This document shows, piece after piece, positions 1-64,000 of a stretch of 64,000 nt of DNA (its first letter is position 1; each line of letters opens with the position of its first letter). This DNA is from Tepiditoga spiralis (GTDB lineage Bacteria > Thermotogota > Thermotogae > Petrotogales > Petrotogaceae): NCBI RefSeq assembly GCF_014701195.1, contig NZ_AP018712.1:1692501-1756500 (forward strand), in the 5' to 3' direction. The notes under the pieces are model-generated. The model was not told where the DNA came from and made no database searches. It was given only the letters and a program-made list of their open reading frames with translations. The position numbers were made by a program, and so were the translations under genes.

Positions 1-856
1 TAAAATTTGATGTTTTAAATGTTTTTTCAATTAAATTTTTTTCATATTCAATAGAATCATCAATTTTTCCAGTTCCATTTATAGTTCCTAAATTTCTAAA
101 AAGTTGTTCGGCAATTTGATTATCACTTTTTTCAAGCATTTGTTTTAATATTTTATTTAATGTTGGAGAATAGTGAATATATACAGGCTTTAGTTGATTT
201 GGTACTATATCATATTTTACTTCACCATAAAAATTAATTCCTATTTCTTGTAAATAAGAAGTAGTTAAATATGTAATATAATCTTTTAATTGGAAGTCTG
301 TTTTATATTTAAATGCTTCATGATTTTCTTGCCATATGTTTAATGCTGCAATTTGTGGTTGAGGGTCATCCCACATCCATCCTTTCCCAAATCCGTTTTC
401 TTTATAATAAGAGTAATCAAATATTATATTTCCATAAATTTTTTTTATACTATTATTTGATATGGCAGCATTTAATAAATATTTGTATTTTAAAGGAGTT
501 AAAACTGGATTTCCAAATCCCTTTATGTAAATATTACCTCTGTAGTATGATGTTGGTTTTTCATCAAAGTATACTTTAGTTTTGAATGTATAATATTTAT
601 TATAAGATTCAAGAGCACTAAAACAAGTAAATAATTTGGTTATAGAAGCTGGAATAAATAATTTATTGGAATTATAATTTATTATTTTTTCCCCATCTAA
701 GCTTCTCATTTCAAAACCAACAAATCCATTAAAAGTTTTTAGTAAATTCACTATTTTATCAGAATTTATATTAGTCAGATTTTGAGTTTTAATTTGTTTT
801 GAAAAGAATAAATTAATTGTTAAAATAATTATAATGATTAGTATAATTTTCTTCAT
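1..856 (-). CDS. dacB: D-alanyl-D-alanine carboxypeptidase/endopeptidase, PBP4 type (peptidase S13), partial
   Basis: The reading frame runs off the left edge, so about 285 N-terminal residues are visible. The protein starts with a hydrophobic signal segment (MKKIILIIIIILTINLFFS), so it is exported. The serine-enzyme motifs are visible: PASITKLF gives the SxxK nucleophile and lysine, and EKSDNQIAEQL gives the SxN motif; the KTG box lies beyond the edge. Between them is the long inserted region typical of S13 enzymes rather than low-molecular-weight S11 enzymes. Family knowledge: such enzymes trim or cleave peptide cross-links in the peptidoglycan. The ATG lies 5 bp after the stop of the upstream methyltransferase gene, so the two are probably co-transcribed. 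Confidence 0.85.
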   Translation of the reverse strand, partial: MKKIILIIIIILTINLFFSKQIKTQNLTNINSDKIVNLLKTFNGFVGFEMRSLDGEKIINYNSNKLFIPASITKLFTCFSALESYNKYYTFKTKVYFDEKPTSYYRGNIYIKGFGNPVLTPLKYKYLLNAAISNNSIKKIYGNIIFDYSYYKENGFGKGWMWDDPQPQIAALNIWQENHEAFKYKTDFQLKDYITYLTTSYLQEIGINFYGEVKYDIVPNQLKPVYIHYSPTLNKILKQMLEKSDNQIAEQLFRNLGTINGTGKIDDSIEYEKNLIEKTFKTSNF

Positions 857-861
857 ATTTA

Positions 862-1971
862 TCATCCATACATATAAAAATAAGTTTCTAATTTTCCATT
901 TTGTATTTTCTTTCTTTTATTAGATTTCATTTCAAAATATTTATCAAAATTACTATATGTTGTTATAAAATTGTACTTCCAATTTGGAAATATAACTTTT
1001 AATTTTTTCATTTTTTTATAAAGAATATCTATTTCATCATTAGTATTTAATCTTTCCCCATAAGGAGGATTAGTTATTATAAATCCATTTTCTAATTCAT
1101 TTTCTATTTTAGTAAAATCTTTTGTTGTAAAAGTAATATGTTTTTCAAGATTTAATTCATTTAGGTTTGTTTTTGCAACTCGTATAATTTCAGGATCAAT
1201 ATCACTACCTATTATATTAACATCTATATCTGTTCTTATTTTATTTTTATAAAATTCTCTTGTTTTTTCAAATAATTCTTTATTGTGTATTTTTAAATTG
1301 TTTATTCCAAACTTTCTTTTTAAACCAGGAGCATAATCCATCGCATACATTAAAGCTTCAATAGGAATTGTTCCAGAACCACAAAATGGGTCATAAAGAG
1401 GGTATTTTCTTTTCCAACCAGATAGAATAATTAATCCTGCAGCAAGGGTTTCTTTTATTGGAGCATCACTTATTAATTTTCTATATCCTCTTTTATGAAG
1501 AGGTTCTCCTGAAGTATCGAGTGCTACAGTAACTTTATCTTTATATGTATATACTCTTACATTTATATTGTATTTTTTTTCTGTCCAATCATCTAAATTA
1601 TATGATTTTTTTAAACTTTCATATATAGCTTTTTGAGCAACTGATTGCATTGCTGAAAGTCCATATAACCTTGAATATTTACTACTCATTTTATCTATAG
1701 TAATGTTGGTATCTTTATATAAATATTTTTTCCAATCTATAGAAAATATTTCATTATATAAATCATCAAAATCATAAGCTCTAAATTCTTTTAACACGAT
1801 CATAAGTCTTTCAACAACTCTTGAACTTATATTAACTTTATAAATACCTTCTAAATCTGTTTCAAAAAATATCATACCACTCTTTGAATCAATAACTTTG
1901 TATCCCATTCTTTTAATTTCATTTGCTACTACTTTTTCTAACCCTATTGTACATAATGCTAAAGCTTTCAT
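862..1971 (-). CDS. THUMP-domain class I SAM-dependent RNA methyltransferase (RlmL/YpsC-like)
   Basis: The 369-residue protein has an N-terminal ferredoxin-like/THUMP part (about residues 1-160) and a C-terminal Rossmann methyltransferase. The SAM-binding stretch is around YDPFCGSGTIPIEAL, and the catalytic N6/N2 guanine-type motif is TNPPYGERL near residue 300. This is the architecture of the 23S rRNA m2G methyltransferase family (RlmL N-terminal half, B. subtilis YpsC). The exact target base cannot be read from the sequence. GAGGTGG precedes the ATG, and the start overlaps the TetR stop by 4 bp (ATGA), which implies translational coupling. It lacks the RlmK half of the E. coli fusion. Confidence 0.88.
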   Translation of the reverse strand: MKALALCTIGLEKVVANEIKRMGYKVIDSKSGMIFFETDLEGIYKVNISSRVVERLMIVLKEFRAYDFDDLYNEIFSIDWKKYLYKDTNITIDKMSSKYSRLYGLSAMQSVAQKAIYESLKKSYNLDDWTEKKYNINVRVYTYKDKVTVALDTSGEPLHKRGYRKLISDAPIKETLAAGLIILSGWKRKYPLYDPFCGSGTIPIEALMYAMDYAPGLKRKFGINNLKIHNKELFEKTREFYKNKIRTDIDVNIIGSDIDPEIIRVAKTNLNELNLEKHITFTTKDFTKIENELENGFIITNPPYGERLNTNDEIDILYKKMKKLKVIFPNWKYNFITTYSNFDKYFEMKSNKRKKIQNGKLETYFYMYG

Positions 1972-2561
1972 TTTTCCACCTCATTTGTTTTTAGTGCGGA
2001 TAATATAAGTTTTTTATAATTATCAACAATTTTTTTAAAATCATCATCTTCAATCATATGACCTATACCTTTTATTATAGAAGTTAAAAATTCAAAAATA
2101 AATTTAGGATCCACATCATTTCTAATTGTTCCGTTTTTTTGTGAAATTATTATTTTTTCTAATATTATATTCTCAAAGGTTTTATAATAATATTCATTAA
2201 TAAATTTTGCCGTTTCATGATTATAAAATAAATCTTTTATTGGATATTCTTTAAGCAATTTTTGTGGATCAAGGTTATAATTTTCTATCAAATTAATTAT
2301 TTCTTCTATATCATTTATAGCGTTTAAAAATTCTTTTAATGGAGTTACAAATTCATCTATAATGTTTTTTATAACAATCAATATAAAATTTTGTTTTGAC
2401 TTATAATTTTTATAAAAAGTAGCTTTACTAATTCCAGAGGAATTAATTACTTTGTTTAAATTAAATTTAGAAAAACCTTGTTCAACCAGCTCAATTTTAG
2501 AGTATTCAATTAATTTCTCTAATTTTTTTTTTGTAGATTTTTTTTGATAAATTTTTTTCAT
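1968..2561 (-). CDS. TetR/AcrR family transcriptional regulator
   Basis: A 197-residue protein with an N-terminal helix-turn-helix of TetR type: the segment SGISKATFYKNYKSKQNF around residues 43-60 is the recognition-helix signature. The remaining all-helical region would form the ligand/dimer domain and has no recognisable ligand motif. It is first in the operon TetR - methyltransferase - PBP4 and is divergent from the HD-GYP gene, so autoregulation and control of the divergent promoter are possible (inference). The start is ATG with GGAGG seven bases upstream. Confidence 0.85.
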   Translation of the reverse strand: MKKIYQKKSTKKKLEKLIEYSKIELVEQGFSKFNLNKVINSSGISKATFYKNYKSKQNFILIVIKNIIDEFVTPLKEFLNAINDIEEIINLIENYNLDPQKLLKEYPIKDLFYNHETAKFINEYYYKTFENIILEKIIISQKNGTIRNDVDPKFIFEFLTSIIKGIGHMIEDDDFKKIVDNYKKLILSALKTNEVEK

Positions 2562-2593
2562 TTTTAACCTCCAATTATATTATACCATTTATA

Positions 2594-2622
2594 TTTGCAT
2601 TTAAGAAAAAATTTGATATAAT
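2594..2622 (+). promoter_or_regulatory. Sigma-70 type promoter for the HD-GYP gene
   Basis: TTTGCA at 2594-2599 and TATAAT at 2617-2622 are separated by 17 bp, and AGGGGG precedes the ATG at 2654. The -10 box is perfect; the -35 box is a weaker match. Confidence 0.5.
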
Positions 2623-2653
2623 TAGCTAGGGAAATTAATTTAGGGGGAAAACA

Positions 2654-4696
2654 ATGAAAAAATTACTTTTATATTTTTGTGTTATTTTTATTGGGTTAGC
2701 TACTTTTTCTCTTGATTTAAAAGTAGGAACTTATAGTGATTTTCCAAATTCTTTTTATACTAATGAAAATACGGGCGTTTTTACAGAAATTTTAAAAGAT
2801 ATTGCAAATGAAAAAGGATGGAATTTAACTATTTATAATGATACAAAAGAAAAAATAAATAATATGTTTTTTAATAATAGATTGGATATAATATATCCAA
2901 CTTTAGTTGATTCAAATTTTATTATAAAAGATTCAATGAAAATTTTTACTAATTCAGAATCTATAATTTCTATTTTTGATTTAAAAAATAAATGGATTGG
3001 AGTAAAAAAGAATAGCATTTTTTATAAACAAATAAAGGATATTTTAAATAAAAATAATGTTAGGTGTATTTTTTCTGAATATGAAAGTTATGATGAAATT
3101 TTTAAAGAATTAAAAAACAAAAAAATTGATATTGCTGTAGTTTCTAAAAATGCTGGTTTGATATTGGCTAATAAATATAATTTTATTGAAAGTAGATTGA
3201 ATTTTTCTGAATTTAAATTTGGAATAATAGCAAAAGATAAAACAATTCAAGAAAATATTAATGATTATATTATAAAAATAAAAGAAAATCCAAATTCTAT
3301 TTATTATAAAACATTAAAAAAATATTTTAATAAAAAAAATAACTTTATACTTATAGAAAAAGATATATATATTTATTCTTTTTTTATTTTTGCCATTATA
3401 GTGTTATTCTTTTCAAGAAAAAAACACATAAAAAAGAACAAAAAAATTTTAAAGTTGAAAGAAACTCTAGAAAAAGAATTGTACGATATAAAAAAATCAT
3501 TGGAAAATTTAGAAATTGAGAAACAAAAATTATCTACAACTTTTTCTACAGATAAAAAGGCTAAAGAAAGTTTAAAAAGTATTATAGATATAAATTCTAA
3601 TATTTCTGAGTATATGAATATTGATGAAGATTTATTTTTAACAGATCTATTTAGAACTTCATTAAATTTATTAGGTGCAGATTATGGTAGTATTCAAAAA
3701 TTTGAAAAAAATAAATGGAAGTTTGTTGATTCTATAGGACATGATATAAATATATTAAAAAATTTAGATTTAGATAGATCTTATTCTGTTAGATCAAATG
3801 AAATAAAAAAAATAAATAATATTATGAAAGAAAATGAGAGCAACATGCCCTTAAATGTTTTAAAAGATTTGAAAGAAGCCACTAAAAAAATAAAAACTAC
3901 ATTATACATACCTTTTTTTGTTAATCAAGAAAAAGTAGCTGCTATAACTTATGATATAAAAGAAAATTCAAAAAAAGATTTTTTTGGTTATGACATAACC
4001 ATATCAAGAGCTTTTAAAGAAATTGGAGAATCTATTTTAAAAATAAAAAGACAAAATAAAGAATTTAGAAATGCTTATATAAAATTTGCAAATAAATTAG
4101 CAATTGTATCTGAAGCACATGATGATGTTACTGGAAATCATATATATAGAGTTGGTATTTTATCAGAGTTTATTGCTGAAAAAATGGGATTAAATTATGA
4201 GTTTGTAGAAGAAATTAAAAATTTTGCCCCACTGCATGATGTTGGTAAAATATTTATTCCAATTGGAATTTTAAATAAAAAAGGAAGACTTACAAGAGAT
4301 GAATTTGATATAATAAAGAAACATACAACAGAAGCAAGAAAAATTTTAGAAGATAATAAATACTTTAAAACTGCTTTAAATATAGCACTTTGTCATCATG
4401 AAAAATTTAATGGTGGAGGTTATCCATATGGTATACGAGGATCTGATATTCCAATAGAAGCACAAATAGTTGCACTTGCAGATATATACGATGCACTTAG
4501 ATCTGAAAGACCATATAAAAAAGGTTTTAGTCATAAAAAAGCAACAGAAATTATTCTTGAAGGTGATGGAAGAATAAAACCAGAACACTTTAATCCAAAG
4601 GTTTTAGAGGTTTTTAGAATGTATAATTCCGAATTTGAAGAGATTTATGATAGTAATGCTGGAGAAAAATCTAAAAGGAAATTTTTTATTTTTTAA
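2654..4696 (+). CDS. Membrane-bound HD-GYP c-di-GMP phosphodiesterase with periplasmic solute-binding sensor and GAF domain
   Basis: 680 residues in this order: signal peptide (1-17); an SBP_bac_3-type periplasmic binding domain (about 20-225); one transmembrane helix (about 232-252); a charged coiled coil (255-310); a GAF-like domain (about 330-465); and an HD-GYP domain (about 485-660). Catalytic motifs are HDDVTGNH, PLHDVGKI and HHEKFNGGGYP, the last a slight variant of the usual HHExxDGxGYP. Family knowledge: HD-GYP enzymes hydrolyse cyclic di-GMP. The inferred role is linking an extracellular small molecule, such as an amino acid, to second-messenger turnover. It is a single gene with its own promoter. 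Confidence 0.88.
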   Translation: MKKLLLYFCVIFIGLATFSLDLKVGTYSDFPNSFYTNENTGVFTEILKDIANEKGWNLTIYNDTKEKINNMFFNNRLDIIYPTLVDSNFIIKDSMKIFTNSESIISIFDLKNKWIGVKKNSIFYKQIKDILNKNNVRCIFSEYESYDEIFKELKNKKIDIAVVSKNAGLILANKYNFIESRLNFSEFKFGIIAKDKTIQENINDYIIKIKENPNSIYYKTLKKYFNKKNNFILIEKDIYIYSFFIFAIIVLFFSRKKHIKKNKKILKLKETLEKELYDIKKSLENLEIEKQKLSTTFSTDKKAKESLKSIIDINSNISEYMNIDEDLFLTDLFRTSLNLLGADYGSIQKFEKNKWKFVDSIGHDINILKNLDLDRSYSVRSNEIKKINNIMKENESNMPLNVLKDLKEATKKIKTTLYIPFFVNQEKVAAITYDIKENSKKDFFGYDITISRAFKEIGESILKIKRQNKEFRNAYIKFANKLAIVSEAHDDVTGNHIYRVGILSEFIAEKMGLNYEFVEEIKNFAPLHDVGKIFIPIGILNKKGRLTRDEFDIIKKHTTEARKILEDNKYFKTALNIALCHHEKFNGGGYPYGIRGSDIPIEAQIVALADIYDALRSERPYKKGFSHKKATEIILEGDGRIKPEHFNPKVLEVFRMYNSEFEEIYDSNAGEKSKRKFFIF

Positions 4697-4697
4697 G

Positions 4698-4726
4698 TTG
4701 ACAAAATAAAAAATAAGAGTTATAAT
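4698..4726 (+). promoter_or_regulatory. Promoter of the thiamine operon
   Basis: TTGACA at 4698-4703 and TATAAT at 4721-4726 with an exact 17-bp spacer. It lies just ahead of the TPP aptamer, so transcription would start near 4733. Confidence 0.8.
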
Positions 4727-4749
4727 CTTTTTGAAAATTAAATATTATG

Positions 4750-4845
4750 TCCCACAGGGGTGCTGTTATTCCACAGCTGAGATTGAAACGGAAAGTTTCT
4801 AACCCTTTTAACTTGAACTGGTTAATACCAGCGTAAGGAGCGGGA
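4750..4845 (+). promoter_or_regulatory. TPP riboswitch (THI element)
   Basis: The THI-box landmarks are all present in order: ACAGGGGTGC near 4755, GCTGAGA at 4776-4782, AACCCTTT near 4801 followed by the ACTTGAACTGG pyrimidine-sensor region, and ACCAGCGTAAGGA near 4828. TCCC at the start pairs with GGGA at the end (helix P1). It is followed by an intrinsic terminator, so TPP binding would be expected to favour premature termination of the thi operon. Confidence 0.93.
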
Positions 4846-4871
4846 AGTACGTGAGATAATAAATAATTAAA

Positions 4872-4905
4872 ACATCTCCTGCTTTTTGCAGGAGATGTTT
4901 TTTTT
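4872..4905 (+). terminator. Riboswitch expression-platform terminator
   Basis: ACATCTCCTGC (4872-4882) pairs perfectly with GCAGGAGATGT (4888-4898) over a 5-nt loop and is followed by a T run to 4905. It sits between the TPP aptamer and thiS. Confidence 0.9.
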
Positions 4906-4922
4906 AGAAAGGAGTTAAGTAT

Positions 4923-5117
4923 ATGAGAATAATTTTTAATGGAAGAGAAGAAGATATTGAAAAATCTAATTTTTATGATCTTTTAGAAAAATACAATATA
5001 GATGAAAAAAAAGTGGTTTTAATTTTAAATAATGAAATATTAAAAAAAGAAGACTATAAAAATAATTTAAATGAAAATGACAAAATAGAAGTTATTACTG
5101 TCGTAGGAGGTGGATGA
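4923..5117 (+). CDS. thiS: Sulfur carrier protein ThiS
   Basis: 64 residues with a ubiquitin-like beta-grasp pattern ending in the obligatory Gly-Gly tail (VITVVGGG). Family knowledge: ThiF adenylates the C-terminus and it becomes a thiocarboxylate that donates sulfur to the thiazole ring built by ThiG. It is the first gene behind the TPP riboswitch, with AAAGGAG upstream. It ends at the thiG start with the stop overlapping the next ATG, so the two are translationally coupled. Confidence 0.92.
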   Translation: MRIIFNGREEDIEKSNFYDLLEKYNIDEKKVVLILNNEILKKEDYKNNLNENDKIEVITVVGGG

Positions 5118-5884
5118 TGGAGCCATTAAAAATATATGGTGAAGAAATATCAAATAGATTTTTTATGGGAAGTGGAAAGTTTGCAAGTTATGAACAAATG
5201 AAAAAAGCTTTAGATTTTGGAAATATTGATGTAATTACAGTTGCAATGAGAAGAGCATCAAGAGATGGATTAAATGAAAGTTTAATTGACTATGTAGGAA
5301 ATTCTAAAGTAATAGTAAATACATCTGGAGCAAGAACAGCTGAAGAAGCTTTGTTAATTGCTAAAGTTGGAAAGGAATTATTAAAAAGTGATTGGGTAAA
5401 AATAGAAATAATAAATGATGCAAAATATTTAATGCCAGATAATCAAGAAACTATTAAAGCGTGTAAACTTCTTAGTGAAAATGGTTTTAAAGTTTTTCCA
5501 TATATGTATCCAGATTTGTATGATGCAAAAAAAATGGTTGAAAATGGGGCAAAAGTAATAATGCCACTTGGTTCACCAATTGGAACAAATAAAGGATTTA
5601 AAACAAAAGAATTAGTTAGAATTTTATTAAATGAAATTGATGCAAAAATAGTAATAGATGCTGGAATAGGTAAACCATCACATGCTGCACAAGCTATGGA
5701 ATTTGGATGTGATGCAGTACTTGCAAATACGGCAGTATCAATTGCAGATGATCCAGTTAAGATGGCAAAAGCATTCTCACTTTCAGTAGAAGCTGGAAGA
5801 TTGGGATATCTTGCTGGATTAGCTGAAGAAAAAGAAATAGCTCAAGCCTCTTCACCATTATTTGATTTTATAGGAAGAAATTGA
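5117..5884 (+). CDS. thiG: Thiazole synthase ThiG
   Basis: About 255 residues. The TIM-barrel signature segments of ThiG are visible: the N-terminal substrate loop, the DWVKIEIINDAKYLMPD segment carrying the Schiff-base lysine, and the phosphate-binding VIDAGIGKPSHA and ANTAVS segments. It condenses the DXP-derived sugar, dehydroglycine and ThiS thiocarboxylate into the thiazole moiety. Two ATG codons lie in tandem (5114 and 5117). The second is chosen because it has 6 nt spacing from AGGAGG. The glycine imine comes from ThiH next door. Confidence 0.93.
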   Translation: MEPLKIYGEEISNRFFMGSGKFASYEQMKKALDFGNIDVITVAMRRASRDGLNESLIDYVGNSKVIVNTSGARTAEEALLIAKVGKELLKSDWVKIEIINDAKYLMPDNQETIKACKLLSENGFKVFPYMYPDLYDAKKMVENGAKVIMPLGSPIGTNKGFKTKELVRILLNEIDAKIVIDAGIGKPSHAAQAMEFGCDAVLANTAVSIADDPVKMAKAFSLSVEAGRLGYLAGLAEEKEIAQASSPLFDFIGRN

Positions 5885-5885
5885 T

Positions 5886-6953
5886 ATGTTTTCAGATATA
5901 GTAGATGAAGTATATAATTATGTTCTAAAAAGTCAAAATAAAGAATTTGATAAAAAAATATTAAAAAAAGATAGCTTTTTGGCGGGAGATATCTTTTCAC
6001 TAATTCATTCAAATTCATTAGAAATAATGGCAAAGAGGGTTTTGAAAAATAATAAAAAATTTTTTGGTAATGTAGTTTATTTATACGCACCTTTATATAT
6101 ATCAAACTATTGCAGGAACATATGTACTTATTGTGGATTTAAAAGTACTAACAATATAAAAAGAAAAAAATTAAATATTAATCAAATTCTAAAAGAAGCA
6201 AATTTTTTGTACAAAATGGGAATAGAACATGTATTAGTATTAACAGGTGAAGATCATATTAATAGTTCCTTTGATTACATTTATAATACTGTAAAAAATT
6301 TAAAAAAACTTTTCAAAGAAGTTTCAATTGAAACTTATTCACTAAATGAACAACAGTATAAAAAATTAGTTGAAATTGGATTAATTGGAGTAACAATGTA
6401 TCAAGAAACTTATTCAAAAGGAGTATATGGAAAAGTTCATATATTTGGATTAAAAAGTAATTATAAAAAAAGATTGGATACAATTGAATATGCAATAAAA
6501 GCTGGAGTTAGAGAAATAAGTATAGGTGCTTTACTTGGACTAAATGATCCTTATATTGAAGTTCCTATGATGATATATCATATGGATTATTTATTAAAAA
6601 AATATCCAAATGTAGAATATTCAATATCCTTTCCAAGAATAAAAAATGCTTTAAACGTTCAGAATGATTTTTATAATATAAATGATATTGATTTTATAAA
6701 ATTTATTCTTTCAGCAAAATTAATTTTTCCAAGAGTTCATATAAATATTTCAACGAGAGAAAGTTTTGAAATGAGAAATGCATTAATTGGAGTAGCAACT
6801 AAAATGTCAGCAGGATCTTCAACTTCAGTTGGAGGATATACTATAAATAATGATTCGGAACAGTTTTCAATAGAAGATAGTAGAAGTGTAAAAGAATTTA
6901 GAACTTATATTGAAAGTAGAAATTTTAAACCAACGACTGTAAATTGGTTTTAA
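5886..6953 (+). CDS. thiH: 2-iminoacetate synthase ThiH (radical SAM tyrosine lyase)
   Basis: 355 residues with the radical-SAM cluster motif CRNICTYC (CxxxCxxC) around residue 77 followed by GF. Later the family-typical QETYSKG and GALLGL segments appear. Family knowledge: it cleaves tyrosine to dehydroglycine and p-cresol anaerobically, in contrast to the oxygen-using ThiO, which fits an anaerobe. It starts 1 bp after thiG, with AGGAAG as the likely ribosome site inside the thiG end. Confidence 0.92.
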   Translation: MFSDIVDEVYNYVLKSQNKEFDKKILKKDSFLAGDIFSLIHSNSLEIMAKRVLKNNKKFFGNVVYLYAPLYISNYCRNICTYCGFKSTNNIKRKKLNINQILKEANFLYKMGIEHVLVLTGEDHINSSFDYIYNTVKNLKKLFKEVSIETYSLNEQQYKKLVEIGLIGVTMYQETYSKGVYGKVHIFGLKSNYKKRLDTIEYAIKAGVREISIGALLGLNDPYIEVPMMIYHMDYLLKKYPNVEYSISFPRIKNALNVQNDFYNINDIDFIKFILSAKLIFPRVHINISTRESFEMRNALIGVATKMSAGSSTSVGGYTINNDSEQFSIEDSRSVKEFRTYIESRNFKPTTVNWF

Positions 6954-6968
6954 AAAGGAGATGAAAAA

Positions 6969-8276
6969 ATGACACAATATGAACAGGCAATAAAAGGTGA
7001 AATAACCTCTGAAATGATAAAAGCAGCAATATACGAAAAATGCGATCCAGAATTAATAAGAAAAAGAATAGCAAATGGAACGGCTGTATTACCCAAAAAT
7101 AAAAAACACGATATTAAAATGCATAGAGTTGTTGGAAAAGGTTTTTTTACTAAAGTAAATATTAATATAGGAACATCACAGGGATATATGAATATAGAAG
7201 AAGAACTAAAAAAATTAAAAATATCAGAAAAATATGGAGCAGATTCAATAATGGATTTATCTACTTGGGGTAATTTAAAGGAAATAAGAAGAAGAATTAT
7301 TCAAAATTCTAATATAATGGTTGGTACTGTTCCAGTATATGATGCAGCTTCAAAGGCATTTCAAAATAACAAAAAAGTTATTGACTTTGAAGTAAATGAT
7401 TTTATGCAAATGGTAAAGGATCACGCCGAAGAAGGTGTTGACTTTATGACTATACATGCTGGAATTACAAAAACAACAATTGAAAAACTAAAAAGAACGA
7501 ATAGAATAGCAAAAATAGTTTCAAGAGGAGGATCAATAATAGCTGGATGGATGTTAAAAAATTCTAAAGAAAATCCTTTTTATGAACATTTTGACGAAGT
7601 TTTAAAAATATGTAAAGAATATGATGTAACAATTAGTTTGGGTGATGGATTGAGACCAGGATCTTTACATGATGCGACTGATGATTTGCAAATTGATGAA
7701 CTTTTAAGGCTTGGAGAACTTGTTGATAAATGTAGAAATTATGGAGTACAAGTTATGGTAGAAGGGCCAGGACATGTTCCACTCGATGAAATAGAAACAA
7801 ATATGATTATACAAAAAAAATTGTGTAAAAATGCTCCATTTTATGTTTTAGGTCCTATAGTTACTGATATAGCACCTGGTTATGATCATATAACTTCTGC
7901 TATTGGAGGAGCTTTAGCAGCTTCAAAAGGTGCAGATTTTTTATGTGCTGTAACGCCAGCAGAACATCTAAGATTACCAACAATAGAAGATATTAAAGAA
8001 GGATTGATAGCAACTAAAATTGCAGCTCATTCAGCAGATATAGTAAAAAATAAAAAGGTTATGGAATTTGATAATCAAATGAGTATAGCAAGATCTAAAT
8101 TTGATTGGGAAAGGCAATTTGAATATGCATTAGATCCAGATAAAGCAAAAGAATTTTATAATGAAAGAAAAGCTGAGGATAAAAAAATGTGCTCTATGTG
8201 TGGTCCACTTTGTGCAATGAAAATAACAGAAGATTATTTAAATGAAGGAAATGTTGAAAAATTATTAATAGAATAG
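6969..8276 (+). CDS. thiC: Phosphomethylpyrimidine synthase ThiC (short form)
   Basis: 435 residues, the short form that lacks the extra N-terminal domain of the roughly 630-residue proteobacterial enzyme. The radical-SAM-like cluster motif at the C-terminus reads CSMCGPLC, that is Cx2Cx3C, one residue tighter than the Cx2Cx4C usually quoted. Conserved substrate and metal residues lie in VEGPGHVPLDEIETN and GPIVTDIAPGYDH. It converts AIR to HMP-P. AAAGGAGATG precedes the ATG, 15 bp after thiH. Confidence 0.92.
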   Translation: MTQYEQAIKGEITSEMIKAAIYEKCDPELIRKRIANGTAVLPKNKKHDIKMHRVVGKGFFTKVNINIGTSQGYMNIEEELKKLKISEKYGADSIMDLSTWGNLKEIRRRIIQNSNIMVGTVPVYDAASKAFQNNKKVIDFEVNDFMQMVKDHAEEGVDFMTIHAGITKTTIEKLKRTNRIAKIVSRGGSIIAGWMLKNSKENPFYEHFDEVLKICKEYDVTISLGDGLRPGSLHDATDDLQIDELLRLGELVDKCRNYGVQVMVEGPGHVPLDEIETNMIIQKKLCKNAPFYVLGPIVTDIAPGYDHITSAIGGALAASKGADFLCAVTPAEHLRLPTIEDIKEGLIATKIAAHSADIVKNKKVMEFDNQMSIARSKFDWERQFEYALDPDKAKEFYNERKAEDKKMCSMCGPLCAMKITEDYLNEGNVEKLLIE

Positions 8277-8285
8277 GAGGAGAAT

Positions 8286-9473
8286 ATGTTAATATTTTCA
8301 GGATTTGATCCATCATCAGGTGCAGGACTCTTACAAGATGTTGCAATAACAAAAATGTTTGGAATAAAAGCCAAATCAATTATTTCAGCAAATACATTAC
8401 AAACAGAAAATGAATTTAAAAAACTTAATTTTAATGAAACACTTGAAGAATTTAATTTATTTAAAAAATTCAATACTATAAAAGTAGGAATGGCAAATTC
8501 AAATCAATTAAAAATATTGAGAAATACGTATAAAGATGCAAAAATAATTTGGAATCCTATTTTAAAAACGAGTACTAATTATAAAATAATTTCTGCTGAA
8601 GAGGTTATTAATGGTTCAAAATATGTAGATCTTTTAATTATGAATTCAGACGAAGCTAAAGAAACAGGAATAAAAGAAGATATCATAATAACGGGTGGAC
8701 ATTTAAATGAAGAAAATATTATGGTTACTTATAACAATAAGAAATTTTATTCTAAAAAATATAATAAGGCTCTTCACGGAACAGGGTGTGTATTTTCAAC
8801 CTTAATAGCTTCTCATATACATTTAGGATACACTATTGAAGAAGCAATAAAAATGTCTTTAAAGTATATAGATATGTTTATAAAGAATTCTAATACTTAT
8901 GTTGAAACTGAAGAACATACAATGCAATGGCATAGAAAGTATATAATAGATACTTTATGGGAAATAAAAGATAAAATAATTCTTTTAGGAAAGTATACAA
9001 TTCCAGAAGTTGGACAAAATATAGTATATGCATTACCAAATGCAACAGAACAAGAACATGTAGGGAAATTTCCTGGAAGAATACATAAATTGGGAAATGA
9101 AATTAATTTTATACATGAACCAGCATTTTTTGGAACAAGTCATATGGCTAGAGCTGTAATTGCAACTATGAAATATTTTCCTTGGATAAGATCTGCCATG
9201 AATGTTATTTATAATCCTGAATTTATAAAAAAAGCAAAAGAAAAAGGATATTCCGTTTATCATTTAGATCGCTATAAAGAACCTGAAGAATTAAGAAAAA
9301 TAGAAGGATTATCAATTCCATATGGATTATCTGATATTTATAATGAAACAAATAAACCTGTTGACTTTGTTTGGGATGAAGGGTTTCCAGGAAAAGAAGC
9401 TATGATACGTGTGTTTGGTAGAGATCCTAAAGAAATAATAAATAAAGTTAAAGACGTGGTATTCAATGATTGA
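8286..9473 (+). CDS. thiDN: Fused HMP/HMP-P kinase ThiD and thiamine-phosphate synthase ThiN
   Basis: 395 residues. The N-terminal part (about 1-210) is ThiD: FSGFDPSSGAGLLQD at the start and HGTGCVFST as the anion-hole/ATP site. The C-terminal part (about 215-395) is ThiN: PNATEQEHVGKFPGRIHK, GTSHMARAVIATM and WDEGFPGKEAMIRVFG. ThiN is the non-orthologous replacement of ThiE known from archaea and Thermotoga, which explains why no thiE is present in the operon. The enzyme would phosphorylate HMP-P and couple it to thiazole phosphate. The ThiD part is shorter than stand-alone ThiD (about 265 residues). It overlaps thiF by 8 bp. Confidence 0.9.
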   Translation: MLIFSGFDPSSGAGLLQDVAITKMFGIKAKSIISANTLQTENEFKKLNFNETLEEFNLFKKFNTIKVGMANSNQLKILRNTYKDAKIIWNPILKTSTNYKIISAEEVINGSKYVDLLIMNSDEAKETGIKEDIIITGGHLNEENIMVTYNNKKFYSKKYNKALHGTGCVFSTLIASHIHLGYTIEEAIKMSLKYIDMFIKNSNTYVETEEHTMQWHRKYIIDTLWEIKDKIILLGKYTIPEVGQNIVYALPNATEQEHVGKFPGRIHKLGNEINFIHEPAFFGTSHMARAVIATMKYFPWIRSAMNVIYNPEFIKKAKEKGYSVYHLDRYKEPEELRKIEGLSIPYGLSDIYNETNKPVDFVWDEGFPGKEAMIRVFGRDPKEIINKVKDVVFND

Positions 9474-10374
9474 TATTGAATATTTTGATCGCCAATTAAA
9501 GTATATTGGTTTAAATAAGATGAAAGAAATATTTAATACTAAAATAAGTATAAAAGATGATTTATCTCAAAAAATATTAAAAAATTGTGGATTTAACATT
9601 ATAGATTTAGAAGAAAACACACATGGATTTACAATTAAATTAATAGAAAATAATATAACAGTGTCTTTTAACAAATACAAAGAAATAGAAAAAACTGTAG
9701 ATATTCCAAAAGAAATCTGTTCAGCATTGATTTCAACTTTAATAGTATCCAATTTACTTTTTAATACTAAACAAATATCAATACCACATTTTAAATTTAA
9801 TTTAGAAGCAAAAAATGCAGTAGTAATTGGAGCAGGTGGACTTGGAAATCCAGTTTCTTATGTATTAAATAAAAATAAAATACCTTTTTGTATAATAGAT
9901 AAAGATATTGTTGAAAAATCTAATTTATCCAGACAATTTTTATTTGATAAAAAAGATATAAAAAAGTATAAATCAAAAGCAATAAAAGATAAATTAAATT
10001 ATTGTATTGAATCAAAAGAAATAGAATTAACAGAAAAAAATTTAGATATATTAAATAAATACGAAATCATATATTCGTGTGTAGATAATTTGAAAACAAG
10101 ATACATATTGTCTGATTTTTGTAAAAAGAACAATAAAACATTCATTGATAGTGGAGTTGCTGGTAGCATATGTACAATATATAAAAATATTGATCTAAAT
10201 AAAATTATGAATACAGATGATAAAAATGCATTGAACACTTGTAATACAGGCATATTACCAACAACAGCAATATTAGGAGGATTTTTACAAGCCTATTCCT
10301 TAAATAATAATTTTTCTATGATTTTTGTAGATTTCAGTATTGGAAAAGTTTTATCTGTAAAAAATATAAATTAA
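9466..10374 (+). CDS. thiF: ThiF-like ThiS adenylyltransferase with N-terminal extension
   Basis: 302 residues. The E1-type nucleotide loop GAGGLGNP is near residue 124 and is followed by the D-x-D-x-V-E-x-SNLSRQ catalytic segment. The protein would adenylate the ThiS C-terminus. Two features are unusual. About 115 residues of unrecognised sequence precede the E1 domain. The paired CxxC zinc motifs of MoeB/ThiF are also not evident: where the second pair is expected the sequence reads TCNTGILPTTA. It is last in the operon and is followed by a strong terminator. Confidence 0.85.
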   Translation: MIDIEYFDRQLKYIGLNKMKEIFNTKISIKDDLSQKILKNCGFNIIDLEENTHGFTIKLIENNITVSFNKYKEIEKTVDIPKEICSALISTLIVSNLLFNTKQISIPHFKFNLEAKNAVVIGAGGLGNPVSYVLNKNKIPFCIIDKDIVEKSNLSRQFLFDKKDIKKYKSKAIKDKLNYCIESKEIELTEKNLDILNKYEIIYSCVDNLKTRYILSDFCKKNNKTFIDSGVAGSICTIYKNIDLNKIMNTDDKNALNTCNTGILPTTAILGGFLQAYSLNNNFSMIFVDFSIGKVLSVKNIN

Positions 10375-10375
10375 T

Positions 10376-10418
10376 AAAAAAGAACAGGAAAATATTAATT
10401 TTTTCCTGTTCTTTTTTT
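10376..10418. terminator. Bidirectional terminator between thiF and the Rpn gene
   Basis: AAAGAACAGGAAAA pairs with TTTTCCTGTTCTTT, with an A run before and a T run after, so it can serve both convergent genes. The far arm reaches the stop of the minus-strand gene. Confidence 0.85.
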
Positions 10419-11373
10419 AAAACTTTTTTTCTAAATCTTCGATTGTTAAATCAAAAATATTAGATATTATTTCATCTAATTTTTCAATGGATAATGTATC
10501 TAATTTTGATATTAAATTATCTATTTTATTCCCAAATTTCTTTTTTAAAAGTTTTTTTGAAATTATTAATTTTTCTTGTTTTATCCCTTTCTCGATCCCT
10601 TTCTCGATCCCTTTCTCGATCCCTTTCTCAATCCCTTTCTTTAAACCTTTTTGAAAACCTTTTTTCATTCCAACTTCTTCTGCATATAATTGTTGATCTA
10701 TCTTATCCATTAATTCTTTTTCTCTTGCTTCATATAATTCTTTTGCTATTCTATCTGAATTTATAAATTCTAATACAGTCATTGCTTTTTTAATTTCTTT
10801 ATTCTTCATGGTTATCACCTCCATGTTTGTATTTTCTGGTTCTTTTAAGAACAATAACCATTCAATTAATTTATCATTTAAGTTTGCTTCTTCTGTTTCT
10901 ATTTTTGGTAGTTCAACAAAATGTACTTCCATTACATCGGTTAATTCTGTATTTTCTTTTATGTCTTTTAATCTATATATGCTATGGTATTTTTTTGTTT
11001 TTAATAAATTAAAGTTTAAAATGTTTATTGTTATTGTTCTTTCTAAACTTATATAGCTCTTGCCTTTTTTTAATTGTTCTGTATACATTTTTCCCCAATA
11101 ATATAAAGTTCTCTTTATCATATTTTTTTCATTTATTAATTGTACTTCAATATTTACATATGTTCCATTATCTAATTTTGCTTTTATATCCAATATGGAT
11201 AACTTATCATTTATTGCAGTTTTTTCTGTGTATGGATTTAATATATCTAAACTCTCTATTTTTTTATTTTCTTCTTTTAATAAAGCATTTAAAAAATCTA
11301 TTAATATGTCTTTGTTTTTTTCACTTCCAAATATTACTTTAAATGCAAAGTCTACTAATGGATTTATATTCAT
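10417..11373 (-). CDS. Rpn family recombination-promoting nuclease / PD-(D/E)XK transposase-like protein
   Basis: 318 residues starting NPLVDFAFKVIFGSEKNKDIL, the signature of the Rpn/YhgA-like (PD-(D/E)XK) family. Catalytic residues are in ILDIKAKLDNGTYVNIEVQL (D and E-x-Q). The C-terminal part is charged and carries a run of KGIE/KGIK tetrapeptides encoded by five near-perfect 12-bp repeats. Family knowledge: Rpn proteins are endonucleases that raise RecA-independent recombination and vary by gain or loss of C-terminal repeats; some act in phage defence. GGGAGGTGG precedes the ATG. It is a single gene. Confidence 0.85.
   Translation of the reverse strand: MNINPLVDFAFKVIFGSEKNKDILIDFLNALLKEENKKIESLDILNPYTEKTAINDKLSILDIKAKLDNGTYVNIEVQLINEKNMIKRTLYYWGKMYTEQLKKGKSYISLERTITINILNFNLLKTKKYHSIYRLKDIKENTELTDVMEVHFVELPKIETEEANLNDKLIEWLLFLKEPENTNMEVITMKNKEIKKAMTVLEFINSDRIAKELYEAREKELMDKIDQQLYAEEVGMKKGFQKGLKKGIEKGIEKGIEKGIEKGIKQEKLIISKKLLKKKFGNKIDNLISKLDTLSIEKLDEIISNIFDLTIEDLEKKF
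10583..10642 (-). repeat. 12-bp tandem repeat, five copies, in the Rpn gene
   Basis: The unit ATCCCTTTCTCG occurs three times exactly (10583-10618). A copy ending in CA (10619-10630) and a degenerate copy (10631-10642) follow. On the coding strand it encodes the KGIE tetrapeptide. The 12-bp period keeps the frame whatever the copy number. Confidence 0.95.
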
Positions 11374-11511
11374 TTGTCCACCTCCCTTTTATACTCTTAT
11401 TATATCATATTTATACCTTTTTTTATTAACTTTTGAAATTGACAAGAACATATAATAAATGCTAAAATATAAATTGAATAAAATAAAGCATAAACCTATA
11501 GAGGTGTTTAT

Positions 11512-12273
11512 ATGAAAATAATTGCAATTAACTCAAGTAGAAGAAAAGGTAATACATATAGATTATTAAAAAATGTTTTTGTGGAACTTTTTAAAATAAA
11601 TATTGAAGTAGAAATCATAAATCTTGGAGATTATAATATTCATCCATGTTCGGGGTGTGAACTGTGTATAAAAAAAGATATATGTCCACATAAAGATGAT
11701 GTAGAAAATATAATCAATAAATTAAAAAATGCTGATGGAGTGATTATTAGCAGTCCTGTTTATATTGAAAATGTATCTGGAACATTAAAAACATTATTTG
11801 ATAGATTATGTAAGTGGTATCATAGACCAACTATGATAGGTAAACCCGTTTTAATAATTTCAACAACTGCAGGAAGTGGCTTGAAATCAACCATGAATTA
11901 TATAGAAAAAGTAGCAGTATCTTGGGGAATGAAACCATGTGGGAAAATAGGTAGAAAAATTTCAGATAAAAACTTAATAAAAAACAAAGAAATAAAAGAA
12001 TTTATTTCAACATTAAAAAATAATTCAAGGAATAAAGTTACCTTAAATAGAGCTATTAGATTTCAAATACAAAAAGTTGTTGCAAATAATCTTTTAGAAA
12101 TAGATAAAAATTATTGGGCAAAAAATAATTTGAATGATAAAGACTATTTTTATGATGCTAAAATGGGTCTATTAACTAAACTTATATCTAAACAATTTGG
12201 AAAATTTTTAACAAAAAAAATATTGGAAAACAAAGAAAAGGTAAAAAATAAAAAACAAACAATTGCTAATTAG
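11512..12273 (+). CDS. NADPH-dependent FMN reductase family iron-sulfur flavoprotein
   Basis: 253 residues. The N-terminal flavodoxin-like fold shows the FMN phosphate loop INSSRRKGNTYRLL and the SSPVYIENVSGTLKTLFDR segment. A compact cysteine motif CSGCELCIKKDIC (Cx2Cx2Cx5C, residues about 47-59) matches the 4Fe-4S site of archaeal-type iron-sulfur flavoprotein (Isf). Family knowledge: Isf proteins shuttle electrons between ferredoxin and acceptors such as O2 or peroxide. About 80 C-terminal residues lie beyond the flavodoxin fold. RBS GAGGTG. It is a single gene. Confidence 0.8.
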   Translation: MKIIAINSSRRKGNTYRLLKNVFVELFKINIEVEIINLGDYNIHPCSGCELCIKKDICPHKDDVENIINKLKNADGVIISSPVYIENVSGTLKTLFDRLCKWYHRPTMIGKPVLIISTTAGSGLKSTMNYIEKVAVSWGMKPCGKIGRKISDKNLIKNKEIKEFISTLKNNSRNKVTLNRAIRFQIQKVVANNLLEIDKNYWAKNNLNDKDYFYDAKMGLLTKLISKQFGKFLTKKILENKEKVKNKKQTIAN

Positions 12274-12290
12274 CAATTGTTTGTTTTTTA
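12251..12290. terminator. Bidirectional terminator after the flavoprotein gene
   Basis: An almost perfect palindrome, AACAAACAATTGCTA with its mirror, flanked by A and T runs. It contains the stop codon of the flavoprotein gene and abuts the minus-strand hydrolase stop. Confidence 0.85.
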
Positions 12291-12291
12291 T

Positions 12292-13245
12292 TTACGATAA
12301 AACTTTATTTTTTTTTAAAATTTCAGAATTAAGCCAGTTTATTATATCGGAATAAACTTCATTTTTATTAATTTCATTTAAAATTTCATGTCTTGCATCT
12401 TTATAAAATTTATGTTTTACATTTTTTAATCCAGCTTTTTTGAACAAGTTTAATACCTTTAAAACACCTTTTGTGTTTTCTCCAACTGGATCTTTTTCAC
12501 CGGAAATAATAAAAATAGGTAATTCTTTTGGCGTGTTTTTTACATATTCTATATTATTTATTATAGATATTCCATACAATAAATCTTTAAAAAAACCTGC
12601 TGTACAAACAAATCCACAATGTGGATCATCAATATATTTTTTTACATTTTCTTCATCTCTACTCAACCAATCAAATTCAGTTTTGTTTGGTTGGAATTGC
12701 TTATTAAAGCTTCCAAAAGAAAGTTTATCAAGTTTATAACTTTTTCCTTTTTTTCCAATTTTTTTGATTTCTCTTTTTGTAACGATAAGACCAAAGGTTG
12801 TTTTTAAATTAGAACTATAAGTTGTTCCAGATAAAATTACTCCATTTATTTCATTTCCAAATTTTTGAATATAAGTTCTAGTTAAAAATGATCCCATACT
12901 ATGACCTAATAAAACAATAGGAGTTTCTGGATAATCATTTTTAATCTTTAAAGTCAATTCATGCATATCTTCAACGACTTTATCCCAACCATTATTATCA
13001 TCGAAATAACCAAGTTCATCTTCATTTTTTGCTGTTTTGCCATGACCTCTATGATCATTTGCATAAACGACCATACCTTGATTAATCAATATTTTTGCAA
13101 AGTCAGAATATCTATCCTTGTGTTCAGCCATTCCATGAGAAATTTGAATAATAATCTTTGGGTTATTATTCAGTTTTGGTTCCCACTTTACAGCATTAAT
13201 ACTTTTCCCATCTTTTCCCTTAAAAGTAAATTCGGTAGTTAACAT
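12292..13245 (-). CDS. Alpha/beta hydrolase, monoacylglycerol lipase/lysophospholipase type
   Basis: About 317 residues from the chosen ATG. Motifs in order are QISHGMAEHKDRY (oxyanion region with HGMAEH, typical of monoglyceride lipases), NDHRGHGKT, the nucleophile elbow GHSMGS, the acid in SGEKDPVG and the catalytic histidine in ARHEIL. No signal peptide is seen, so it is cytoplasmic. The upstream in-frame ATG at 13263 is rejected because AGGAGAG lies 8 nt before the ATG at 13245. A single gene; substrate class inferred from family. Confidence 0.85.
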   Translation of the reverse strand: MLTTEFTFKGKDGKSINAVKWEPKLNNNPKIIIQISHGMAEHKDRYSDFAKILINQGMVVYANDHRGHGKTAKNEDELGYFDDNNGWDKVVEDMHELTLKIKNDYPETPIVLLGHSMGSFLTRTYIQKFGNEINGVILSGTTYSSNLKTTFGLIVTKREIKKIGKKGKSYKLDKLSFGSFNKQFQPNKTEFDWLSRDEENVKKYIDDPHCGFVCTAGFFKDLLYGISIINNIEYVKNTPKELPIFIISGEKDPVGENTKGVLKVLNLFKKAGLKNVKHKFYKDARHEILNEINKNEVYSDIINWLNSEILKKNKVLS

Positions 13246-13348
13246 AAAATTCACTCTCCTCATTAAAAATTAATATTTCTTTTAAGTTAATTATATCATC
13301 GAAAAATTAATTTTATATTACAATATAAAAAAATAGAAAGTATGAATA

Positions 13349-13377
13349 TTGACAAACAATAAAAAAAAATATACAAT
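13349..13377 (+). promoter_or_regulatory. Promoter of the DtxR-type regulator gene
   Basis: TTGACA (13349-13354), 17-bp spacer, TACAAT (13372-13377). The operator-like element at 13379-13397 begins two bases downstream of the -10 box. Confidence 0.75.
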
Positions 13378-13378
13378 A

Positions 13379-13397
13379 TTAGTAGTTTAACCTACAT
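13379..13397 (-). promoter_or_regulatory. Putative iron-regulator operator, site 1
   Basis: TTAGTAGTTTAACCTACAT. It shares the pattern TTAGTAGTTTnnnCTACnT with two further sites at 14109-14127 and 14394-14412 (opposite orientation). GTAG and CTAC form the dyad arms. Its placement next to the -10 box suggests repression by the DtxR-like protein encoded directly downstream (inference). Confidence 0.65.
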
Positions 13398-13410
13398 AAG
13401 GGGGAGTTTT

Positions 13411-14073
13411 ATGGTTTTAAGTGAAAGTTCAGAAAATTATTTAATTGCAATATATGAAAAAGAATTAAATGAAAATATAACTAGAATAAAAGATTTAACA
13501 AAAATATTAAAAGTTAAACATAGTTCAGTGATAGAGGCAATAAAAAAATTAAAACTGGCAGAATATGTAAATTATGAAAAACGTGGATATATAAAATTAA
13601 CCCAAAAGGGAATTTGTAAAGCTCAAAATATTTATAAAAATAGAGTTGCAATTAGGAGCTTTTTAATAAATGTTTTAAATTTAGACCCTGTAGAAGCTCA
13701 AGATATTTCTTGTAAAATGGAACATTTTAAGTCAAAAAAATTAATAAAAACAATGGAATCACTTGAACATTTTTTTGACGAAAATAAACAAATAAAAAAA
13801 CAGTATATAGATTTTACAATAAAATGGTTAAGAAATATATCAGAAGTCAATTTAACTTTAGAACAAATTAAAATTGGAAATAAAGTAAAAGTTGTAGAAG
13901 TTATAGGCGATGAAGCTACAAAAAAGAAATTGATGGTAATGGGAATAACTTCTGGTGTAGAAATTGAAGTAAAAGAAATAGCACCACTTGGCGATCCAAT
14001 TAAATTAAAAGTTAGAGGGTATAATTTAAGTTTAAGAAAGAGTGAAGCAAAAAATATTATTGTCAGTAAATAA
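13411..14073 (+). CDS. DtxR/MntR family metal-dependent regulator with C-terminal FeoA (SH3-like) domain
   Basis: 220 residues. The N-terminal winged helix covers about residues 1-65. The dimerisation/metal-binding domain (about 66-145) contains the ligand segment DISCKMEH, corresponding to the C-x-x-E-H ligands of DtxR. A FeoA-type SH3-like domain fills about 148-220. It is the first gene of the ferrous iron locus and probably represses feoA/feoB when Fe(II) is high. The FeoA domain is strikingly close to the free FeoA encoded at 14428, including long stretches of nearly identical DNA, which suggests domain copying within the locus. Confidence 0.88.
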   Translation: MVLSESSENYLIAIYEKELNENITRIKDLTKILKVKHSSVIEAIKKLKLAEYVNYEKRGYIKLTQKGICKAQNIYKNRVAIRSFLINVLNLDPVEAQDISCKMEHFKSKKLIKTMESLEHFFDENKQIKKQYIDFTIKWLRNISEVNLTLEQIKIGNKVKVVEVIGDEATKKKLMVMGITSGVEIEVKEIAPLGDPIKLKVRGYNLSLRKSEAKNIIVSK

Positions 14074-14081
14074 AAAATTTA

Positions 14082-14127
14082 TTGACAATATTTTTTTATT
14101 ATGTTATAATGTAGTCGAAACTACTAA
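14082..14127 (+). promoter_or_regulatory. Promoter plus operator site 2 ahead of feoA
   Basis: TTGACA (14082-14087), 17-bp spacer and TATAAT (14105-14110) form a consensus promoter. The dyad ATGTAGTCGAAACTACTAA (14109-14127) overlaps the last two bases of the -10 box and is the inverted form of the element found before the DtxR gene. Confidence 0.75.
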
Positions 14128-14155
14128 AATAAGTTTACCTATAGGAGGGATAAAT

Positions 14156-14374
14156 ATGCCGCTTTCTTTTGCTCGAAAAGGAATTTTTTATGTAAAAAAA
14201 ATAAATGTTGGAAAATTTGGAAAAAGAAAATTATCAAAAATGGCTATAATTGAAGGAATAAAGATTGAAGTTCTTTTTGAGAATTTTGGAGGACCCATTC
14301 CAATAATTGTAAAAAATGCCAAATATGCAATAGGACATGGAATAGCCAGTAAAATAGAAGTTGTTGAAGCTTAA
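14156..14374 (+). CDS. feoA: FeoA family protein (first copy)
   Basis: 72 residues with the SH3-like FeoA pattern. This copy is divergent: it lacks the usual MGI-pG-x-xV motif and instead reads MAIIEGIKIEVLFENFGGPIPI, followed by KNAKYAIGHGIASKIEV. Family knowledge: FeoA is a small cytoplasmic partner that binds the FeoB transporter. The start is the ATG at 14156, directly after GGAGGG; an open frame further upstream lacks a ribosome site and overlaps the regulator gene. It has its own promoter and operator. Confidence 0.8.
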   Translation: MPLSFARKGIFYVKKINVGKFGKRKLSKMAIIEGIKIEVLFENFGGPIPIIVKNAKYAIGHGIASKIEVVEA

Positions 14375-14393
14375 TAAAAAAATTTTTTAAATT

Positions 14394-14412
14394 AAGTAGC
14401 TTAAACTACTAA
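14394..14412 (+). promoter_or_regulatory. Putative iron-regulator operator, site 3
   Basis: AAGTAGCTTAAACTACTAA, the same dyad as before the DtxR gene and the first feoA, located in the short gap before the second feoA. No convincing -35/-10 pair precedes it, so it may act on readthrough or a weak promoter. Confidence 0.6.
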
Positions 14413-14427
14413 TATTAGGAGGTAAAA

Positions 14428-14661
14428 ATGATATTAAGTAAATGCAAACCAGGAACTGTAGGAACAGTAGTAAAATTAAATGGTACAATGCATTTAAATC
14501 AAAGATTGACCAGTATGGGAATAACTTCTGGAATAAAGATTGAAGTAAAGAAAACTGCACCACTTGGTGATCCTGTTGAATTAAAAGTTAGAGGATATAA
14601 TTTAAGTTTAAGAAAGAGTGAAGCAAATATAATAGAAATAGATATTGGAGATGGTTTTTGA
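14428..14661 (+). CDS. feoA: FeoA family protein (second copy)
   Basis: 77 residues with the canonical FeoA motif LTSMGITSGIKIEV and the C-terminal VRGYNLSLRKSEA. It is nearly the same as the FeoA domain of the upstream regulator over about 40 residues and also in its DNA. RBS AGGAGG. The stop TGA overlaps the feoB ATG (TGATG), indicating coupled synthesis with the transporter. Confidence 0.9.
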   Translation: MILSKCKPGTVGTVVKLNGTMHLNQRLTSMGITSGIKIEVKKTAPLGDPVELKVRGYNLSLRKSEANIIEIDIGDGF

Positions 14662-16637
14662 TGAGTAAAATTGCACTTTGTGGAAATCCAAATAGTGGAA
14701 AAACATCAATATTTAATGCGCTTACTGGAACTAGACAACATGTAGGCAATTGGCCTGGAGTTACCGTAGAAAAAAAAGAAGGTCATTATACATATAATCA
14801 AGAAAAAATTAAAGTTGTTGACTTACCTGGTACCTATTGCTTAACGGCAAATTCAATTGATGAAAGAATTGCAAGAAATTTTATTGTAGAAGAAATGCCT
14901 GATACGACAATAGTAATAATTGACCAAACTAATATTGAAAGAAATTTATATTTAGTTACAGAAATACTTGAAATGAGAAAAAATGTAATTCTTGTTTTTA
15001 ATATGTCAGATGAAGCTGAAAAACTTGGAATAAAAATAGATTATAATGGTTTAAAAAAAGAATTTGGTGTTCCTATTATAAAAACAATAGCTACTAAAAA
15101 AGAAGGGTTAAATGAACTCAAATCAGAAATAAAAAGAATGGAAAAAAACATTAAAAAACCTAATAAAATTGAATATAGTCAAAAATTTGAAATCTTTGTT
15201 CAAAAAATAGAAAATGAACTTTTAAATGCTGGAGTCAAAAAAGGTGATTTAAGATGGAAAACATTAAAATTAATAGAAGGAGATATTGAAATAAGAGAAA
15301 ATATAAATTCGGGAACTCTAACAAAAATAGATTTAATTATAAGTGAATTACAAAGAGCTTTTAAAAATGATCCAGGAATAGTAGTATCTGAAGAAAGATA
15401 TAAATATATAGCAAAAATAGTTAAAAAATATGTAAAAAGGCCAAAAGAAACTATAAGATTATCTGATAAAATAGATAAAATAATAACTAGTAAACTTTTT
15501 GGATTACCAATTTTTGCATTTATTATGTGGTTAATGTTTCAACTAACTTATTCATTAGGAAATATATTTTTAGATATGATAGATGGATGGTTTGGTACTT
15601 TTGCAGAAAATATAAGTGCTGCTATGCAAACTGCAGGTATTAATAGTTTATTTACTTCTTTTGTTACTGATGGATTAATTGGTGGAGTTGGAAGTGTTTT
15701 AGTTTTTGTTCCAAATATATTTTTCTTATTTCTTTTTATATCATTTTTGGGAGATATTGGATATATGTCAAGAGCAGCTTTTGTTATGGACAGGATAATG
15801 TCATCAATTGGATTAAATGGAAAAGCTTTTATTCCAATGGTTTTAGGTTTTGGATGCTCTATTCCAGCAATTATGGCAACACGAACTTTAGAGTCTAAAA
15901 AAGATCGAATAATAACGACACTTGTTGTTCCATTTATGTCTTGTAGTGCTCGATATCCAGTTTATCTTATTTTTGCCAGTATATTTTTTCCAAAACATGC
16001 AGGAACAGTTATTTTTTCTATGTATATGATTGGTATAGTTATAGCAATTATTTCATCTAAAATATTCAGTAAAAAATTATTTAATGAAGAAAATACAAGT
16101 TTTATAATGGAATTACCTCCTTATAGACTACCAACATTTACTGAAACATTAGGTGAAGCTTTAAAAAGAACTTGGTTATTTATAAAAAAGGCAGGAACAT
16201 TTATTTTTGCAGCAGTAATAATTATTTGGATAATGGCTTCATTACCCTCTGGAGTAGAGTATGCTGGTGAAAATAGTTTTATTGGAATAATTGGTAAAAT
16301 AATTGCACCTATATTTAAACCTTTAGGTTTTGGATTTTGGCAAGTTGCTGTTGCAATACTCTTTGGATTCTTGGCTAAAGAAGTAGTTGTAGGTACTTTA
16401 GGAACTTTATTTGGAGGAGAAGAATTGCTTTCAAATGTACTACCTCAATATTTTAATGCTGCAAGTGCTTTTTCATTGATGGTTTTTGTTTTATTGTATT
16501 TTCCTTGTATTGCAGCAATCGGTGCAATGAAAAGAGAAATAGGGAAAAAATGGACACTGTTTCAAATTTTATTTTCTACTGGTATAGCTTATATTACAGC
16601 TTTAATTGCATATAGGATAGGACTTTTTTTTATTTAA
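14661..16637 (+). CDS. feoB: Ferrous iron transporter FeoB
   Basis: About 658 residues. The N-terminal G-protein domain carries G1 GNPNSGKTS, G2 region NWPGVT, G3 DLPGTY and G4-like FNMSDEAE. A helical linker follows, then the membrane part with two Gate regions (FGCSIPAIMATRT and the following SCSARYPVYLIF) and a C-terminal nucleoside-recognition segment (FLAKEVVVGTLGTLFG). It imports Fe(II) across the inner membrane. ATG at 14661 is preferred; a TTG one codon upstream is also possible. Confidence 0.94.
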   Translation: MSKIALCGNPNSGKTSIFNALTGTRQHVGNWPGVTVEKKEGHYTYNQEKIKVVDLPGTYCLTANSIDERIARNFIVEEMPDTTIVIIDQTNIERNLYLVTEILEMRKNVILVFNMSDEAEKLGIKIDYNGLKKEFGVPIIKTIATKKEGLNELKSEIKRMEKNIKKPNKIEYSQKFEIFVQKIENELLNAGVKKGDLRWKTLKLIEGDIEIRENINSGTLTKIDLIISELQRAFKNDPGIVVSEERYKYIAKIVKKYVKRPKETIRLSDKIDKIITSKLFGLPIFAFIMWLMFQLTYSLGNIFLDMIDGWFGTFAENISAAMQTAGINSLFTSFVTDGLIGGVGSVLVFVPNIFFLFLFISFLGDIGYMSRAAFVMDRIMSSIGLNGKAFIPMVLGFGCSIPAIMATRTLESKKDRIITTLVVPFMSCSARYPVYLIFASIFFPKHAGTVIFSMYMIGIVIAIISSKIFSKKLFNEENTSFIMELPPYRLPTFTETLGEALKRTWLFIKKAGTFIFAAVIIIWIMASLPSGVEYAGENSFIGIIGKIIAPIFKPLGFGFWQVAVAILFGFLAKEVVVGTLGTLFGGEELLSNVLPQYFNAASAFSLMVFVLLYFPCIAAIGAMKREIGKKWTLFQILFSTGIAYITALIAYRIGLFFI

Positions 16638-16659
16638 GTTTATTTTTAGGGGGATAATT

Positions 16660-16965
16660 ATGTGTGTTGCAATAATTGGAGGTATAAAAGGAATAGAAAA
16701 TAAATACAAAACTCTTTTGAAAAAACATGGAATAAAAAAGTATAAAATTTTTAATACGATGGTTCCAGATTTTCAAAAAAAAATTAAAAATGTAGATGCT
16801 TTAATTCTTTTTACTAATACAGTAAGTCATAAATTATCTACTGTTTCATCCAAAATTTGTAAAAAAAATAATATATGTATTAAACGAACACACTCCAGTA
16901 GTTTAAATAAATTAGATGAAAAAATAAAAGAAATAAAGTTAAAATTAAACAATAAACACAAGTAG
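16660..16965 (+). CDS. DUF2325 domain protein
   Basis: 101 residues: MCVAIIGGIKGIENKY at the start, a Rossmann-like beta-alpha pattern, and the conserved threonine/histidine segment KRTHSSSLNKL near the end. This is the DUF2325 pattern, often found beside Feo genes in anaerobes; molecular function unknown. It lies 22 bp after feoB behind AGGGGG, so it is most likely part of the same transcript. Confidence 0.75.
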   Translation: MCVAIIGGIKGIENKYKTLLKKHGIKKYKIFNTMVPDFQKKIKNVDALILFTNTVSHKLSTVSSKICKKNNICIKRTHSSSLNKLDEKIKEIKLKLNNKHK

Positions 16966-16993
16966 AAGAATATCTTTCTACTTGTGTTTATTA
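16951..16993. terminator. Bidirectional terminator closing the feo operon
   Basis: AATAAACACAAGTAGAA pairs with TTCTACTTGTGTTTATT. The hairpin overlaps the ends of both convergent genes. Confidence 0.75.
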
Positions 16994-17745
16994 TCTATAA
17001 AATTTCTTAAAGATAATCCTATTTTTTCTAATAAATCATACATATTTCTATTTTTATTTAAACGTTTTAATAAATGCCAAAATAATATTATTCCAAAAAC
17101 TGCTCCAAAAGAATCATAAATTAAATCTGTCATAGTGTCAAATAAACTATTTTCTTGTGCTAATCTATAACCTGGAAAATTTTTAAAAATTAAATCAGAA
17201 GTAAATTCAAAAATTTCCCATATAGTTCCCATACTTAACGCTACAGAAAAAGTATAGAAGTTAACTTTTAATATTAAAGTTGGGATTTTTTGTCTTGAAA
17301 AAGATAATTCTAAAGATAGTATTATTGGAAATATTATAAATGCAAGCCACATTCCACCACTTAAATGTAAAAAATCATCAAAATGATCATATTTACCATA
17401 AAAATCTAAATACAAACCAAAAAAACTATGTAATGCTATTTGAATTATAGTAAATGTTTTTATTTCTTCAAAAATTAAAAAGCCAGTTGCCCATTCAAAT
17501 ATCCAAACTAAATATAATCCAAATATATATATTGAATATCCGAAAATATAAGGAATATTAATATTTATAATTGCACTAATTAAAGGAATAAAATTAATTA
17601 TGGAAAATAATAAATTTGCTCTGTGCATTAATTTATAATATTTTTTATTAGTTGAAAATAATGTTTCTTTTAATAATATGTCTTTTGATAAATGTTTAAA
17701 TATTTCTGTAGCTTCTTTTTTTATATAATTATTTAATTTTTTCAT
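16978..17745 (-). CDS. Integral membrane protein, YjdF/DUF2238-like
   Basis: About 255 residues with roughly six to seven hydrophobic helices. The family-like conserved polar residues lie in FDDFLHLSGGMWLAF and in WEIFEFTSD...DTMTDLIYDSFGAVFG, the pattern seen in the YjdF/DUF2238 membrane family. Function unknown. The start at 17745 is set by AGGAGG eight bases upstream; an in-frame ATG at 17784 has no ribosome site. The gene reads in the same direction as the next two and ends at the terminator shared with DUF2325. Confidence 0.65.
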   Translation of the reverse strand: MKKLNNYIKKEATEIFKHLSKDILLKETLFSTNKKYYKLMHRANLLFSIINFIPLISAIININIPYIFGYSIYIFGLYLVWIFEWATGFLIFEEIKTFTIIQIALHSFFGLYLDFYGKYDHFDDFLHLSGGMWLAFIIFPIILSLELSFSRQKIPTLILKVNFYTFSVALSMGTIWEIFEFTSDLIFKNFPGYRLAQENSLFDTMTDLIYDSFGAVFGIILFWHLLKRLNKNRNMYDLLEKIGLSLRNFIDNKHK

Positions 17746-17793
17746 ATAATACCTCCTAAATGTTTCAGTAGAAAAAAATTCCATTTTGATAAG

Positions 17794-18504
17794 TTATGAA
17801 TTAAAAAAAACTTTTTTTATAAAATTTCTTTCTGGAACTTCTCTATTTGTTAATTCTTTTAATACATAATTTTTGTTATAAAAAATTTTATGATGTGTAA
17901 CTTTAATTTCTTTGTTTTTATAGATTTCAATTGATGTAAATGTTGTAAAACTACTTTTAGTACATCCAAGCGAGCCTGGATTTATATATCTTGTTTTATT
18001 TATTTTAATATCAGAAAAACAATGATTATGTCCATAAAAAATAATATCTGAATTATTATTTTCAAATAATTCATTTAGTAAATTATAATCATTATTTAAT
18101 TTTTTAAATTTATTATTTTTACGAGCATAATGAGTAAAGAAAAGATTTACTCCATAAAAATTTTCATTTATAGTATAAGGTAAACTTTTTAAAAATTCTT
18201 TGTTTTCGTTATTTAATTGTTCAATTACCCATTTTTGATGAATTATTTCTCCTTTAGACATGTTTTGTGGAACTGGATTCATGTTACTTAAAAAATAATC
18301 TTCATGATTACCCTTTACCATTTTTAAATTTTTTATTTTAGAAATTTTATCAATACATTCTTTTGAAAATGGACCTATAGCAATAGTATCTCCGAGATTA
18401 TAAATAAAGTCATAATTTTCATTTTTTATTTTATTTAAAATGGAATCTAATGCTGGTAGATTACCATGAATATCTGTAAATATAGCTATTTTAACACTTT
18501 TCAC
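17794..18504 (-). CDS. Calcineurin-like metallophosphoesterase, YfcE/phosphodiesterase type
   Basis: About 236 residues with the full metal-binding series: FTDIHGN (D-x-H), LGDTIAIGP (GD), KGNHEDY (GNHD/E), FTHYARKN and FYGHNH (GHxH). The fold cleaves phosphodiesters or phosphomonoesters; the substrate is not evident. The start is taken as GTG at 18504 because GCAGGTG is correctly spaced from it; a GTG three codons upstream overlaps that ribosome site. It follows the protease gene after a few bases. Confidence 0.85.
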   Translation of the reverse strand: MKSVKIAIFTDIHGNLPALDSILNKIKNENYDFIYNLGDTIAIGPFSKECIDKISKIKNLKMVKGNHEDYFLSNMNPVPQNMSKGEIIHQKWVIEQLNNENKEFLKSLPYTINENFYGVNLFFTHYARKNNKFKKLNNDYNLLNELFENNNSDIIFYGHNHCFSDIKINKTRYINPGSLGCTKSSFTTFTSIEIYKNKEIKVTHHKIFYNKNYVLKELTNREVPERNFIKKVFFNS

Positions 18505-18516
18505 TATTATCACCTG

Positions 18517-19209
18517 CTATAAAAATAATCTATTTCCATTTTCTTTTAACCACTTTCTTTTTATTTTATAATCTTTTATATAATTACTAACTTCATTCCA
18601 AAAGTTATTAGAATGATTTGGATGAATTAAATGACACATTTCGTGAACAATTACATAATCAATTATTTCAATTGGCGCCATTATTAATTTCCAATTAAAG
18701 GTTATTTTTCTTTTTTTAGGATAACATATTCCCCAAGCACTTTTTAAATCATTTATTCTGATTTCATTTATGTTTTGCTTAAAAAAATTATTATAATAAG
18801 CTACTTTTTTATTAAATAGATTTAATGAATTATTTTTATACCATAATTCGATTATATTTTTTTTATTTATATTTTTAATTTTTTTATTTATATATAAGTT
18901 TAAGTAATTATTAAATAACTTAATATTTGTTTTATCACCATAAATTATATTTAATGTATACTCCTGTCCTAAATATAAAAAAAATTCTCCATTTTCATAA
19001 TTTTTTTCTCTCTTATAATTATTTAATTCTAATTTTTTTATTATCCAGTCAGCCTTTTTGTATAATATTTTTTGTACTAAATCTATATTTAAATAAATTG
19101 GTGAATAAACTATTACTTCATTTTCTTTTATAATTATAGACAGATTTTTTTTATTTTTCTTTATTAATTTATATTTTATGATTTGATCTTTATAATAAAA
19201 TTCATACAT
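18517..19209 (-). CDS. YgjP-like (M48/DUF45) zinc metallopeptidase
   Basis: 230 residues with the gluzincin motif HEMCHLIHPNHSNNFW near residue 185 (HExxH plus downstream histidine) and the preceding conserved SAWGICYPKKRKITFNWKL, both typical of the YgjP/DUF45 family. Cytoplasmic, with no signal peptide. The family is often linked to restriction-modification loci, but no such genes are seen here. GAGGATC lies ahead of the ATG. Probably first gene of a three-gene minus-strand operon. Confidence 0.85.
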   Translation of the reverse strand: MYEFYYKDQIIKYKLIKKNKKNLSIIIKENEVIVYSPIYLNIDLVQKILYKKADWIIKKLELNNYKREKNYENGEFFLYLGQEYTLNIIYGDKTNIKLFNNYLNLYINKKIKNINKKNIIELWYKNNSLNLFNKKVAYYNNFFKQNINEIRINDLKSAWGICYPKKRKITFNWKLIMAPIEIIDYVIVHEMCHLIHPNHSNNFWNEVSNYIKDYKIKRKWLKENGNRLFL

Positions 19210-19375
19210 TCTATGATCCTCTTTTCAATATATTCAAAATCATTATAACATAATAATTTTAAAAAATATATATAATGTTTTTTATATCATAACCAAATAT
19301 ACTCTTCAATTAAAATAAAAAGAAACATATTTTTGATATAATATTAATATCTAATAGTATAAGGAAGTGATTTTT

Positions 19376-22150
19376 ATGCGAATAAGAAATAACATTTCCA
19401 GTACTATAAATAATAGTGATTTTCAAAAAAAACTTTCAAATATAAAAAAATTGTCTACTGGATTAAAAATAAACAATGATAAAAATCTTCAAATTAATCT
19501 TTCAAAAAATTATTTGAATAATAAAAGTAATTTAGATCAATTAAGTGATTTTATTCAAATAAATCAAAATGCCCTTTCTAAAAAAGATATTCTAAATAAA
19601 AATACTTATTCGTTAAATTTAAAACAATCTGACCTAAATAATGCTTTTCAATTTTCTACTAATTTGAGTTTATTTAATACTGACACTAAAAACTTAGAAA
19701 AAAAATTATTTGAAACAAAACAATTAATAAATAATTCAAAATATTCTAATCTCTCAACAGAAGATATAAAAAATAAATTAACTCAAAATATAAGTTCTGA
19801 AAATATGAATGATATTAATAATATACTAAAAGATTTAAAAGGAAATTCAACAACAACGAGAAAATTTTTGGAGGGAGCATTATCGTTAATTGCTGGTAAT
19901 TCAGATCAAATTGGAGAATATCTCAAAGCAACAGAAAATTTACAGGAAAATAATTATAATAGTGATGAGTTGAATAAATTTTTTGATACAACAAAAAATA
20001 TTTCATTAAACAAACAAAATAAAGTGGAAGATTTTTTATCATTATTTAATGATACTGAAATTTATAAAAATAAAGATACAACAAAAAAATTTTTAGACAT
20101 ATCTAATACATACAGTTCATTATATGAAGGTCAACAAGCTTTAGCAAGTGTGTTTTATACAACTAAAAAACTATTTAATGGTAATATTGATAACTCTGCA
20201 TTGAATAATTTTTTAAATTTTGTAAATCAAAACAAATACAGTATAACAGACATTTTACCGCAACTTGGAACAACTCTTACAGAATTAGATACCAATACTC
20301 AAAGAAAAAATATAATAAATACAACAAATACTTTAAAAAATGATTATTTAGATGAAAAAGTAATAAATAAATTTTTACAAAAGGTAGTTGAATGGAAAAA
20401 TGATTCAAATTTAGAAAATGTTGTAAATACAATTACTAAACTCGATAATCCTGAAAAAGCTGAGTTTTTGGTTGCATATCAAAATATAAAAGATAATACG
20501 AGTTTAAAAAGTAATTTTTTAACTACTTTAACCAAAGTACAAAACTATGAAAATAAAACTAACATAGTTAGTGTTACGCCATTTTTAGCTTATTCAGCAG
20601 CATTATCAAAAGAAGATACTAACACGCTTTCAAATTATATGAATGACGTAAATAATTTTGTAAATGATAATAATAACAATACAGCAATTCCAAATACTAC
20701 CAACTATGCAATTGCTGGAATATCTACTTATATGAATGATACAGGTGATGTCAGTGCAAGTTCATTTGCTACTCCTTTAAATTTAGGACAACCAAATGAA
20801 AAGACAGGTGTTTTTTCTCAAACTATAAAAATATTAAAAAATCCATTTGAAGATACAAATGCAGATACAGCACAAATTTCTATAACAGTAAATTACAACG
20901 AATTAATTACTGGAGGAGATCTTGAATCTGTTGCAGAAGCAGTTGTTACTGGAGGAACTAAAACTGCAGCAAAACAAATTGCTAAAGAAATTGTCAAAGC
21001 AGGAGTTAAAAAAGCAATTGGATATATATGGGATGAATATGGAAAGGAAATAGAAAATACTATAAAAAATAATGTGGTAGAAAAAAATAAAACTTTATCT
21101 GATTTACAAAATTCATTGAATGAATTAAAAGATGGGAATAATTCAGTTACTGTTGAATCAATTGCAAATGAGTACAATTTAACTAATGAAGAAGTATACT
21201 TATTAGAAAATGCAAATGATTTTGCAAGCAGGTATGGATTAAGTTTAGAAGATTTTACAAATTTTGATCCAAAAAATATTTCAGACTTAAATAGTAATTT
21301 ACAAGGATTTAGTGGAGATTTACAAAAAGACTTATTAACCTGGGGATTTCAAATTGCACATGATTATATAATGGGTTCAGATAGTGTACCTGAAAAAGAA
21401 GAAGATATATCTATAAATAATGTAAATATGGATTTTTCAAAAAAATATACTGATTCATCTACTACTACTACTACTACTACATCTAATAATGGTAAATTTG
21501 TAGATTTTTCAAAAGGATATGCTGAATCATCTAAGGAAACTAAATTTGCTGTTGATTTAATATACGCTGGATTAAATCAAGGTGTTTCAGCTTCAAATAA
21601 TTTAACCTTGGGAGTAACTTATACCGATAAAAATGGAATTGAACAAACAGAAACAAAAAATGTTATAAATGGAGATCCATTTGATTTTGCATTTGGAATT
21701 TTTGATTATTCAAATGGAAGGAAAACATTTAATTTTAATGTTCCACTCACTAATGAAGCAAATGATTTTACAATTACTTTGAATGGTAAAGCAATATCAA
21801 CCGTAACTACTTATGGATGGGCTTCTTCAACAATTAAAGGAAGTATTGAAAAAGTAGAAATAAATACAAATGGTCAAAGATATACTGGCATAGATGATAT
21901 TAATCAATTATTACCAACAAATTCTGATATTCCAGAAGAAATAAAAAACCCTGAACCAGATACTAATAATTTATATTCAAAAATAAAATCCTCTATAAAT
22001 AATATAAACTATAAATACAAAGAAATTCAAAATATAGATTTTAAAAATGAATATGAAAATATGTTAAAACATCAACAAATTATGGTTTCTTCAAATTATT
22101 TATTACAACAAGCATCAACGCCAGGATCAGTTTTGAATTTATTACAATAA
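19376..22150 (+). CDS. Very large divergent flagellin-like protein
   Basis: 924 residues. The first 80 or so match a flagellin D0/D1 N-terminus (MRIRNNISS...KKLSTGLKIN). The last 55 match the flagellin C-terminal D0 helix, ending LLQQASTPGSVLNLLQ. Between them lie about 780 residues of unrecognised sequence: a helical, Asn/Lys-rich part (80-450), a beta-rich part (450-560), a helical part (560-680), and a region with a Thr run and a small internal repeat (DFSKKYTDSS / DFSKGYAESS), then more beta structure. It has no cysteine. Start chosen at ATG behind AAGGAAG. TATAAT lies at 19337-19342. Could be a minor flagellin, a hook-associated FlgL-like protein, or another filament protein. Confidence 0.7.
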   Translation: MRIRNNISSTINNSDFQKKLSNIKKLSTGLKINNDKNLQINLSKNYLNNKSNLDQLSDFIQINQNALSKKDILNKNTYSLNLKQSDLNNAFQFSTNLSLFNTDTKNLEKKLFETKQLINNSKYSNLSTEDIKNKLTQNISSENMNDINNILKDLKGNSTTTRKFLEGALSLIAGNSDQIGEYLKATENLQENNYNSDELNKFFDTTKNISLNKQNKVEDFLSLFNDTEIYKNKDTTKKFLDISNTYSSLYEGQQALASVFYTTKKLFNGNIDNSALNNFLNFVNQNKYSITDILPQLGTTLTELDTNTQRKNIINTTNTLKNDYLDEKVINKFLQKVVEWKNDSNLENVVNTITKLDNPEKAEFLVAYQNIKDNTSLKSNFLTTLTKVQNYENKTNIVSVTPFLAYSAALSKEDTNTLSNYMNDVNNFVNDNNNNTAIPNTTNYAIAGISTYMNDTGDVSASSFATPLNLGQPNEKTGVFSQTIKILKNPFEDTNADTAQISITVNYNELITGGDLESVAEAVVTGGTKTAAKQIAKEIVKAGVKKAIGYIWDEYGKEIENTIKNNVVEKNKTLSDLQNSLNELKDGNNSVTVESIANEYNLTNEEVYLLENANDFASRYGLSLEDFTNFDPKNISDLNSNLQGFSGDLQKDLLTWGFQIAHDYIMGSDSVPEKEEDISINNVNMDFSKKYTDSSTTTTTTTSNNGKFVDFSKGYAESSKETKFAVDLIYAGLNQGVSASNNLTLGVTYTDKNGIEQTETKNVINGDPFDFAFGIFDYSNGRKTFNFNVPLTNEANDFTITLNGKAISTVTTYGWASSTIKGSIEKVEINTNGQRYTGIDDINQLLPTNSDIPEEIKNPEPDTNNLYSKIKSSINNINYKYKEIQNIDFKNEYENMLKHQQIMVSSNYLLQQASTPGSVLNLLQ

Positions 22151-22178
22151 ATACGGAAGAATAATTCTTCCGTATTTT
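22149..22178 (+). terminator. Terminator after the flagellin-like gene
   Basis: AATACGGAAGAAT pairs with ATTCTTCCGTATT and is followed by TTTTT; it begins at the stop codon. Confidence 0.85.
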
Positions 22179-22219
22179 TAATTGGTGGATAAATTATTTT
22201 TATTATGCATAGTTAGAAT

Positions 22220-22933
22220 TTAAATTTTTCCTTTTAAAAATTTTACTCTAAGTTCTTTGTCAAATTTTTCAATTGCATATCTAAGCATTGTTCTTGGCAT
22301 ATTTTTATAATGATCTTTTAAAAAATTAAATTCTACTTCAAAATTTCGATTTCCAATTTCTCTCAACATCCATCCAACTGCTTTATGTATTAAATCATGA
22401 CTATGATTTAATAAAATTTTTGATATGTTCAATGTATCTTGAAATTGATTATTTTTAATAAAGTATTGAGTAGTTATTATACTAATTCGTTGTTTCCAAA
22501 GATTATTTGAATTAGCATAATTATACAATAAACTTTTATCTTTGTTTAAAAAATATGGTCCAAGAATTTTTGGAGCAGAAGAATCAACTAAATCCCAATT
22601 ATTTACTTTACTTATTTTATTGATGTACAAATCTACAATTTTTTTGATCTCTTCATTATTATCAGATTTTTCAAGTTTATATGTCAATATAAATAATGCA
22701 GTAAGTCTAATTTCATGGAATTCATTATTTAGCAATACTTCAATATCCTTTAGAGTACAAAATTTATAATATTTTTTAGCTATTTTTCTTTGTATTGGAA
22801 CCGTAATACCTAAAAACATATCTCCTTCTCCGTATCCTCCTGGAAAAGATTTAAAGAATTGCTTTGAATGTTTTGCTTTTTCAATATTTGTATTATTTTT
22901 TAATTCAGTTACTAATTCAACTGTACAATTCAT
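22220..22933 (-). CDS. DNA alkylation repair protein, AlkD-like HEAT repeat glycosylase
   Basis: 237 residues, all-helical HEAT-like repeats. Family signatures are FKSFPGGYGEGDMFLGITVP near residue 28, NNWDLVDSSAPKILG around 110 and HKAVGWMLREIGNR around 185. The W-D-x-V-D and W-x-L-R-E residues correspond to the DNA backbone and catalytic positions of AlkD. It would excise alkylated purines. GAGGTG sits before the ATG; it is a monocistronic gene. Confidence 0.9.
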   Translation of the reverse strand: MNCTVELVTELKNNTNIEKAKHSKQFFKSFPGGYGEGDMFLGITVPIQRKIAKKYYKFCTLKDIEVLLNNEFHEIRLTALFILTYKLEKSDNNEEIKKIVDLYINKISKVNNWDLVDSSAPKILGPYFLNKDKSLLYNYANSNNLWKQRISIITTQYFIKNNQFQDTLNISKILLNHSHDLIHKAVGWMLREIGNRNFEVEFNFLKDHYKNMPRTMLRYAIEKFDKELRVKFLKGKI

Positions 22934-23022
22934 AAATTCACCTCATATTTAATACTTCAATATATTTTATCATAAAAATGGATTAAAATTTCCTATTATA
23001 AAAGAAAAAGGTGATTTTGTTG

Positions 23023-23247
23023 ATGCTGAAATTTTTAGATCAAATGAAAATTACCAAATTAGCGACGGATTATGAGGGGAAAATTTTAATTTATATAGAA
23101 AAGAATAAAAAAATTACTACAAAAGAACTTAAAAAATTATTTAATATTAAAGACACAAGAGCAAAAGAAATTTTAAAAGAATTAATGAATAAAAATTTAA
23201 TTGAAAGAAAAGGTAAAGGTAGAAATACTCACTATATTTTAAAGTAG
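23023..23247 (+). CDS. Small winged-helix DNA-binding protein
   Basis: About 74 residues. Two short helices, then KKITTKELKKLFNIKDTRAKEILKELMNKNLIERKGKGRNTHYIL, a winged helix-turn-helix with a basic wing. This resembles the C-terminal HTH of RecG-like or ATP-binding 'Fic/AAA-4' proteins, but stands alone. AAAGG precedes three possible starts (two TTG and the ATG at 23023); the ATG is chosen. Convergent with the integrase gene, with a shared terminator. Role unknown, perhaps a regulator of the neighbouring recombinase (inference). Confidence 0.65.
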   Translation: MLKFLDQMKITKLATDYEGKILIYIEKNKKITTKELKKLFNIKDTRAKEILKELMNKNLIERKGKGRNTHYILK

Positions 23248-23269
23248 GTTATTAATAACCTACTTTTTA
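23241..23269. terminator. Terminator between winged-helix and integrase genes
   Basis: AAAGTAGGTTATT pairs with AATAACCTACTTT and is followed by T residues; contains the stop codon of the small gene and reaches the integrase stop. Confidence 0.8.
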
Positions 23270-23857
23270 TAAATTAATTATATTTAAATAAACATCATCG
23301 ATTTCTTGTTGAGTTATTCCAATATATCTCAATGTTATTCCAGGTGAGGAATGATTAAATATTTTTTGAATTAATTCTAAAGATACACCATTTGTATAAG
23401 CATGATAACCAAAGGTTTTTCTTAAGGTATGCGTTCCAATATTTCCTGTAAAACCTGCAAGTTGTGCATATGTCTGTAAAAAATCCCATACATATTGTCT
23501 TCTCCAAGGAGATGCTTTAGATTTTGTTCTATTTGAATTTGATTTAAAGATGTGTTCATCATATTCAATATTTTTTAATTGTTTTTTTAACTTATTAAGT
23601 GCTTCTTTAGCAGCAGTGTTTAAAGGAAATACTTTTGTTTTTCCAGTTTTCTTTTCTTTTATACGTAGTTTGTCTGTTATGTTATCTGAATCATCCAATA
23701 CATCATCCCATTTTAATAATAAAATATCAGATATTCTCAATCCACTATTTATTCCAACTACAAATAATGCATATTCTTTTATTTTTTCATGTTTTAGCAT
23801 TAGTCTTTTTATTTTATTTATAATTTTAACATCTTTAATTGGATCTACATAATTCAT
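23267..23857 (-). CDS. Short tyrosine recombinase / phage-type integrase
   Basis: 196 residues, catalytic domain only, with no arm-binding or core-binding N-terminal domain of usual length. Active-site residues are visible: the first Arg in GLRISDILLLKW, the lysine region KKTGKTKVFPL, H-x-x-R in HTLRKTFGYHAY, the second His in FNHSSPG and the nucleophile Tyr in LRYIGI. Family knowledge: such short integrases act in site-specific recombination of plasmids, integrons or chromosomes. GAGGTG precedes the ATG. The upstream gap carries palindromic repeats that could be its substrate. Confidence 0.87.
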   Translation of the reverse strand: MNYVDPIKDVKIINKIKRLMLKHEKIKEYALFVVGINSGLRISDILLLKWDDVLDDSDNITDKLRIKEKKTGKTKVFPLNTAAKEALNKLKKQLKNIEYDEHIFKSNSNRTKSKASPWRRQYVWDFLQTYAQLAGFTGNIGTHTLRKTFGYHAYTNGVSLELIQKIFNHSSPGITLRYIGITQQEIDDVYLNIINL

Positions 23858-24351
23858 GAGCTCACCTCTTTTATAATTTAAAAACTATTATACAATATAT
23901 ATTATTATATAAATTATATATTTGATTATATTAACTAATAATTATTATAAAACTTATTTTATATATACAATGTATAGTTATATTTATAATGTATATAAAA
24001 TATTTCCATAAAAAATAAAAAGAATTATAAATGTTTTTTGATTTTTTATCCCTCTATTTTTTATAATACATAATATCATTATATCACATTTTTTGTCTTC
24101 TAAAACTTTTTTATAAAAAAATAGAAAATATTTTTATTCTCTATAACTCTTTATTTAAGCATATTTAATTATTTTCTTTTAGAAGACACAATGCACTTGT
24201 GTCTTCTAAAAATAACAAGCTTTAAAAATCGTTTTTAAGACGTTTATTTTTTTCACTGCGTATAATTTTATATAAAAACTAAAAATAATTGCTTAAAAAG
24301 CTTTTTTTACATTGCAGAAACAAAAATTAAAATAAATGAAACGATTATTGA
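23858..24351. other. 494-bp non-coding AT-rich gap between recombinase and Orc1-like ATPase
   Basis: No gene is seen. The first half (to about 24060) is extremely AT-rich. The second half holds the dyad at 24177-24211 and a third copy of its arm at 24094-24105. No -10/-35 pair or T-tracted terminator fits the dyad. Candidate roles are a recombination site, an operator or a replication-type origin for the two flanking genes. Confidence 0.6.
24177..24211. repeat. Perfect 14-bp inverted repeat with 7-nt centre
   Basis: TTTTAGAAGACACA, then ATGCACT, then TGTGTCTTCTAAAA. The 12-mer TGTCTTCTAAAA recurs at 24094-24105. Neither strand has a U tract after the dyad, so it does not look like an intrinsic terminator. 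Confidence 0.9.
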
Positions 24352-25518
24352 TTAAATATCGAGTGCATACAATATTTTCTTTGGGATATAAAAAATTCCA
24401 TCTTTTTCTTTAATTATATTTTCATCTTTTAGTCTATTTATATATGTATAGACTGTTTGTTTTTTTAAACCTTGTTTTTCCAATTTTTTTACAATATTAT
24501 TTTTTGTATCGCTTTTATTTGAAATTTCTTTTATTAAAATTTTTTGATTTTCTGTAAGTGTTTTATTTATTTTAAAATACTGTCTTACAATTTTTTTGAT
24601 TTCTTCTTTTGTGGTTTTGAGATCTATAATATTTTTTTCTGTATTATTCAATATAATTTGTTGAGTAATCCAAAGTGCGTCTCTTGGATTTCCTTCACTA
24701 TAATCTGCTATTTCTTTTAATGAGTCAGGAGATATAAACTCTGGATATTTTTCTAATCTTTTTAAAATCATTTGTGAAATATCAATATTTTTTAAAGGTT
24801 TTAAAAATATCATATCTTTAAAAATATTTTCTAAGTTTCCTGTTTTATTCCATTTCATTCTATCGTTTGTATATTCTCTATATATTGAAAATGGAAGCGA
24901 TATAAATACTATTAACTCTCTTTTGTTTAAAATATGTTTTAAAGAATCTAATATTATTAATATTTCTTCTTTTTTTTCTTTATCTAATTCATCTATAATT
25001 ATCAATACTCTTTTGAATTCATTTATTAAAACGTTTACAAGTTTTTCTAAATATTCCTGAATTGTGTATATATTATATCTTTTATACTCAGTTAAATTTT
25101 TAGAGTAATTAACTTTAATTATTGCATTTGTACCAGTACTGTATTCCATATTTTTAGTTTTTTCATTCAGTATAAATTCTTTTGCTTCATTTGCAATATT
25201 TTTAGATTTTTTAGATTTACTCTCTTTTAAAGTTAATAGTGATAATTTATACAAAAAATCTATAATAATGCTTTCTTTACTTTCTTTTTCTGAAATTAAA
25301 ATATTAAATTTTTTTAAATTGCTTTCATCAATAAAATTCAGAGTTGTTGTCTTACCAACACCAGTTTCGCCACAAATACCGTATACGCCAAGAGGTTGGT
25401 AATAAATTATTTTATTGATATAATTTAAATCATTTTTTCTATTAATCATATATTTTTTATCTTTTAAAGGTTCATCATATAAATTTGAAATTATATATCT
25501 TATTTTTTCATTTTCCAT
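24352..25518 (-). CDS. AAA+ ATPase resembling Orc1/Cdc6, with C-terminal winged helix
   Basis: About 388 residues. Walker A GETGVGKTT near residue 48, Walker B VLIIIDELDKE near 165, a sensor-1-like FISLPFSIYREY segment, and a lid with EGNPRDALWITQQI resembling sensor 2. A C-terminal winged helix (about 310-385, LKKQTVYTYINRLKDENIIKEKDG) completes the archaeal Orc1/Cdc6-like plan. The start at 25518 is defined by GGAGG. Role not known: a replication initiator of an integrated element or a regulatory STAND/AAA-16 ATPase are both possible. The upstream region contains two direct TGTGAC repeats (near 25533 and 25560). Confidence 0.65.
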   Translation of the reverse strand: MENEKIRYIISNLYDEPLKDKKYMINRKNDLNYINKIIYYQPLGVYGICGETGVGKTTTLNFIDESNLKKFNILISEKESKESIIIDFLYKLSLLTLKESKSKKSKNIANEAKEFILNEKTKNMEYSTGTNAIIKVNYSKNLTEYKRYNIYTIQEYLEKLVNVLINEFKRVLIIIDELDKEKKEEILIILDSLKHILNKRELIVFISLPFSIYREYTNDRMKWNKTGNLENIFKDMIFLKPLKNIDISQMILKRLEKYPEFISPDSLKEIADYSEGNPRDALWITQQIILNNTEKNIIDLKTTKEEIKKIVRQYFKINKTLTENQKILIKEISNKSDTKNNIVKKLEKQGLKKQTVYTYINRLKDENIIKEKDGIFYIPKKILYALDI

Positions 25519-25592
25519 AAAAACCTCCATTGTGACCTATGTGTTTGCTGTATAATTACTGTGACTATAGTATTATTATAACATATATAAAT

Positions 25593-25617
25593 AAAAAAAC
25601 GTCCTTTTGGACGTTTT
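25593..25617 (-). terminator. Terminator of psuKG
   Basis: On the minus strand AAAACGTCC, loop, GGACGTTTT followed by T residues; overlaps the psuG stop codon. Confidence 0.85.
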
Positions 25618-26539
25618 AATCTGATATTTTATGTAATTCAATAGCTATTTTTGCACCAACTTTAGCATTATTGTATACGAGTTGTATATTTGATTTTAAA
25701 CTTTTACCTTCTGTTAGATCTTTAATTTTAGATAATAAAAATGGAGTAACTTCTTTACCAGTTATACCTTTTTCATCTGCTTCATCTAAAGCGTCTTCGA
25801 TAGCTTTGTTTATTATTTTTGAATCCATTGAATATTCTTCTGGTATAGGATTTGCAATTATTGCTCCACCTTCTAAGCCTAAATCCCATTTTACTTTAAG
25901 CATTTCTGCAACTTCTTTTGGTGTATCTAATTTATAATTTGCTTTTATACCACTTTTTCTTGAATAAAATGCAGGAAGTTCATCTGTTCCAAAACCTATT
26001 ACGGGAACTCCGAAAGTTTCAAGATATTCCATAGTTAAATTCAAGTCGAGTATTGATTTAGCACCAGCTGAAACAACCGCAACATTGGTTTTAGCAAGTT
26101 CTTGTAAGTCAGCGGATATATCAAATGAATTTTCTCCACCTCTATGAACTCCACCAGTGCCACCAGTAACAAAAACTTTTATTCCAGCAAGGTTTGCACA
26201 TATCATTGTAGAAGCAACGGTTGTTGCTGCATTTAATTTTTTAGAAATTATTACTGGTAAATCTCTTCTACTTGCCTTTAAAATATTTTTTTCTTTTCCC
26301 ATAAATTCAAGATCTTCTTCATTCAATCCTATTTTTATTCTTCCATTTATTATTGCTATTGTTGCAGGTACAGCACCTAAATCTCTTATTATACTTTCAA
26401 CATTTTTAGCAGTTTCAACATTTTGTGGATAAGGCATACCATGAGAAATTATTGTCGATTCAAGAGCAACAATAGCTTTATTTTCTTTTATACCTTGCAT
26501 TACTTCATCTGAAAAATCTAAATATTCTGTTAAATTCAT
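25616..26539 (-). CDS. psuG: Pseudouridine-5'-phosphate glycosidase PsuG
   Basis: 307 residues with the family hallmarks: VALESTIISHGMPYPQN, VPATIAIINGRIKIGL, FVTGGTGGVHRGGE and DISADLQELA. The catalytic lysine and Mn-binding acid/glutamate residues lie in these blocks. It cleaves pseudouridine 5'-phosphate to uracil and ribose 5-phosphate. It overlaps psuK by 4 bp, giving a two-gene pseudouridine breakdown operon. Confidence 0.93.
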   Translation of the reverse strand: MNLTEYLDFSDEVMQGIKENKAIVALESTIISHGMPYPQNVETAKNVESIIRDLGAVPATIAIINGRIKIGLNEEDLEFMGKEKNILKASRRDLPVIISKKLNAATTVASTMICANLAGIKVFVTGGTGGVHRGGENSFDISADLQELAKTNVAVVSAGAKSILDLNLTMEYLETFGVPVIGFGTDELPAFYSRKSGIKANYKLDTPKEVAEMLKVKWDLGLEGGAIIANPIPEEYSMDSKIINKAIEDALDEADEKGITGKEVTPFLLSKIKDLTEGKSLKSNIQLVYNNAKVGAKIAIELHKISD

Positions 26540-27450
26540 TTTACTACCTCCCTATAAAATTTATTATCGAGTACATCCTTTGAAAGTATTTCCGAAACAC
26601 TATTTTCTGATTCTAAAGTTATTACAGAAGTACATTGGCCAAAAAGAATAGATTCGTCAATGCTCTTATTATTATATAATCCATAAACAAAGCCGGATAA
26701 AAACGCATCTCCTGCGCCATTTGCATCTTTAATATTTGCTTTTAATGATTTATAATGTTTTTTATTCTTAAGGTCAAATATACCATTTTCTCCTAGAGTA
26801 ATTATTATATCACATAAACTATCATAATTCTTTATTTCTTTTAGTTCTTCAATATTTTTTATATCTTTGTTAAAAAATGAATTGAATTCATATAAATTAG
26901 TAATTATATATTGTATATTATTTTTTATATTATATATTTTTTTAGCTTTTTGTATAGAAACTGTATTTAATATTAATGTTCTTTTATAATGTATATTTTT
27001 ATATACAATATATTTTAAAATTTCTTCATTTAAATTTGTATCTAAAATTATATATTTAGAATTAAAAATATTCTTTTCATTTTTATCTATATATTCTTTA
27101 TTTAAATGATCAATTGAATTCATATCAGATATTGAAACAAGCATATCTTTATTGTCTACTATTGATAAATATATACCAGTTTGTTTGTTTTTTATTGTTT
27201 CTATAAAATTTGTATTTACTCCATACTTTTTAGTTTCTTTTATTACATAATTACCAAAAAAATCATTTCCTACAATACCAAACAATTTCACAGGAATATT
27301 TAATCTACCCAAGTTTTCAGCTATATTTCTTGCAACACCGCCACAACTAAATTTTATATTTCCAGGATTAGAATTTTTCATTATAATATTTTTTGAAAAC
27401 CCTTTTATATCAACATTTATTCCGCCAATAACGCTAATTATAAGTCTCAC
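26536..27450 (-). CDS. psuK: PfkB family kinase, pseudouridine kinase PsuK
   Basis: About 304 residues, a ribokinase-fold sugar kinase: ISVIGGINVDIKG at the start, CGGVARNIAENLGRL (PfkB signature 1 region) and ANGAGDAFLSGFVYGL (signature 2, anion hole and catalytic Asp). Context beside psuG identifies the substrate as pseudouridine. The only canonical start is GTG at 27450, which has a poorly spaced ribosome site (AAAGG only 3 nt away). GGTGAG is better spaced for ATA/ATT codons at 27439-27441 and 27436-27438. Divergent from the lysR gene. Confidence 0.88.
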   Translation of the reverse strand: MRLIISVIGGINVDIKGFSKNIIMKNSNPGNIKFSCGGVARNIAENLGRLNIPVKLFGIVGNDFFGNYVIKETKKYGVNTNFIETIKNKQTGIYLSIVDNKDMLVSISDMNSIDHLNKEYIDKNEKNIFNSKYIILDTNLNEEILKYIVYKNIHYKRTLILNTVSIQKAKKIYNIKNNIQYIITNLYEFNSFFNKDIKNIEELKEIKNYDSLCDIIITLGENGIFDLKNKKHYKSLKANIKDANGAGDAFLSGFVYGLYNNKSIDESILFGQCTSVITLESENSVSEILSKDVLDNKFYREVVK

Positions 27451-27525
27451 CAGCCTTTTCTATATATCAAAATTTTATCATAATTTTTTTACAATATTAT
27501 GATACAATTAATTAGAGGTGATTCA

Positions 27526-28395
27526 ATGGATCTATTACAGTTAAAATACTTTAGAGAATTAGCTTACTCACAACATATGACAGAATTAGCTGAAAATTTA
27601 CATATTTCACAACCATCGTTGAGCATGACTATTGCAAAACTTGAAGATGAATTAGGAATAAAATTATTTGACAGAGTAAATAGAAAAATAATTTTAAATG
27701 ACTATGGAAGAATTTTTTTAAATCATGTCGATGTTATATTTAATGAGCTATCTTATGCATTAGAAGAAATTAATGAATTGAAAAATATGGAAAATAAAAA
27801 AATTATTCTTGCAACTACAGGAACAACTTTTCTAACAAATATTATTATTGATTTTTTAGAAAGTAATTCTGAAATAACGATAAAACAATCACTTGTAGCT
27901 TATGAAAAAATAACAGAACTTTTAGAAAAGGGAGTTATAGATTTTGCTATAACTCATCCATTATTAAATAATAAAAATATTGAAAGTAAAGTATTAATTG
28001 AAGATGATATTTTAGTTGTTGTTCCAAAAAATCATCCTTTAGCTCATAAAAAAGCTGTAAGATTGGAAGAATTAAAAAATGAACATTTTATAAATTTAAC
28101 AGAGCATTATGATTTTAGAAAATTAACGGACAGTATGTTTGAAAGATCTGGATTTAAGCCAAATATTATAATTGAAGGAGAATTTACATTAATTGAAAGG
28201 ATGCTAAAATCAGGTCTTGGTATTAGTATTATTCCAAGAACTTTATTAAACTTATATCCAAATTTCCCTGCAAAAACACTTAAAATATTAGATCAAAATG
28301 AAAAATGGTCCATTGGTTTTTCTTGGTTAAAAAATAAATATATGAATGAAAATTCTAAAAAATTTAGAGATTTTGTTCTTAATTACTATAAATAA
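27526..28395 (+). CDS. LysR family transcriptional regulator
   Basis: 289 residues: N-terminal LysR HTH (MDLLQLKYFRELAYSQHMTELAENLHISQPSLSMTIAKLE compacted here to its key helices), linker helix, and a type-2 periplasmic-binding-like effector domain (about 90-289). The ATG at 27526 follows AGAGGTG. It is divergent from psuKG across a short gap, the usual arrangement of a LysR activator with its target, so it may respond to pseudouridine or a breakdown product (inference). Confidence 0.88.
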   Translation: MDLLQLKYFRELAYSQHMTELAENLHISQPSLSMTIAKLEDELGIKLFDRVNRKIILNDYGRIFLNHVDVIFNELSYALEEINELKNMENKKIILATTGTTFLTNIIIDFLESNSEITIKQSLVAYEKITELLEKGVIDFAITHPLLNNKNIESKVLIEDDILVVVPKNHPLAHKKAVRLEELKNEHFINLTEHYDFRKLTDSMFERSGFKPNIIIEGEFTLIERMLKSGLGISIIPRTLLNLYPNFPAKTLKILDQNEKWSIGFSWLKNKYMNENSKKFRDFVLNYYK

Positions 28396-28422
28396 AGAGG
28401 AAAGTCAATGACTTTCCTCTTT
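28394..28422. terminator. Hairpin between lysR and oleate hydratase genes
   Basis: AAAGAGGAAAGTCA and TGACTTTCCTCTTT form a near-perfect palindrome at the convergent gene ends; only a short T run, so moderate support. Confidence 0.6.
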
Positions 28423-28426
28423 GATA

Positions 28427-30127
28427 TTATATTAAACCATCCATTGATGTATCTTTTAATAATTTTTTTATTATAAATTCTCCTGGTAAAGGTCTTCCAC
28501 TATACATAGCTTTTGTTGCATTAGCCATAACTCTTATATCATATTGACTAGGGTATATTTCAGGTGGATTTTTTTCAAGTTCAAGTAATTTATATACAGC
28601 CATTATTGCTGAACGAACTGAATATTCAACTGTAAATACACAATCATTTGGTATTTCTGCATATTGACCTAAAAATGCTAAATTTTTACTTGATTCTGGA
28701 ACAACGTCTGGTCTATCTCCTTTTACTCTTGGCATAAATTGACTTGTTATATAAGGCATCATTGCAGGAATTACTATTGAAGAATCTATGTATTCTTGCA
28801 TATCCTTTTCATCAATACCAAAATGGTATAATAATTCTTGTAGTAATTCTTTACCTGTACATTCACTCATTTTTTTGTTAATAAAGTCTCCTTTATTATC
28901 TGGGAATAAAGCATAAGCCCATAATACAATTACATCTTCTGGTTGATTTTTAAATTGAGGTTGTCTATTAACAGTAACACTCATTAACCAATTTGAATCT
29001 TTTATTGTAATAATTCCACCCGTTACAGTTCTATGTGGCATTATTTTTCTTTCGGCATATTTTTCAATTAATTCTTTCATTTTTGGACCTTTTGCAGTAA
29101 TTGTAAATGATTCCCATTTTGTTTTATCTACATCACTACAAAAAACTTCAGGTTTTCCAAATAATGGATCTTTTTCTGCAATTTTTTTCCATAATTTCCA
29201 AACAGGACCTAATTCTCTATTTAATACTGGAGCTTTATCCATACTACCTAATGTTGAATTTTCAGTCATAGAACCATTTGTAAAAAATACCAAATCATCT
29301 GCAGTTGTTTTAATAAATTTTTCTTTTCCATCACGAGTTAAATGAATTCCTAATACAACTTTTTTTCCATTTATTTCTTCTATATCTAAATCAGTAACTT
29401 GTGTTTTCTTATTAAATACTACATCTTGAGATTCTAACCATTTTTGAAGTGGTAGAATCATTGAATCGTATTGATTGTATTTAGTAAAAACTAAACCATC
29501 CATTTTACTCATTCCAGGCATTAAATGTATAAATCTATGCATATATCTTTTCATTTCAACAACACTATGCCATTCTTCAAATGCAAACATACTTCTCCAA
29601 TATAACCACATATCAGTTTCTAAAAATGATTTATCAAAAAATTGTTCAACTGTTGTTGCTCCTAATGCTTCTTCAGTTGCAAGAAATAATTTTGTAAGTT
29701 GTTTTACATGATTTTCGCTTAATCCAAGAGTTGAAAAATCAAGTTTTTCTCCACGATTTGCTATTACTCTACAATTAGAAAAGTTAGGATCTATATCATT
29801 TAATTCTTTAAATTCATCCAATACAGTTTTTGAAGGATCTTCTAATGAAGGTACCATTCCAAATAATTCCCATGTACATTCGTAATGTTCTTCCATTTCT
29901 CTTCCACCACGTGCTACATAACCATTTTCTGCATCTCCAGCTCCATCCATTGCACCACCAAAGATATTACCTTGTTCTAATATGTTAATATTTTTTCCAG
30001 GCATATGACCATCTTTAATTAAATATGCAGCAGCAGCTAATGATGCAATTCCACCACCAATTAAATAAGCTTTTCTTTCTTCAATATTTTTAGGTTTTTT
30101 AGGATTTATTTTTTGATAACTACCCAT
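28427..30127 (-). CDS. ohyA: Oleate hydratase (myosin-cross-reactive antigen family), FAD dependent
   Basis: 566 residues. FAD-binding Rossmann start AYLIGGGIASLAAAAYLI, then the family hallmarks GGAMDGAGDAENGYVARGGREMEEHYEC (catalytic glutamates and the FAD loop, here cited as positions about 58-85), WRSMFAFEEWHS and GQYAEIPNDCVFTVEYSVR. Family knowledge: it hydrates the cis-9 double bond of oleate or related fatty acids to 10-hydroxy products, a detoxification step. The ATG at 30127 is set by GAGGTG; a GTG three codons upstream is less likely. Monocistronic. Confidence 0.92.
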   Translation of the reverse strand: MGSYQKINPKKPKNIEERKAYLIGGGIASLAAAAYLIKDGHMPGKNINILEQGNIFGGAMDGAGDAENGYVARGGREMEEHYECTWELFGMVPSLEDPSKTVLDEFKELNDIDPNFSNCRVIANRGEKLDFSTLGLSENHVKQLTKLFLATEEALGATTVEQFFDKSFLETDMWLYWRSMFAFEEWHSVVEMKRYMHRFIHLMPGMSKMDGLVFTKYNQYDSMILPLQKWLESQDVVFNKKTQVTDLDIEEINGKKVVLGIHLTRDGKEKFIKTTADDLVFFTNGSMTENSTLGSMDKAPVLNRELGPVWKLWKKIAEKDPLFGKPEVFCSDVDKTKWESFTITAKGPKMKELIEKYAERKIMPHRTVTGGIITIKDSNWLMSVTVNRQPQFKNQPEDVIVLWAYALFPDNKGDFINKKMSECTGKELLQELLYHFGIDEKDMQEYIDSSIVIPAMMPYITSQFMPRVKGDRPDVVPESSKNLAFLGQYAEIPNDCVFTVEYSVRSAIMAVYKLLELEKNPPEIYPSQYDIRVMANATKAMYSGRPLPGEFIIKKLLKDTSMDGLI

Positions 30128-30355
30128 AACTATCACCTCACTATTTTTAAGTTCATAAATAATAATACACTGTTTTATTAATAAAGTAAAATATATATTT
30201 AATTATTTATTTATAAGTTTTTATTTATGAATAAGATAAATAATTTATTTTAAAAGAATTGTATATAAAATAAGGTCTTAAAAATAGTAAGGAAGGATAG
30301 TTTTTCTTGATATTAAAAATTGCATTTTATGTCAGGTAAAGTTATATATATAATA
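30128..30355. other. Non-coding gap upstream of the oleate hydratase gene
   Basis: About 230 bp, AT-rich, with no open frame supported by a ribosome site. It must hold the oleate hydratase promoter on the minus strand, but no consensus pair stands out. Confidence 0.4.
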
Positions 30356-30398
30356 AATAACCTTTTTCAAAAATTTATATATTGTTGAAAAAGGTTAT
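30356..30398 (-). terminator. Terminator of the hydrolase/CNB operon
   Basis: AATAACCTTTTTCAA pairs with TTGAAAAAGGTTATT across a 13-nt loop that contains the hydrolase stop codon region. Confidence 0.65.
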
Positions 30399-31271
30399 TG
30401 TTTTATTAAATATTCTTTTTTTAAATAAATACGAAGTTAAGTGACCAGATGGGATACTGTAAAGTTCTTTTTTACATTGTAATCTATTATATAAATCCAT
30501 TGTTGATTTTTTTGGTATAAAAATATCAAATAATGCTCTAAAATTAATTGTTGGAGATTTTATAAACTTTGCAAAAGTAGAAGGATCATATTCAAAACAA
30601 GGCATTGGTGCTTTGTCTATTTCAATATTTGAATTACTTAAAGAATTTATATATTCATCATATTTTTGATGAATTTCATAACATCTTTTTGGATTACATT
30701 CTTTATTTTCTTCATATTGAACTCTTAAAGTTTTAGTGACAAAGCTTTTCCAAGTTATATAATAAAAGTTTCCACCAGTTACAGCAAGTGATAAACCTTT
30801 AATTTCATTATTTATTGCAGCAGACATTAATGAAACAAACCCACCAAAACTAAAACCCATTAAATATATGTTGTTTGAAAAAGTATTTTTTAAATAGTTT
30901 ATTGAGGTTAAAGCGTCTACAATTGAGTGTTCAAATCTAGATCTTAAAACTTCATTTTTGGTTGTAGATAAAAATAATTCACCACTTTTATAGCCTTCTG
31001 GTGTTCTTTCAAAGTGATAAGGAAGTATCATCATTGCTGCATTATAACCATTTTTTGCAAATTGTTCAGGAAACCATTTTAAATATTTTAAATTATTTGT
31101 TCCCAACCCATGTATAAACAATAATGTTTTATTTGAATTTGCATTATATTTATACAAAACAATTTTGGATGATTCTTTAAATTCACATGGATAATTTGAT
31201 TTTAAAATAGTTTTTCTATCATTTTCTTCAATTATTGATGGAGAATATGAGTAATTTTTTACAAAATACAT
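30375..31271 (-). CDS. Alpha/beta hydrolase of unknown substrate
   Basis: About 298 residues. LLFIHGLGTNNLKYLKW holds the oxyanion motif, LMGFSFGGFVSLM the nucleophile elbow (GFSFGG), and PSGHLTSY the likely catalytic histidine. No signal peptide. An acid residue may be in the FDIFIPKKS segment. The ATG at 31271 is preceded by AGGTG. It begins 10 bp after the cyclic-nucleotide-binding gene, so both belong to one operon; substrate unknown. Confidence 0.78.
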   Translation of the reverse strand: MYFVKNYSYSPSIIEENDRKTILKSNYPCEFKESSKIVLYKYNANSNKTLLFIHGLGTNNLKYLKWFPEQFAKNGYNAAMMILPYHFERTPEGYKSGELFLSTTKNEVLRSRFEHSIVDALTSINYLKNTFSNNIYLMGFSFGGFVSLMSAAINNEIKGLSLAVTGGNFYYITWKSFVTKTLRVQYEENKECNPKRCYEIHQKYDEYINSLSNSNIEIDKAPMPCFEYDPSTFAKFIKSPTINFRALFDIFIPKKSTMDLYNRLQCKKELYSIPSGHLTSYLFKKRIFNKTITFFNNI

Positions 31272-31280
31272 AAAATTCAC

Positions 31281-32480
31281 CTACTTTATATGACCTTCCG
31301 GATCTATTTTCATATTTCTTTTTAAAGTTACATCTATAACATCGCTAATTTTTACATTTGCAAATCTAGATAATTCATTAATTGTCATATTTGCATTTAT
31401 AAATCTGGTATAAAAATTATTAAAGAGTTCATTAATTCTATTATAAGGGTCTAGTTTTAATATACTATCCATTTTTAAAGTATTTACAATTCTTTTTAAT
31501 TGGTTTTGTATTAATTTTAAACCAAATTCTGGACTTTTTTCAAAAGTTTCACTTAAAGTTTCTTTAGAAAATTCTATAACATCAAATGGTTTATCAGAAA
31601 AAACGGTAGCTTGTCTTTTTCTTTCATTAAATAATGTTGCTTCTCCAAAAAACTCGCCATTTAATATTACAGCTAGAATATTTTCTTCTCCTTCAGAAAA
31701 ACGCGCAACCTTTACACCACCTTTTAACAATAAATATCCAATATCTTTAGCTCTGTCTCCTTCTACAATTAATACAGTTTTTTTAGGGACGTGCAATCCA
31801 TATTTTCCATATAAATCATAAAATGCATTATTTTCTTTGTTAACTAAAGTCTCAAAATAATTATATGATAATCTTTTTTTTGAATCTTTAGAATAAACTC
31901 TGTGCAAATATTCTTTCCCAAATTGTGGATTTAATTTATATTTTAATATACTTTTCCAAATTTCTAACTCATCATGCATATCTAAATCTAATTTTCTTAC
32001 ATCAATTTTTTCAAGTTCTTTTGCAGCATCTTCTAATTTATTTTCTCTATAATATTTTTTCATTATTCTATAATGAAGTATAAAGTCATTTTCTCTAAAT
32101 GTATATCCTTTATATATATTAGAAAAAGTTTCCATAGCATTTCCTGGAGAAATATTTGGAGAAATTATTTCATCAACAAAATTCAATCTAAATGTAATTG
32201 ATTTAAAAATTTTTAAAAGTAATTTTCCATATTCTTTCATTTTTAATAAATTTTCAGGAGAAACAGAAACAATTTTAGCTCCTTTTAAAGCTCTTACAGT
32301 TTCTACAGCGGGTATTTTTAATAAAGCCCATTCACCAACAGAACCTGAATCTTGTTTTTTTATTTCATCATTAATTTCAATTTCAATTATTCCATCTTTA
32401 ATAAAATAAAGTTTATCAACTTTTTGACCTTTTTCATAGAGGGTTACATCTTTCTTTAGAACTTTTATTTCTGATTGCAT
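31281..32480 (-). CDS. Protein with two cyclic nucleotide-binding-like domains
   Basis: 399 residues. CNB-like domain 1 covers about 1-100 (VTLYEKGQKVDKLYFIKDG...GSVGEWALL). A helical linker region (about 110-215) follows, then CNB-like domain 2 (about 225-320: GEFFGEATLFNERKRQATVFS, with the phosphate-binding-cassette pattern GEFFGE-x-LF). The C-terminus has a degenerate CRP-like helix-turn-helix (MTINELSRFANVKISDVIDVTLKR). Whether it binds nucleotides or DNA is unknown. AGGAGGG precedes the ATG. A similar layout occurs in Thermotogota proteins annotated only as CNB domain proteins. Confidence 0.78.
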   Translation of the reverse strand: MQSEIKVLKKDVTLYEKGQKVDKLYFIKDGIIEIEINDEIKKQDSGSVGEWALLKIPAVETVRALKGAKIVSVSPENLLKMKEYGKLLLKIFKSITFRLNFVDEIISPNISPGNAMETFSNIYKGYTFRENDFILHYRIMKKYYRENKLEDAAKELEKIDVRKLDLDMHDELEIWKSILKYKLNPQFGKEYLHRVYSKDSKKRLSYNYFETLVNKENNAFYDLYGKYGLHVPKKTVLIVEGDRAKDIGYLLLKGGVKVARFSEGEENILAVILNGEFFGEATLFNERKRQATVFSDKPFDVIEFSKETLSETFEKSPEFGLKLIQNQLKRIVNTLKMDSILKLDPYNRINELFNNFYTRFINANMTINELSRFANVKISDVIDVTLKRNMKIDPEGHIK

Positions 32481-32551
32481 TAAAATCCCTCCTTATTTTT
32501 TTATCATTTAAATTATACCCTAAGAATATTTTTTATCAAAATTAAAATATA

Positions 32552-32579
32552 AATAGCACAGAATTAATTCTGTGCTATT
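32552..32579 (-). terminator. Terminator-like hairpin at the PadR gene end
   Basis: AATAGCACAGAATT is a perfect palindrome with AATTCTGTGCTATT; overlaps the 3' end of the padR gene; T residues follow only loosely. Confidence 0.65.
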
Positions 32580-32926
32580 GTATTATATTTTTTTTCATAT
32601 ATTTCTATTGTATTTTTTAATCCATCCATTTCTTTTTTTATTTCAGATAAAAATTCTAATCCTTTATCAGTTATAGTATAAATTTTTCTTGGTGGACTAT
32701 AAGTTGTATCCCAATTAAAAGTTATAAGATCATTAGTTTCAAAATCACTCAAAAATGTATAAATTCTTCCCATGTTTCCATTGCCTATTAAAGTAATACC
32801 AAATTCTTTTAATCTTTCAACTAATTCATAACCATATGAAGGCTTTTCTGCTATTAAAAGTAATATTATTGATGAAAGCCACCATCCTTTTCCACCTAAG
32901 CCTCTACAATTTCTTTGTTGTCTCAT
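32564..32926 (-). CDS. PadR family transcriptional regulator
   Basis: 120 residues with a winged-helix of PadR type: WWLSSIILLLIAEKPSYGYELVERL and GRIYTFLSDFE with the wing at SPPRKIYTITDKG. The N-terminal RNCRGLGG extension is rich in Gly and Arg. PadR proteins are usually repressors of drug exporters or stress genes; the target here is not evident. The ATG at 32926 follows GGAGG; monocistronic. Confidence 0.85.
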   Translation of the reverse strand: MRQQRNCRGLGGKGWWLSSIILLLIAEKPSYGYELVERLKEFGITLIGNGNMGRIYTFLSDFETNDLITFNWDTTYSPPRKIYTITDKGLEFLSEIKKEMDGLKNTIEIYEKKYNTIAQN

Positions 32927-32985
32927 GATAACCTCCAAAAACTATTATATAAAAATATTATATAATATAAAACTTTATTTGTCAA

Positions 32986-33027
32986 ATAAAAAGAATAAAT
33001 GGAATTATTTCCATTTATTCTTTATTA
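32986..33027 (-). terminator. Terminator of pepF
   Basis: AATAAAAAGAATAAATGGAA on one side pairs with TTCCATTTATTCTTTATT on the other over a 3-4 nt loop, just downstream of the pepF stop. Confidence 0.7.
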
Positions 33028-33058
33028 TGTATTATGATTTATTTTTATAATAATTCAT

Positions 33059-34777
33059 TTATAATGATTCAGCTTTTTCAATTTCTTTTTTCATAAATTC
33101 CATTAATTCTCCTATATACTTTTCTGAAAAATCAAACTTTATTCCAGCTGCTCTATAAAGTTCACTAACAGGCTTAGTATATCCAAGTTTTAAGAAAGCT
33201 TCATATTGTTCAACAGCTTTTTTGCCATTTTCTTTAAAGTTTTTATAAATAGCTAAAGCTCCTAATTGAGACATAGCATATTCTATATAATAAAATGGAA
33301 CTTCAAATATATGTAATTGTCTTAACCATCTATTTCCTTTTTCTTCATCTAAATTTGTCCAATCAATATCAGTATTAAATCTATCCATTAGATCTTTAAA
33401 ATAATTTGTTCTTTCATCTGCCGTGTGATCTGGATTTAAATATATCCAATGTTGAAAGGCATCTACTGTCATTACCCATGGAAGAACATCTAATGATCTT
33501 TCAAATTGTTCTAATACAGCTTTTTTTATATCTTCTTTATCTGTATAATATTCATTTAAATAATCTAAAGTTAATAGTTCCATTGACATAGATGCAAGTT
33601 CAGCAACTTCGCTTGGTGTTTGATGATAATAAGAATATGGAATCCAATTCATTGAAAACGAATGCATTGCATGTCCTGATTCATGAAGTAGAGTTCTTAC
33701 ATCTCCCTGCATACCAATAGCATTCATGAATATAAATGGAGCACCTGTTTCACTTAAAGGATAATTATATCCTCCAGGAGCTTTTCCTTTTCTATTTTCA
33801 AGATCTAAGAAACCTGAATTTTTCATTTTATTTAAATTTTCACCAAATTCTGGTTTTACATTATGAAGAATTTTTATAGCACTATTTATAAATTCTTCTG
33901 TTGTTTCAAATGGTTTTAAAATTTTTCCATCTGGATCTACTGTTGTATCCCAAGGTCTTAATTTTTCTACATTCAATTTTTTTGCTTTTTTATTGTTTAA
34001 ATCTTTTAAAACAGGAAGAACTACTTTTTCTACTGAATTATGAAATTCAATTAGATCTTCTGGAGTATAATCGAATCTTCCTTTAGCTTTATGCATATAA
34101 TCTCTATAATTATCAAAGCCTGCATTTTTTGCTATTTTTATTCTTATTTTTTTTAATTCGTCAAATAAATTATTTAATTCTTTTGCTTTTTCATTTATTT
34201 TTTCTGCTCCAACTCTCCAAGCTTTTTCTCTAATATTTCTATCAGGATCTTTTAAATACTTTCCAAGTTGAATTAAAGTCATTTCTTTTCCATCAAATTC
34301 AACTGTTAATTTTGACATTATTTCTGCATATTTAGTTGTTAATTCATTTTCTTTTATTTGAAGTGGTATGTTTTCTTCCCTAAACATTTCAATTTCATTT
34401 GCTATTATTTTTTTCATTAATTCAAAATCCTCTGGGAGATTTTTAAAGTATTTATTGTTGTATATTTTTTTATTAATTTCAAAATCGTATTTATTACTTG
34501 GAGATACTACATTTGCATAAAAAGTATTAAAATCTTTTGAATATTCTTCTTTATCTGCAAATCTTGTCATATTAATATATTTCCAAGCCATTTCTTCTGA
34601 TAAAATATTATTGAACTCACTAACTTTTTTTATAAACTCTAATAATTCTTCTGTTGAATTAATTTCTTCGTCTAATAATTTTTCAAAAATACCTTTTACA
34701 GTTTCGAAAGAGTTTAAGTTGATATCTTCTGGAAAAAACTTTCTTTTTGGTTTAACAATTTTTTCATCTGTATACAT
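33059..34777 (-). CDS. pepF: M3 family oligoendopeptidase F
   Basis: 572 residues with the M3 zinc motif LLHESGHAMHSF (HExxH) near residue 365 and the downstream glutamate in PSEVAELASMSMELL. Helical N-terminal region as expected for the clam-like M3 fold; length typical of PepF (about 560-600). A cytoplasmic peptidase that degrades medium-length peptides. AAGGGG precedes the ATG. Monocistronic. Confidence 0.92.
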   Translation of the reverse strand: MYTDEKIVKPKRKFFPEDINLNSFETVKGIFEKLLDEEINSTEELLEFIKKVSEFNNILSEEMAWKYINMTRFADKEEYSKDFNTFYANVVSPSNKYDFEINKKIYNNKYFKNLPEDFELMKKIIANEIEMFREENIPLQIKENELTTKYAEIMSKLTVEFDGKEMTLIQLGKYLKDPDRNIREKAWRVGAEKINEKAKELNNLFDELKKIRIKIAKNAGFDNYRDYMHKAKGRFDYTPEDLIEFHNSVEKVVLPVLKDLNNKKAKKLNVEKLRPWDTTVDPDGKILKPFETTEEFINSAIKILHNVKPEFGENLNKMKNSGFLDLENRKGKAPGGYNYPLSETGAPFIFMNAIGMQGDVRTLLHESGHAMHSFSMNWIPYSYYHQTPSEVAELASMSMELLTLDYLNEYYTDKEDIKKAVLEQFERSLDVLPWVMTVDAFQHWIYLNPDHTADERTNYFKDLMDRFNTDIDWTNLDEEKGNRWLRQLHIFEVPFYYIEYAMSQLGALAIYKNFKENGKKAVEQYEAFLKLGYTKPVSELYRAAGIKFDFSEKYIGELMEFMKKEIEKAESL

Positions 34778-34878
34778 AATTTCACCCCTTATCTCATATT
34801 TATAAAATAATTATAACTCTTTTAACATTTTTTTATCCATGACTTTTGTCATGGTTTTAAATAGTTTGATATGTTAAC

Positions 34879-36036
34879 TTAAATATTTTTTAAAGCATTA
34901 TTTAAATCATTCATTAAAAGTTCTGTGTTTTCTAAACCAACATGTATTCTTATCAATGAAATATTTTCATTGTTTGATAATTCATTTTCTTTAAGAGTTA
35001 CTGCATAAGGTATTATTAAACTTTCATATCCTCCCCAGCTAACAGCTCTTTTGAAAAAATTTATACTATTTGTAAACTTAATTATTTTATTTAAATCTCT
35101 TGTTTTAAGTTTAAAAGATAATAATCCAGAACCACCTCGCATTTGTTTTTTTGCTAATTGTATTTGTTTATAATCTTTATCAAAAGGATATAAAACACTC
35201 TCTACTTTTTTATGTTTTTTTAAAAAATTAACTATTTCCATGGAACTTTTATAATGTCTTTCCATTCTTATGTGTAACGTTCTTAATCCTCTTAAGATTA
35301 GCCAAGCAACAAATGGATCTGGAACTGTTCCAATATTTTGAAATTCTGTTTCGAAAATTTTTCTTATATCTTCTTTTTTACCAATAATTATTCCAGCTAC
35401 TAAATCAGAATGACCTCCAAGATATTTTGAGGCTGAATGGATTACTATATCTATACCATAATCTATTGGATTTTGAAAAATTGGTGTTGCCCATGTATTA
35501 TCAATAATAGTTTTTATACCATGTTTTTTTGATAAAGTAGATATTTCTTTTAAATTTTGCAACTTAAAAGTAAAGGTGGTTGGACTTTCTAGATATATAA
35601 TTTTAGTGTTAGGTTTTATAGCATTTTTTATTTCAATAATATCATTACCTTCAACATATGTATGGGATATATTAAATCTCGAAAGATAATTTTCCATTAA
35701 TTTTTTTGTCCAACTATAAGTATCTTTTACACAAATTATATGATCACCAGACTTAACAAAAGCTAAGATGCTATTTGAAATAGCGGCTATGCCTGAACTA
35801 ACTAGCTTTGCTTTTTCTCCATGTTCGAGTTCGGCAAGTTTTTTTTCTAAAATATTTACTGTTGGATTGTTTCCTCGTGTATATATATAACTATTTGGTT
35901 CATCTAAAAGAGCATTCTTAAAATCTTTAAAATTTTTGTAATTAAATATAGATGTCTGAAAAATTGGGGGGGTTACAGATCCAAAACTTAATTCATTTTC
36001 TTCTAAATGATGAAGTATTTCTGTAATATCTTTAAT
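34879..36036 (-). CDS. Cystathionine beta-lyase-like PLP enzyme (Cys/Met metabolism family) with non-canonical start
   Basis: The first ATG (35697) would give a 272-residue protein lacking about a third of the family length. The frame stays open upstream for 113 more codons that encode clear family sequence: GSVTPPIFQTS, the PLP-phosphate tyrosine in YIYTRGNNPT and the SSGIAAIS segment. In total this makes 385 residues, the normal length. The PLP lysine is in SASKYLGGHSD, and the C-terminal SWGGYESLIIPY resembles MetC. No ATG, GTG or TTG exists in this upstream part. GGAGGTG is ideally spaced (8 nt) for ATT at 36034-36036. A TGA at 36043-36045 closes the frame just upstream. Confidence 0.8.
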   Translation of the reverse strand: MKDITEILHHLEENELSFGSVTPPIFQTSIFNYKNFKDFKNALLDEPNSYIYTRGNNPTVNILEKKLAELEHGEKAKLVSSGIAAISNSILAFVKSGDHIICVKDTYSWTKKLMENYLSRFNISHTYVEGNDIIEIKNAIKPNTKIIYLESPTTFTFKLQNLKEISTLSKKHGIKTIIDNTWATPIFQNPIDYGIDIVIHSASKYLGGHSDLVAGIIIGKKEDIRKIFETEFQNIGTVPDPFVAWLILRGLRTLHIRMERHYKSSMEIVNFLKKHKKVESVLYPFDKDYKQIQLAKKQMRGGSGLLSFKLKTRDLNKIIKFTNSINFFKRAVSWGGYESLIIPYAVTLKENELSNNENISLIRIHVGLENTELLMNDLNNALKNI

Positions 36037-36163
36037 TATTTTTCACCTCCAAATTATATTTAATTTATTTTAAAATTTTTTAAATTAAAATGCAAAGTTC
36101 ATAAAAATTAATTATATATAATAATCTAAAAAAATCTTTTATAATTAAAAGTGAGGTAAAAAA

Positions 36164-36907
36164 ATGATAGCTTCAATAAGTGATATACATGGATGTTATG
36201 AACAATTAAAAAAAATATTAAATCAACTTTCCAAATTTAAAATTGAAAAGACTATTTTTCTTGGTGATTATATTGACAGAGGAACAAAAGTAAAAGAAAC
36301 TTTGGATCTTATATTGGATTATTCAAAAACAAATAAAAGTATTTTTCTTCAAGGAAATCATGAAAATATGGCAATAGATTTTTTGTATAAAAAAAACTTA
36401 TACAATGAAGGAGTTTGGTTTAAAAATGGGGCAAAGGAAACATTGAATTCTTTATGTAATTCTTATAATAATGATTATATTAAACATATTGATAAAAAAT
36501 ATATATTTTTTTTAAAAAGTTTAGAAAATAATATTTATTATGAATATAGCAATTATATATTTGTACATGGTGGAATAAGAGATTTTAAATTAAATATTGA
36601 AGAACAAGATTTAAATTGTAAAAAGGAAAATGCTATAAAAAAACATTATTCGTATTTGTGGGTTAGAGAAGATTTTCTTAAACAAGAAAAACCTTATAAA
36701 AATAAAGTAATAATTCATGGACATACTCCAGTATTTTATTTAACTAATTATGGAATAAAACCCAAAAATATTTATGAATCATATTATAAATATTCAAAAG
36801 ATCAAGATCTGATTTCAATTGACATAGATACAGGGTGTGTTTATGGTTATTCGCTTTCTGCTTTATTGATTGAAAATAATAATTATTATAATATTAGTAT
36901 TCAGTGA
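36164..36907 (+). CDS. Metallophosphoesterase of the PP2A/PrpA/ApaH type
   Basis: 247 residues with ISDIHGCYEQL, FLGDYIDRG, LQGNHENM and IHGHTPV, the motif set of bacterial serine/threonine phosphatases and diadenosine tetraphosphatases (GDxxDRG, GNHE). Also HGG at about residue 135. It could remove phosphate from proteins or cleave Ap4A; the sequence does not decide. GAGGTAA lies before the ATG. A single gene. Confidence 0.88.
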   Translation: MIASISDIHGCYEQLKKILNQLSKFKIEKTIFLGDYIDRGTKVKETLDLILDYSKTNKSIFLQGNHENMAIDFLYKKNLYNEGVWFKNGAKETLNSLCNSYNNDYIKHIDKKYIFFLKSLENNIYYEYSNYIFVHGGIRDFKLNIEEQDLNCKKENAIKKHYSYLWVREDFLKQEKPYKNKVIIHGHTPVFYLTNYGIKPKNIYESYYKYSKDQDLISIDIDTGCVYGYSLSALLIENNNYYNISIQ

Positions 36908-36973
36908 TTTTTATTTTTTTTTTAAATATAGTATAATTTAATTGAATAAAAATATGTGTTAGGGGGAAAAACA

Positions 36974-37843
36974 ATGAAAAAAATAATTTTTTTTATTTTT
37001 ATATTTTTTTCAATTATTATTTTTTCAAATAAACAAATAAAATGGTTTATAACAAATTATCCACCTGCTTTTATAATAAATAAAAATAATGATTTTAAGG
37101 GATTTGAATTTAACACTTTAAATAATTTAATTAAGAAATTAAATCATTATGATATTACATATTATCAAACATCTCTTTCACGTGCTTTAACTGATATGAA
37201 AAATAAAAAAAATGTATGTGCATTATTTCTTTTTAAAACTCCAGAACGAGAAAAATTTTTATATTATTCGCTACCTTATAGAGTAACTCTTCCAAATGGA
37301 ATAATTATAAGAAAATCTGATAAAAATAAATTTAAAAAATATTTTGACAAAAACAATAAAATAAAATTAGAAAGTTTATTAAAAGAAAGAAGTTTAACGT
37401 TGGGAATCAATAAAAAAATATCCTATAGTAAAGAAATTGATGATATTATACAAAAATATATAAATAAACCCAATATATTTTTATTAACAAGAGAAAATTA
37501 TATTGAAAATTTATTAAAATTACTTAATTTAAACCGAATAGATTATTTTATAGGGTATGCTGAAAGCATAAATTATTTATCAAAAAAATTAAATATGAAA
37601 GATGAATTTATTTATATACCAATATCTGAAGTGAATAAAAAAATTTTTTCAATATTATACATTACGGCTCCTAAAAATGAGTTTGGTAAAAAAATAATAG
37701 ATGAAGTAAATAAGATAATATTAAAAACTAATTTTGTAGAAGATGCTGCTAATTACTATAAAAAATGGCTTGATAAATCTTCAATAAATGAATTTGAAAA
37801 AATTTATAAGATATTTTTAAAACAATACTTAAATAAAAAATAA
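36974..37843 (+). CDS. Exported solute-binding protein (SBP_bac_3-like)
   Basis: 289 residues starting with a signal peptide (MKKIIFFIFIFFSIIIFSN). The mature part reads as a type-2 periplasmic-binding fold: KWFITNYPPAFIIN, GFEFNTLNNLIKKL and the ERE-KFLYYSLPYR segment. This is similar to the TIGR02285-like family of stand-alone binding proteins. No transporter genes are near. The leader TTAGGGGGAAAAACAATG is almost identical to that of the HD-GYP gene at 2654. The upstream in-frame codon at 36956 lacks an RBS. Confidence 0.72.
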   Translation: MKKIIFFIFIFFSIIIFSNKQIKWFITNYPPAFIINKNNDFKGFEFNTLNNLIKKLNHYDITYYQTSLSRALTDMKNKKNVCALFLFKTPEREKFLYYSLPYRVTLPNGIIIRKSDKNKFKKYFDKNNKIKLESLLKERSLTLGINKKISYSKEIDDIIQKYINKPNIFLLTRENYIENLLKLLNLNRIDYFIGYAESINYLSKKLNMKDEFIYIPISEVNKKIFSILYITAPKNEFGKKIIDEVNKIILKTNFVEDAANYYKKWLDKSSINEFEKIYKIFLKQYLNKK

Positions 37844-37875
37844 GGATAGTTCATTGAACTATCCTTATTTTTTAT
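37836..37875. terminator. Bidirectional terminator between SBP gene and phosphoglucomutase
   Basis: AAAAATAAGGATAGTTC pairs with GAACTATCCTTATTTTT over a 3-nt loop; it contains the stops of both convergent genes. Confidence 0.88.
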
Positions 37876-39590
37876 TCAACAGAATCTATTATTTCCATCA
37901 TTTTTTCTTTAATTGCATTTAATTTTTCTTTTGCATCTTCCATAGTCTTTCCTATAGAGTAAATATAAACCTTCAACTTTGGTTCTGTTCCTGATGGTCT
38001 TAAAGCGTACCAAGATCCATCTTCAAAAAAGTATCTTAAAACATTTGATTTTGGAACATCAGTTTCTTTTTCAGAATTATTAACAAGATCATGTTCTTTC
38101 ATTTCAAGATAATCTATATATTTTATCATCTTAATTCCACTAAATTCTTTTGGATATAGATTTCTATATTCTTTCATTATTCTTTTTATTCTTTCTTGAC
38201 CTTCAATACCTTCAAGAATTATTGAAAAGTTATTTTCAAGATAATACCCAAACTCTTCAAATAAACCATCTAATACATCTTTTAAAGTTTTTCCTCTTTT
38301 TTTATAATAGGCAGCTGCTTCAACTAATAACATAGATGAAATAACAGCATCTTTATCTTTTACAAAATCTCCAGCTTTAAAACCAATACTCTCTTCATAT
38401 CCAAAAATTAATTCATATTCACCGTTTTTAGTTATTTCATTTTCTTTTCCACAAATATTTTTAAAACCTGTTAAAGTTTCAAAGGTTGTAATACCATTTT
38501 CTTGTCCTATTCTTTTTCCAAGATCTCCAGTAACAATTGATTTTATTATTGCTCCATTTTTTGGAAGTGCATTCTTGCCTTTTAAACCATCAATGATATA
38601 TTTAATTAATATGGCACCAGTTTGATTTCCACTAAATGAAACATATTCATTATTATGTTTAACCATTATAGCAAGTCTATCACAATCAGGATCAGTTGCA
38701 ACCAATAAATCTGCATCTACACTTTTCCCAAGATTAATAGAATATTTAAATGCTTTAGTATCTTCAGGATTAGGATATCCTACAGTAGTAAAATCTGGAT
38801 CTGGATTTTCTTGTTCTGGAACAACATGAACATTTAAAAATCCTCTTTCTTTTAATACTCTTCTAACTGGTTTGTTTCCAGTTCCATTTAAAGGTGTATA
38901 TACAACACATAAATCTTTATCAACATCATCTGTTATAGAAAGTTTTTTTACTTTTTCTATATATATATCATCAATTTCTTTACCTATTATTTTTAATAAT
39001 CCTTTTTCAATAGCTTCTTCTTTTGAAATTCTTTTTATTGTAGAAAAATCATTTACATTATTTATTTCTTCAGTTAAAGGATCTGCTATTTTTGAAGTTA
39101 TTTGAGCGCCATCTTCCCAATATGCTTTATAACCATTGTATTCTTTAGGATTATGACTTGCAGTGATCACAATTCCTCCAGCAGTTTTTAAATGTAATAT
39201 TGAAAATGAAAGTTCTGGTGTAGGTCTTAAATCTTCAAAAAGAAATGCTTTTATGCCATTAGCAGCAAAAATTAATGCTGTATCAAGTGCAAATTCCTTG
39301 GACATATGTCTACTATCATGTGCAATAGCTACTCCTCTTTCAGCATATTCTTTTGATTGTTTATTAATAAAATTGGCAAATCCTTGTGTGGCTTTTGAAA
39401 CTGTATATATATTCATTCTATTTGTACCTGCACCTAATTTTCCTCTTAATCCAGCAGTTCCAAATTCAAGATCTTTATAAAATCTATCTTGAATTTCCTT
39501 TTCATCTGAAATTTTTTTTAATTCTTCTTTTGTCTTTTCATCAATATTTTTGTCTTTTAACCAACTTTTATACCTTTCCATATAATTCAT
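37872..39590 (-). CDS. pgcA: Phosphoglucomutase/phosphomannomutase (PgcA type)
   Basis: 572 residues. FGTAGLRGKLGAGTNRMN at the N-terminus, the phosphoserine loop TASHNPKEYNGYK, metal loop DPDCDRLAI, sugar-specificity loop GYEESIGF and phosphate-binding RPSGTEPKLKVY. The length and FGTAGLRG start match alpha-phosphoglucomutase PgcA/phosphopentomutase-like members. It interconverts glucose 1- and 6-phosphate. The ATG at 39590 is chosen because GGGAGGG is 8-9 nt upstream; the codon at 39617 lies before the ribosome site. Confidence 0.92.
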   Translation of the reverse strand: MNYMERYKSWLKDKNIDEKTKEELKKISDEKEIQDRFYKDLEFGTAGLRGKLGAGTNRMNIYTVSKATQGFANFINKQSKEYAERGVAIAHDSRHMSKEFALDTALIFAANGIKAFLFEDLRPTPELSFSILHLKTAGGIVITASHNPKEYNGYKAYWEDGAQITSKIADPLTEEINNVNDFSTIKRISKEEAIEKGLLKIIGKEIDDIYIEKVKKLSITDDVDKDLCVVYTPLNGTGNKPVRRVLKERGFLNVHVVPEQENPDPDFTTVGYPNPEDTKAFKYSINLGKSVDADLLVATDPDCDRLAIMVKHNNEYVSFSGNQTGAILIKYIIDGLKGKNALPKNGAIIKSIVTGDLGKRIGQENGITTFETLTGFKNICGKENEITKNGEYELIFGYEESIGFKAGDFVKDKDAVISSMLLVEAAAYYKKRGKTLKDVLDGLFEEFGYYLENNFSIILEGIEGQERIKRIMKEYRNLYPKEFSGIKMIKYIDYLEMKEHDLVNNSEKETDVPKSNVLRYFFEDGSWYALRPSGTEPKLKVYIYSIGKTMEDAKEKLNAIKEKMMEIIDSVE

Positions 39591-39677
39591 AAAATTCCCT
39601 CCCTTAAAAATATTCACAGTAAATTATACCATAATTTATATAATCAAAAAAATAATCTGATTTTTAATATTTTTTGC

Positions 39678-39695
39678 ATTGTGAAAATTCACAAT
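39678..39695. promoter_or_regulatory. Palindromic operator candidate ATTGTGAA-AA-TTCACAAT
   Basis: Perfect 8-bp arms with a 2-bp centre, in the divergent region between pgcA and the anion transporter. Half sites TTGTGAA/TTCACAA resemble those of Rex, but the spacer is 2 rather than the usual 4 bp. The same half sites recur with a 14-bp spacer at 43993-44020, before tusA. Confidence 0.5.
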
Positions 39696-39765
39696 ATTAT
39701 ATTTATTTTTTAACATTTTGATACAAAAATAAAATGTATTTAGTAGTATAATGTATCTGCTAATA

Positions 39766-39791
39766 TATTTATATATGTAAATATATAAATA
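39766..39791. promoter_or_regulatory. Inverted repeat before the ArsB-like operon
   Basis: TATTTATATAT, GTAA, ATATATAAATA: perfect 11-bp arms, downstream of a TATAAT at 39747-39752 and upstream of the ribosome site. It is a plausible binding site for the ArsR protein encoded in the operon (inference); the AT-only composition lowers confidence. Confidence 0.45.
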
Positions 39792-39816
39792 TAATGATAT
39801 ATCGGAGGCGGTAGTT

Positions 39817-41097
39817 ATGAGTACACTTCTTGTTTTAGCAATAACTTTTGTAACTTATTTTTTCATTATTTTTACAAGAAAGATTAAAAAATCTATAATT
39901 ACTTTTTTTCTTGCTTCATTGCTTTTTATATTTAAACCGGTTGAAGGATTTACACTTGAGAATTTAAGTCATATAGTTAGTTTTGAAACGCTTGGAATTT
40001 TACTTGGAATGACTATAATTGTTGAAATTTTAAAAGAAAGTGGTTTTTTTACTTATTTTGCAGTAAAAACAATAAAAGCAAGTAAGTATAAATTTTGGAT
40101 TGTTTTATTTTTGTTAATGGGAATTGTAATAATATTTTCAGCATTTTTAGATAATGTGGTAACTATATTATTTATTGCTCCTATTATTTTTCTTGTAGCA
40201 GATACTTTAGAAGTTGATCCAACACCATTAATGATGTTAACTATAGTTATGGATAACATTGGTGGGATGGGAACATTAATTGGAAGTCCAGTAAATATAA
40301 TAATAGGAACAACAAGTGGTATTGATTTTACAAAATTTCTTGTTACAATGGGACCTATAACTTTGTTAGCATTTGTAGCCTCGTTTTTTATTTTTAAAAT
40401 ACAAAATAAAATTGATACAAAATCTTATAATAAAAAATTAGAAAAATTAAAAGAAATGGATGAAAATAAAGCAATTACCAATAAATCAATGGCAATAAAA
40501 GGTGTAGTAATTTTCTTTATAGCATTAATGGGATTTTTAACTCATGAAAGTACACATATACCAATAGCAGTAGTAGCTACTTCATCAGCTTTAGTTTTAA
40601 TGCTTCTAACTAACAAAGATTTTGAAGAAATGGCTCATGAAATAGATTGGGATACTTTATTTTTCTATTCAGCCTTATTTGCTGTATCTTATGCTTTAAG
40701 TGAAATAGGTGCAATAGATATTCTTGCAAATTTATTTATGCCACTTATGAATACACCAATGTTGTTAATGTTAGTTTTTATGTTTGTATCTGCAATGGTA
40801 ATGCCATTTTTGAATTCTGTTCCTGGAACATTAGTGTTGGCTCCAGTTGTTTCCGTTTTAGTAAATAAAGGCGCTCCTTTTGAATTATGGTTTGCATTTG
40901 CTATGGGGGCAAATCTTGGAACAAACTTAACTCCTCTTGGTGCTGTTCAAAACTTTGTGGTAGTTGGATTACTAAAAAAAGATGCAAATGTGGATATTTC
41001 TTTTTCAAAATATATGAAATATGGATATATTCACGTTATTGTTTCATTGATTATAGCGGTTGCATATTTGTTTTTTCATTATTATGTAATGGCTTAA
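39817..41097 (+). CDS. ArsB/NhaD-like ion transporter (IT superfamily)
   Basis: 426 residues, about eleven hydrophobic helices. The family pattern is visible in SFETLGILLGMTIIVEILKESGFF near 50, FLDNVVTILFIAPI, TLIGSPVNIIIG and the mirrored FLNSVPGTLVLAP and GANLGTNLTPLG. These repeated signatures belong to the ArsB/NhaD/SLC13-like permeases, which export arsenite or exchange Na+/H+ or anions. The ArsR-type gene directly downstream points to arsenite or another thiophilic ion. GGAGGCGG precedes the ATG. First gene of a three-gene operon. Confidence 0.8.
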   Translation: MSTLLVLAITFVTYFFIIFTRKIKKSIITFFLASLLFIFKPVEGFTLENLSHIVSFETLGILLGMTIIVEILKESGFFTYFAVKTIKASKYKFWIVLFLLMGIVIIFSAFLDNVVTILFIAPIIFLVADTLEVDPTPLMMLTIVMDNIGGMGTLIGSPVNIIIGTTSGIDFTKFLVTMGPITLLAFVASFFIFKIQNKIDTKSYNKKLEKLKEMDENKAITNKSMAIKGVVIFFIALMGFLTHESTHIPIAVVATSSALVLMLLTNKDFEEMAHEIDWDTLFFYSALFAVSYALSEIGAIDILANLFMPLMNTPMLLMLVFMFVSAMVMPFLNSVPGTLVLAPVVSVLVNKGAPFELWFAFAMGANLGTNLTPLGAVQNFVVVGLLKKDANVDISFSKYMKYGYIHVIVSLIIAVAYLFFHYYVMA

Positions 41098-41109
41098 GGA
41101 AGTGTGATT

Positions 41110-41370
41110 ATGAATGAAGAATTAAAAATATTTAAAGCATTAGCCGATGAAACAAGATTAAAAATAATAAAAATATTATTAAAAGGAGAACACTGCGTTT
41201 GTAAAATAGTTCCACACACAAATAGATCACAATCAACCGTTTCTAATCAATTATCAAAATTAGAAAATCTTGGAATAGTAAAATCAAAAAGAGATGGTAG
41301 ACGAATATGCTACTATATTGTAAATGATAAAATTGAAAAAATATTAAATATTTTTAAAAAGGGAGTGTGA
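41110..41370 (+). CDS. arsR: ArsR/SmtB family repressor with CVC metal motif
   Basis: 86 residues. Winged-helix core FKALADETRLKIIKILL and RSQSTVSNQLSKLENLGIVKSKRDGRRICYYI. HCVCKIV near residue 30 carries the C-V-C pair that in arsenic sensors binds As(III) or Sb(III). It lies between the ArsB-like and TauE/SafE-like genes, 12 bp after the former, with GGAAGTG upstream of the ATG. Likely represses its own operon. Confidence 0.85.
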   Translation: MNEELKIFKALADETRLKIIKILLKGEHCVCKIVPHTNRSQSTVSNQLSKLENLGIVKSKRDGRRICYYIVNDKIEKILNIFKKGV

Positions 41371-41372
41371 TT

Positions 41373-42158
41373 ATGGGAAGTATAACAAGTTTTCTTATTG
41401 TAATTTTTGTAGTTGGTTTTGTAACAGGTGGATTAAAAATAAGATTTGACCGTTTTTTTGCAATTCTAATGTTAATGACCGTTGCAGGTAAAGGTATAAG
41501 AAGTGCAATTGATTTGTTTTTGTGGGTAATTATGCTTGGTAGTTTATATATAATACTTGAAAATCAAGAAAAAATCAAAAAGATGCCAAAAGCAGCATTA
41601 ATAAAATTTTTTACATTTATACCAATAATGACATTTTTTAGTTCCTTACTTGGATCATACTTAAATAGCTTGAGTTCTAATAAATTTTTAACTATAACAT
41701 TAGGAATCTTAGCTTTATTATATGGTTTAAGAATGATATTTATTCATTTCAAAGATCATGAAATGGATCATAAAGATCCTAAACCTGGGTTTGTAAAATT
41801 TTGTGGTTTTTTTGGACCAATAATAAGTGGTTTTTCAATAGGTTTTATTGGAACGTCATTAAAATCATTAAAATTACCTCTTGCAATTAAAAGTGGAAAA
41901 ATGAATGCAAAACAAGTGTATTTAGGTAATACTATGACAGCATTTTTTTCTTCGTTATTTGCTATAATGTGGCATTATATATTTACTCCTTCAATGGAAG
42001 CCTTTGATAGTTATATTTATGCTATAAGTTTGTGGGCATCAATACACTTTGTATATGACTTAACTAATGTTTTCTTTAAAGATAAGTGGAGAAAAGGATT
42101 TCAAATTTTTATTGGAATAGCATTAGTTTTAGTATCATTTAAGATTTTTTCTATGTAA
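41373..42158 (+). CDS. TauE/SafE-like membrane permease
   Basis: About 261 residues with seven to eight hydrophobic helices. Two half repeats with glycine-rich turns (GFVTGGLKIRFDRFFAI and GPIISGFSIGFIGTSLKSLKLP) follow the TauE/SafE exporter layout. The similarity is only at the pattern level, so an alternative is an unclassified permease. The start at 41373 is preceded by GGGAG; it overlaps or abuts the arsR stop. Presumably exports the anion that the operon deals with. Confidence 0.6.
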   Translation: MGSITSFLIVIFVVGFVTGGLKIRFDRFFAILMLMTVAGKGIRSAIDLFLWVIMLGSLYIILENQEKIKKMPKAALIKFFTFIPIMTFFSSLLGSYLNSLSSNKFLTITLGILALLYGLRMIFIHFKDHEMDHKDPKPGFVKFCGFFGPIISGFSIGFIGTSLKSLKLPLAIKSGKMNAKQVYLGNTMTAFFSSLFAIMWHYIFTPSMEAFDSYIYAISLWASIHFVYDLTNVFFKDKWRKGFQIFIGIALVLVSFKIFSM

Positions 42159-42166
42159 TAAAAATA

Positions 42167-42202
42167 AAAAAATGTTCTTTCATTCGAAAGAACATTTTTT
42201 TT
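42167..42202 (+). terminator. Terminator of the ArsB-like operon
   Basis: AAAAAATGTTCTTTC pairs with GAAAGAACATTTTTT, 4-nt loop, T run. Confidence 0.9.
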
Positions 42203-42284
42203 TAATTATATTTATTATTATAAATCTTTGGTATTCACCCATTAATTTATATTTTAATTTAATTAAAAATAAATAATTGATTAT

Positions 42285-42330
42285 TTGATTTGTAATATAA
42301 TAATATTATAATATGTACGAATGTTCATAT
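42285..42330 (+). promoter_or_regulatory. Promoter and ArsR-type operator before acr3
   Basis: TTGATT (42285-42290) and TATAAT (42307-42312) with a 16-bp spacer. ATATGTACGAATGTTCATAT (42311-42330) overlaps the end of the -10 box; its half sites ATATGnnC are inverted around 4 bp. The same element occurs before the operon starting at 51799. Confidence 0.7.
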
Positions 42331-42352
42331 ATAAATAAAGGGGTGATTTAAA

Positions 42353-43381
42353 ATGGAAGTTATAAAAAAGTTAACCTTTAATATAAAAAAATATTTAATT
42401 TTTTTTACATTAACTTTTTTATCTATTGGATGGATTTTAGGAGCAAATTTTTCAAAGTTTGCTGCAACGAATAAATCTATTTTTTCAAATGTAATTGTAT
42501 TTTTTGTTTTTTTTATGATTTATCCTATGATGATAAATATGGATTGGAAAAAAATAACTAAACTATTTAAAGATCCTAAAGCGATTTTATTAAGCTTATT
42601 ATACAACTATTTAATTACTCCAGTAATAGCCTATATATTAATGCGGTTATTTCTTCACAATGATGAATTAGCACTTGGATTTATGCTAGTAATGCTAATA
42701 CCAGTAAGTTCTTCAAGTATAGGATATACTGGAATAGTAAAAGGTAGTGTTGAAGTGGCAACAATAGCTCAAACAATAAATTTTATTTTAATCCCTATAC
42801 TTGCTCCAATTTATTTATCAATAATAGCTCATGGAAGTAAAATTACAATACCAATGAATTCAATATTAAAATCAATGTTTTATGTAATAATATTACCAAT
42901 AATTTTAGGATATATAACAAGAGTAATTATAATTTCAAAAGTTGGAGAAAAAGGCTTAAAAAGAGCAAAACCTTTAATAGGATTAATAACTTTAGTATCA
43001 ATGTTGGGAGTAATATTTTTTATTTTCTTTTTAAAAGGTCATATGCTTGTTAGTAAATGGAATTTATTAATTATACTTGGATTTTTAACTATAATATATT
43101 TAATAATTGCATTAGTATTTGAAACTTGGTTTAATAAAAGAGCTGGACTTACATATGAAGAACACATGGGAATTGTATTTTTAAGTACTGGTAAAAACAA
43201 TGGTACAGCAGTGGCAATTGCAACACTTGCATTTAGTCCATTAGTTGCTATACCTGCTGCAATATTGCCTATTTTTCAAATAATATTTATGATATTTTAT
43301 GTAAAATTAGAAAATAAAATAAAAAAGTATTTTGAAAAAAATACTAAAATAAATTATACAAGAAAATACGAGGAGGAATAG
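42353..43381 (+). CDS. ACR3-like / bile acid:sodium symporter family permease
   Basis: 342 residues, about ten hydrophobic helices. Typical BASS/ACR3 segments are NYLITPVIAYILMRLF, MLIPVSSSSIGYTGI and FLSTGKNNGTAVAIATLAF (the helix-crossing region). Family members export arsenite (ACR3) or carry organic anions. The conserved ACR3 cysteine in the fourth helix (usually in a P-C-T context) is not seen: the sequence there reads IPVSSSS. So the substrate may differ from arsenite. AAGGGGTG precedes the ATG. It runs directly into osmC. Confidence 0.7.
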   Translation: MEVIKKLTFNIKKYLIFFTLTFLSIGWILGANFSKFAATNKSIFSNVIVFFVFFMIYPMMINMDWKKITKLFKDPKAILLSLLYNYLITPVIAYILMRLFLHNDELALGFMLVMLIPVSSSSIGYTGIVKGSVEVATIAQTINFILIPILAPIYLSIIAHGSKITIPMNSILKSMFYVIILPIILGYITRVIIISKVGEKGLKRAKPLIGLITLVSMLGVIFFIFFLKGHMLVSKWNLLIILGFLTIIYLIIALVFETWFNKRAGLTYEEHMGIVFLSTGKNNGTAVAIATLAFSPLVAIPAAILPIFQIIFMIFYVKLENKIKKYFEKNTKINYTRKYEEE

Positions 43382-43382
43382 A

Positions 43383-43790
43383 ATGATACAAAAATTTGTA
43401 TTAGAAACAACATTGCATCCAGAAGAATCTGTTTCATTACACAAAGCACGTGGTTTAGAAACAAAAATTTCTGTAAATACTGAAGGTAAACATACTCATG
43501 CTCATACTCCAGTTGAAACAGTTATTGGAGCATTAGGTTCTTGTTTAATAATAAATACACAAAGATTTTTTAAAGCTAAAGAATTAAATTTTAAAGATAT
43601 AAAAATGACACTAAATGGTTATAGAGATCCTTCTATACCAAAACTTGTAAAAATAGAATACTTTATGAAAATAGAAACAAATGAAACAATTAATTTAGAT
43701 GAATTAAAAGAATTTATATCAAAAAAAAGTACAACATATAGAACTTTAGAAGATTCAGTAGAAATAGTTGGAGAAATTGAAAAAATATAA
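43383..43790 (+). CDS. OsmC family protein with a single cysteine
   Basis: 135 residues: the OsmC fold pattern with HAHTPVETVIGALGSCLIINTQRFFKAKEL, where Cys of GSC is the peroxidatic position. The second, resolving cysteine of peroxiredoxin-like OsmC/Ohr is absent: the C-terminal region reads KKSTTYRTLEDSVEI. This resembles YhfA-type members often found beside sulfur transfer genes. It starts 1 bp after acr3, with GAGGAGG inside the end of that gene. Confidence 0.82.
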   Translation: MIQKFVLETTLHPEESVSLHKARGLETKISVNTEGKHTHAHTPVETVIGALGSCLIINTQRFFKAKELNFKDIKMTLNGYRDPSIPKLVKIEYFMKIETNETINLDELKEFISKKSTTYRTLEDSVEIVGEIEKI

Positions 43791-43800
43791 AAATTATGAT

Positions 43801-43843
43801 AAAACAATAACTTTATTACTTCAATAAAGTTATTGTTTTTTTA
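43801..43843 (+). terminator. Terminator after osmC
   Basis: AAAACAATAACTTTATT pairs with AATAAAGTTATTGTTTT over a 5-nt loop and is followed by T residues. Confidence 0.9.
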
Positions 43844-44045
43844 TAAAAATCCTCAAAAACGTTTTTACCAATAATTAACGTTTAAAAAATAATTTTGAAA
43901 TAATTATTATTTATAATGTAAACGAATTAATAAAATAATTAATTAATTAAGAAATTACTAATATATTTAATACAAAAAGACTTTATAACTATTTGTGAAA
44001 AAAATCATATATTTTCACAAAAAAAAAATCATGGAGGTGTTTTTT
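43844..44045 (+). promoter_or_regulatory. Leader and regulatory region of the sulfur-relay operon
   Basis: TATAAT at 43912-43917 is a likely -10 box; no good -35 box precedes it. TTAACGTTTA near 43876 and TAAACGAATTAA near 43918 form a loose inverted pair around the promoter. In the leader, TTTGTGAAAA (43992-44001) and TTTTCACAAA (44012-44021) are a perfect inverted repeat just ahead of the ribosome site GGAGG. These could be operators for the HTH-TusA protein encoded downstream (inference). Confidence 0.5.
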
Positions 44046-44285
44046 ATGGCAAAGTACGAAGTTACAAAAACATTAGATGTTATGGGAGAAGTATGTCCTG
44101 TTCCAGATGTTGAAACCAAAAGAGCTATGAAAAAGATGAAACCTGGAGAAATTTTAGAAGTATTGATTGACTACCCTATGTCTAAAGAAAGAATTCCAGA
44201 AGCTGTTAAAAAAATGGGTAACGAAGTACTTGAAATTGAAGAATCTGGAAGTTCAGAATGGAAAATTTATATTAAAATAAAGTAA
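44046..44285 (+). CDS. tusA: TusA-family sulfur carrier protein
   Basis: 79 residues with the sulfurtransferase motif GEVCPVPDVETKRAM (CPxP with the persulfide cysteine near residue 16) and a two-layer alpha/beta pattern. ATGGAGG precedes the ATG at 44046; upstream in-frame ATGs have no ribosome site. Family knowledge: TusA carries sulfane sulfur between proteins. When placed next to YeeE/YedE transporters (TsuA-TsuB type) it aids thiosulfate uptake. Closely similar to the TusA domain of the regulator at 46373. Confidence 0.92.
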   Translation: MAKYEVTKTLDVMGEVCPVPDVETKRAMKKMKPGEILEVLIDYPMSKERIPEAVKKMGNEVLEIEESGSSEWKIYIKIK

Positions 44286-44305
44286 TCTAAAGGGGGAGTA
44301 AATTT

Positions 44306-45298
44306 ATGGAATGGTCCGGATTAATAATCGGTCTTATTTTTGGGGTAATTTTACAAAAAGGAAGAGTTTGTTTTAATTCAGCTTTTAGAGATGTTTTAAT
44401 GTTTAAAGATAATTATTTAATGAAACTTGCTGCATTAACACTTGCATTAGAATCAATAGTTTTTGTTTTATTTGCTCAATTTGGTTGGATGACTATGAAT
44501 CCAAAACCATTAAACTGGGGAGCTAATATTGTTGGTGGTTTTATATTTGGGTTAGGAATGGTTTTAGCTGGTGGATGTGCTTCAGGTGTAACTTATAGAG
44601 TTGGAGAAGGTATGACAACAGCTTGGTTTGCGGCTGTTTTCTATGGTTTAACAGGTTATGCTACAAAACATGGTGCTTTTAATTGGTGGTTAAAATTATT
44701 TGGTCAAAGTATAAAAACTACAAATGATTCACAATACTTTGTAGAAAAATCAGGACCAACACTTTCTTCTGTTTTACATTTAAATCAATGGATCGTTGTT
44801 GCCATATTTGTTGGATTGATGTTATGGTATGTTTTTGGAACAAAAACAACAGAAAGACCTACAAAATTAGGATTTAAAACAGCATCTATTCTTATAGCTT
44901 TACTTGCTGGGTTTGCCTTTATAACAAGTACAGCTTCAGGAAGACATTATGGAATGGGAATTACTGGTGGATGGATAAATTTATTTGATGGATTTTTAAA
45001 TAAAAAACCATTAAATTGGGAAGGTTTAGAAATTCTTGGTATTATTGTTGGAGCAGGAATAACCGCTAAATTAGCTGGTGAATTTAAGCTAAGAATGCCT
45101 AAAAATCCAATTACATATTTACAAGTAATGATAGGTGGATTTTTAATGGGACTTGGAGCTGTAACTGCTGGTGGATGTAATGTTGGACATTTCTTAACAG
45201 GTGTTCCACAATTAGCAATATCATCAATTGTTGCTTCAATATTCTTTATATTAGGTAACTGGACAATGGCATGGCTATTGTATAGAGAAAGAGATTAA
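44306..45298 (+). CDS. YeeE/YedE family thiosulfate (or sulfane sulfur) importer, TsuA-like
   Basis: 330 residues, about nine hydrophobic helices in two repeats, with the PF04143-like signatures GLGMVLAGGCASG and GLGAVTAGGCNVGH. Three cysteines fall at residues 22 (GRVCF), 91 (GGCASG) and 291 (GGCNVG). This arrangement is very close to that of the TsuA thiosulfate importer, where such cysteines line the path. Directly follows tusA. The inferred role is import of thiosulfate or related sulfur species to feed the relay proteins downstream. AAGGGGGAG precedes the ATG. Confidence 0.87.
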   Translation: MEWSGLIIGLIFGVILQKGRVCFNSAFRDVLMFKDNYLMKLAALTLALESIVFVLFAQFGWMTMNPKPLNWGANIVGGFIFGLGMVLAGGCASGVTYRVGEGMTTAWFAAVFYGLTGYATKHGAFNWWLKLFGQSIKTTNDSQYFVEKSGPTLSSVLHLNQWIVVAIFVGLMLWYVFGTKTTERPTKLGFKTASILIALLAGFAFITSTASGRHYGMGITGGWINLFDGFLNKKPLNWEGLEILGIIVGAGITAKLAGEFKLRMPKNPITYLQVMIGGFLMGLGAVTAGGCNVGHFLTGVPQLAISSIVASIFFILGNWTMAWLLYRERD

Positions 45299-45314
45299 GT
45301 TAAGGAGGCATTTT

Positions 45315-45671
45315 ATGAAAATAGCAATACAAGCAATGGTTCAACCTTATACATATCAAGATCTTGATTCGATAATAAAAATTGCTGATGCAGCTCTTGA
45401 TAAAGGACACGAAGTTACAATATTTTTATTTTGTGACGCAGCATTAGCAAGTAATAAACAAATAAAACCAGTAAGAAGTGATAGAAACTTACCAAAAATA
45501 CTTGAAACAATGATAAAAGAAAAAGGATTAAAAGTAGATATATGTGGAATTTGTATGGATTATAGAGGAATAACAACAGACATGATTATCGAAGGTTCAA
45601 GAGCTAGTGGATTACCTGAATTAGCTGAATTAGTGTATAACTCTGATAGATTTATAAGCTTTATGGCGTGA
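45315..45671 (+). CDS. DsrE/TusD-like sulfur transfer protein
   Basis: 118 residues with the DsrE fold: an N-terminal MKIAIQAMVQPYTYQDLDSIIKI segment, FLFCDAAL and the cysteine pair CGICMDYRG near residue 77. The cysteine position fits the persulfide-carrying Cys of DsrE/TusD. AAGGAGG precedes the ATG. First of three small genes in DsrE-DsrF-DsrH order, each 8-9 bp apart, as expected for a heterohexameric complex. Confidence 0.85.
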   Translation: MKIAIQAMVQPYTYQDLDSIIKIADAALDKGHEVTIFLFCDAALASNKQIKPVRSDRNLPKILETMIKEKGLKVDICGICMDYRGITTDMIIEGSRASGLPELAELVYNSDRFISFMA

Positions 45672-45679
45672 GGTGAAAT

Positions 45680-46042
45680 ATGGATAAAAAAGTATTATTT
45701 GTCGTTTATCAATCTCCTGTAGGATCATTATGGACAAATGAAGGATTTAGAACTGCATTTGGTATGTATGGAGAAGATATTGAACCTTCTTTATTGGTTT
45801 TAGAAGCTGCAAGTACTTCATTATCTAAAAATACAGCACCTGAAAAAATGGGATTATTACCAATAAAAATAGTTCATAGATTTGTAAAAAGATATGAAAC
45901 AGAAGTTTTTGGCGTTGAAGAACATTTAGAAAAGTATGGAGTAAAAAAGGAAAATATCGATGAAAACTTTAATGCAAAATTATTAAAAGAAAATGAGTTA
46001 AATGAGTTTTTTCATTCTTTTGATTCAGTAATATTTATGTGA
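45680..46042 (+). CDS. DsrF/TusC-like protein
   Basis: 120 residues with a DsrE-like fold: KVLFVVYQSPVGSLWTNEGFRTAFGMYGEDIEPSLLVLEAA, the usual N-terminal strand and helix of DsrF/TusC. It has no cysteine, so it would be structural, as is TusC. Starts 8 bp after the DsrE-like gene with GAGGTG upstream. Confidence 0.78.
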   Translation: MDKKVLFVVYQSPVGSLWTNEGFRTAFGMYGEDIEPSLLVLEAASTSLSKNTAPEKMGLLPIKIVHRFVKRYETEVFGVEEHLEKYGVKKENIDENFNAKLLKENELNEFFHSFDSVIFM

Positions 46043-46051
46043 GGTGTTAAT

Positions 46052-46321
46052 ATGGCTCTTGTTTTAGTTAAGTATGGATTAGATAATCCAGCAGAAAGAA
46101 TTAAACTTTCTAATACTAAAGATGAAGATACAATTGTTTTTATACAAAATGGAATATTTTGGACAAGAACAGCTGAAATAAACTCTATAAAAGGTAAAAA
46201 AGTTGCAATAAAAGATGATTTTATTTGTAGAGGTTATGATGAATCAGAAGCAAAAGTACCTTTAATTGATTACTCTAATTTTATTGATATAGTTGAAAAA
46301 GAAGAAAAATTTATAGGATAA
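46052..46321 (+). CDS. DsrH/TusB-like protein
   Basis: 89 residues, typical size of DsrH/TusB: VLVKYGLDNPAERIKLSN, IVFIQNGIFWT and KVAIKDDFICRGYDESEAKV with a single cysteine near residue 68. The order TusD-TusC-TusB and small spacing support the assignment. GAGGTG precedes the ATG. An 11-bp hairpin follows the stop. Confidence 0.78.
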   Translation: MALVLVKYGLDNPAERIKLSNTKDEDTIVFIQNGIFWTRTAEINSIKGKKVAIKDDFICRGYDESEAKVPLIDYSNFIDIVEKEEKFIG

Positions 46322-46347
46322 AGGAAAAGCTAACGCTTTTCCTTTAC
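46320..46347 (+). terminator. Internal hairpin after the DsrH-like gene
   Basis: AAAGGAAAAGC, TAAC, GCTTTTCCTTT. Only three T residues follow, so it may attenuate rather than stop transcription into the HTH-TusA gene. Confidence 0.6.
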
Positions 46348-46372
46348 CTTAATATTAATTTGGAGATTTAGT

Positions 46373-46963
46373 ATGAAGTATAAAAAATTAAATGTACAAA
46401 CATTGGATTTAACTGATTTATTTAAAATCCTTACAAATCAAGCAAGACTTGAAATATTAGTATTATTAAAAGATAGCTGTTCAACTTTAAATGAAATGAT
46501 TGAAAAGTTATCAATGGATAAATCAACAATATATAGACATTTAAGATATTTAAAAAATAGATCATTAATAATTTCTTATGAAAAAGATGGAGTTGAACGT
46601 TATGATCTTTCATGTAAACTTGTATACGATCTTATAGAATCTGGAATACAAATATTGTCAAATTTAAAAAATATAAAATCATATTCTTACAATAATTTAA
46701 AAATATTTTCTAATGAAATAAAGAATATTGAAGAAATAAATGTTGATAAATTTATAGATTTATGTGGAGAAGTATGTCCTGTTCCAGATGTAACAGCAAG
46801 AAAAGAAATAAAAAAATTAAAAAAAGGACAAGTATTACTTGTTATAGTTGATTATCCATTATCAAAAGAAAGAATTCCAAAGATAATAGAGAGTGATGGT
46901 AATGAAATTTTAGCTATAGTAGATGATTCACTGAGTACAAAAATATACATTAGGAGGAACTAA
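46373..46963 (+). CDS. ArsR-like HTH regulator fused to a TusA domain
   Basis: 196 residues. N-terminal winged helix (about 12-90): DLFKILTNQARLEILVLL and SMDKSTIYRHLRYLKNRSLI, ArsR-like. A linker helix follows (about 90-125). The C-terminal TusA domain (about 126-196) has GEVCPVPDVTARKEI, with the intact persulfide cysteine. The TusA part is very like the stand-alone TusA at 44046 (GEVCPVPDV, DYP-SKERIP). The inferred role is a sulfur-state sensor that accepts sulfur on the TusA cysteine and controls the operon. I know of no named family for this architecture. Gene context: between DsrH-like and Lpd genes. Confidence 0.85.
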   Translation: MKYKKLNVQTLDLTDLFKILTNQARLEILVLLKDSCSTLNEMIEKLSMDKSTIYRHLRYLKNRSLIISYEKDGVERYDLSCKLVYDLIESGIQILSNLKNIKSYSYNNLKIFSNEIKNIEEINVDKFIDLCGEVCPVPDVTARKEIKKLKKGQVLLVIVDYPLSKERIPKIIESDGNEILAIVDDSLSTKIYIRRN

Positions 46964-46967
46964 AGAT

Positions 46968-48335
46968 ATGTTTGATGCAATAGTAATTGGTGGTGGTCCA
47001 GGAGGATATGTTTCTGCTATAAGACTTTCTCAGCTTGGTAAAAAAGTTGCTATTATTGAAAAAAAAGCTTTTGGTGGAACATGTACAAATGTTGGGTGTA
47101 TTCCAACAAAAGCCATGTTAACTTCAGCACATTTATATTCAGAAATAATTGAAAAATCAAAAAAGTTTGGAATAGAAGTAGAAAATGTAAATTATAATTT
47201 TAAAAATATAATGAAACATATGGAAAAAATAGTTACATCATCTAAAAAAGGTGTAGAATTTTTAATGAAGAAAAATAAAATAACTGTATACAATGGAACA
47301 GCAGAAATTTTAAATAAAAATACAGTTAAAATAAAAGAAACAAATGAAAATTTAGAAACTAAAAATTTAATATTGGCACATGGTTCTGTTCCAGTTATGT
47401 TTCCACCATTTGATAAGGTTGAAGGGTTGTGGACAAGCGATGATGTTTTTTCACTTGAAAAACTTCCAGAATCAATTTTAATAATAGGTGGAGGAGTAAT
47501 AGGAATTGAATTTTCAACATTTTTTTCTACTTTAGGAAAAAAAGTTTATGTTATAGAATTAGCTGATCACATTTTACCAACAGAAGACTTAGACGTTGCA
47601 AATGAAGTCAAAAAAGTAATAAAGAAAAATGGAGTTTCAATATATGAAAAACATAAAGTGCTTGGAGTAGAAAAAAATGAAACTTCATATATTACTAAAA
47701 TATTAAATTCTGAAACCAATGAAGAAATAAGTATTGAAACTGAAAAAGTACTTATGGCTGTTGGGAGAAAACCAAATATAACAGATGATATTAAAAATCT
47801 TGGAGTAAATATTGAAAGAGGCGTAATATCAAATGATGAAATGAAAACAAATATTGAAAATGTATATGCAGTAGGGGATATAAAAGGGAAAATAATGCTT
47901 GCTCATGTTGCAATGTTTGAAGGAATTGTTGCAGCACACAACATAGCTGGTGAAAAAAAATTAATGGATTATTCAGCAGTTCCATCAATAATTTTCTCTA
48001 ATCCAGAAGTAGCTTCAACAGGTTTAAGAGAAAAAGATTTAGATAAAGAAAAAGTAATAGTATCAAAATTCCCACTTTCTGCAAACCCAAGAGCACGTAC
48101 TCTTGAAGAAAGATATGGTTTTGTAAAAATTATTGCAGATAAAGAAACTAAGAAAATTTTGGGAATGTCTGTTGTTTCACCAAATGCAACAGATATGATT
48201 ATGGAAGGAGTTATTTCAGTAAGAAATAATATGAATATAGAAAATTTAGTTGATTCAATTCATCCTCACCCAACTCTAACAGAATCTTTTTTGGGAGCAT
48301 TGGAAGGATTAGAAGGAATGGCAATACATCTTTAA
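46968..48335 (+). CDS. lpd: Dihydrolipoyl dehydrogenase
   Basis: 455 residues. FAD-binding GGGPGGYVSAIRL at the N-terminus, the redox disulfide GGTCTNVGCIPTKAML near residue 40, NAD-binding GGGVIGIEFS, and the interface HPHPTLTE with the catalytic His-Glu pair. It oxidises dihydrolipoyl carriers with NAD+. Only a GcvH-like lipoyl protein is adjacent (19 bp downstream). No E1/E2 or glycine cleavage genes are present, so the partner is presumably that carrier. GGAGG before the ATG; starts 5 bp after the regulator. Confidence 0.93.
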   Translation: MFDAIVIGGGPGGYVSAIRLSQLGKKVAIIEKKAFGGTCTNVGCIPTKAMLTSAHLYSEIIEKSKKFGIEVENVNYNFKNIMKHMEKIVTSSKKGVEFLMKKNKITVYNGTAEILNKNTVKIKETNENLETKNLILAHGSVPVMFPPFDKVEGLWTSDDVFSLEKLPESILIIGGGVIGIEFSTFFSTLGKKVYVIELADHILPTEDLDVANEVKKVIKKNGVSIYEKHKVLGVEKNETSYITKILNSETNEEISIETEKVLMAVGRKPNITDDIKNLGVNIERGVISNDEMKTNIENVYAVGDIKGKIMLAHVAMFEGIVAAHNIAGEKKLMDYSAVPSIIFSNPEVASTGLREKDLDKEKVIVSKFPLSANPRARTLEERYGFVKIIADKETKKILGMSVVSPNATDMIMEGVISVRNNMNIENLVDSIHPHPTLTESFLGALEGLEGMAIHL

Positions 48336-48353
48336 AAAAAGGGAGGATTTATT

Positions 48354-48695
48354 ATGAAAAAATATTCAGAAACACATGAATATGCTATTATAGATGAAAA
48401 AATAGCAACAATAGGAATATCAATTAATGCAGCTGATGAATTAGGAGATATAACATTTATAGAATTACCTGAAGTTGGAAAAGAAGTTAAGAGTGGAGAT
48501 GTTTTGTGTACTCTTGAATCTGTAAAATCAGCCGGTGATGTTTATACTCCATTAACTGGAAAAGTAATTGAAGTTAATAAAGCTTTAGAAGAAAAGCCAG
48601 AATTAATGAATGATGATCCTGAAGACGAAGGTTGGATTTGTAAAATAGAATTTAGCGCTAAAGAAGAAATAGATAATTTAAAAGATAGTGATTAA
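48354..48695 (+). CDS. GcvH-like lipoyl carrier protein (possible LbpA-type)
   Basis: 113 residues. The lipoyl-lysine hairpin LESVKSAGDVYTPLTGKV is intact and the C-terminal ELMNDDPEDEGWICKIEF follows the GcvH pattern. It is shorter than the usual 125-130 residues. It lacks GcvT/GcvP neighbours. Family knowledge: GcvH-like lipoate-binding proteins (LbpA) in sulfur-oxidising prokaryotes act with TusA/DsrE and sHdr. Here the neighbours are TusA, DsrE-like and Lpd instead. Inferred function: a sulfur-carrying lipoyl arm. GGGAGG precedes the ATG. Confidence 0.82.
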   Translation: MKKYSETHEYAIIDEKIATIGISINAADELGDITFIELPEVGKEVKSGDVLCTLESVKSAGDVYTPLTGKVIEVNKALEEKPELMNDDPEDEGWICKIEFSAKEEIDNLKDSD

Positions 48696-48705
48696 AAAAA
48701 TATTT

Positions 48706-48749
48706 AAACAATTAAGTATTTAAATATATTAATATACTTAATTGTTTTT
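48706..48749 (+). terminator. Terminator of the sulfur-relay operon
   Basis: AAACAATTAAGTAT pairs with ATACTTAATTGTTT across a 14-nt AT loop and is followed by a short T run. Confidence 0.75.
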
Positions 48750-48806
48750 CTAATAACCATAATATAAGTGTTTTTTAATATTCTAATATATTAAGAGGTG
48801 ATAAAT

Positions 48807-49226
48807 ATGGCAGTTCCAAATGATGTTCCAGCTATAGGTAAAGATGCATTGGGAAGAGAAGTAAAAGATTTAACAAAAGTTTCATGGTGGGGTTTAAATA
48901 GAAAAGAAGTTGAATGGTTTCCTAAGATTGACTTAGATAAATGTGCAGGTTGTGGTATTTGTTTTGTAAGTTGTGGAAGGAGAGTATTTGATTTTGATGC
49001 TTCATTAGAAAAACCTATTGTTGCTCAACCTTATAACTGTATGGTGGGTTGCCAAACTTGTGCAAATCTTTGTCCAACATCAGCAATATCTTTTCCTGAT
49101 TCAAAGGAAATAAAAAAAATGGTTTCTAAAAACAATGTAGTAAAAAAAGCTTTTGAAAAAATCCAACCTCTTTTGAAAAAAGATAATCTAAGTGAAAAAG
49201 AAATAAAAATTACACCAAACGAATAA
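48807..49226 (+). CDS. Two-cluster ferredoxin-like protein
   Basis: 139 residues. Two cysteine motifs: CAGCGICFVSC (around residue 48) and CMVGCQTCANLCP (around 80) suit two 4Fe-4S clusters, with an N-terminal extension (about 40 residues) and a basic tail. Electron carrier, probably serving Lpd or the sulfur relay (inference from adjacency). ATG at 48807 follows GAGGTG; it is separated from gcvH by a terminator-like hairpin, so it may have its own promoter. Confidence 0.85.
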   Translation: MAVPNDVPAIGKDALGREVKDLTKVSWWGLNRKEVEWFPKIDLDKCAGCGICFVSCGRRVFDFDASLEKPIVAQPYNCMVGCQTCANLCPTSAISFPDSKEIKKMVSKNNVVKKAFEKIQPLLKKDNLSEKEIKITPNE

Positions 49227-49254
49227 GAAGACAGCATTAGCTGTCTTCTTATTC
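49219..49254. terminator. Bidirectional terminator between ferredoxin and CDF genes
   Basis: CGAATAAGAAGACAGC, ATTA, GCTGTCTTCTTATTCG: a perfect 16-bp stem overlapping both convergent gene ends. Confidence 0.9.
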
Positions 49255-50151
49255 GTTATTTTTTATTAAACCAACAGATTCTCTTTGTTTGTACTCCATC
49301 TGAATGGTTGTATGCTCGATATCAAAACTATCATGAGCTAACTTTGATATTTTTTCTCTTATTATATCTGCTTCACTTAATTTAACATCATCTTTTAGCT
49401 TTATATGAAATTCAGCATGAATATCATGTTCACTCAATCTCCATATGTGCAAATGGTGTATATTTTCAACTTCTTTTATTTTATTTATTTTATCTTCTAA
49501 TTCTTTTACATTTATTTCTTCTGGTGTTGCTTGCATTAATATCTTTAAAGTTTCATTTAATATTTCAAAACTTTCTTTTATAACATAAGCACCTATTAAA
49601 GCTGTTAAAAGTGGGTCTATCCAATATATTTTAAAATAATAAATCATAATTCCACCTATAACAACACCTACAGAAGATAATGCATCAGACAATAAATGAA
49701 GATACGTTGATTTTATATTAACACTATCTTTTGCATTTTTGCTTAAAAGAATTACTGAAAGAGTATTTGCAATTAATCCAATGAGTGCTACCCATATCAT
49801 AACTCCACCATTTATTGGTTCTGGATTAATAAACTTTAAATATGCTTCTTTAAATAAAAATATTGATACAATGACTAAAACTGAAGCATTGAACAATGCC
49901 GCAAGTATTTCTGCTCTTTTATAACCAAAGGTCATTTTTTCTGTATGTTTCTTTTTAGATAATTTTAAAGCTATGTAAGTTATAATAACTGAAAAGCCAT
50001 CACTTAAATTATGGAGTGCATCAGACAACAAAGACAAACTACCTGAAAAAATACCTCCAATAATTTCAGCAACTGTTATTGAAAAATTTAAAAACATTGT
50101 TATAATAAGATTTTTTGAGTTTATTTCACCATGAGAATGATGATGCGCCAA
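49249..50151 (-). CDS. Cation diffusion facilitator (CDF/CzcD-like) metal exporter
   Basis: About 300 residues with six transmembrane helices. The metal-site residues in helices 2 and 5 are SLLSDALHNLSDG (DxxHD-like) and HLLSDALSSVG (HxxxD), and the C-terminal cytoplasmic domain contains HHLHIWRLSEHDIHAEFHIKL. Exports Zn2+, Cd2+ or related divalent metals. The codon at 50160 (ATG) has no room for a ribosome site, while TTG at 50151 has AAAGGAG nine bases upstream and gives the family-like start with a His-rich MAHHHSHGE. Last gene of the four-gene operon starting at 51799. Confidence 0.88.
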   Translation of the reverse strand: MAHHHSHGEINSKNLIITMFLNFSITVAEIIGGIFSGSLSLLSDALHNLSDGFSVIITYIALKLSKKKHTEKMTFGYKRAEILAALFNASVLVIVSIFLFKEAYLKFINPEPINGGVMIWVALIGLIANTLSVILLSKNAKDSVNIKSTYLHLLSDALSSVGVVIGGIMIYYFKIYWIDPLLTALIGAYVIKESFEILNETLKILMQATPEEINVKELEDKINKIKEVENIHHLHIWRLSEHDIHAEFHIKLKDDVKLSEADIIREKISKLAHDSFDIEHTTIQMEYKQRESVGLIKNNE

Positions 50152-50152
50152 T

Positions 50153-50464
50153 TTAATCATCTCCTTTTACATGTTCATCTCCGATTTTAATTATTTTTTC
50201 AATATGTTCATCATCAAGAGAGTATCTAATAAATTTTCCTTCTCTTCTAGCCTTTACTAATTTATATTGTTTTAATAGTTTTAATTGATGTGAACAGGTA
50301 GATTGATTTAACTCTAAAAGTGTTGAAATTTTTTGGACACATTTTTCTCCATCTAAAAGTACGTGTAATATTTTTAATCTTGTTGGATCTGCAAAAGCGG
50401 AAAAAAATTCAGCAATATCTACATAATAATCATGTTCTTTAATATTTTCTTTAATAATAATCAC
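50153..50464 (-). CDS. ArsR/SmtB family metalloregulator
   Basis: About 100 residues. Winged helix FFSAFADPTRLKILHVLLDGEKCVQKIS and LNQSTCSHQLKLLKQYKLVKARREGKFIRYSL, and the C-terminal DDEHIEKIIKIGDEHVKGDD carries the alpha-5 type metal ligands (D-x-H...H) as in SmtB/CzrA. Likely controls its own operon and the acr3 promoter through the shared ATATGnnC dyad. The nominal GTG start at 50464 overlaps its own SD (AAAGGAG). The ATT codons at 50461, 50458 and 50455 have correct spacing (2, 5 and 8 nt), so an AUU start is possible. Confidence 0.82.
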   Translation of the reverse strand: MIIIKENIKEHDYYVDIAEFFSAFADPTRLKILHVLLDGEKCVQKISTLLELNQSTCSHQLKLLKQYKLVKARREGKFIRYSLDDEHIEKIIKIGDEHVKGDD

Positions 50465-50468
50465 TCCT

Positions 50469-51260
50469 TTACCTTAAAAATATATTTCCTAGCATCAATA
50501 CTGCAGCTAACCAATTAGTATAAGCAAATATTTTTTTTAGATTTTTTGGTCTTGATTTTAAAGCTAACTTACCTCCAATTACTCCACCAAAGATTGCTAT
50601 TATTGCCAATGAAATTGAAAGAACTGCATTAAAGTCTCCTTGAAATAAATGCCCTAAAAAGCCTGTAAATGCTGTAACCATTATCAATGGAGATGCTGTT
50701 CCAACCGCTACATACATTGGTACAGAACAACCTAAAACCATTAATGGAACTAAAAATGAACCTCCAGAAACGCCAACCATACCAGATGTAAATCCTATTA
50801 AAATAGTTATAGGAATAATTAGCCATAAGTTTATTAAATAATTATTATCTTTTGATTTTATAGTCCAATAACCAATTTTTTTATTTTTTGATGTGATATT
50901 TTTTTCTGCAACAGGAATTAACATTATTATTCCAGAAATAATTAGTAAAACTGAAAAAGTGAGTTTTAATGTTACTGGAGTAAAAAAATGAGAAAAATAC
51001 CCACCTAAAAAAGCAGATGTAGCAGAAAGCCCTCCTATTAAAAAAGCTAAACTCCAAATTACAACCTTTTTTTTATGAAAAATAATCATTGCTGCAAATG
51101 CTGCACTAAAAAGTATAAATTGACCAGCTGTTGCTGCTTGACTTATTGGAATTCCAAATAATGTTAGTATTAACACATAAAAATTGCCTCCTCCTTTTCC
51201 TACCATTGTCATAGTAAGGGCTATAATGAAAATTAATATTCCAATTATTGTATTTATCAT
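50469..51260 (-). CDS. TauE/SafE family sulfite/anion exporter
   Basis: 263 residues with seven to eight hydrophobic helices in two repeats. Repeated glycine-rich signatures occur at GKGGGNFYVLILTLFGIPISQAA and GMVGVSGGSFLVPLMVLG, with the pattern typical of TauE/SafE (PF01925) permeases. The start ATG overlaps the stop of the upstream gene (ATGA). Inferred substrate: sulfite or thiosulfate-related anions, given the neighbouring operon. Confidence 0.85.
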   Translation of the reverse strand: MINTIIGILIFIIALTMTMVGKGGGNFYVLILTLFGIPISQAATAGQFILFSAAFAAMIIFHKKKVVIWSLAFLIGGLSATSAFLGGYFSHFFTPVTLKLTFSVLLIISGIIMLIPVAEKNITSKNKKIGYWTIKSKDNNYLINLWLIIPITILIGFTSGMVGVSGGSFLVPLMVLGCSVPMYVAVGTASPLIMVTAFTGFLGHLFQGDFNAVLSISLAIIAIFGGVIGGKLALKSRPKNLKKIFAYTNWLAAVLMLGNIFLR

Positions 51261-51799
51261 TCATTTTCACCATTAAACATATTTTTTATTTTTAAAATAT
51301 CTTCAGTCCTTTTTTTATAATATAAAACAGGAGCTCTAAATTTCATAACCTTTCCATCATCATTAACTGGTATTAATAGTTGAAAGTCTTCTCTAAAATC
51401 TTGCCAATCTACTAAAATAGGAATATCTAATTTGAATTTTAAACATTCTTTTAAACTCGAAAGGTATTTTATTTCTTTAAAAGTATCTTTAAAATCATTT
51501 AAGTCATTTTCATTTAGATAAGTTAATACTGATAAATCTTTTAATTCTTCTTCATAAATCATTTCTTTATCTTTAAAGGCTAAAGTATATCCGTTTTTTA
51601 ATCTTAATTCTTTTGTATCTTCAGATAATTCTCTTTGCTTTGCACTTCTACCTATCAAAACTGAATCAGCTTCATTATATTTAAGCATAGATAATGCTTG
51701 AGCCGCACTTGGAACCTTTATAAATTCTACTTCATCACTTACATTTTTTAAAATTTCACTTGCAAATGGTGTCATTGTGGGACAATAAACTAATTTCAT
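51257..51799 (-). CDS. Conserved-looking protein of unknown function, first in operon
   Basis: 180 residues. YCPTMTPFASEIL at the N-terminus, then VEFIKVPSAAQALSMLKYNEADSVLIGRSAKQREL, alternating strands and helices, and a C-terminal basic end. The N-terminal half resembles a type-2 substrate-binding lobe, but I do not recognise a family. One cysteine only. No signal peptide. Behind AAAGGAG, with a consensus promoter and operator upstream; the stop overlaps the TauE start. The neighbourhood (TauE, ArsR, CDF and the sulfur operon) suggests a role in sulfur or metal stress (inference). Confidence 0.6.
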   Translation of the reverse strand: MKLVYCPTMTPFASEILKNVSDEVEFIKVPSAAQALSMLKYNEADSVLIGRSAKQRELSEDTKELRLKNGYTLAFKDKEMIYEEELKDLSVLTYLNENDLNDFKDTFKEIKYLSSLKECLKFKLDIPILVDWQDFREDFQLLIPVNDDGKVMKFRAPVLYYKKRTEDILKIKNMFNGENE

Positions 51800-51833
51800 A
51801 TTATCACTCCTTTTCTATTTTTATCATTTTAAC

Positions 51834-51882
51834 ATATGAACGTATGCACATATATTATAAATTTTATTTTCTTATTTGTCAA
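51834..51882 (-). promoter_or_regulatory. Promoter with ArsR-type operator for the operon at 51799
   Basis: On the minus strand TTGACA (51877-51882), 17-bp spacer, TATAAT (51854-51859), immediately followed by ATATGAACGTATGCACATAT (51834-51853 as read on the plus strand). The same dyad, ATATGnnC-N4-GnnCATAT, is at 42311-42330. Confidence 0.8.
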
Positions 51883-51991
51883 TTACAATTTTATTAAAAA
51901 ATAATTAAGCATCAAATTCTGTATGAATATATGCTAATATAGATATTAGATACTACATTTAGCATAAAAAATATTTTAGGGATGTGAAAAT

Positions 51992-52759
51992 ATGAAAATT
52001 GCATTTATTTCTGATATACATGGAAATATAGAGGCTTTAAACTCTATTTTAAATGACATAGAGAAACAAAATATAGATAAAATATATAGTCTTGGTGATT
52101 TAGTTGGGTATGGTCCAAATCCAAATGAAGTAGTTGAAAAAATAAGAGAGTTAAAAATACAGAGTGTAATGGGTAATTATGATGATGCGGTTGGAAATGA
52201 AAAAGAAAGTTGTGGATGTACATATAATCCAGGAAGAGAAACAGAAGTTGGAGATGAGTCAATAAGTTGGACAATTAAAAATACAAGTTCTGAAAATAAA
52301 AATTTTTTAAAAAATCTTCCCAAAAAACTTCATATTGAATTTGAAGGTCTTAAAATATTGTTAGTTCATGGCAGTCCTTTAAATGAACTTTTAGAATACG
52401 TAAAACCAAATATAGAGGTTAATAGACTCAATGAGTTGGTTAATTCTGTAAATGAAGATATAATAATAAATGGACATACTCACATTTCAATGGAAAAAAA
52501 TATAAATGGAAAAACAGTATACAATGCTGGTAGCGTTGGAAGAACAAAAGAAGGAATTCCAGAGGCTGTATATTTAATCATTGATATTAACAACGGTGTT
52601 TATTCACATGAATTCAGAAGAATAAAATATGATACTAAAAAAACTTGTGAAAAAATAATAAATACTGGTCTTCCAATTGAATTAGCTTTAGTTATAGCTC
52701 TTGGTTCAACATATAATATGGGAAATTCTAAAAAGAGAAGTATAAAATTTAAGTTGTAA
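51992..52759 (+). CDS. Calcineurin-like metallophosphoesterase (YfcE-like)
   Basis: 255 residues: FISDIHGNIEAL, LGDLVGYGP, MGNYDDAVG, LVHGSP and INGHTHISM complete the metal set (the NYDDAVG variant has Asn-Tyr-Asp in place of NHE). After this motif comes a cysteine pair CGCTYNPGRETEVG, seen in a subfamily of these phosphodiesterases. The C-terminal 50 residues extend past the usual domain. GGGATG precedes the ATG. A single gene with its own terminator-like hairpin. Confidence 0.87.
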   Translation: MKIAFISDIHGNIEALNSILNDIEKQNIDKIYSLGDLVGYGPNPNEVVEKIRELKIQSVMGNYDDAVGNEKESCGCTYNPGRETEVGDESISWTIKNTSSENKNFLKNLPKKLHIEFEGLKILLVHGSPLNELLEYVKPNIEVNRLNELVNSVNEDIIINGHTHISMEKNINGKTVYNAGSVGRTKEGIPEAVYLIIDINNGVYSHEFRRIKYDTKKTCEKIINTGLPIELALVIALGSTYNMGNSKKRSIKFKL

Positions 52760-52782
52760 AAAGCAATGCTTTTTACAACTTA
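52752..52782. terminator. Terminator-like palindrome between convergent genes
   Basis: AAGTTGTAAAAAGC, AAT, GCTTTTTACAACTT with no long T run. Overlaps the stop of the phosphoesterase gene and approaches the permease stop. Confidence 0.65.
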
Positions 52783-52783
52783 A

Positions 52784-53518
52784 TTATAATTCTTTTTTTA
52801 AAAATAATCTTAAACTAATCAAATAAAATATAATACTTAAAAATAATAATAAAATTGTATACCATATACTAAAAAAAGGATTTGAAATAAAATAATATAT
52901 ACTTAATTCTTTAATTCCAAAAATTGATACTGATGTAAAAAATACAAGAACAAAAAATGAAATTATCAATGTTTTTGATTGTTCATTTGTTAATAAAGAA
53001 ATGAATATTGTAAAACTATAAAAAATCAAAAAAGCTGTAACATGTCCCAAAAAATATTCAAAAAATATAGATGAATGAAGAATTTTATTTTGCAGTATAC
53101 CAAAAAAAGGAAAAAGATCTATAAATAGTATTAATATTATAGAAAAAATTAGATTAGAAAAAAATTTATAATTAAAAAAATTTTTCCTACCTATTCTAAG
53201 TAAAAATATTGATATTGTTTTTTTGGTAAATTCCTTAGTAAATATTGAAAAACTTAGTAAAATTCCTAAAAATGGAATAAACTGTCCAATATTTTTTATA
53301 TACCATTGTGTTTTTATATAAATTGAATAATCTTTTAGATTTTCTTTATAGCTTTCATAATCTTGATTTGAATTGAACATTTCTCTTAATGAAGTATTGG
53401 AATTAAATATTTCATAAGTTTTTTGTTGCATAAAATACAAAAACAAAAACATAGTTAAAAATACAAAAAAAGTAATTATTAATTTTAATCTATTATCTTT
53501 TAATTCTTTTTTAAACAT
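52784..53518 (-). CDS. ABC-2 type transporter permease
   Basis: About 244 residues with six hydrophobic helices and a large extracytoplasmic loop after the first helix (SNTSLREMFNSNQDYESYKENL region). Pattern fits an ABC-2 permease. It overlaps the ATPase gene by 8 bp. The ATG at 53518 is preferred because GGAGG is 8 nt upstream; earlier TTG and ATG codons sit on the ribosome site. Substrate unknown. Confidence 0.8.
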   Translation of the reverse strand: MFKKELKDNRLKLIITFFVFLTMFLFLYFMQQKTYEIFNSNTSLREMFNSNQDYESYKENLKDYSIYIKTQWYIKNIGQFIPFLGILLSFSIFTKEFTKKTISIFLLRIGRKNFFNYKFFSNLIFSIILILFIDLFPFFGILQNKILHSSIFFEYFLGHVTAFLIFYSFTIFISLLTNEQSKTLIISFFVLVFFTSVSIFGIKELSIYYFISNPFFSIWYTILLLFLSIIFYLISLRLFLKKEL

Positions 53519-54341
53519 TTTCATGTCCTCCAATCAACTCTTCATAAATAGTTTCAAAAGTCAAATCTTCTGTTTTAAATAAGGAGGTATCATATTTTTT
53601 TTTATCTACTATATACAAATATTCATTATTTACAATATTTTTTTTACTAATAAAATCTTTTAAATCATTAGAAGTTAAAAGTCCTATATATCTTGATTTT
53701 ATTTTGTCAATATAGTCAAATTCTACTATCTTACCATTATTTAAAATTAAAACTTTTGAAGATATGAATTCTACTTCTGACAATATTTGTGTTGTAAAAA
53801 TTATTGTTTTATTGTCATAAGAAAGTTTTAAAATTTCCTCAAGAATCTTTTTTTTCGTTATAGAATCTAAAAAAATAGTAGGTTCATCAAATAAGTATAC
53901 ATTGCTATTTCTTGATATAGTTATAATAAAATAAAATAAAACTTTTTTACCAGCAGACATTTTTTTTAATTTAATGTTTTTATCTATTTTAAAATTATCT
54001 AAGTATTCTAAAGCTTTTTTTAAATTAAATTTTTTATCAATGTTATTTATAAGTTTTATAAATTCATTAGGAGTGTAGTTTTCATATAAAACTTTATCTT
54101 CAGGTAAATAAGAAAAATCATTTATTATATCATTTTCAGTTATTTTATTGTTTTTATATTTTATTTCTCCACCGCTCTTTATTAATTTTAACAATGATTT
54201 TAAAATTGTTGTTTTTCCAGCACCATTAGGTCCAATAATTGATAAAATTTCACCTTCTTCAATATTAAAACTTATTTTTTTTAAAGTTCTTTTTCCAAAT
54301 TTATACATCTTTTTTAAACTCTTTACTTCTATTAAACTCAT
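53511..54341 (-). CDS. ABC transporter ATP-binding protein
   Basis: 276 residues. Walker A GPNGAGKTT, an atypical signature KKMSAGKKVLF in place of LSGGQ, Walker B NVYLFDEPTIFLD and the switch region FTTQILSEVEF (Q in place of the usual His). The C-terminal 70 residues are a short regulatory extension. Partner of the permease downstream. The start ATG at 54341 overlaps the stop of the duplicated short ORF (ATGA). Confidence 0.88.
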   Translation of the reverse strand: MSLIEVKSLKKMYKFGKRTLKKISFNIEEGEILSIIGPNGAGKTTILKSLLKLIKSGGEIKYKNNKITENDIINDFSYLPEDKVLYENYTPNEFIKLINNIDKKFNLKKALEYLDNFKIDKNIKLKKMSAGKKVLFYFIITISRNSNVYLFDEPTIFLDSITKKKILEEILKLSYDNKTIIFTTQILSEVEFISSKVLILNNGKIVEFDYIDKIKSRYIGLLTSNDLKDFISKKNIVNNEYLYIVDKKKYDTSLFKTEDLTFETIYEELIGGHENV

Positions 54342-54536
54342 TTTGAATCACCTTCCAAATATTCTTCAATAAAATTTATAATTTTCTCTTTATCAATTCC
54401 ACTTCTTTTTATTCTATATTTATACATCTTTTTTAAACTCTTTACTTCTATTAAACTCATTTTGAATCACCTTCCAAATATTCTTCAATAAAATTTATAA
54501 TTTTCTCTTTATCAATTCCACTTCTTTTTATTCTAT
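54299..54536. repeat. Perfect 119-bp tandem duplication
   Basis: 54299-54417 and 54418-54536 are identical over all 119 bp. Each copy carries the last ~26 codons of gntR, the ATGA overlap and the first 14 codons of the ATPase gene. So gntR and the ATPase gene are still intact, and an extra chimeric ORF sits between them. Confidence 0.97.
54338..54460 (-). CDS. 40-residue chimeric ORF created by the tandem duplication
   Basis: Starts with the duplicated ATPase start (MSLIEVKSLKKMYK), then continues in frame into the duplicated gntR tail (YRIKRSGIDKEKIINFIE...GDSK). Its ATG overlaps the gntR stop and its stop overlaps the true ATPase ATG, both as ATGA. Because 119+1 is a multiple of three, translational coupling is preserved from gntR through this ORF to the ATPase. 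Probably without function of its own, but likely translated (inference). Confidence 0.6.
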   Translation of the reverse strand: MSLIEVKSLKKMYKYRIKRSGIDKEKIINFIEEYLEGDSK

Positions 54537-54825
54537 TTAAAATTATTTTTAGTTCATTAAAAATTTCTACTTCTATTAATTCTTCGTTTATTTTGTTAAC
54601 AACATATCCCTTGCCTTTTTTAGCAGTTATTATTTTTTCAAATTCAAGTTCTCTATAGGCTCTTGCAACAGTATTTAAATTGACTTTTATACTTTCAGCT
54701 AAAACTCTTATTGAAGGTAAGTATTCACCTTCAATTATCTTTCCAGAAAGTATTAAATCTTTTATTCTATCTTTTATTTGTTCGTAAACAGGTTTTGGCA
54801 AACTATAATTTATTTTAAACCACAT
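54457..54825 (-). CDS. GntR family regulator, YtrA type
   Basis: 122 residues. Winged helix PVYEQIKDRIKDLILSGKIIEGEYLPSIRVLAESIKVNLNTVARAYRELE, with the wing at KKGKGYVV; short helical C-terminus, no ligand domain, as in the YtrA subfamily that controls ABC exporters. First gene of the GntR-ABC operon. AAGGAG precedes the ATG; the stop is the start of the duplicated ORF. Confidence 0.88.
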   Translation of the reverse strand: MWFKINYSLPKPVYEQIKDRIKDLILSGKIIEGEYLPSIRVLAESIKVNLNTVARAYRELEFEKIITAKKGKGYVVNKINEELIEVEIFNELKIILNRIKRSGIDKEKIINFIEEYLEGDSK

Positions 54826-54933
54826 TTTTAATTCTCCTTTCTGCTATACTATTATACTATAATATTTGTAATATCTTAATAAATAAAGTCGATAATATAT
54901 TGATTCACAAATAATACTTTAGGAGGGATTTAT

Positions 54934-55500
54934 ATGCGTATTAATTCAGTAAATGAATATCCATTAAATCACCTCAATTTCAAAAATTCAAAAAAAAGTA
55001 AAAAAACAAAGATCTCTGTAACTTCAGTTTCTATAAAAAAAGAAGAAATTGAAATTGAAAAGTTTAATGACTATTCAAACTTAAAACCCAAGGAAGTTAA
55101 ATCAAAGGAAGCTTGGAAGGTTTTAAAAAATAAATATGGAAATATCTTTTTAAAAGTCAAAGAATATGTAGACTATTTAGTAAAAAAACAAAATGGAATA
55201 AAAGTAAAAGAACCAGATTTATCAGAAATAAAAGATGAATTATCAAAAGAAGATTGGTCTGCAGAAGGTGTTGCAAATAGGATAATAGAATTTGCCAAAT
55301 CTATCTCTGGAGGAGATAAAAGTAAAATAAAACTTCTTAAAGATGCTATTGAACAAGGTTTTAATGAAGCAAAAAAAGAATTAGGATCACTACCAGAAGT
55401 ATCTCAAAAAACTCATGATTTGGTTATGAAAAAATTAGACGAATGGGAAAATGAAAAAAATACTGAAGATAAGGAGAATTCAAATGGAAAAAATAATTGA
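54934..55500 (+). CDS. DUF5610-like protein
   Basis: 188 residues. A basic, low-complexity N-terminus (KNSKKSKKTKISVTSVSIKKEE) precedes a C-terminal domain (about 105-175) with the pattern SAEGVANRIIEFAKSISGGD and GFNEAKKELGSLPEVSQKTHDLV, which I recognise as DUF5610. Function unknown. It overlaps the start of nadE by 17 bp, with an AGGAGGG site before the ATG. Confidence 0.65.
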   Translation: MRINSVNEYPLNHLNFKNSKKSKKTKISVTSVSIKKEEIEIEKFNDYSNLKPKEVKSKEAWKVLKNKYGNIFLKVKEYVDYLVKKQNGIKVKEPDLSEIKDELSKEDWSAEGVANRIIEFAKSISGGDKSKIKLLKDAIEQGFNEAKKELGSLPEVSQKTHDLVMKKLDEWENEKNTEDKENSNGKNN

Positions 55501-56317
55501 ATTCATAAAAAACACAGTAAATAAATATGGATATAAGGGAGCTGTTATAGGAATAAGTGGAGGAATAGATTCAGCAGTTGTTGCTGGATTATGTAAAAAA
55601 GCAATTGGAAAAGAAAATATATTTGCACTACTATTACCAGAAAAGGATTCATCAAAAAACACTTTAAAAGATTCTATAGATGTTTGTAATTTTTATGATT
55701 TAGATTATAAGATAAAAAAGATATCACCCATTTTAAAGAAAATGGGTGTGTATTCTTTAGAACCATCATCAACTTTAATACCAAGAAATATTAAAGAAAA
55801 ATATGTAATGAATAAGTGGACAAATGAAAAAGATACTTATATTCAAGATTTGAAAAATGAAGGAGATTCAGAATTTTTAAAAGGTCTTGCATATTATAGA
55901 GCTAAGCATAGAGTAAGAATGTGTATGTTATATTTAGAAGCTGAACAAAGAAATTATGCTGTTATTGGAACAACAAATAAAACAGAATTAAAAACTGGAT
56001 TTTATGTAAAGTATGGTGATGATTCTGTAGATATTGAACCAATAATGCATCTTTACAAAACAGAAGTTTATGAACTTTCAAAAAAATTAAATATACCTAA
56101 ACACATTATAAATAAATCACCCTCACCAGATCTTATTCCTGGAATTACAGATGAATTTGCTATGGGATTAACTTATAAAAATATAGATAGAATTTTAAAA
56201 AAAATAGAAAATAATGAAACTCTTGAAACAGAAAATAAAAAAGAAGTTGAAAGAGTAAAAGAAATATTAAAATGGGCAGATTACAGGAAAATAAAAAACA
56301 TTAATTTTAAAATATAA
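55484..56317 (+). CDS. nadE: NH3-dependent NAD+ synthetase
   Basis: 277 residues. P-loop of the N-type ATP pyrophosphatase family VIGISGGIDSAVVAGL near residue 22, then KAKHRVRMCMLYLEA, GTTNKTELKTGF and DIEPIMHLYKTEVYELSK. No glutaminase domain, so ammonia-dependent. ATG at 55484 is chosen over 55451 because AAGGAG lies 8 nt upstream. Its last few codons (56290-56317) are copied at 60367. Confidence 0.92.
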   Translation: MEKIIEFIKNTVNKYGYKGAVIGISGGIDSAVVAGLCKKAIGKENIFALLLPEKDSSKNTLKDSIDVCNFYDLDYKIKKISPILKKMGVYSLEPSSTLIPRNIKEKYVMNKWTNEKDTYIQDLKNEGDSEFLKGLAYYRAKHRVRMCMLYLEAEQRNYAVIGTTNKTELKTGFYVKYGDDSVDIEPIMHLYKTEVYELSKKLNIPKHIINKSPSPDLIPGITDEFAMGLTYKNIDRILKKIENNETLETENKKEVERVKEILKWADYRKIKNINFKI

Positions 56318-56355
56318 TTATTTAATTATGATATAATTAATTTGAGGTGATAAAA

Positions 56356-58161
56356 ATGAAAAAAAGGCTTCCAATAGGACAAAGTGATTTTAAAACTATA
56401 ATAGAAGAAGATATGTATTTTGTAGATAAAAGTATGTTAATCAAAGAGGTTATTGAAAGCGGAAATGTTTTATTAATAACAAGACCAAGAAGGTTTGGTA
56501 AAACTCTCAGTCAATCTATGATGAAGTACTTTTTTGATATTACTCAAAATAACGAACACCTTTTTAAAGATTTAAAGATATACAAAGAAAAGAATATAAT
56601 AGAAAAACATTTGAATAAACATCCTGTTATATACATTACCTTTAAAGATTTAAAGTCTAACAACTTAAAAAAGATGCATGACTTATTATCCATGGAACTT
56701 TCATCTTTATACATAGATCATAAGTATGTTTTAGAAGTTTTAAATGAAGAAGAAAAATCAGTATATAAATCAATAACTTCAGAAACGGCGGATGATGCAA
56801 AGTATGAAAACTCTATAAGAAACTTATCAAAGTATATGGAAAGATACTATGGTAAAAAAGTAATAATATTAATAGATGAATACGATACTCCCATTCAACA
56901 AGCTTACTTACACGGATACTATGATGAAATAATATCTTTAATTGGTAACTTATTTGGCATGGCATTAAAAGATAACGTATACCTTGAAAAGGCAGTTCTT
57001 ACTGGTATAACAAGAGTTTCTAAAGAAAGTATCTTTACTGGTGTGAATAACTTAAAGGTTTCTACTGTATTGAATGAACTATTCAATGATAAGTATGGTT
57101 TAACTAAAGAAGAAGTTGAAGAAACATTGAAGTATTATGAACTTGAATATGAAGAAAATGAAGTTATAAATTGGTACAATGGATATAACTTTGGTGGTGT
57201 TGAAATTTACAATCCTTTTTCTATTATAAACTTAGTAGATGAAAAAAAGATAAGACCATATTGGATGAATACGAGTGGAAACTACTTAGTTAAACAATTA
57301 ATAAAACAAGGAAGTGCTGAATTAAAAGATAAAATAGAAAAACTAATAAATGGTGAAGAAATTGAAAGTACAATAAATGAAACTATGGTTTATGGTGACT
57401 TAAATAATAACTTAGAAGAGTCTGTATGGACATTGTTTTTATTCAGCGGATACTTAAAATGGACAAAAAATATAAATCATGATTATGAAAGATATACATT
57501 AAAGATACCAAATAAAGAAGTAAAAATATTTTACAATAAAACTGTAGTATCAATGCTTGAAGAAGAAAGAATAAAACTCAATAATATATTAATAAACTTA
57601 ATAAATGGACATATAGAAGAGTTTAAAGAAGACTTTCAAAAACTAACTATGAATACATTGAGTTATTTTGACGTTAGTGGAGAAGAACCAGAAAGATTTT
57701 ATCATGGATTAATACTTGGAATGAGTGTTGGTTTAAAAGAAAAGTACATAATAAAGAGTAATAGAGAAACAGGACTTGGAAGAGCTGATGTTATTTTAAT
57801 TCCAAAAGATAAAACAGACAAAGGAATAATTATTGAGTTTAAAAAGTTTTATAAAAACGAAAAAACACTATTAAATAGTGCTAAAAATGGATTAAAACAA
57901 ATAAATGAAAAAAGGTATGAAGAAGATATAAAAAATTATGGAATAAATGATATAATAAAAGTTTCAATAGCTTTTGATAAAAAAGAGGTTGAAATTGTTA
58001 GTAATTTGGATAAGAAGGTTGAATTAACAGATATGGAAAAAGTAGCAAAAGAACTATTAAAAAATGGAGTTGATATAGAAATTATTTCTAAAACAACAAA
58101 GTTATCTATTGAAAAAATAAAAAAATTAACTTCTAAAAATAGACGAATCTGTAAAGATTAG
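56356..58161 (+). CDS. AAA-ATPase-like / PD-(D/E)XK nuclease protein (DUF1703 type), copy 1
   Basis: About 601 residues: KKRLPIGQSDFKTIIEEDMYFVDKS and TRPRRFGKTLSQSMMKYFF (Walker A-like RFGKT) at the N-terminus. IILIDEYDTPIQQA is the Walker B/hydrolysis motif, and the PD-(D/E)XK part GLGRADVILIPKDKTDKGIIIEFKK (D...ExK) is near residue 495. This is the AAA-ATPase_like/PDDEXK_9 pair, common and often multi-copy in Thermotogota and other bacteria; function unknown, DNA-related or defence roles proposed. Paralogous to the gene at 60433. Confidence 0.87.
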   Translation: MKKRLPIGQSDFKTIIEEDMYFVDKSMLIKEVIESGNVLLITRPRRFGKTLSQSMMKYFFDITQNNEHLFKDLKIYKEKNIIEKHLNKHPVIYITFKDLKSNNLKKMHDLLSMELSSLYIDHKYVLEVLNEEEKSVYKSITSETADDAKYENSIRNLSKYMERYYGKKVIILIDEYDTPIQQAYLHGYYDEIISLIGNLFGMALKDNVYLEKAVLTGITRVSKESIFTGVNNLKVSTVLNELFNDKYGLTKEEVEETLKYYELEYEENEVINWYNGYNFGGVEIYNPFSIINLVDEKKIRPYWMNTSGNYLVKQLIKQGSAELKDKIEKLINGEEIESTINETMVYGDLNNNLEESVWTLFLFSGYLKWTKNINHDYERYTLKIPNKEVKIFYNKTVVSMLEEERIKLNNILINLINGHIEEFKEDFQKLTMNTLSYFDVSGEEPERFYHGLILGMSVGLKEKYIIKSNRETGLGRADVILIPKDKTDKGIIIEFKKFYKNEKTLLNSAKNGLKQINEKRYEEDIKNYGINDIIKVSIAFDKKEVEIVSNLDKKVELTDMEKVAKELLKNGVDIEIISKTTKLSIEKIKKLTSKNRRICKD

Positions 58162-58319
58162 TGTGTATTAGATATATTTGGTAGCATATAAATATTGGAA
58201 AACAACGACAAAAATCTTAAAAAAATGTAGTTATTAGAAAATGAAAAAAATGTTCCTGAATAGTATGAATAAAATAAGGCAAAATTGGTAAAACCAACCT
58301 TTTACAGTAAAAAACTGCA

Positions 58320-59610
58320 ATGACTGAAAGGGCGACAACCCATCTGCGCGGTACAAAGTATAGATTTTTTAAGGATTACAAGCTACTTTCAGAGGTAGTC
58401 TTTAAGACGATCCTCGAAAAGGATGGCCAGTTCGGAAATAACAGCGTTCCAGTTGTGAAACCGTGCTGTCCATTTTTTTGTCACGTTTTTGGTAGTAAGG
58501 TATAAACTTTTAAGGACAGCATCGTCATTAGGGAATATTGATTTGGTCTTGGTAGCCTTCCTGAATTGCCTGTTAAGTGACTCTATGATGTTCGTGGTGT
58601 ACATAATCTTCCTTACCCCGTCTGAGAACTGAAAGAAGGTGGATAATAGGTGCCAATTTTTCTCCCAGCTCCTCAATGAAGCGTAATACTTGTCTCCCCA
58701 TTTGTTTATTACATTGGTTAGATTATCATAGCCTGTCTTTTCATCCAGTGCTGTATAGATTGTCTTTAAGTCCTTTGCAAACTCTTTCCTATCCTTGTGA
58801 GGAACATATTTCAGGGTGTTTCTAATCTGGTGGATTATGCACCTTTGTATCATAGTTTGCGGGAAGGTTGCATTTATAGCCTGCTCGAATCCAGAAAGAC
58901 CATCTATTGAAGCTACAAGTATGTCCTTAACTCCTCTGTTTTTGAGGTTGTTAAGTACTCCCATCCAAAACTTGGCACTTTCTACTTCACCAACATATAT
59001 CCCTAGCACATCTTTAATTCCGTCTATGTCAACACCTATTATTACATAAGCAGCCTTTTTTACTATCCTTCCGTCTTCTCTAACGTTGAAGTATATTGCA
59101 TCCAAGAAAACGAAGGTGTATATTTCGTGTAATGGCCTTTCCTGCCAGTCTTTTATTACTGGCATAAGCTTATTTGTTATCTTGCTCACCAGTTCAGCTG
59201 ATACTTCAAATCCGTACAAATCCATTATCTGATCAGATATATCCCTGGTGGTCATTCCTCTTGCGTACAAACTTATTATTTTTTCCTCTATCTCTGAAAT
59301 ATCATTCTAATACTTTGGAACTATTTTGGGTTCATATTCTCCCTTCCTGTCTCGAGGTACCTTTAACTCTATCATACTTGCCATAGCCCAGCTCGTCTTC
59401 GAGTTCCGCTTCCAGTACTTCCTGGATCAGATTTCCTGTCAGTGATTTTGTTAACTCCTTTATATCCTTTATTGTTCGGATTTCTCCTTTTCTTACCATT
59501 TCCTTTATTATTTCCTGTAGTACATTTCCCATTTTTCGTACCTCCTCTGGTTTTATTTTGCCACCAGATCTGTATCTTTTTTCCTTATACACTTAATATT
59601 TTACACTCTC
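58320..59610 (-). mobile_element. IS256-family insertion sequence, degraded
   Basis: The segment is visibly richer in G+C than its surroundings. It contains a broken IS256 transposase (59592 to 58389). The right end near 59583-59608 has GTGTAAAATATTAAGTG on the minus strand, the kind of terminal sequence seen in IS256 elements. No matching left inverted repeat or target duplication was found, so the boundaries are approximate. Confidence 0.65.
58389..59592 (-). pseudogene. IS256 family transposase, disrupted
   Basis: The N-terminal part (59592-59332) reads KPEEVRKMGNVLQEIIKEMVRKGEIRTI...EAELEDELGYGKYDR, the IS256 N-terminus. It then jumps into VKGTSRQEGRI and stops. The normal frame resumes as VPRDRKGEYEPKIVPKY, then meets an in-frame TAG (expected Gln). 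It continues from about 59270 as MYARGMTTRDISDQI through FLDAIYFNVREDG and SIDGLSGFEQAI (DDE motif) to the C-terminus. So there is an internal deletion of about 25 codons with frameshift, plus a nonsense codon: dead in cis. Confidence 0.85.
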
Positions 59611-59639
59611 GATTATTAATATTAACGAACTCTTAATGT

Positions 59640-60088
59640 TTCCTGAAACGTGGTTTTATTCAGCGTTTTATTTTTTTGGCCCATTTTTCAATTGTAATTT
59701 GGCTTATTCTTTACTTGCAAAATACACCAATAATGCCCTGTTGGTTCTATTCCTATTATTATTTTTTCTTTACCTTCTTTTTTCGCTATTTCTTTTATTT
59801 GTTTTTTGAAATCTTCAAATCCGTCTCTATTTGATTTGAACTTTATTACTTTTCCGTATTCTATCCCTCGATTGTCAAATGTCCTTGCATAGTGTGTTTT
59901 TTTTGCTATGTCTACTCCTACTACTAATGTTTTTTCATCCACTTGCTTTATTTTTTCATTTTGTGTATAATTCATTTGAGGTTCCTCCCTTTTTGTAAAA
60001 TATTTGTAGTTTTGCTCTACATTTTATATTTTACGGGGAGGTTCCTTTTTTTTCAACTCCTATTTTTTTTACTTACAGGAATGCTCCT
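59640..60088 (-). mobile_element. IS110-family remnant 1
   Basis: Holds a truncated IS110 transposase (59688-59975) with its upstream non-coding end. The block 60037-60088 matches 62297-62348 at 51 of 52 positions. Its rc near 59661-59727 matches 62452-62545. IS110 elements encode a bridge (seek) RNA in such non-coding ends. Confidence 0.65.
59688..59975 (-). pseudogene. IS110 family transposase, N-terminal fragment
   Basis: About 95 residues: VVGVDIAKKTHYARTFDNRG supplies the first Asp of the DEDD site and IIGIEPTGHYWC the Glu. The homology ends at the IEPTGHYWC region and is followed by 11 unrelated residues, so about 300 C-terminal residues are missing. Cannot be active alone. Upstream is the IS110 non-coding end; downstream the segment GCAAGTAAAGAATAAGCC is shared with remnant 2. 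Confidence 0.8.
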
Positions 60089-60089
60089 C

Positions 60090-60366
60090 TAATTTGTATT
60101 TTTATTTGTGCACACAAATATTTTAATATTATATTTTATTTATTTAACTTAATAAATTCAATTCATTATTAATATAATATTGTTTAATGTATAATAAAAG
60201 TGGTTCTTTCCAAAGTTACTTGAAAGCAAATTATCAAAAAGATATAATAAAAGAAAAAAGAAAGGGAAGAACCAAATGAAAGAAATAATAAAATCTAAAG
60301 AAGTATTAAACTTACATAAATGGATTAAGAAATACGAAAATAGCAAAATACATTCTTGAAACAAAT
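60090..60366. other. Unassigned remnant region before the second DUF1703 gene
   Basis: AT-rich, with an inverted pair GGTTCTTTCC (near 60191) and GGGAAGAACC (near 60262) and a short open frame from about 60276 (MKEIIKSKEVLNLHKWIKK) that ends after 27 codons. It looks like the start of a lost gene or an IS remnant. I do not recognise the product. It ends exactly where the nadE-tail duplication begins at 60367. Confidence 0.4.
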
Positions 60367-60432
60367 AATAAAAAACATTAATTTTAAAATATAATTATTT
60401 AATTATGATATAATTAATTTGAGGTGATGAAA
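60367..60432 (+). repeat. Copy of nadE tail and upstream region of DUF1703 gene
   Basis: 60367 onward repeats 56290 onward almost base for base (offset 4077): AAAAAACATTAATTTTAAAATATAA encodes the last nadE codons and stop, followed by the ribosome site region GAGGTGAT. The repeat continues into the coding sequence. Confidence 0.95.
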
Positions 60433-62232
60433 ATGAAAAAAAGGCTTCCAATAGGAAGAAGTGATTTTAAATCATTAATAGAAGACAATATGTATTTTGT
60501 AGATAAAAGTTTGTTAATCAAAGAAGTTATTGAAAGTGGAGATGTTTTATTAATAACAAGGCCAAGAAGGTTTGGGAAAACTCTCAGTCAATCCATGATG
60601 AAGTACTTTTTTGATATTACTCAAAACAACGAACACCTCTTTAAAAACTTAAAAATATATAAAGAAAAGAACATAATAGAAAAACATTTAAATAAACATC
60701 CTGTTATATACATCACCTTTAAAGATTTAAAGTCTAATAACTTAAAAAAGATGCATGCTTTATTAACAATGGAACTTTCAAGATTATATACAAAACATGA
60801 ATATGTTTTTGAAATATTGAGTGAAAAGGAAAAAATTGTATTTAAAGAAATAATGTTAGAAACAGCAGATGATGCTAAATATGAAAACTGTATAAGAAGT
60901 TTATCTGAATATATGGAAAGATATTATGGTAAAAAGGTAATAATATTAATAGATGAATACGATACTCCAATTCAACAAGCCTACTTACATGGTTACTATG
61001 ATGAAATAATATCTTTAATAGGTAACTTATTTGGCATGGCATTAAAAGATAATGTATACCTTGAAAAAGCAGTTCTTACTGGTATAACAAGAGTTTCTAA
61101 AGAAAGTATCTTTACTGGTGTAAATAACTTAAAGATTTCTACTGTATTGAATGAACTATTCAATGATAAGTATGGTTTAACTAAAGAAGAAGTTGAAGAA
61201 ACATTGAAGTATTATGAACTTGAATATGAAGAAAAAGAAGTTATAGATTGGTACAATGGATATAACTTTGGTGGTGTTGAAATTTACAATCCTTTTTCTA
61301 TTATAAACTTAGTAGATGAAAAAAAGATAGGTCCATATTGGATGAATACGAGTGGGAATTATTTAATAAGAAAGTTAATAAAAGAAGGAACTGTTAATAT
61401 AAAAGATAATGTAGAAAAGTTAATAAACGGAGAAGAAGTAGAGTGCGAAATAATAGAAACAATGGTTTATGGTGATTTAAACTTAAATAGTGAAAGTGCA
61501 ATCTGGACATTATTTTTATTTAGTGGATACTTAAAATGGACGAGTAAAAAAAGACAAAACAATATAACAACATACAAGGTAAAGATACCAAATGAAGAAG
61601 TAAAAGATTTTTTTGTACAAACAGTTAGAAATATGTTGAGAGAATCAAATATAAGTATTGAAAATATGCTTTTGAATTTAAAAGTAGGAAGAATAAAAAC
61701 CTTTACAGATCAATTTAAAGATTTAACGATGAATACATTGAGTTACTTTGATGTTAGTGGAAAGGAACCAGAAAGATTTTATCATGGACTGATACTTGGA
61801 ATGAGTGTTGGTTTAAAAGAAAAGTACATAATAAAGAGTAATAGAGAAACAGGACTTGGAAGAGCTGATGTTATTTTAATTCCAAAAGATAAAACAGATA
61901 AAGGAATAATTATTGAGTTTAAAAAGTACAATAGAGATGAAGATAAAAGTTTAAAAGACAGTGCAAAAAATGGACTAAAACAAATAAATGAAAAGAAGTA
62001 TGAAGAAGAGATAAAAAATTATGGAATAAATGATATAATAAAAGTTTCAATAGCTTTTGATAAAAAAGAGGTTGAAATTGTTAGTAATTTAGATAAAGAT
62101 GTTGAATTAACTCCAGAAGAAAGAATGGCAAAAGAACTATTAAAAAATGGAGTTGATATAGAAATTATTTCTAAAACAACGAAGTTATCTGTTGAAAAAA
62201 TAAAAAAATTAACTTCTAAAAATAGACCATAA
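60433..62232 (+). CDS. AAA-ATPase-like / PD-(D/E)XK nuclease protein (DUF1703 type), copy 2
   Basis: About 599 residues. Same motif series as copy 1: RPRRFGKTLSQSMM, IILIDEYDTPIQQ, GRADVILIPKDKTDKG and IIEFKKYN. The two copies are near-identical over residues 1-105 and about 160-310, and again in the nuclease part. They diverge in the spans about 110-150 and 325-440. GAGGTG precedes the ATG at 60433. The 5' flank carries the nadE tail, so this copy came from the first locus or vice versa. Confidence 0.87.
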   Translation: MKKRLPIGRSDFKSLIEDNMYFVDKSLLIKEVIESGDVLLITRPRRFGKTLSQSMMKYFFDITQNNEHLFKNLKIYKEKNIIEKHLNKHPVIYITFKDLKSNNLKKMHALLTMELSRLYTKHEYVFEILSEKEKIVFKEIMLETADDAKYENCIRSLSEYMERYYGKKVIILIDEYDTPIQQAYLHGYYDEIISLIGNLFGMALKDNVYLEKAVLTGITRVSKESIFTGVNNLKISTVLNELFNDKYGLTKEEVEETLKYYELEYEEKEVIDWYNGYNFGGVEIYNPFSIINLVDEKKIGPYWMNTSGNYLIRKLIKEGTVNIKDNVEKLINGEEVECEIIETMVYGDLNLNSESAIWTLFLFSGYLKWTSKKRQNNITTYKVKIPNEEVKDFFVQTVRNMLRESNISIENMLLNLKVGRIKTFTDQFKDLTMNTLSYFDVSGKEPERFYHGLILGMSVGLKEKYIIKSNRETGLGRADVILIPKDKTDKGIIIEFKKYNRDEDKSLKDSAKNGLKQINEKKYEEEIKNYGINDIIKVSIAFDKKEVEIVSNLDKDVELTPEERMAKELLKNGVDIEIISKTTKLSVEKIKKLTSKNRP

Positions 62233-62279
62233 AAAATATTGTGTAAATAAAAAAATGAAAAAACTTCTTTTTGGGATGG

Positions 62280-62545
62280 TAAAATAAAACCAGGAAGGAG
62301 GTTCCTTTTTTTTCAACTCTTATTTTTTTTACTTACAGGAATGCTCCTTATAAATCTATCCCAACCTACAGATTAAATATCTGTGGTTTATGATTAATAA
62401 AATACGCTCCAACTTTTCGTATTACATATCTCCCATCAATTTCTATATGTATGTATTTTGCAAGTGAAGAACAAGTCAAATTACAATTGAAAAGAAGAAC
62501 AAGTCAAATTACAATTGAAAAATGGTCAAAAAAAATAAAAGATTG
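62280..62545. mobile_element. IS110-family remnant 2 (non-coding)
   Basis: No transposase left. 62297-62348 repeats the IS110 end of remnant 1; 62452-62465 and 62466-62545 repeat its other shared block. The latter includes a perfect 28-bp tandem duplication (62466-62493 and 62494-62521). Between them lies 100 bp of unrecognised sequence. Confidence 0.6.
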
Positions 62546-62636
62546 AAAAAAATACGTTTCATAAAATATTAAGAAGTTATATACGACAAAATTAATAGAA
62601 TTTAATAAAAAATTAAACTTAAAAACAATTTTGTTC
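62546..62636. other. AT-rich spacer before nfnA promoter
   Basis: No gene or clear motif seen between the IS110 remnant and the promoter at 62637. Confidence 0.4.
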
Positions 62637-62665
62637 TTGACTTTTTTTAATAAATTGAGTATATT
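62637..62665 (+). promoter_or_regulatory. Promoter of nfnAB
   Basis: TTGACT (62637-62642), 17-bp spacer, TATATT (62660-62665). Confidence 0.7.
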
Positions 62666-62698
62666 TCATATGATAACTAATTTATTGGAGGAATGTAT

Positions 62699-63550
62699 AT
62701 GTATAAAATAATATCAAATAAAAAATTAGCAGAAAACATACATGAAATGATAATAGAAGCACCAAGAGTAGCTCATTCCGCAAAACCAGGACAATTTATT
62801 ATACTAATTATTGATAAAAAAGGTGAAAGAATTCCACTAACCATTGCAGATTATGATAAAGAAAAAGGAACAGTAAATATTGTTGTTCAAGCAATAGGTT
62901 ATTCAACAAAAAAGCTTGTTTCATTAAAAGAAAATGAATACATTAAAGATTTTGCAGGACCGCTTGGAAATGAATCAGAGTTTGTTCATGAAGATATAGA
63001 AATATTAAAAAACAAAAGAATTGTATTTGTTGGTGGAGGTGTTGGATCAGCCCCAATATATCCTCAAGTAAAATGGTTTTCAGAAAGAAATATAAAAACA
63101 GATGTAATTTTAGGATTTAAAAATAAAGATTTTATAATATTAAAAGAAGAATTTGAAAAATTAAATTGCAACTTACACATATGTACTGATGATGGTAGTT
63201 ATGGATTTAAGGGATTGGTAACTAATAAACTTCAAGATATGTTAGATAATGAAGAAATAGATGAAGTAATAACCATTGGTCCAATGATAATGATGAAGTT
63301 TGTATCTAAATTAACTAAAAAATACAATATAAAAACAATAGCCAGTTTGAACACCATAATGTTAGATGGAACTGGTATGTGCGGTGGTTGTAGAGTTAGT
63401 ATTGGTGGAAAAGTAAAGTTTACATGTGTTGATGGTCCAGAATTTGATGCTCATTTAATCAACTTTGATGAAGCAATGAATAGACAAACAACATTCTCTG
63501 ATATAGAAAAAAAACATTCATGTAGATTGGATGGTGCTATAAATGGATAA
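62699..63550 (+). CDS. nfnA: Ferredoxin:NADP+ reductase small subunit NfnA
   Basis: 283 residues. FAD-binding barrel (about 1-100, with RIPLTIADYD), NAD-binding GGGVGSAPIYPQ near residue 110, and a C-terminal 2Fe-2S site with GTGMCGGCRVS and KFTCVDGPEFD. This is the small subunit of the electron-bifurcating NADH-dependent ferredoxin:NADP+ oxidoreductase. The ATG at 62699 has GGAGG 7 nt upstream; the ATG at 62693 is too close. The stop overlaps nfnB by 8 bp. Confidence 0.92.
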   Translation: MYKIISNKKLAENIHEMIIEAPRVAHSAKPGQFIILIIDKKGERIPLTIADYDKEKGTVNIVVQAIGYSTKKLVSLKENEYIKDFAGPLGNESEFVHEDIEILKNKRIVFVGGGVGSAPIYPQVKWFSERNIKTDVILGFKNKDFIILKEEFEKLNCNLHICTDDGSYGFKGLVTNKLQDMLDNEEIDEVITIGPMIMMKFVSKLTKKYNIKTIASLNTIMLDGTGMCGGCRVSIGGKVKFTCVDGPEFDAHLINFDEAMNRQTTFSDIEKKHSCRLDGAING

Positions 63551-64000
63551 AAGAATAAAGATGACTGAACAGGATCCTAATGTAAGAAAAAATAATTTTT
63601 TTGAAGTATCATTAGGCTATACTGAAGATGAAGCAGTAGAAGAAGCAAAAAGATGTTTAAACTGTAAAAATCCAAGATGTGTACCAAAATGTCCAGTTGC
63701 AATAGATATACCTGGATTTATTCAAGAAGTAAAAAAAAGAAACTTTAAAAAAGCTTATGAAATTTTAACTAAATACACTTCATTACCAGCTGTTTGTGGA
63801 AGAGTTTGTCCACAAGAAATACAGTGTGAAAGTACTTGTATTTTAGGAATAAAAGGTGAACCAGTGGCAATAGGAAATCTTGAAAGATTTGTTGCTGATT
63901 GGGCAATTAAAAATAATATAGAAATAAAAAACACTATAGAAAAAAATGGTCACAAAGTAGCTATTGTTGGAAGTGGACCAGCAGGTTTAGCTTGTGCTGG
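63543..64000 (+). CDS. nfnB: NfnB, ferredoxin:NADP+ reductase large subunit (partial)
   Basis: The frame runs off the right edge after about 152 residues. It begins MDKRIKMTEQDPNVRKNNFFEVSLGYTEDEAVEE, then CLNCKNPRCVPKCPVAIDIPGF and CGRVCPQEIQCESTCILG supply the 4Fe-4S cysteines, and VAIVGSGPAGLACA is the FAD/NAD Rossmann start. This is the glutamate-synthase-small-chain-like NfnB. Overlaps nfnA, so they are coupled. Confidence 0.92.
   Translation, partial: MDKRIKMTEQDPNVRKNNFFEVSLGYTEDEAVEEAKRCLNCKNPRCVPKCPVAIDIPGFIQEVKKRNFKKAYEILTKYTSLPAVCGRVCPQEIQCESTCILGIKGEPVAIGNLERFVADWAIKNNIEIKNTIEKNGHKVAIVGSGPAGLACA

Follow-up and report, generated by a model that had tools for sequence, protein, structure and literature searches.

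The stretch of DNA that we analysed (the window, 64,000 nucleotides of the Tepiditoga spiralis genome) holds a sulfur-relay operon whose features all lie on the forward strand. The first gene encodes a stand-alone TusA sulfur carrier (44046–44285, identified as an ORF and by Pfam) and is followed by genes for a TsuA/YeeE-type thiosulfate transporter (44306–45298; NF052577, 565 bits against a cut-off of 400), a DsrE-like sulfurtransferase subunit (45315–45671, profile matches), a DsrF-like subunit (45680–46042, a weak TusC/DsrF match), a DsrH-like subunit (46052–46321, profile matches), an HTH-TusA fusion, a dihydrolipoyl dehydrogenase (Lpd, 46968–48335; ORF and profile), which starts 4 bp past the fusion gene, and a GcvH-like lipoyl carrier (48354–48695, profile matches). 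The stand-alone TusA and its operon are thus as the first-pass annotation described them. In many genomes the Lpd and GcvH-like pair (46968–48695) is part of the sulfur operon, and it is conceivable that a lipoyl route reduces TusA- or DsrE-bound sulfur to sulfide with NADH. A hairpin with an 11-bp stem and a 4-nt loop (46320–46345) can be read in the sequence at the junction of dsrH with the fusion gene. A hairpin of differing sequence is present at this junction in nearly all other collinear loci that have room for one, and the regulator may therefore be expressed apart from the enzymes or at a lower level.

The fusion gene (46373–46963) is a single unbroken ORF with an ATG start, coding for 196 amino acids. 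Pfam places HTH_5/ArsR (PF01022) at residues 23–66 (E = 7e-7, 29.5 bits against a cut-off of 22) and TusA (PF01206) at residues 127–195 (E = 3e-18, 65.9 bits against a cut-off of 28.6), and the CPVP motif of the latter is intact, with Cys135 as its cysteine. The AlphaFold2 model consists of two well-formed domains; together with the alignment it gives a winged HTH (residues ~13–79), helix 5 (82–98), a loose linker (~99–125) and a TusA fold (126–194). The mean pLDDT is 82, and because the pTM is 0.48 the mutual orientation of the two domains is uncertain. Foldseek matches the N-terminal part to SmtB, CzrA and SqrR and the C-terminal part to TusA and TsuB structures, including 3lvj and 8k1r. The HTH_5 score and the SmtB/CzrA fold matches put the protein in the ArsR/SmtB family in the broad sense, and the profile score, the CPxP cysteine and the fold put its C-terminal domain in the TusA family. 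The ortholog in genome G093, which we take to be almost certainly T. maritima, scores 44.1 bits for HTH_5; in T. maritima the ortholog directly follows TM0979 and is probably TM0978. TsuB is close in sequence to the TusA domain of the fusion, and the stand-alone TusA resembles T. maritima TM0983. Structure 1jdq of TM0983 and, within 8j4c, the TsuB part are the nearest solved relatives for TusA. The original reading of this frame as an ArsR-like HTH joined to TusA with its cysteine intact is borne out by the ORF, Pfam, AlphaFold2 and Foldseek.

The winged-HTH fold and the HTH_5 match are common to HTH-TusA and to ArsR/SmtB proteins such as SmtB, CzrA and the sulfur sensors SqrR, BigR, SoxR and sHdrR. 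Conservation over 33 core members shows where the likeness ends. Cys135 is invariant (33/33) and no other cysteine is; residues 1–125 hold no invariant Cys among these members, Cys36 occurring in 17 of the 33. The classical metal or dithiol sites of the family are therefore absent, including the conserved Cys pair or metal ligands of SmtB, CzrA, SqrR, BigR and SoxR, and the fusion scores below the cut-offs of the BigR profile (16.1 against 155 bits) and of HTH_metalloreg (40 against 55). Unlike in those proteins, sensing would have moved from the HTH to the fused TusA domain. In the recognition helix the DNA-contact residues S51, T52, R55 and L57 are kept at 97–100%, and in the TusA core D129, G132, C135, P136, P138, D160, P162, S164, E166 and R167 are kept. 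The mean frequency of the top residue drops from 0.69 (recognition helix) and 0.64 (TusA domain) to 0.32 in the linker, a pattern that argues for selection on DNA binding as well as on the carrier cysteine. The first-pass annotation spoke of a persulfide-accepting protein, which fits the place of this cysteine as the sole invariant thiol of the family; from the cysteine and its relatives we infer that Cys135 can accept sulfane sulfur as a persulfide. The T. spiralis protein has Cys131 (codons within 46763–46777) instead of the usual Arg131, giving a CxxxC pair with Cys135. We dropped a redox pair of this kind as the general mechanism, since 94% of members have Arg at position 131.

A profile built from 14 orthologs and run on 103 Thermotogota genomes found a full-length ortholog without a stop in 34, from six families. 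The domain search proposed at the outset, to learn whether such fusions form a conserved family, thus shows that this one is not isolated. Two further genomes carry damaged or partial copies (L053 and L054): in G036 the gene is broken and Tyr replaces the carrier Cys, and in G025 it is truncated with no tsuA or dsrEFH adjoining. Counted apart from the 34 is a divergent variant in G089–G091 (genera g34 and g35; L097:5587–6111, L099:998–1486 and L100), located upstream of tusA and lacking the element A described below. Outside the phylum no fusion was found in the ~350 genomes sampled, which gave stand-alone TusA only (~287 genomes plus 70 from three phyla with a similar TusA, a few being counted twice). 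The viral contigs searched held no fusion, the plasmids yielded one YedF only, and a contig search with a single fusion protein returned only a TusA-TsuA-DsrE operon of the same type from Lokiarchaeota (L034:6805–9144), which lacks the fusion. We found no earlier description of an HTH-TusA regulator in the open-access literature searched.

Comparison of 40 loci ties the fusion to the sulfur-relay operon, as first supposed: in most genomes it adjoins tusA-tsuA-dsrEFH, often with Lpd/GcvH as well. It is placed downstream on the same strand, divergently behind lpd/gcvH or, in the variant clade, upstream of tusA; G004 carries it on another contig than tusA, together with lpd and gcvH. As the best model for its role, we propose that HTH-TusA serves as a one-component regulator dedicated to the Thermotogota operon for thiosulfate uptake and sulfur relay.

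The TusA domain of the fusion has Pfam TusA, the CPxP cysteine and the fold in common with the TusA/TsuB (YeeD) carriers; unlike them it is joined to a DNA-binding domain and belongs to a clade of its own. In a tree of 77 TusA domains (71 columns, with poor internal resolution) the fusion domains group in one clade (32 members, SH-aLRT 96), separate from all stand-alone TusAs, and the fusion is therefore ancient. The stand-alone TusA of the window reaches 86% identity with others of its kind; for the window's fusion domain the best value within the tree is 57%, to another fusion domain. The first-pass annotation had suggested capture of the domain from the TusA of the same operon; a recent capture of this kind was dropped on the strength of this clade. 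A long branch places two variant fusions (L097 and L099) among the stand-alone TusAs, and a second, independent fusion event may therefore lie behind the variant clade.

Two inverted repeats (43876–43930 and 43992–44021) had been put forward as sites for the regulator. A motif search over 24 non-redundant tusA upstream regions recovered two elements, which we call A and B. Element B, GTGAAAAAAATCTCAA, reaches a log-likelihood of 187 against ~65 in shuffles and is present in all 24 regions; in the window it reads TTTGTGAAAAAAATCATATA (43992–44011, from the motif and the weight matrix). When the whole G093 genome was scanned with matrices built without Thermotoga sites, tusA and the NADH-dependent [FeFe] hydrogenase gene tied for element B at 23.6 bits. 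The next matches were HydF, HydG, a HoxE/NuoE-like subunit and glycerol dehydrogenase, and further ones a CoA-disulfide-reductase-like flavoprotein (probably NSR) and an antiporter-like subunit (probably of Mbx). The hydrogenase, HydF/HydG and the other targets are the expected Rex regulon. Element B has the TTGTGAA-N4-TTCACAA-like dyad common to known Rex targets, and because the same sites precede the hydrogenase and maturation genes, it is very probably a Rex (NADH-responsive) site, at which we would predict Rex to bind. Two papers cite a Rex site before TM0201 (PMC3750489) and note binding of TmRex to T. maritima sites (PMC6125430). Across the phylum the strict element B pattern was in many genomes no commoner than the control, and only the weight-matrix scan discriminated. 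We dropped element B as the operator of HTH-TusA, its other targets being hydrogenase genes; the repeat at 43992–44021 holds this conserved element and is better explained by Rex.

Element A (motif TTTACCAAaTtGtAAt, consensus TTTACCAAnTnGTAA), found upstream of tusA with element B masked, has a log-likelihood of 150 against 60–65 in shuffles. Its top site in the whole of G093 is the tusA promoter (20.6 bits; runner-up 16.4). At 12 bits or more, a threshold set after the scores were seen, it lies upstream of tusA in 28 of the 30 loci with HTH-TusA (the window not among them) and in none of the nine without; Fisher's test gives 3e-7 when kinship is ignored. The kinship of the genomes inflates this figure, and only two lineages inside Thermotogota have the operon without the fusion. 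In G004 the tusA operon and the unlinked fusion gene each have element A in front of them. It is absent from G043 and from the variant clade G089–G091, all of which have the fusion. The window's copy, TTTACCAATAATTAAC (43864–43879), is degenerate at 7.1 bits yet stands at the expected place with the conserved spacing. We consider it a better candidate for the operator than the repeats first proposed, of which that at 43876–43930 overlaps the promoter and shows no conservation of its arms. An element-A-like TTAACCAAATTGTATA precedes a ferredoxin-like gene in two loci (L037:4522 and L041:13194), an ortholog of the one at 48798–49226 in the window, and this gene may be a further target.

The arrangement of the promoter bears on the direction of control. 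In the window a −10 box, TATAAT (43912–43917), begins exactly 32 bp after element A, and there is no −35 box. Of 29 loci, 17 have a −10 box that starts 30–33 bp after element A, the distance being exactly 32 in 13; at offsets away from this place, used as a control, the count is 0–4. There is no −35 signal, the score being no higher than at control offsets. Elements A and B stand anywhere from 54 to 135 bp apart, and the fixed spacing to the −10 box therefore does not simply reflect low divergence. A site held at a fixed distance upstream in a promoter that lacks a −35 box is typical of activators and points to HTH-TusA acting as one rather than as a repressor. Of the original description of the protein as a repressor fused to a sulfur carrier, the fused regulator stands and the repressor role is doubtful. 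Unlike its ArsR/SmtB relatives, HTH-TusA is probably an activator; ArsR-family proteins are mostly repressors, which counts against our model.

In T. maritima the yeeE gene of this cluster rises 42.6-fold with thiosulfate and only slightly with sulfur (PMC9431562), and PMC11582611 reports that thiosulfate persulfidates TsuB, which likewise carries a TusA domain, and that sulfite is released in the process. We suggest that thiosulfate enters through TsuA and that its sulfane sulfur would pass via TusA and DsrEFH to Cys135. Sulfur loading of this cysteine, sensed by the TusA domain, would switch the regulator, whose ArsR-type winged HTH, probably as a dimer, would bind element A, centred near −52, and activate the promoter, which lacks a −35 box but has a −10 box. 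The downstream Rex site would add control by NADH, such that full activity of the operon would call for thiosulfate together with NADH in excess. We lean towards this scheme, with binding to element A and activation of the operon when Cys135 carries sulfur as its core, and infer the binding, the activation and the persulfide signal alike. We are evenly divided over the wider proposal that HTH-TusA represents a new class of one-component regulators: a sulfur carrier would be the sensor, sulfur in transit would be loaded onto the regulator by the very relay under its control, and the regulator would activate instead of repressing.

The foremost alternative is that HTH-TusA represses from element A or the promoter and is released when Cys135 is loaded, in the manner of SoxR, sHdrR, SqrR and BigR. 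ArsR relatives that sense sulfane sulfur are indeed repressors (PMC11582611), and SqrR is among the fold matches; against this, element A lies a fixed 32 bp upstream of the −10 of a promoter without a −35 box, and the place downstream of the −10, where a repressor would act, is already occupied by the Rex-like site, so we regard repression as rather unlikely. The location of the gene within a relay operon and its intact TusA domain would also suit a sulfurtransferase subunit or relay scaffold that uses the HTH for protein interaction or dimerisation and leaves the elements to other regulators. The recognition helix, unlike the linker, equals the TusA domain in conservation, several genomes have the gene divergent or unlinked, an arrangement often seen for regulators, and the presence of element A follows the fusion; a scaffold is therefore improbable.

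Element A could also be owned by another local regulator. One form of this idea leaves the operon to Rex alone, with element A serving another factor and the role of HTH-TusA minor or lost. It accounts for the occurrence of element B in all the upstream regions searched and for its sharing with the hydrogenase and maturation genes. Rex senses NADH and does not explain a response specific to thiosulfate: an added electron acceptor should lower NADH, making the strong induction of yeeE unexpected (our reading of PMC9431562). As element A moreover does not depend on element B and goes with the fusion, we think it very unlikely that Rex acts alone.

Activation by HTH-TusA through element A, if true, would identify the thiosulfate regulator that has been missing in Thermotogota and would add a sulfur-flux sensor module. 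SoxR of Hyphomicrobium, like HTH-TusA, has genes for a YeeE-type transporter and TusA as neighbours, and how SoxR and sHdrR obtain sulfur, directly or through TusA, is stated to be open (PMC11582611). With carrier and regulator fused, the question of sulfur delivery would become testable in one protein and in a cultivable model, T. maritima.
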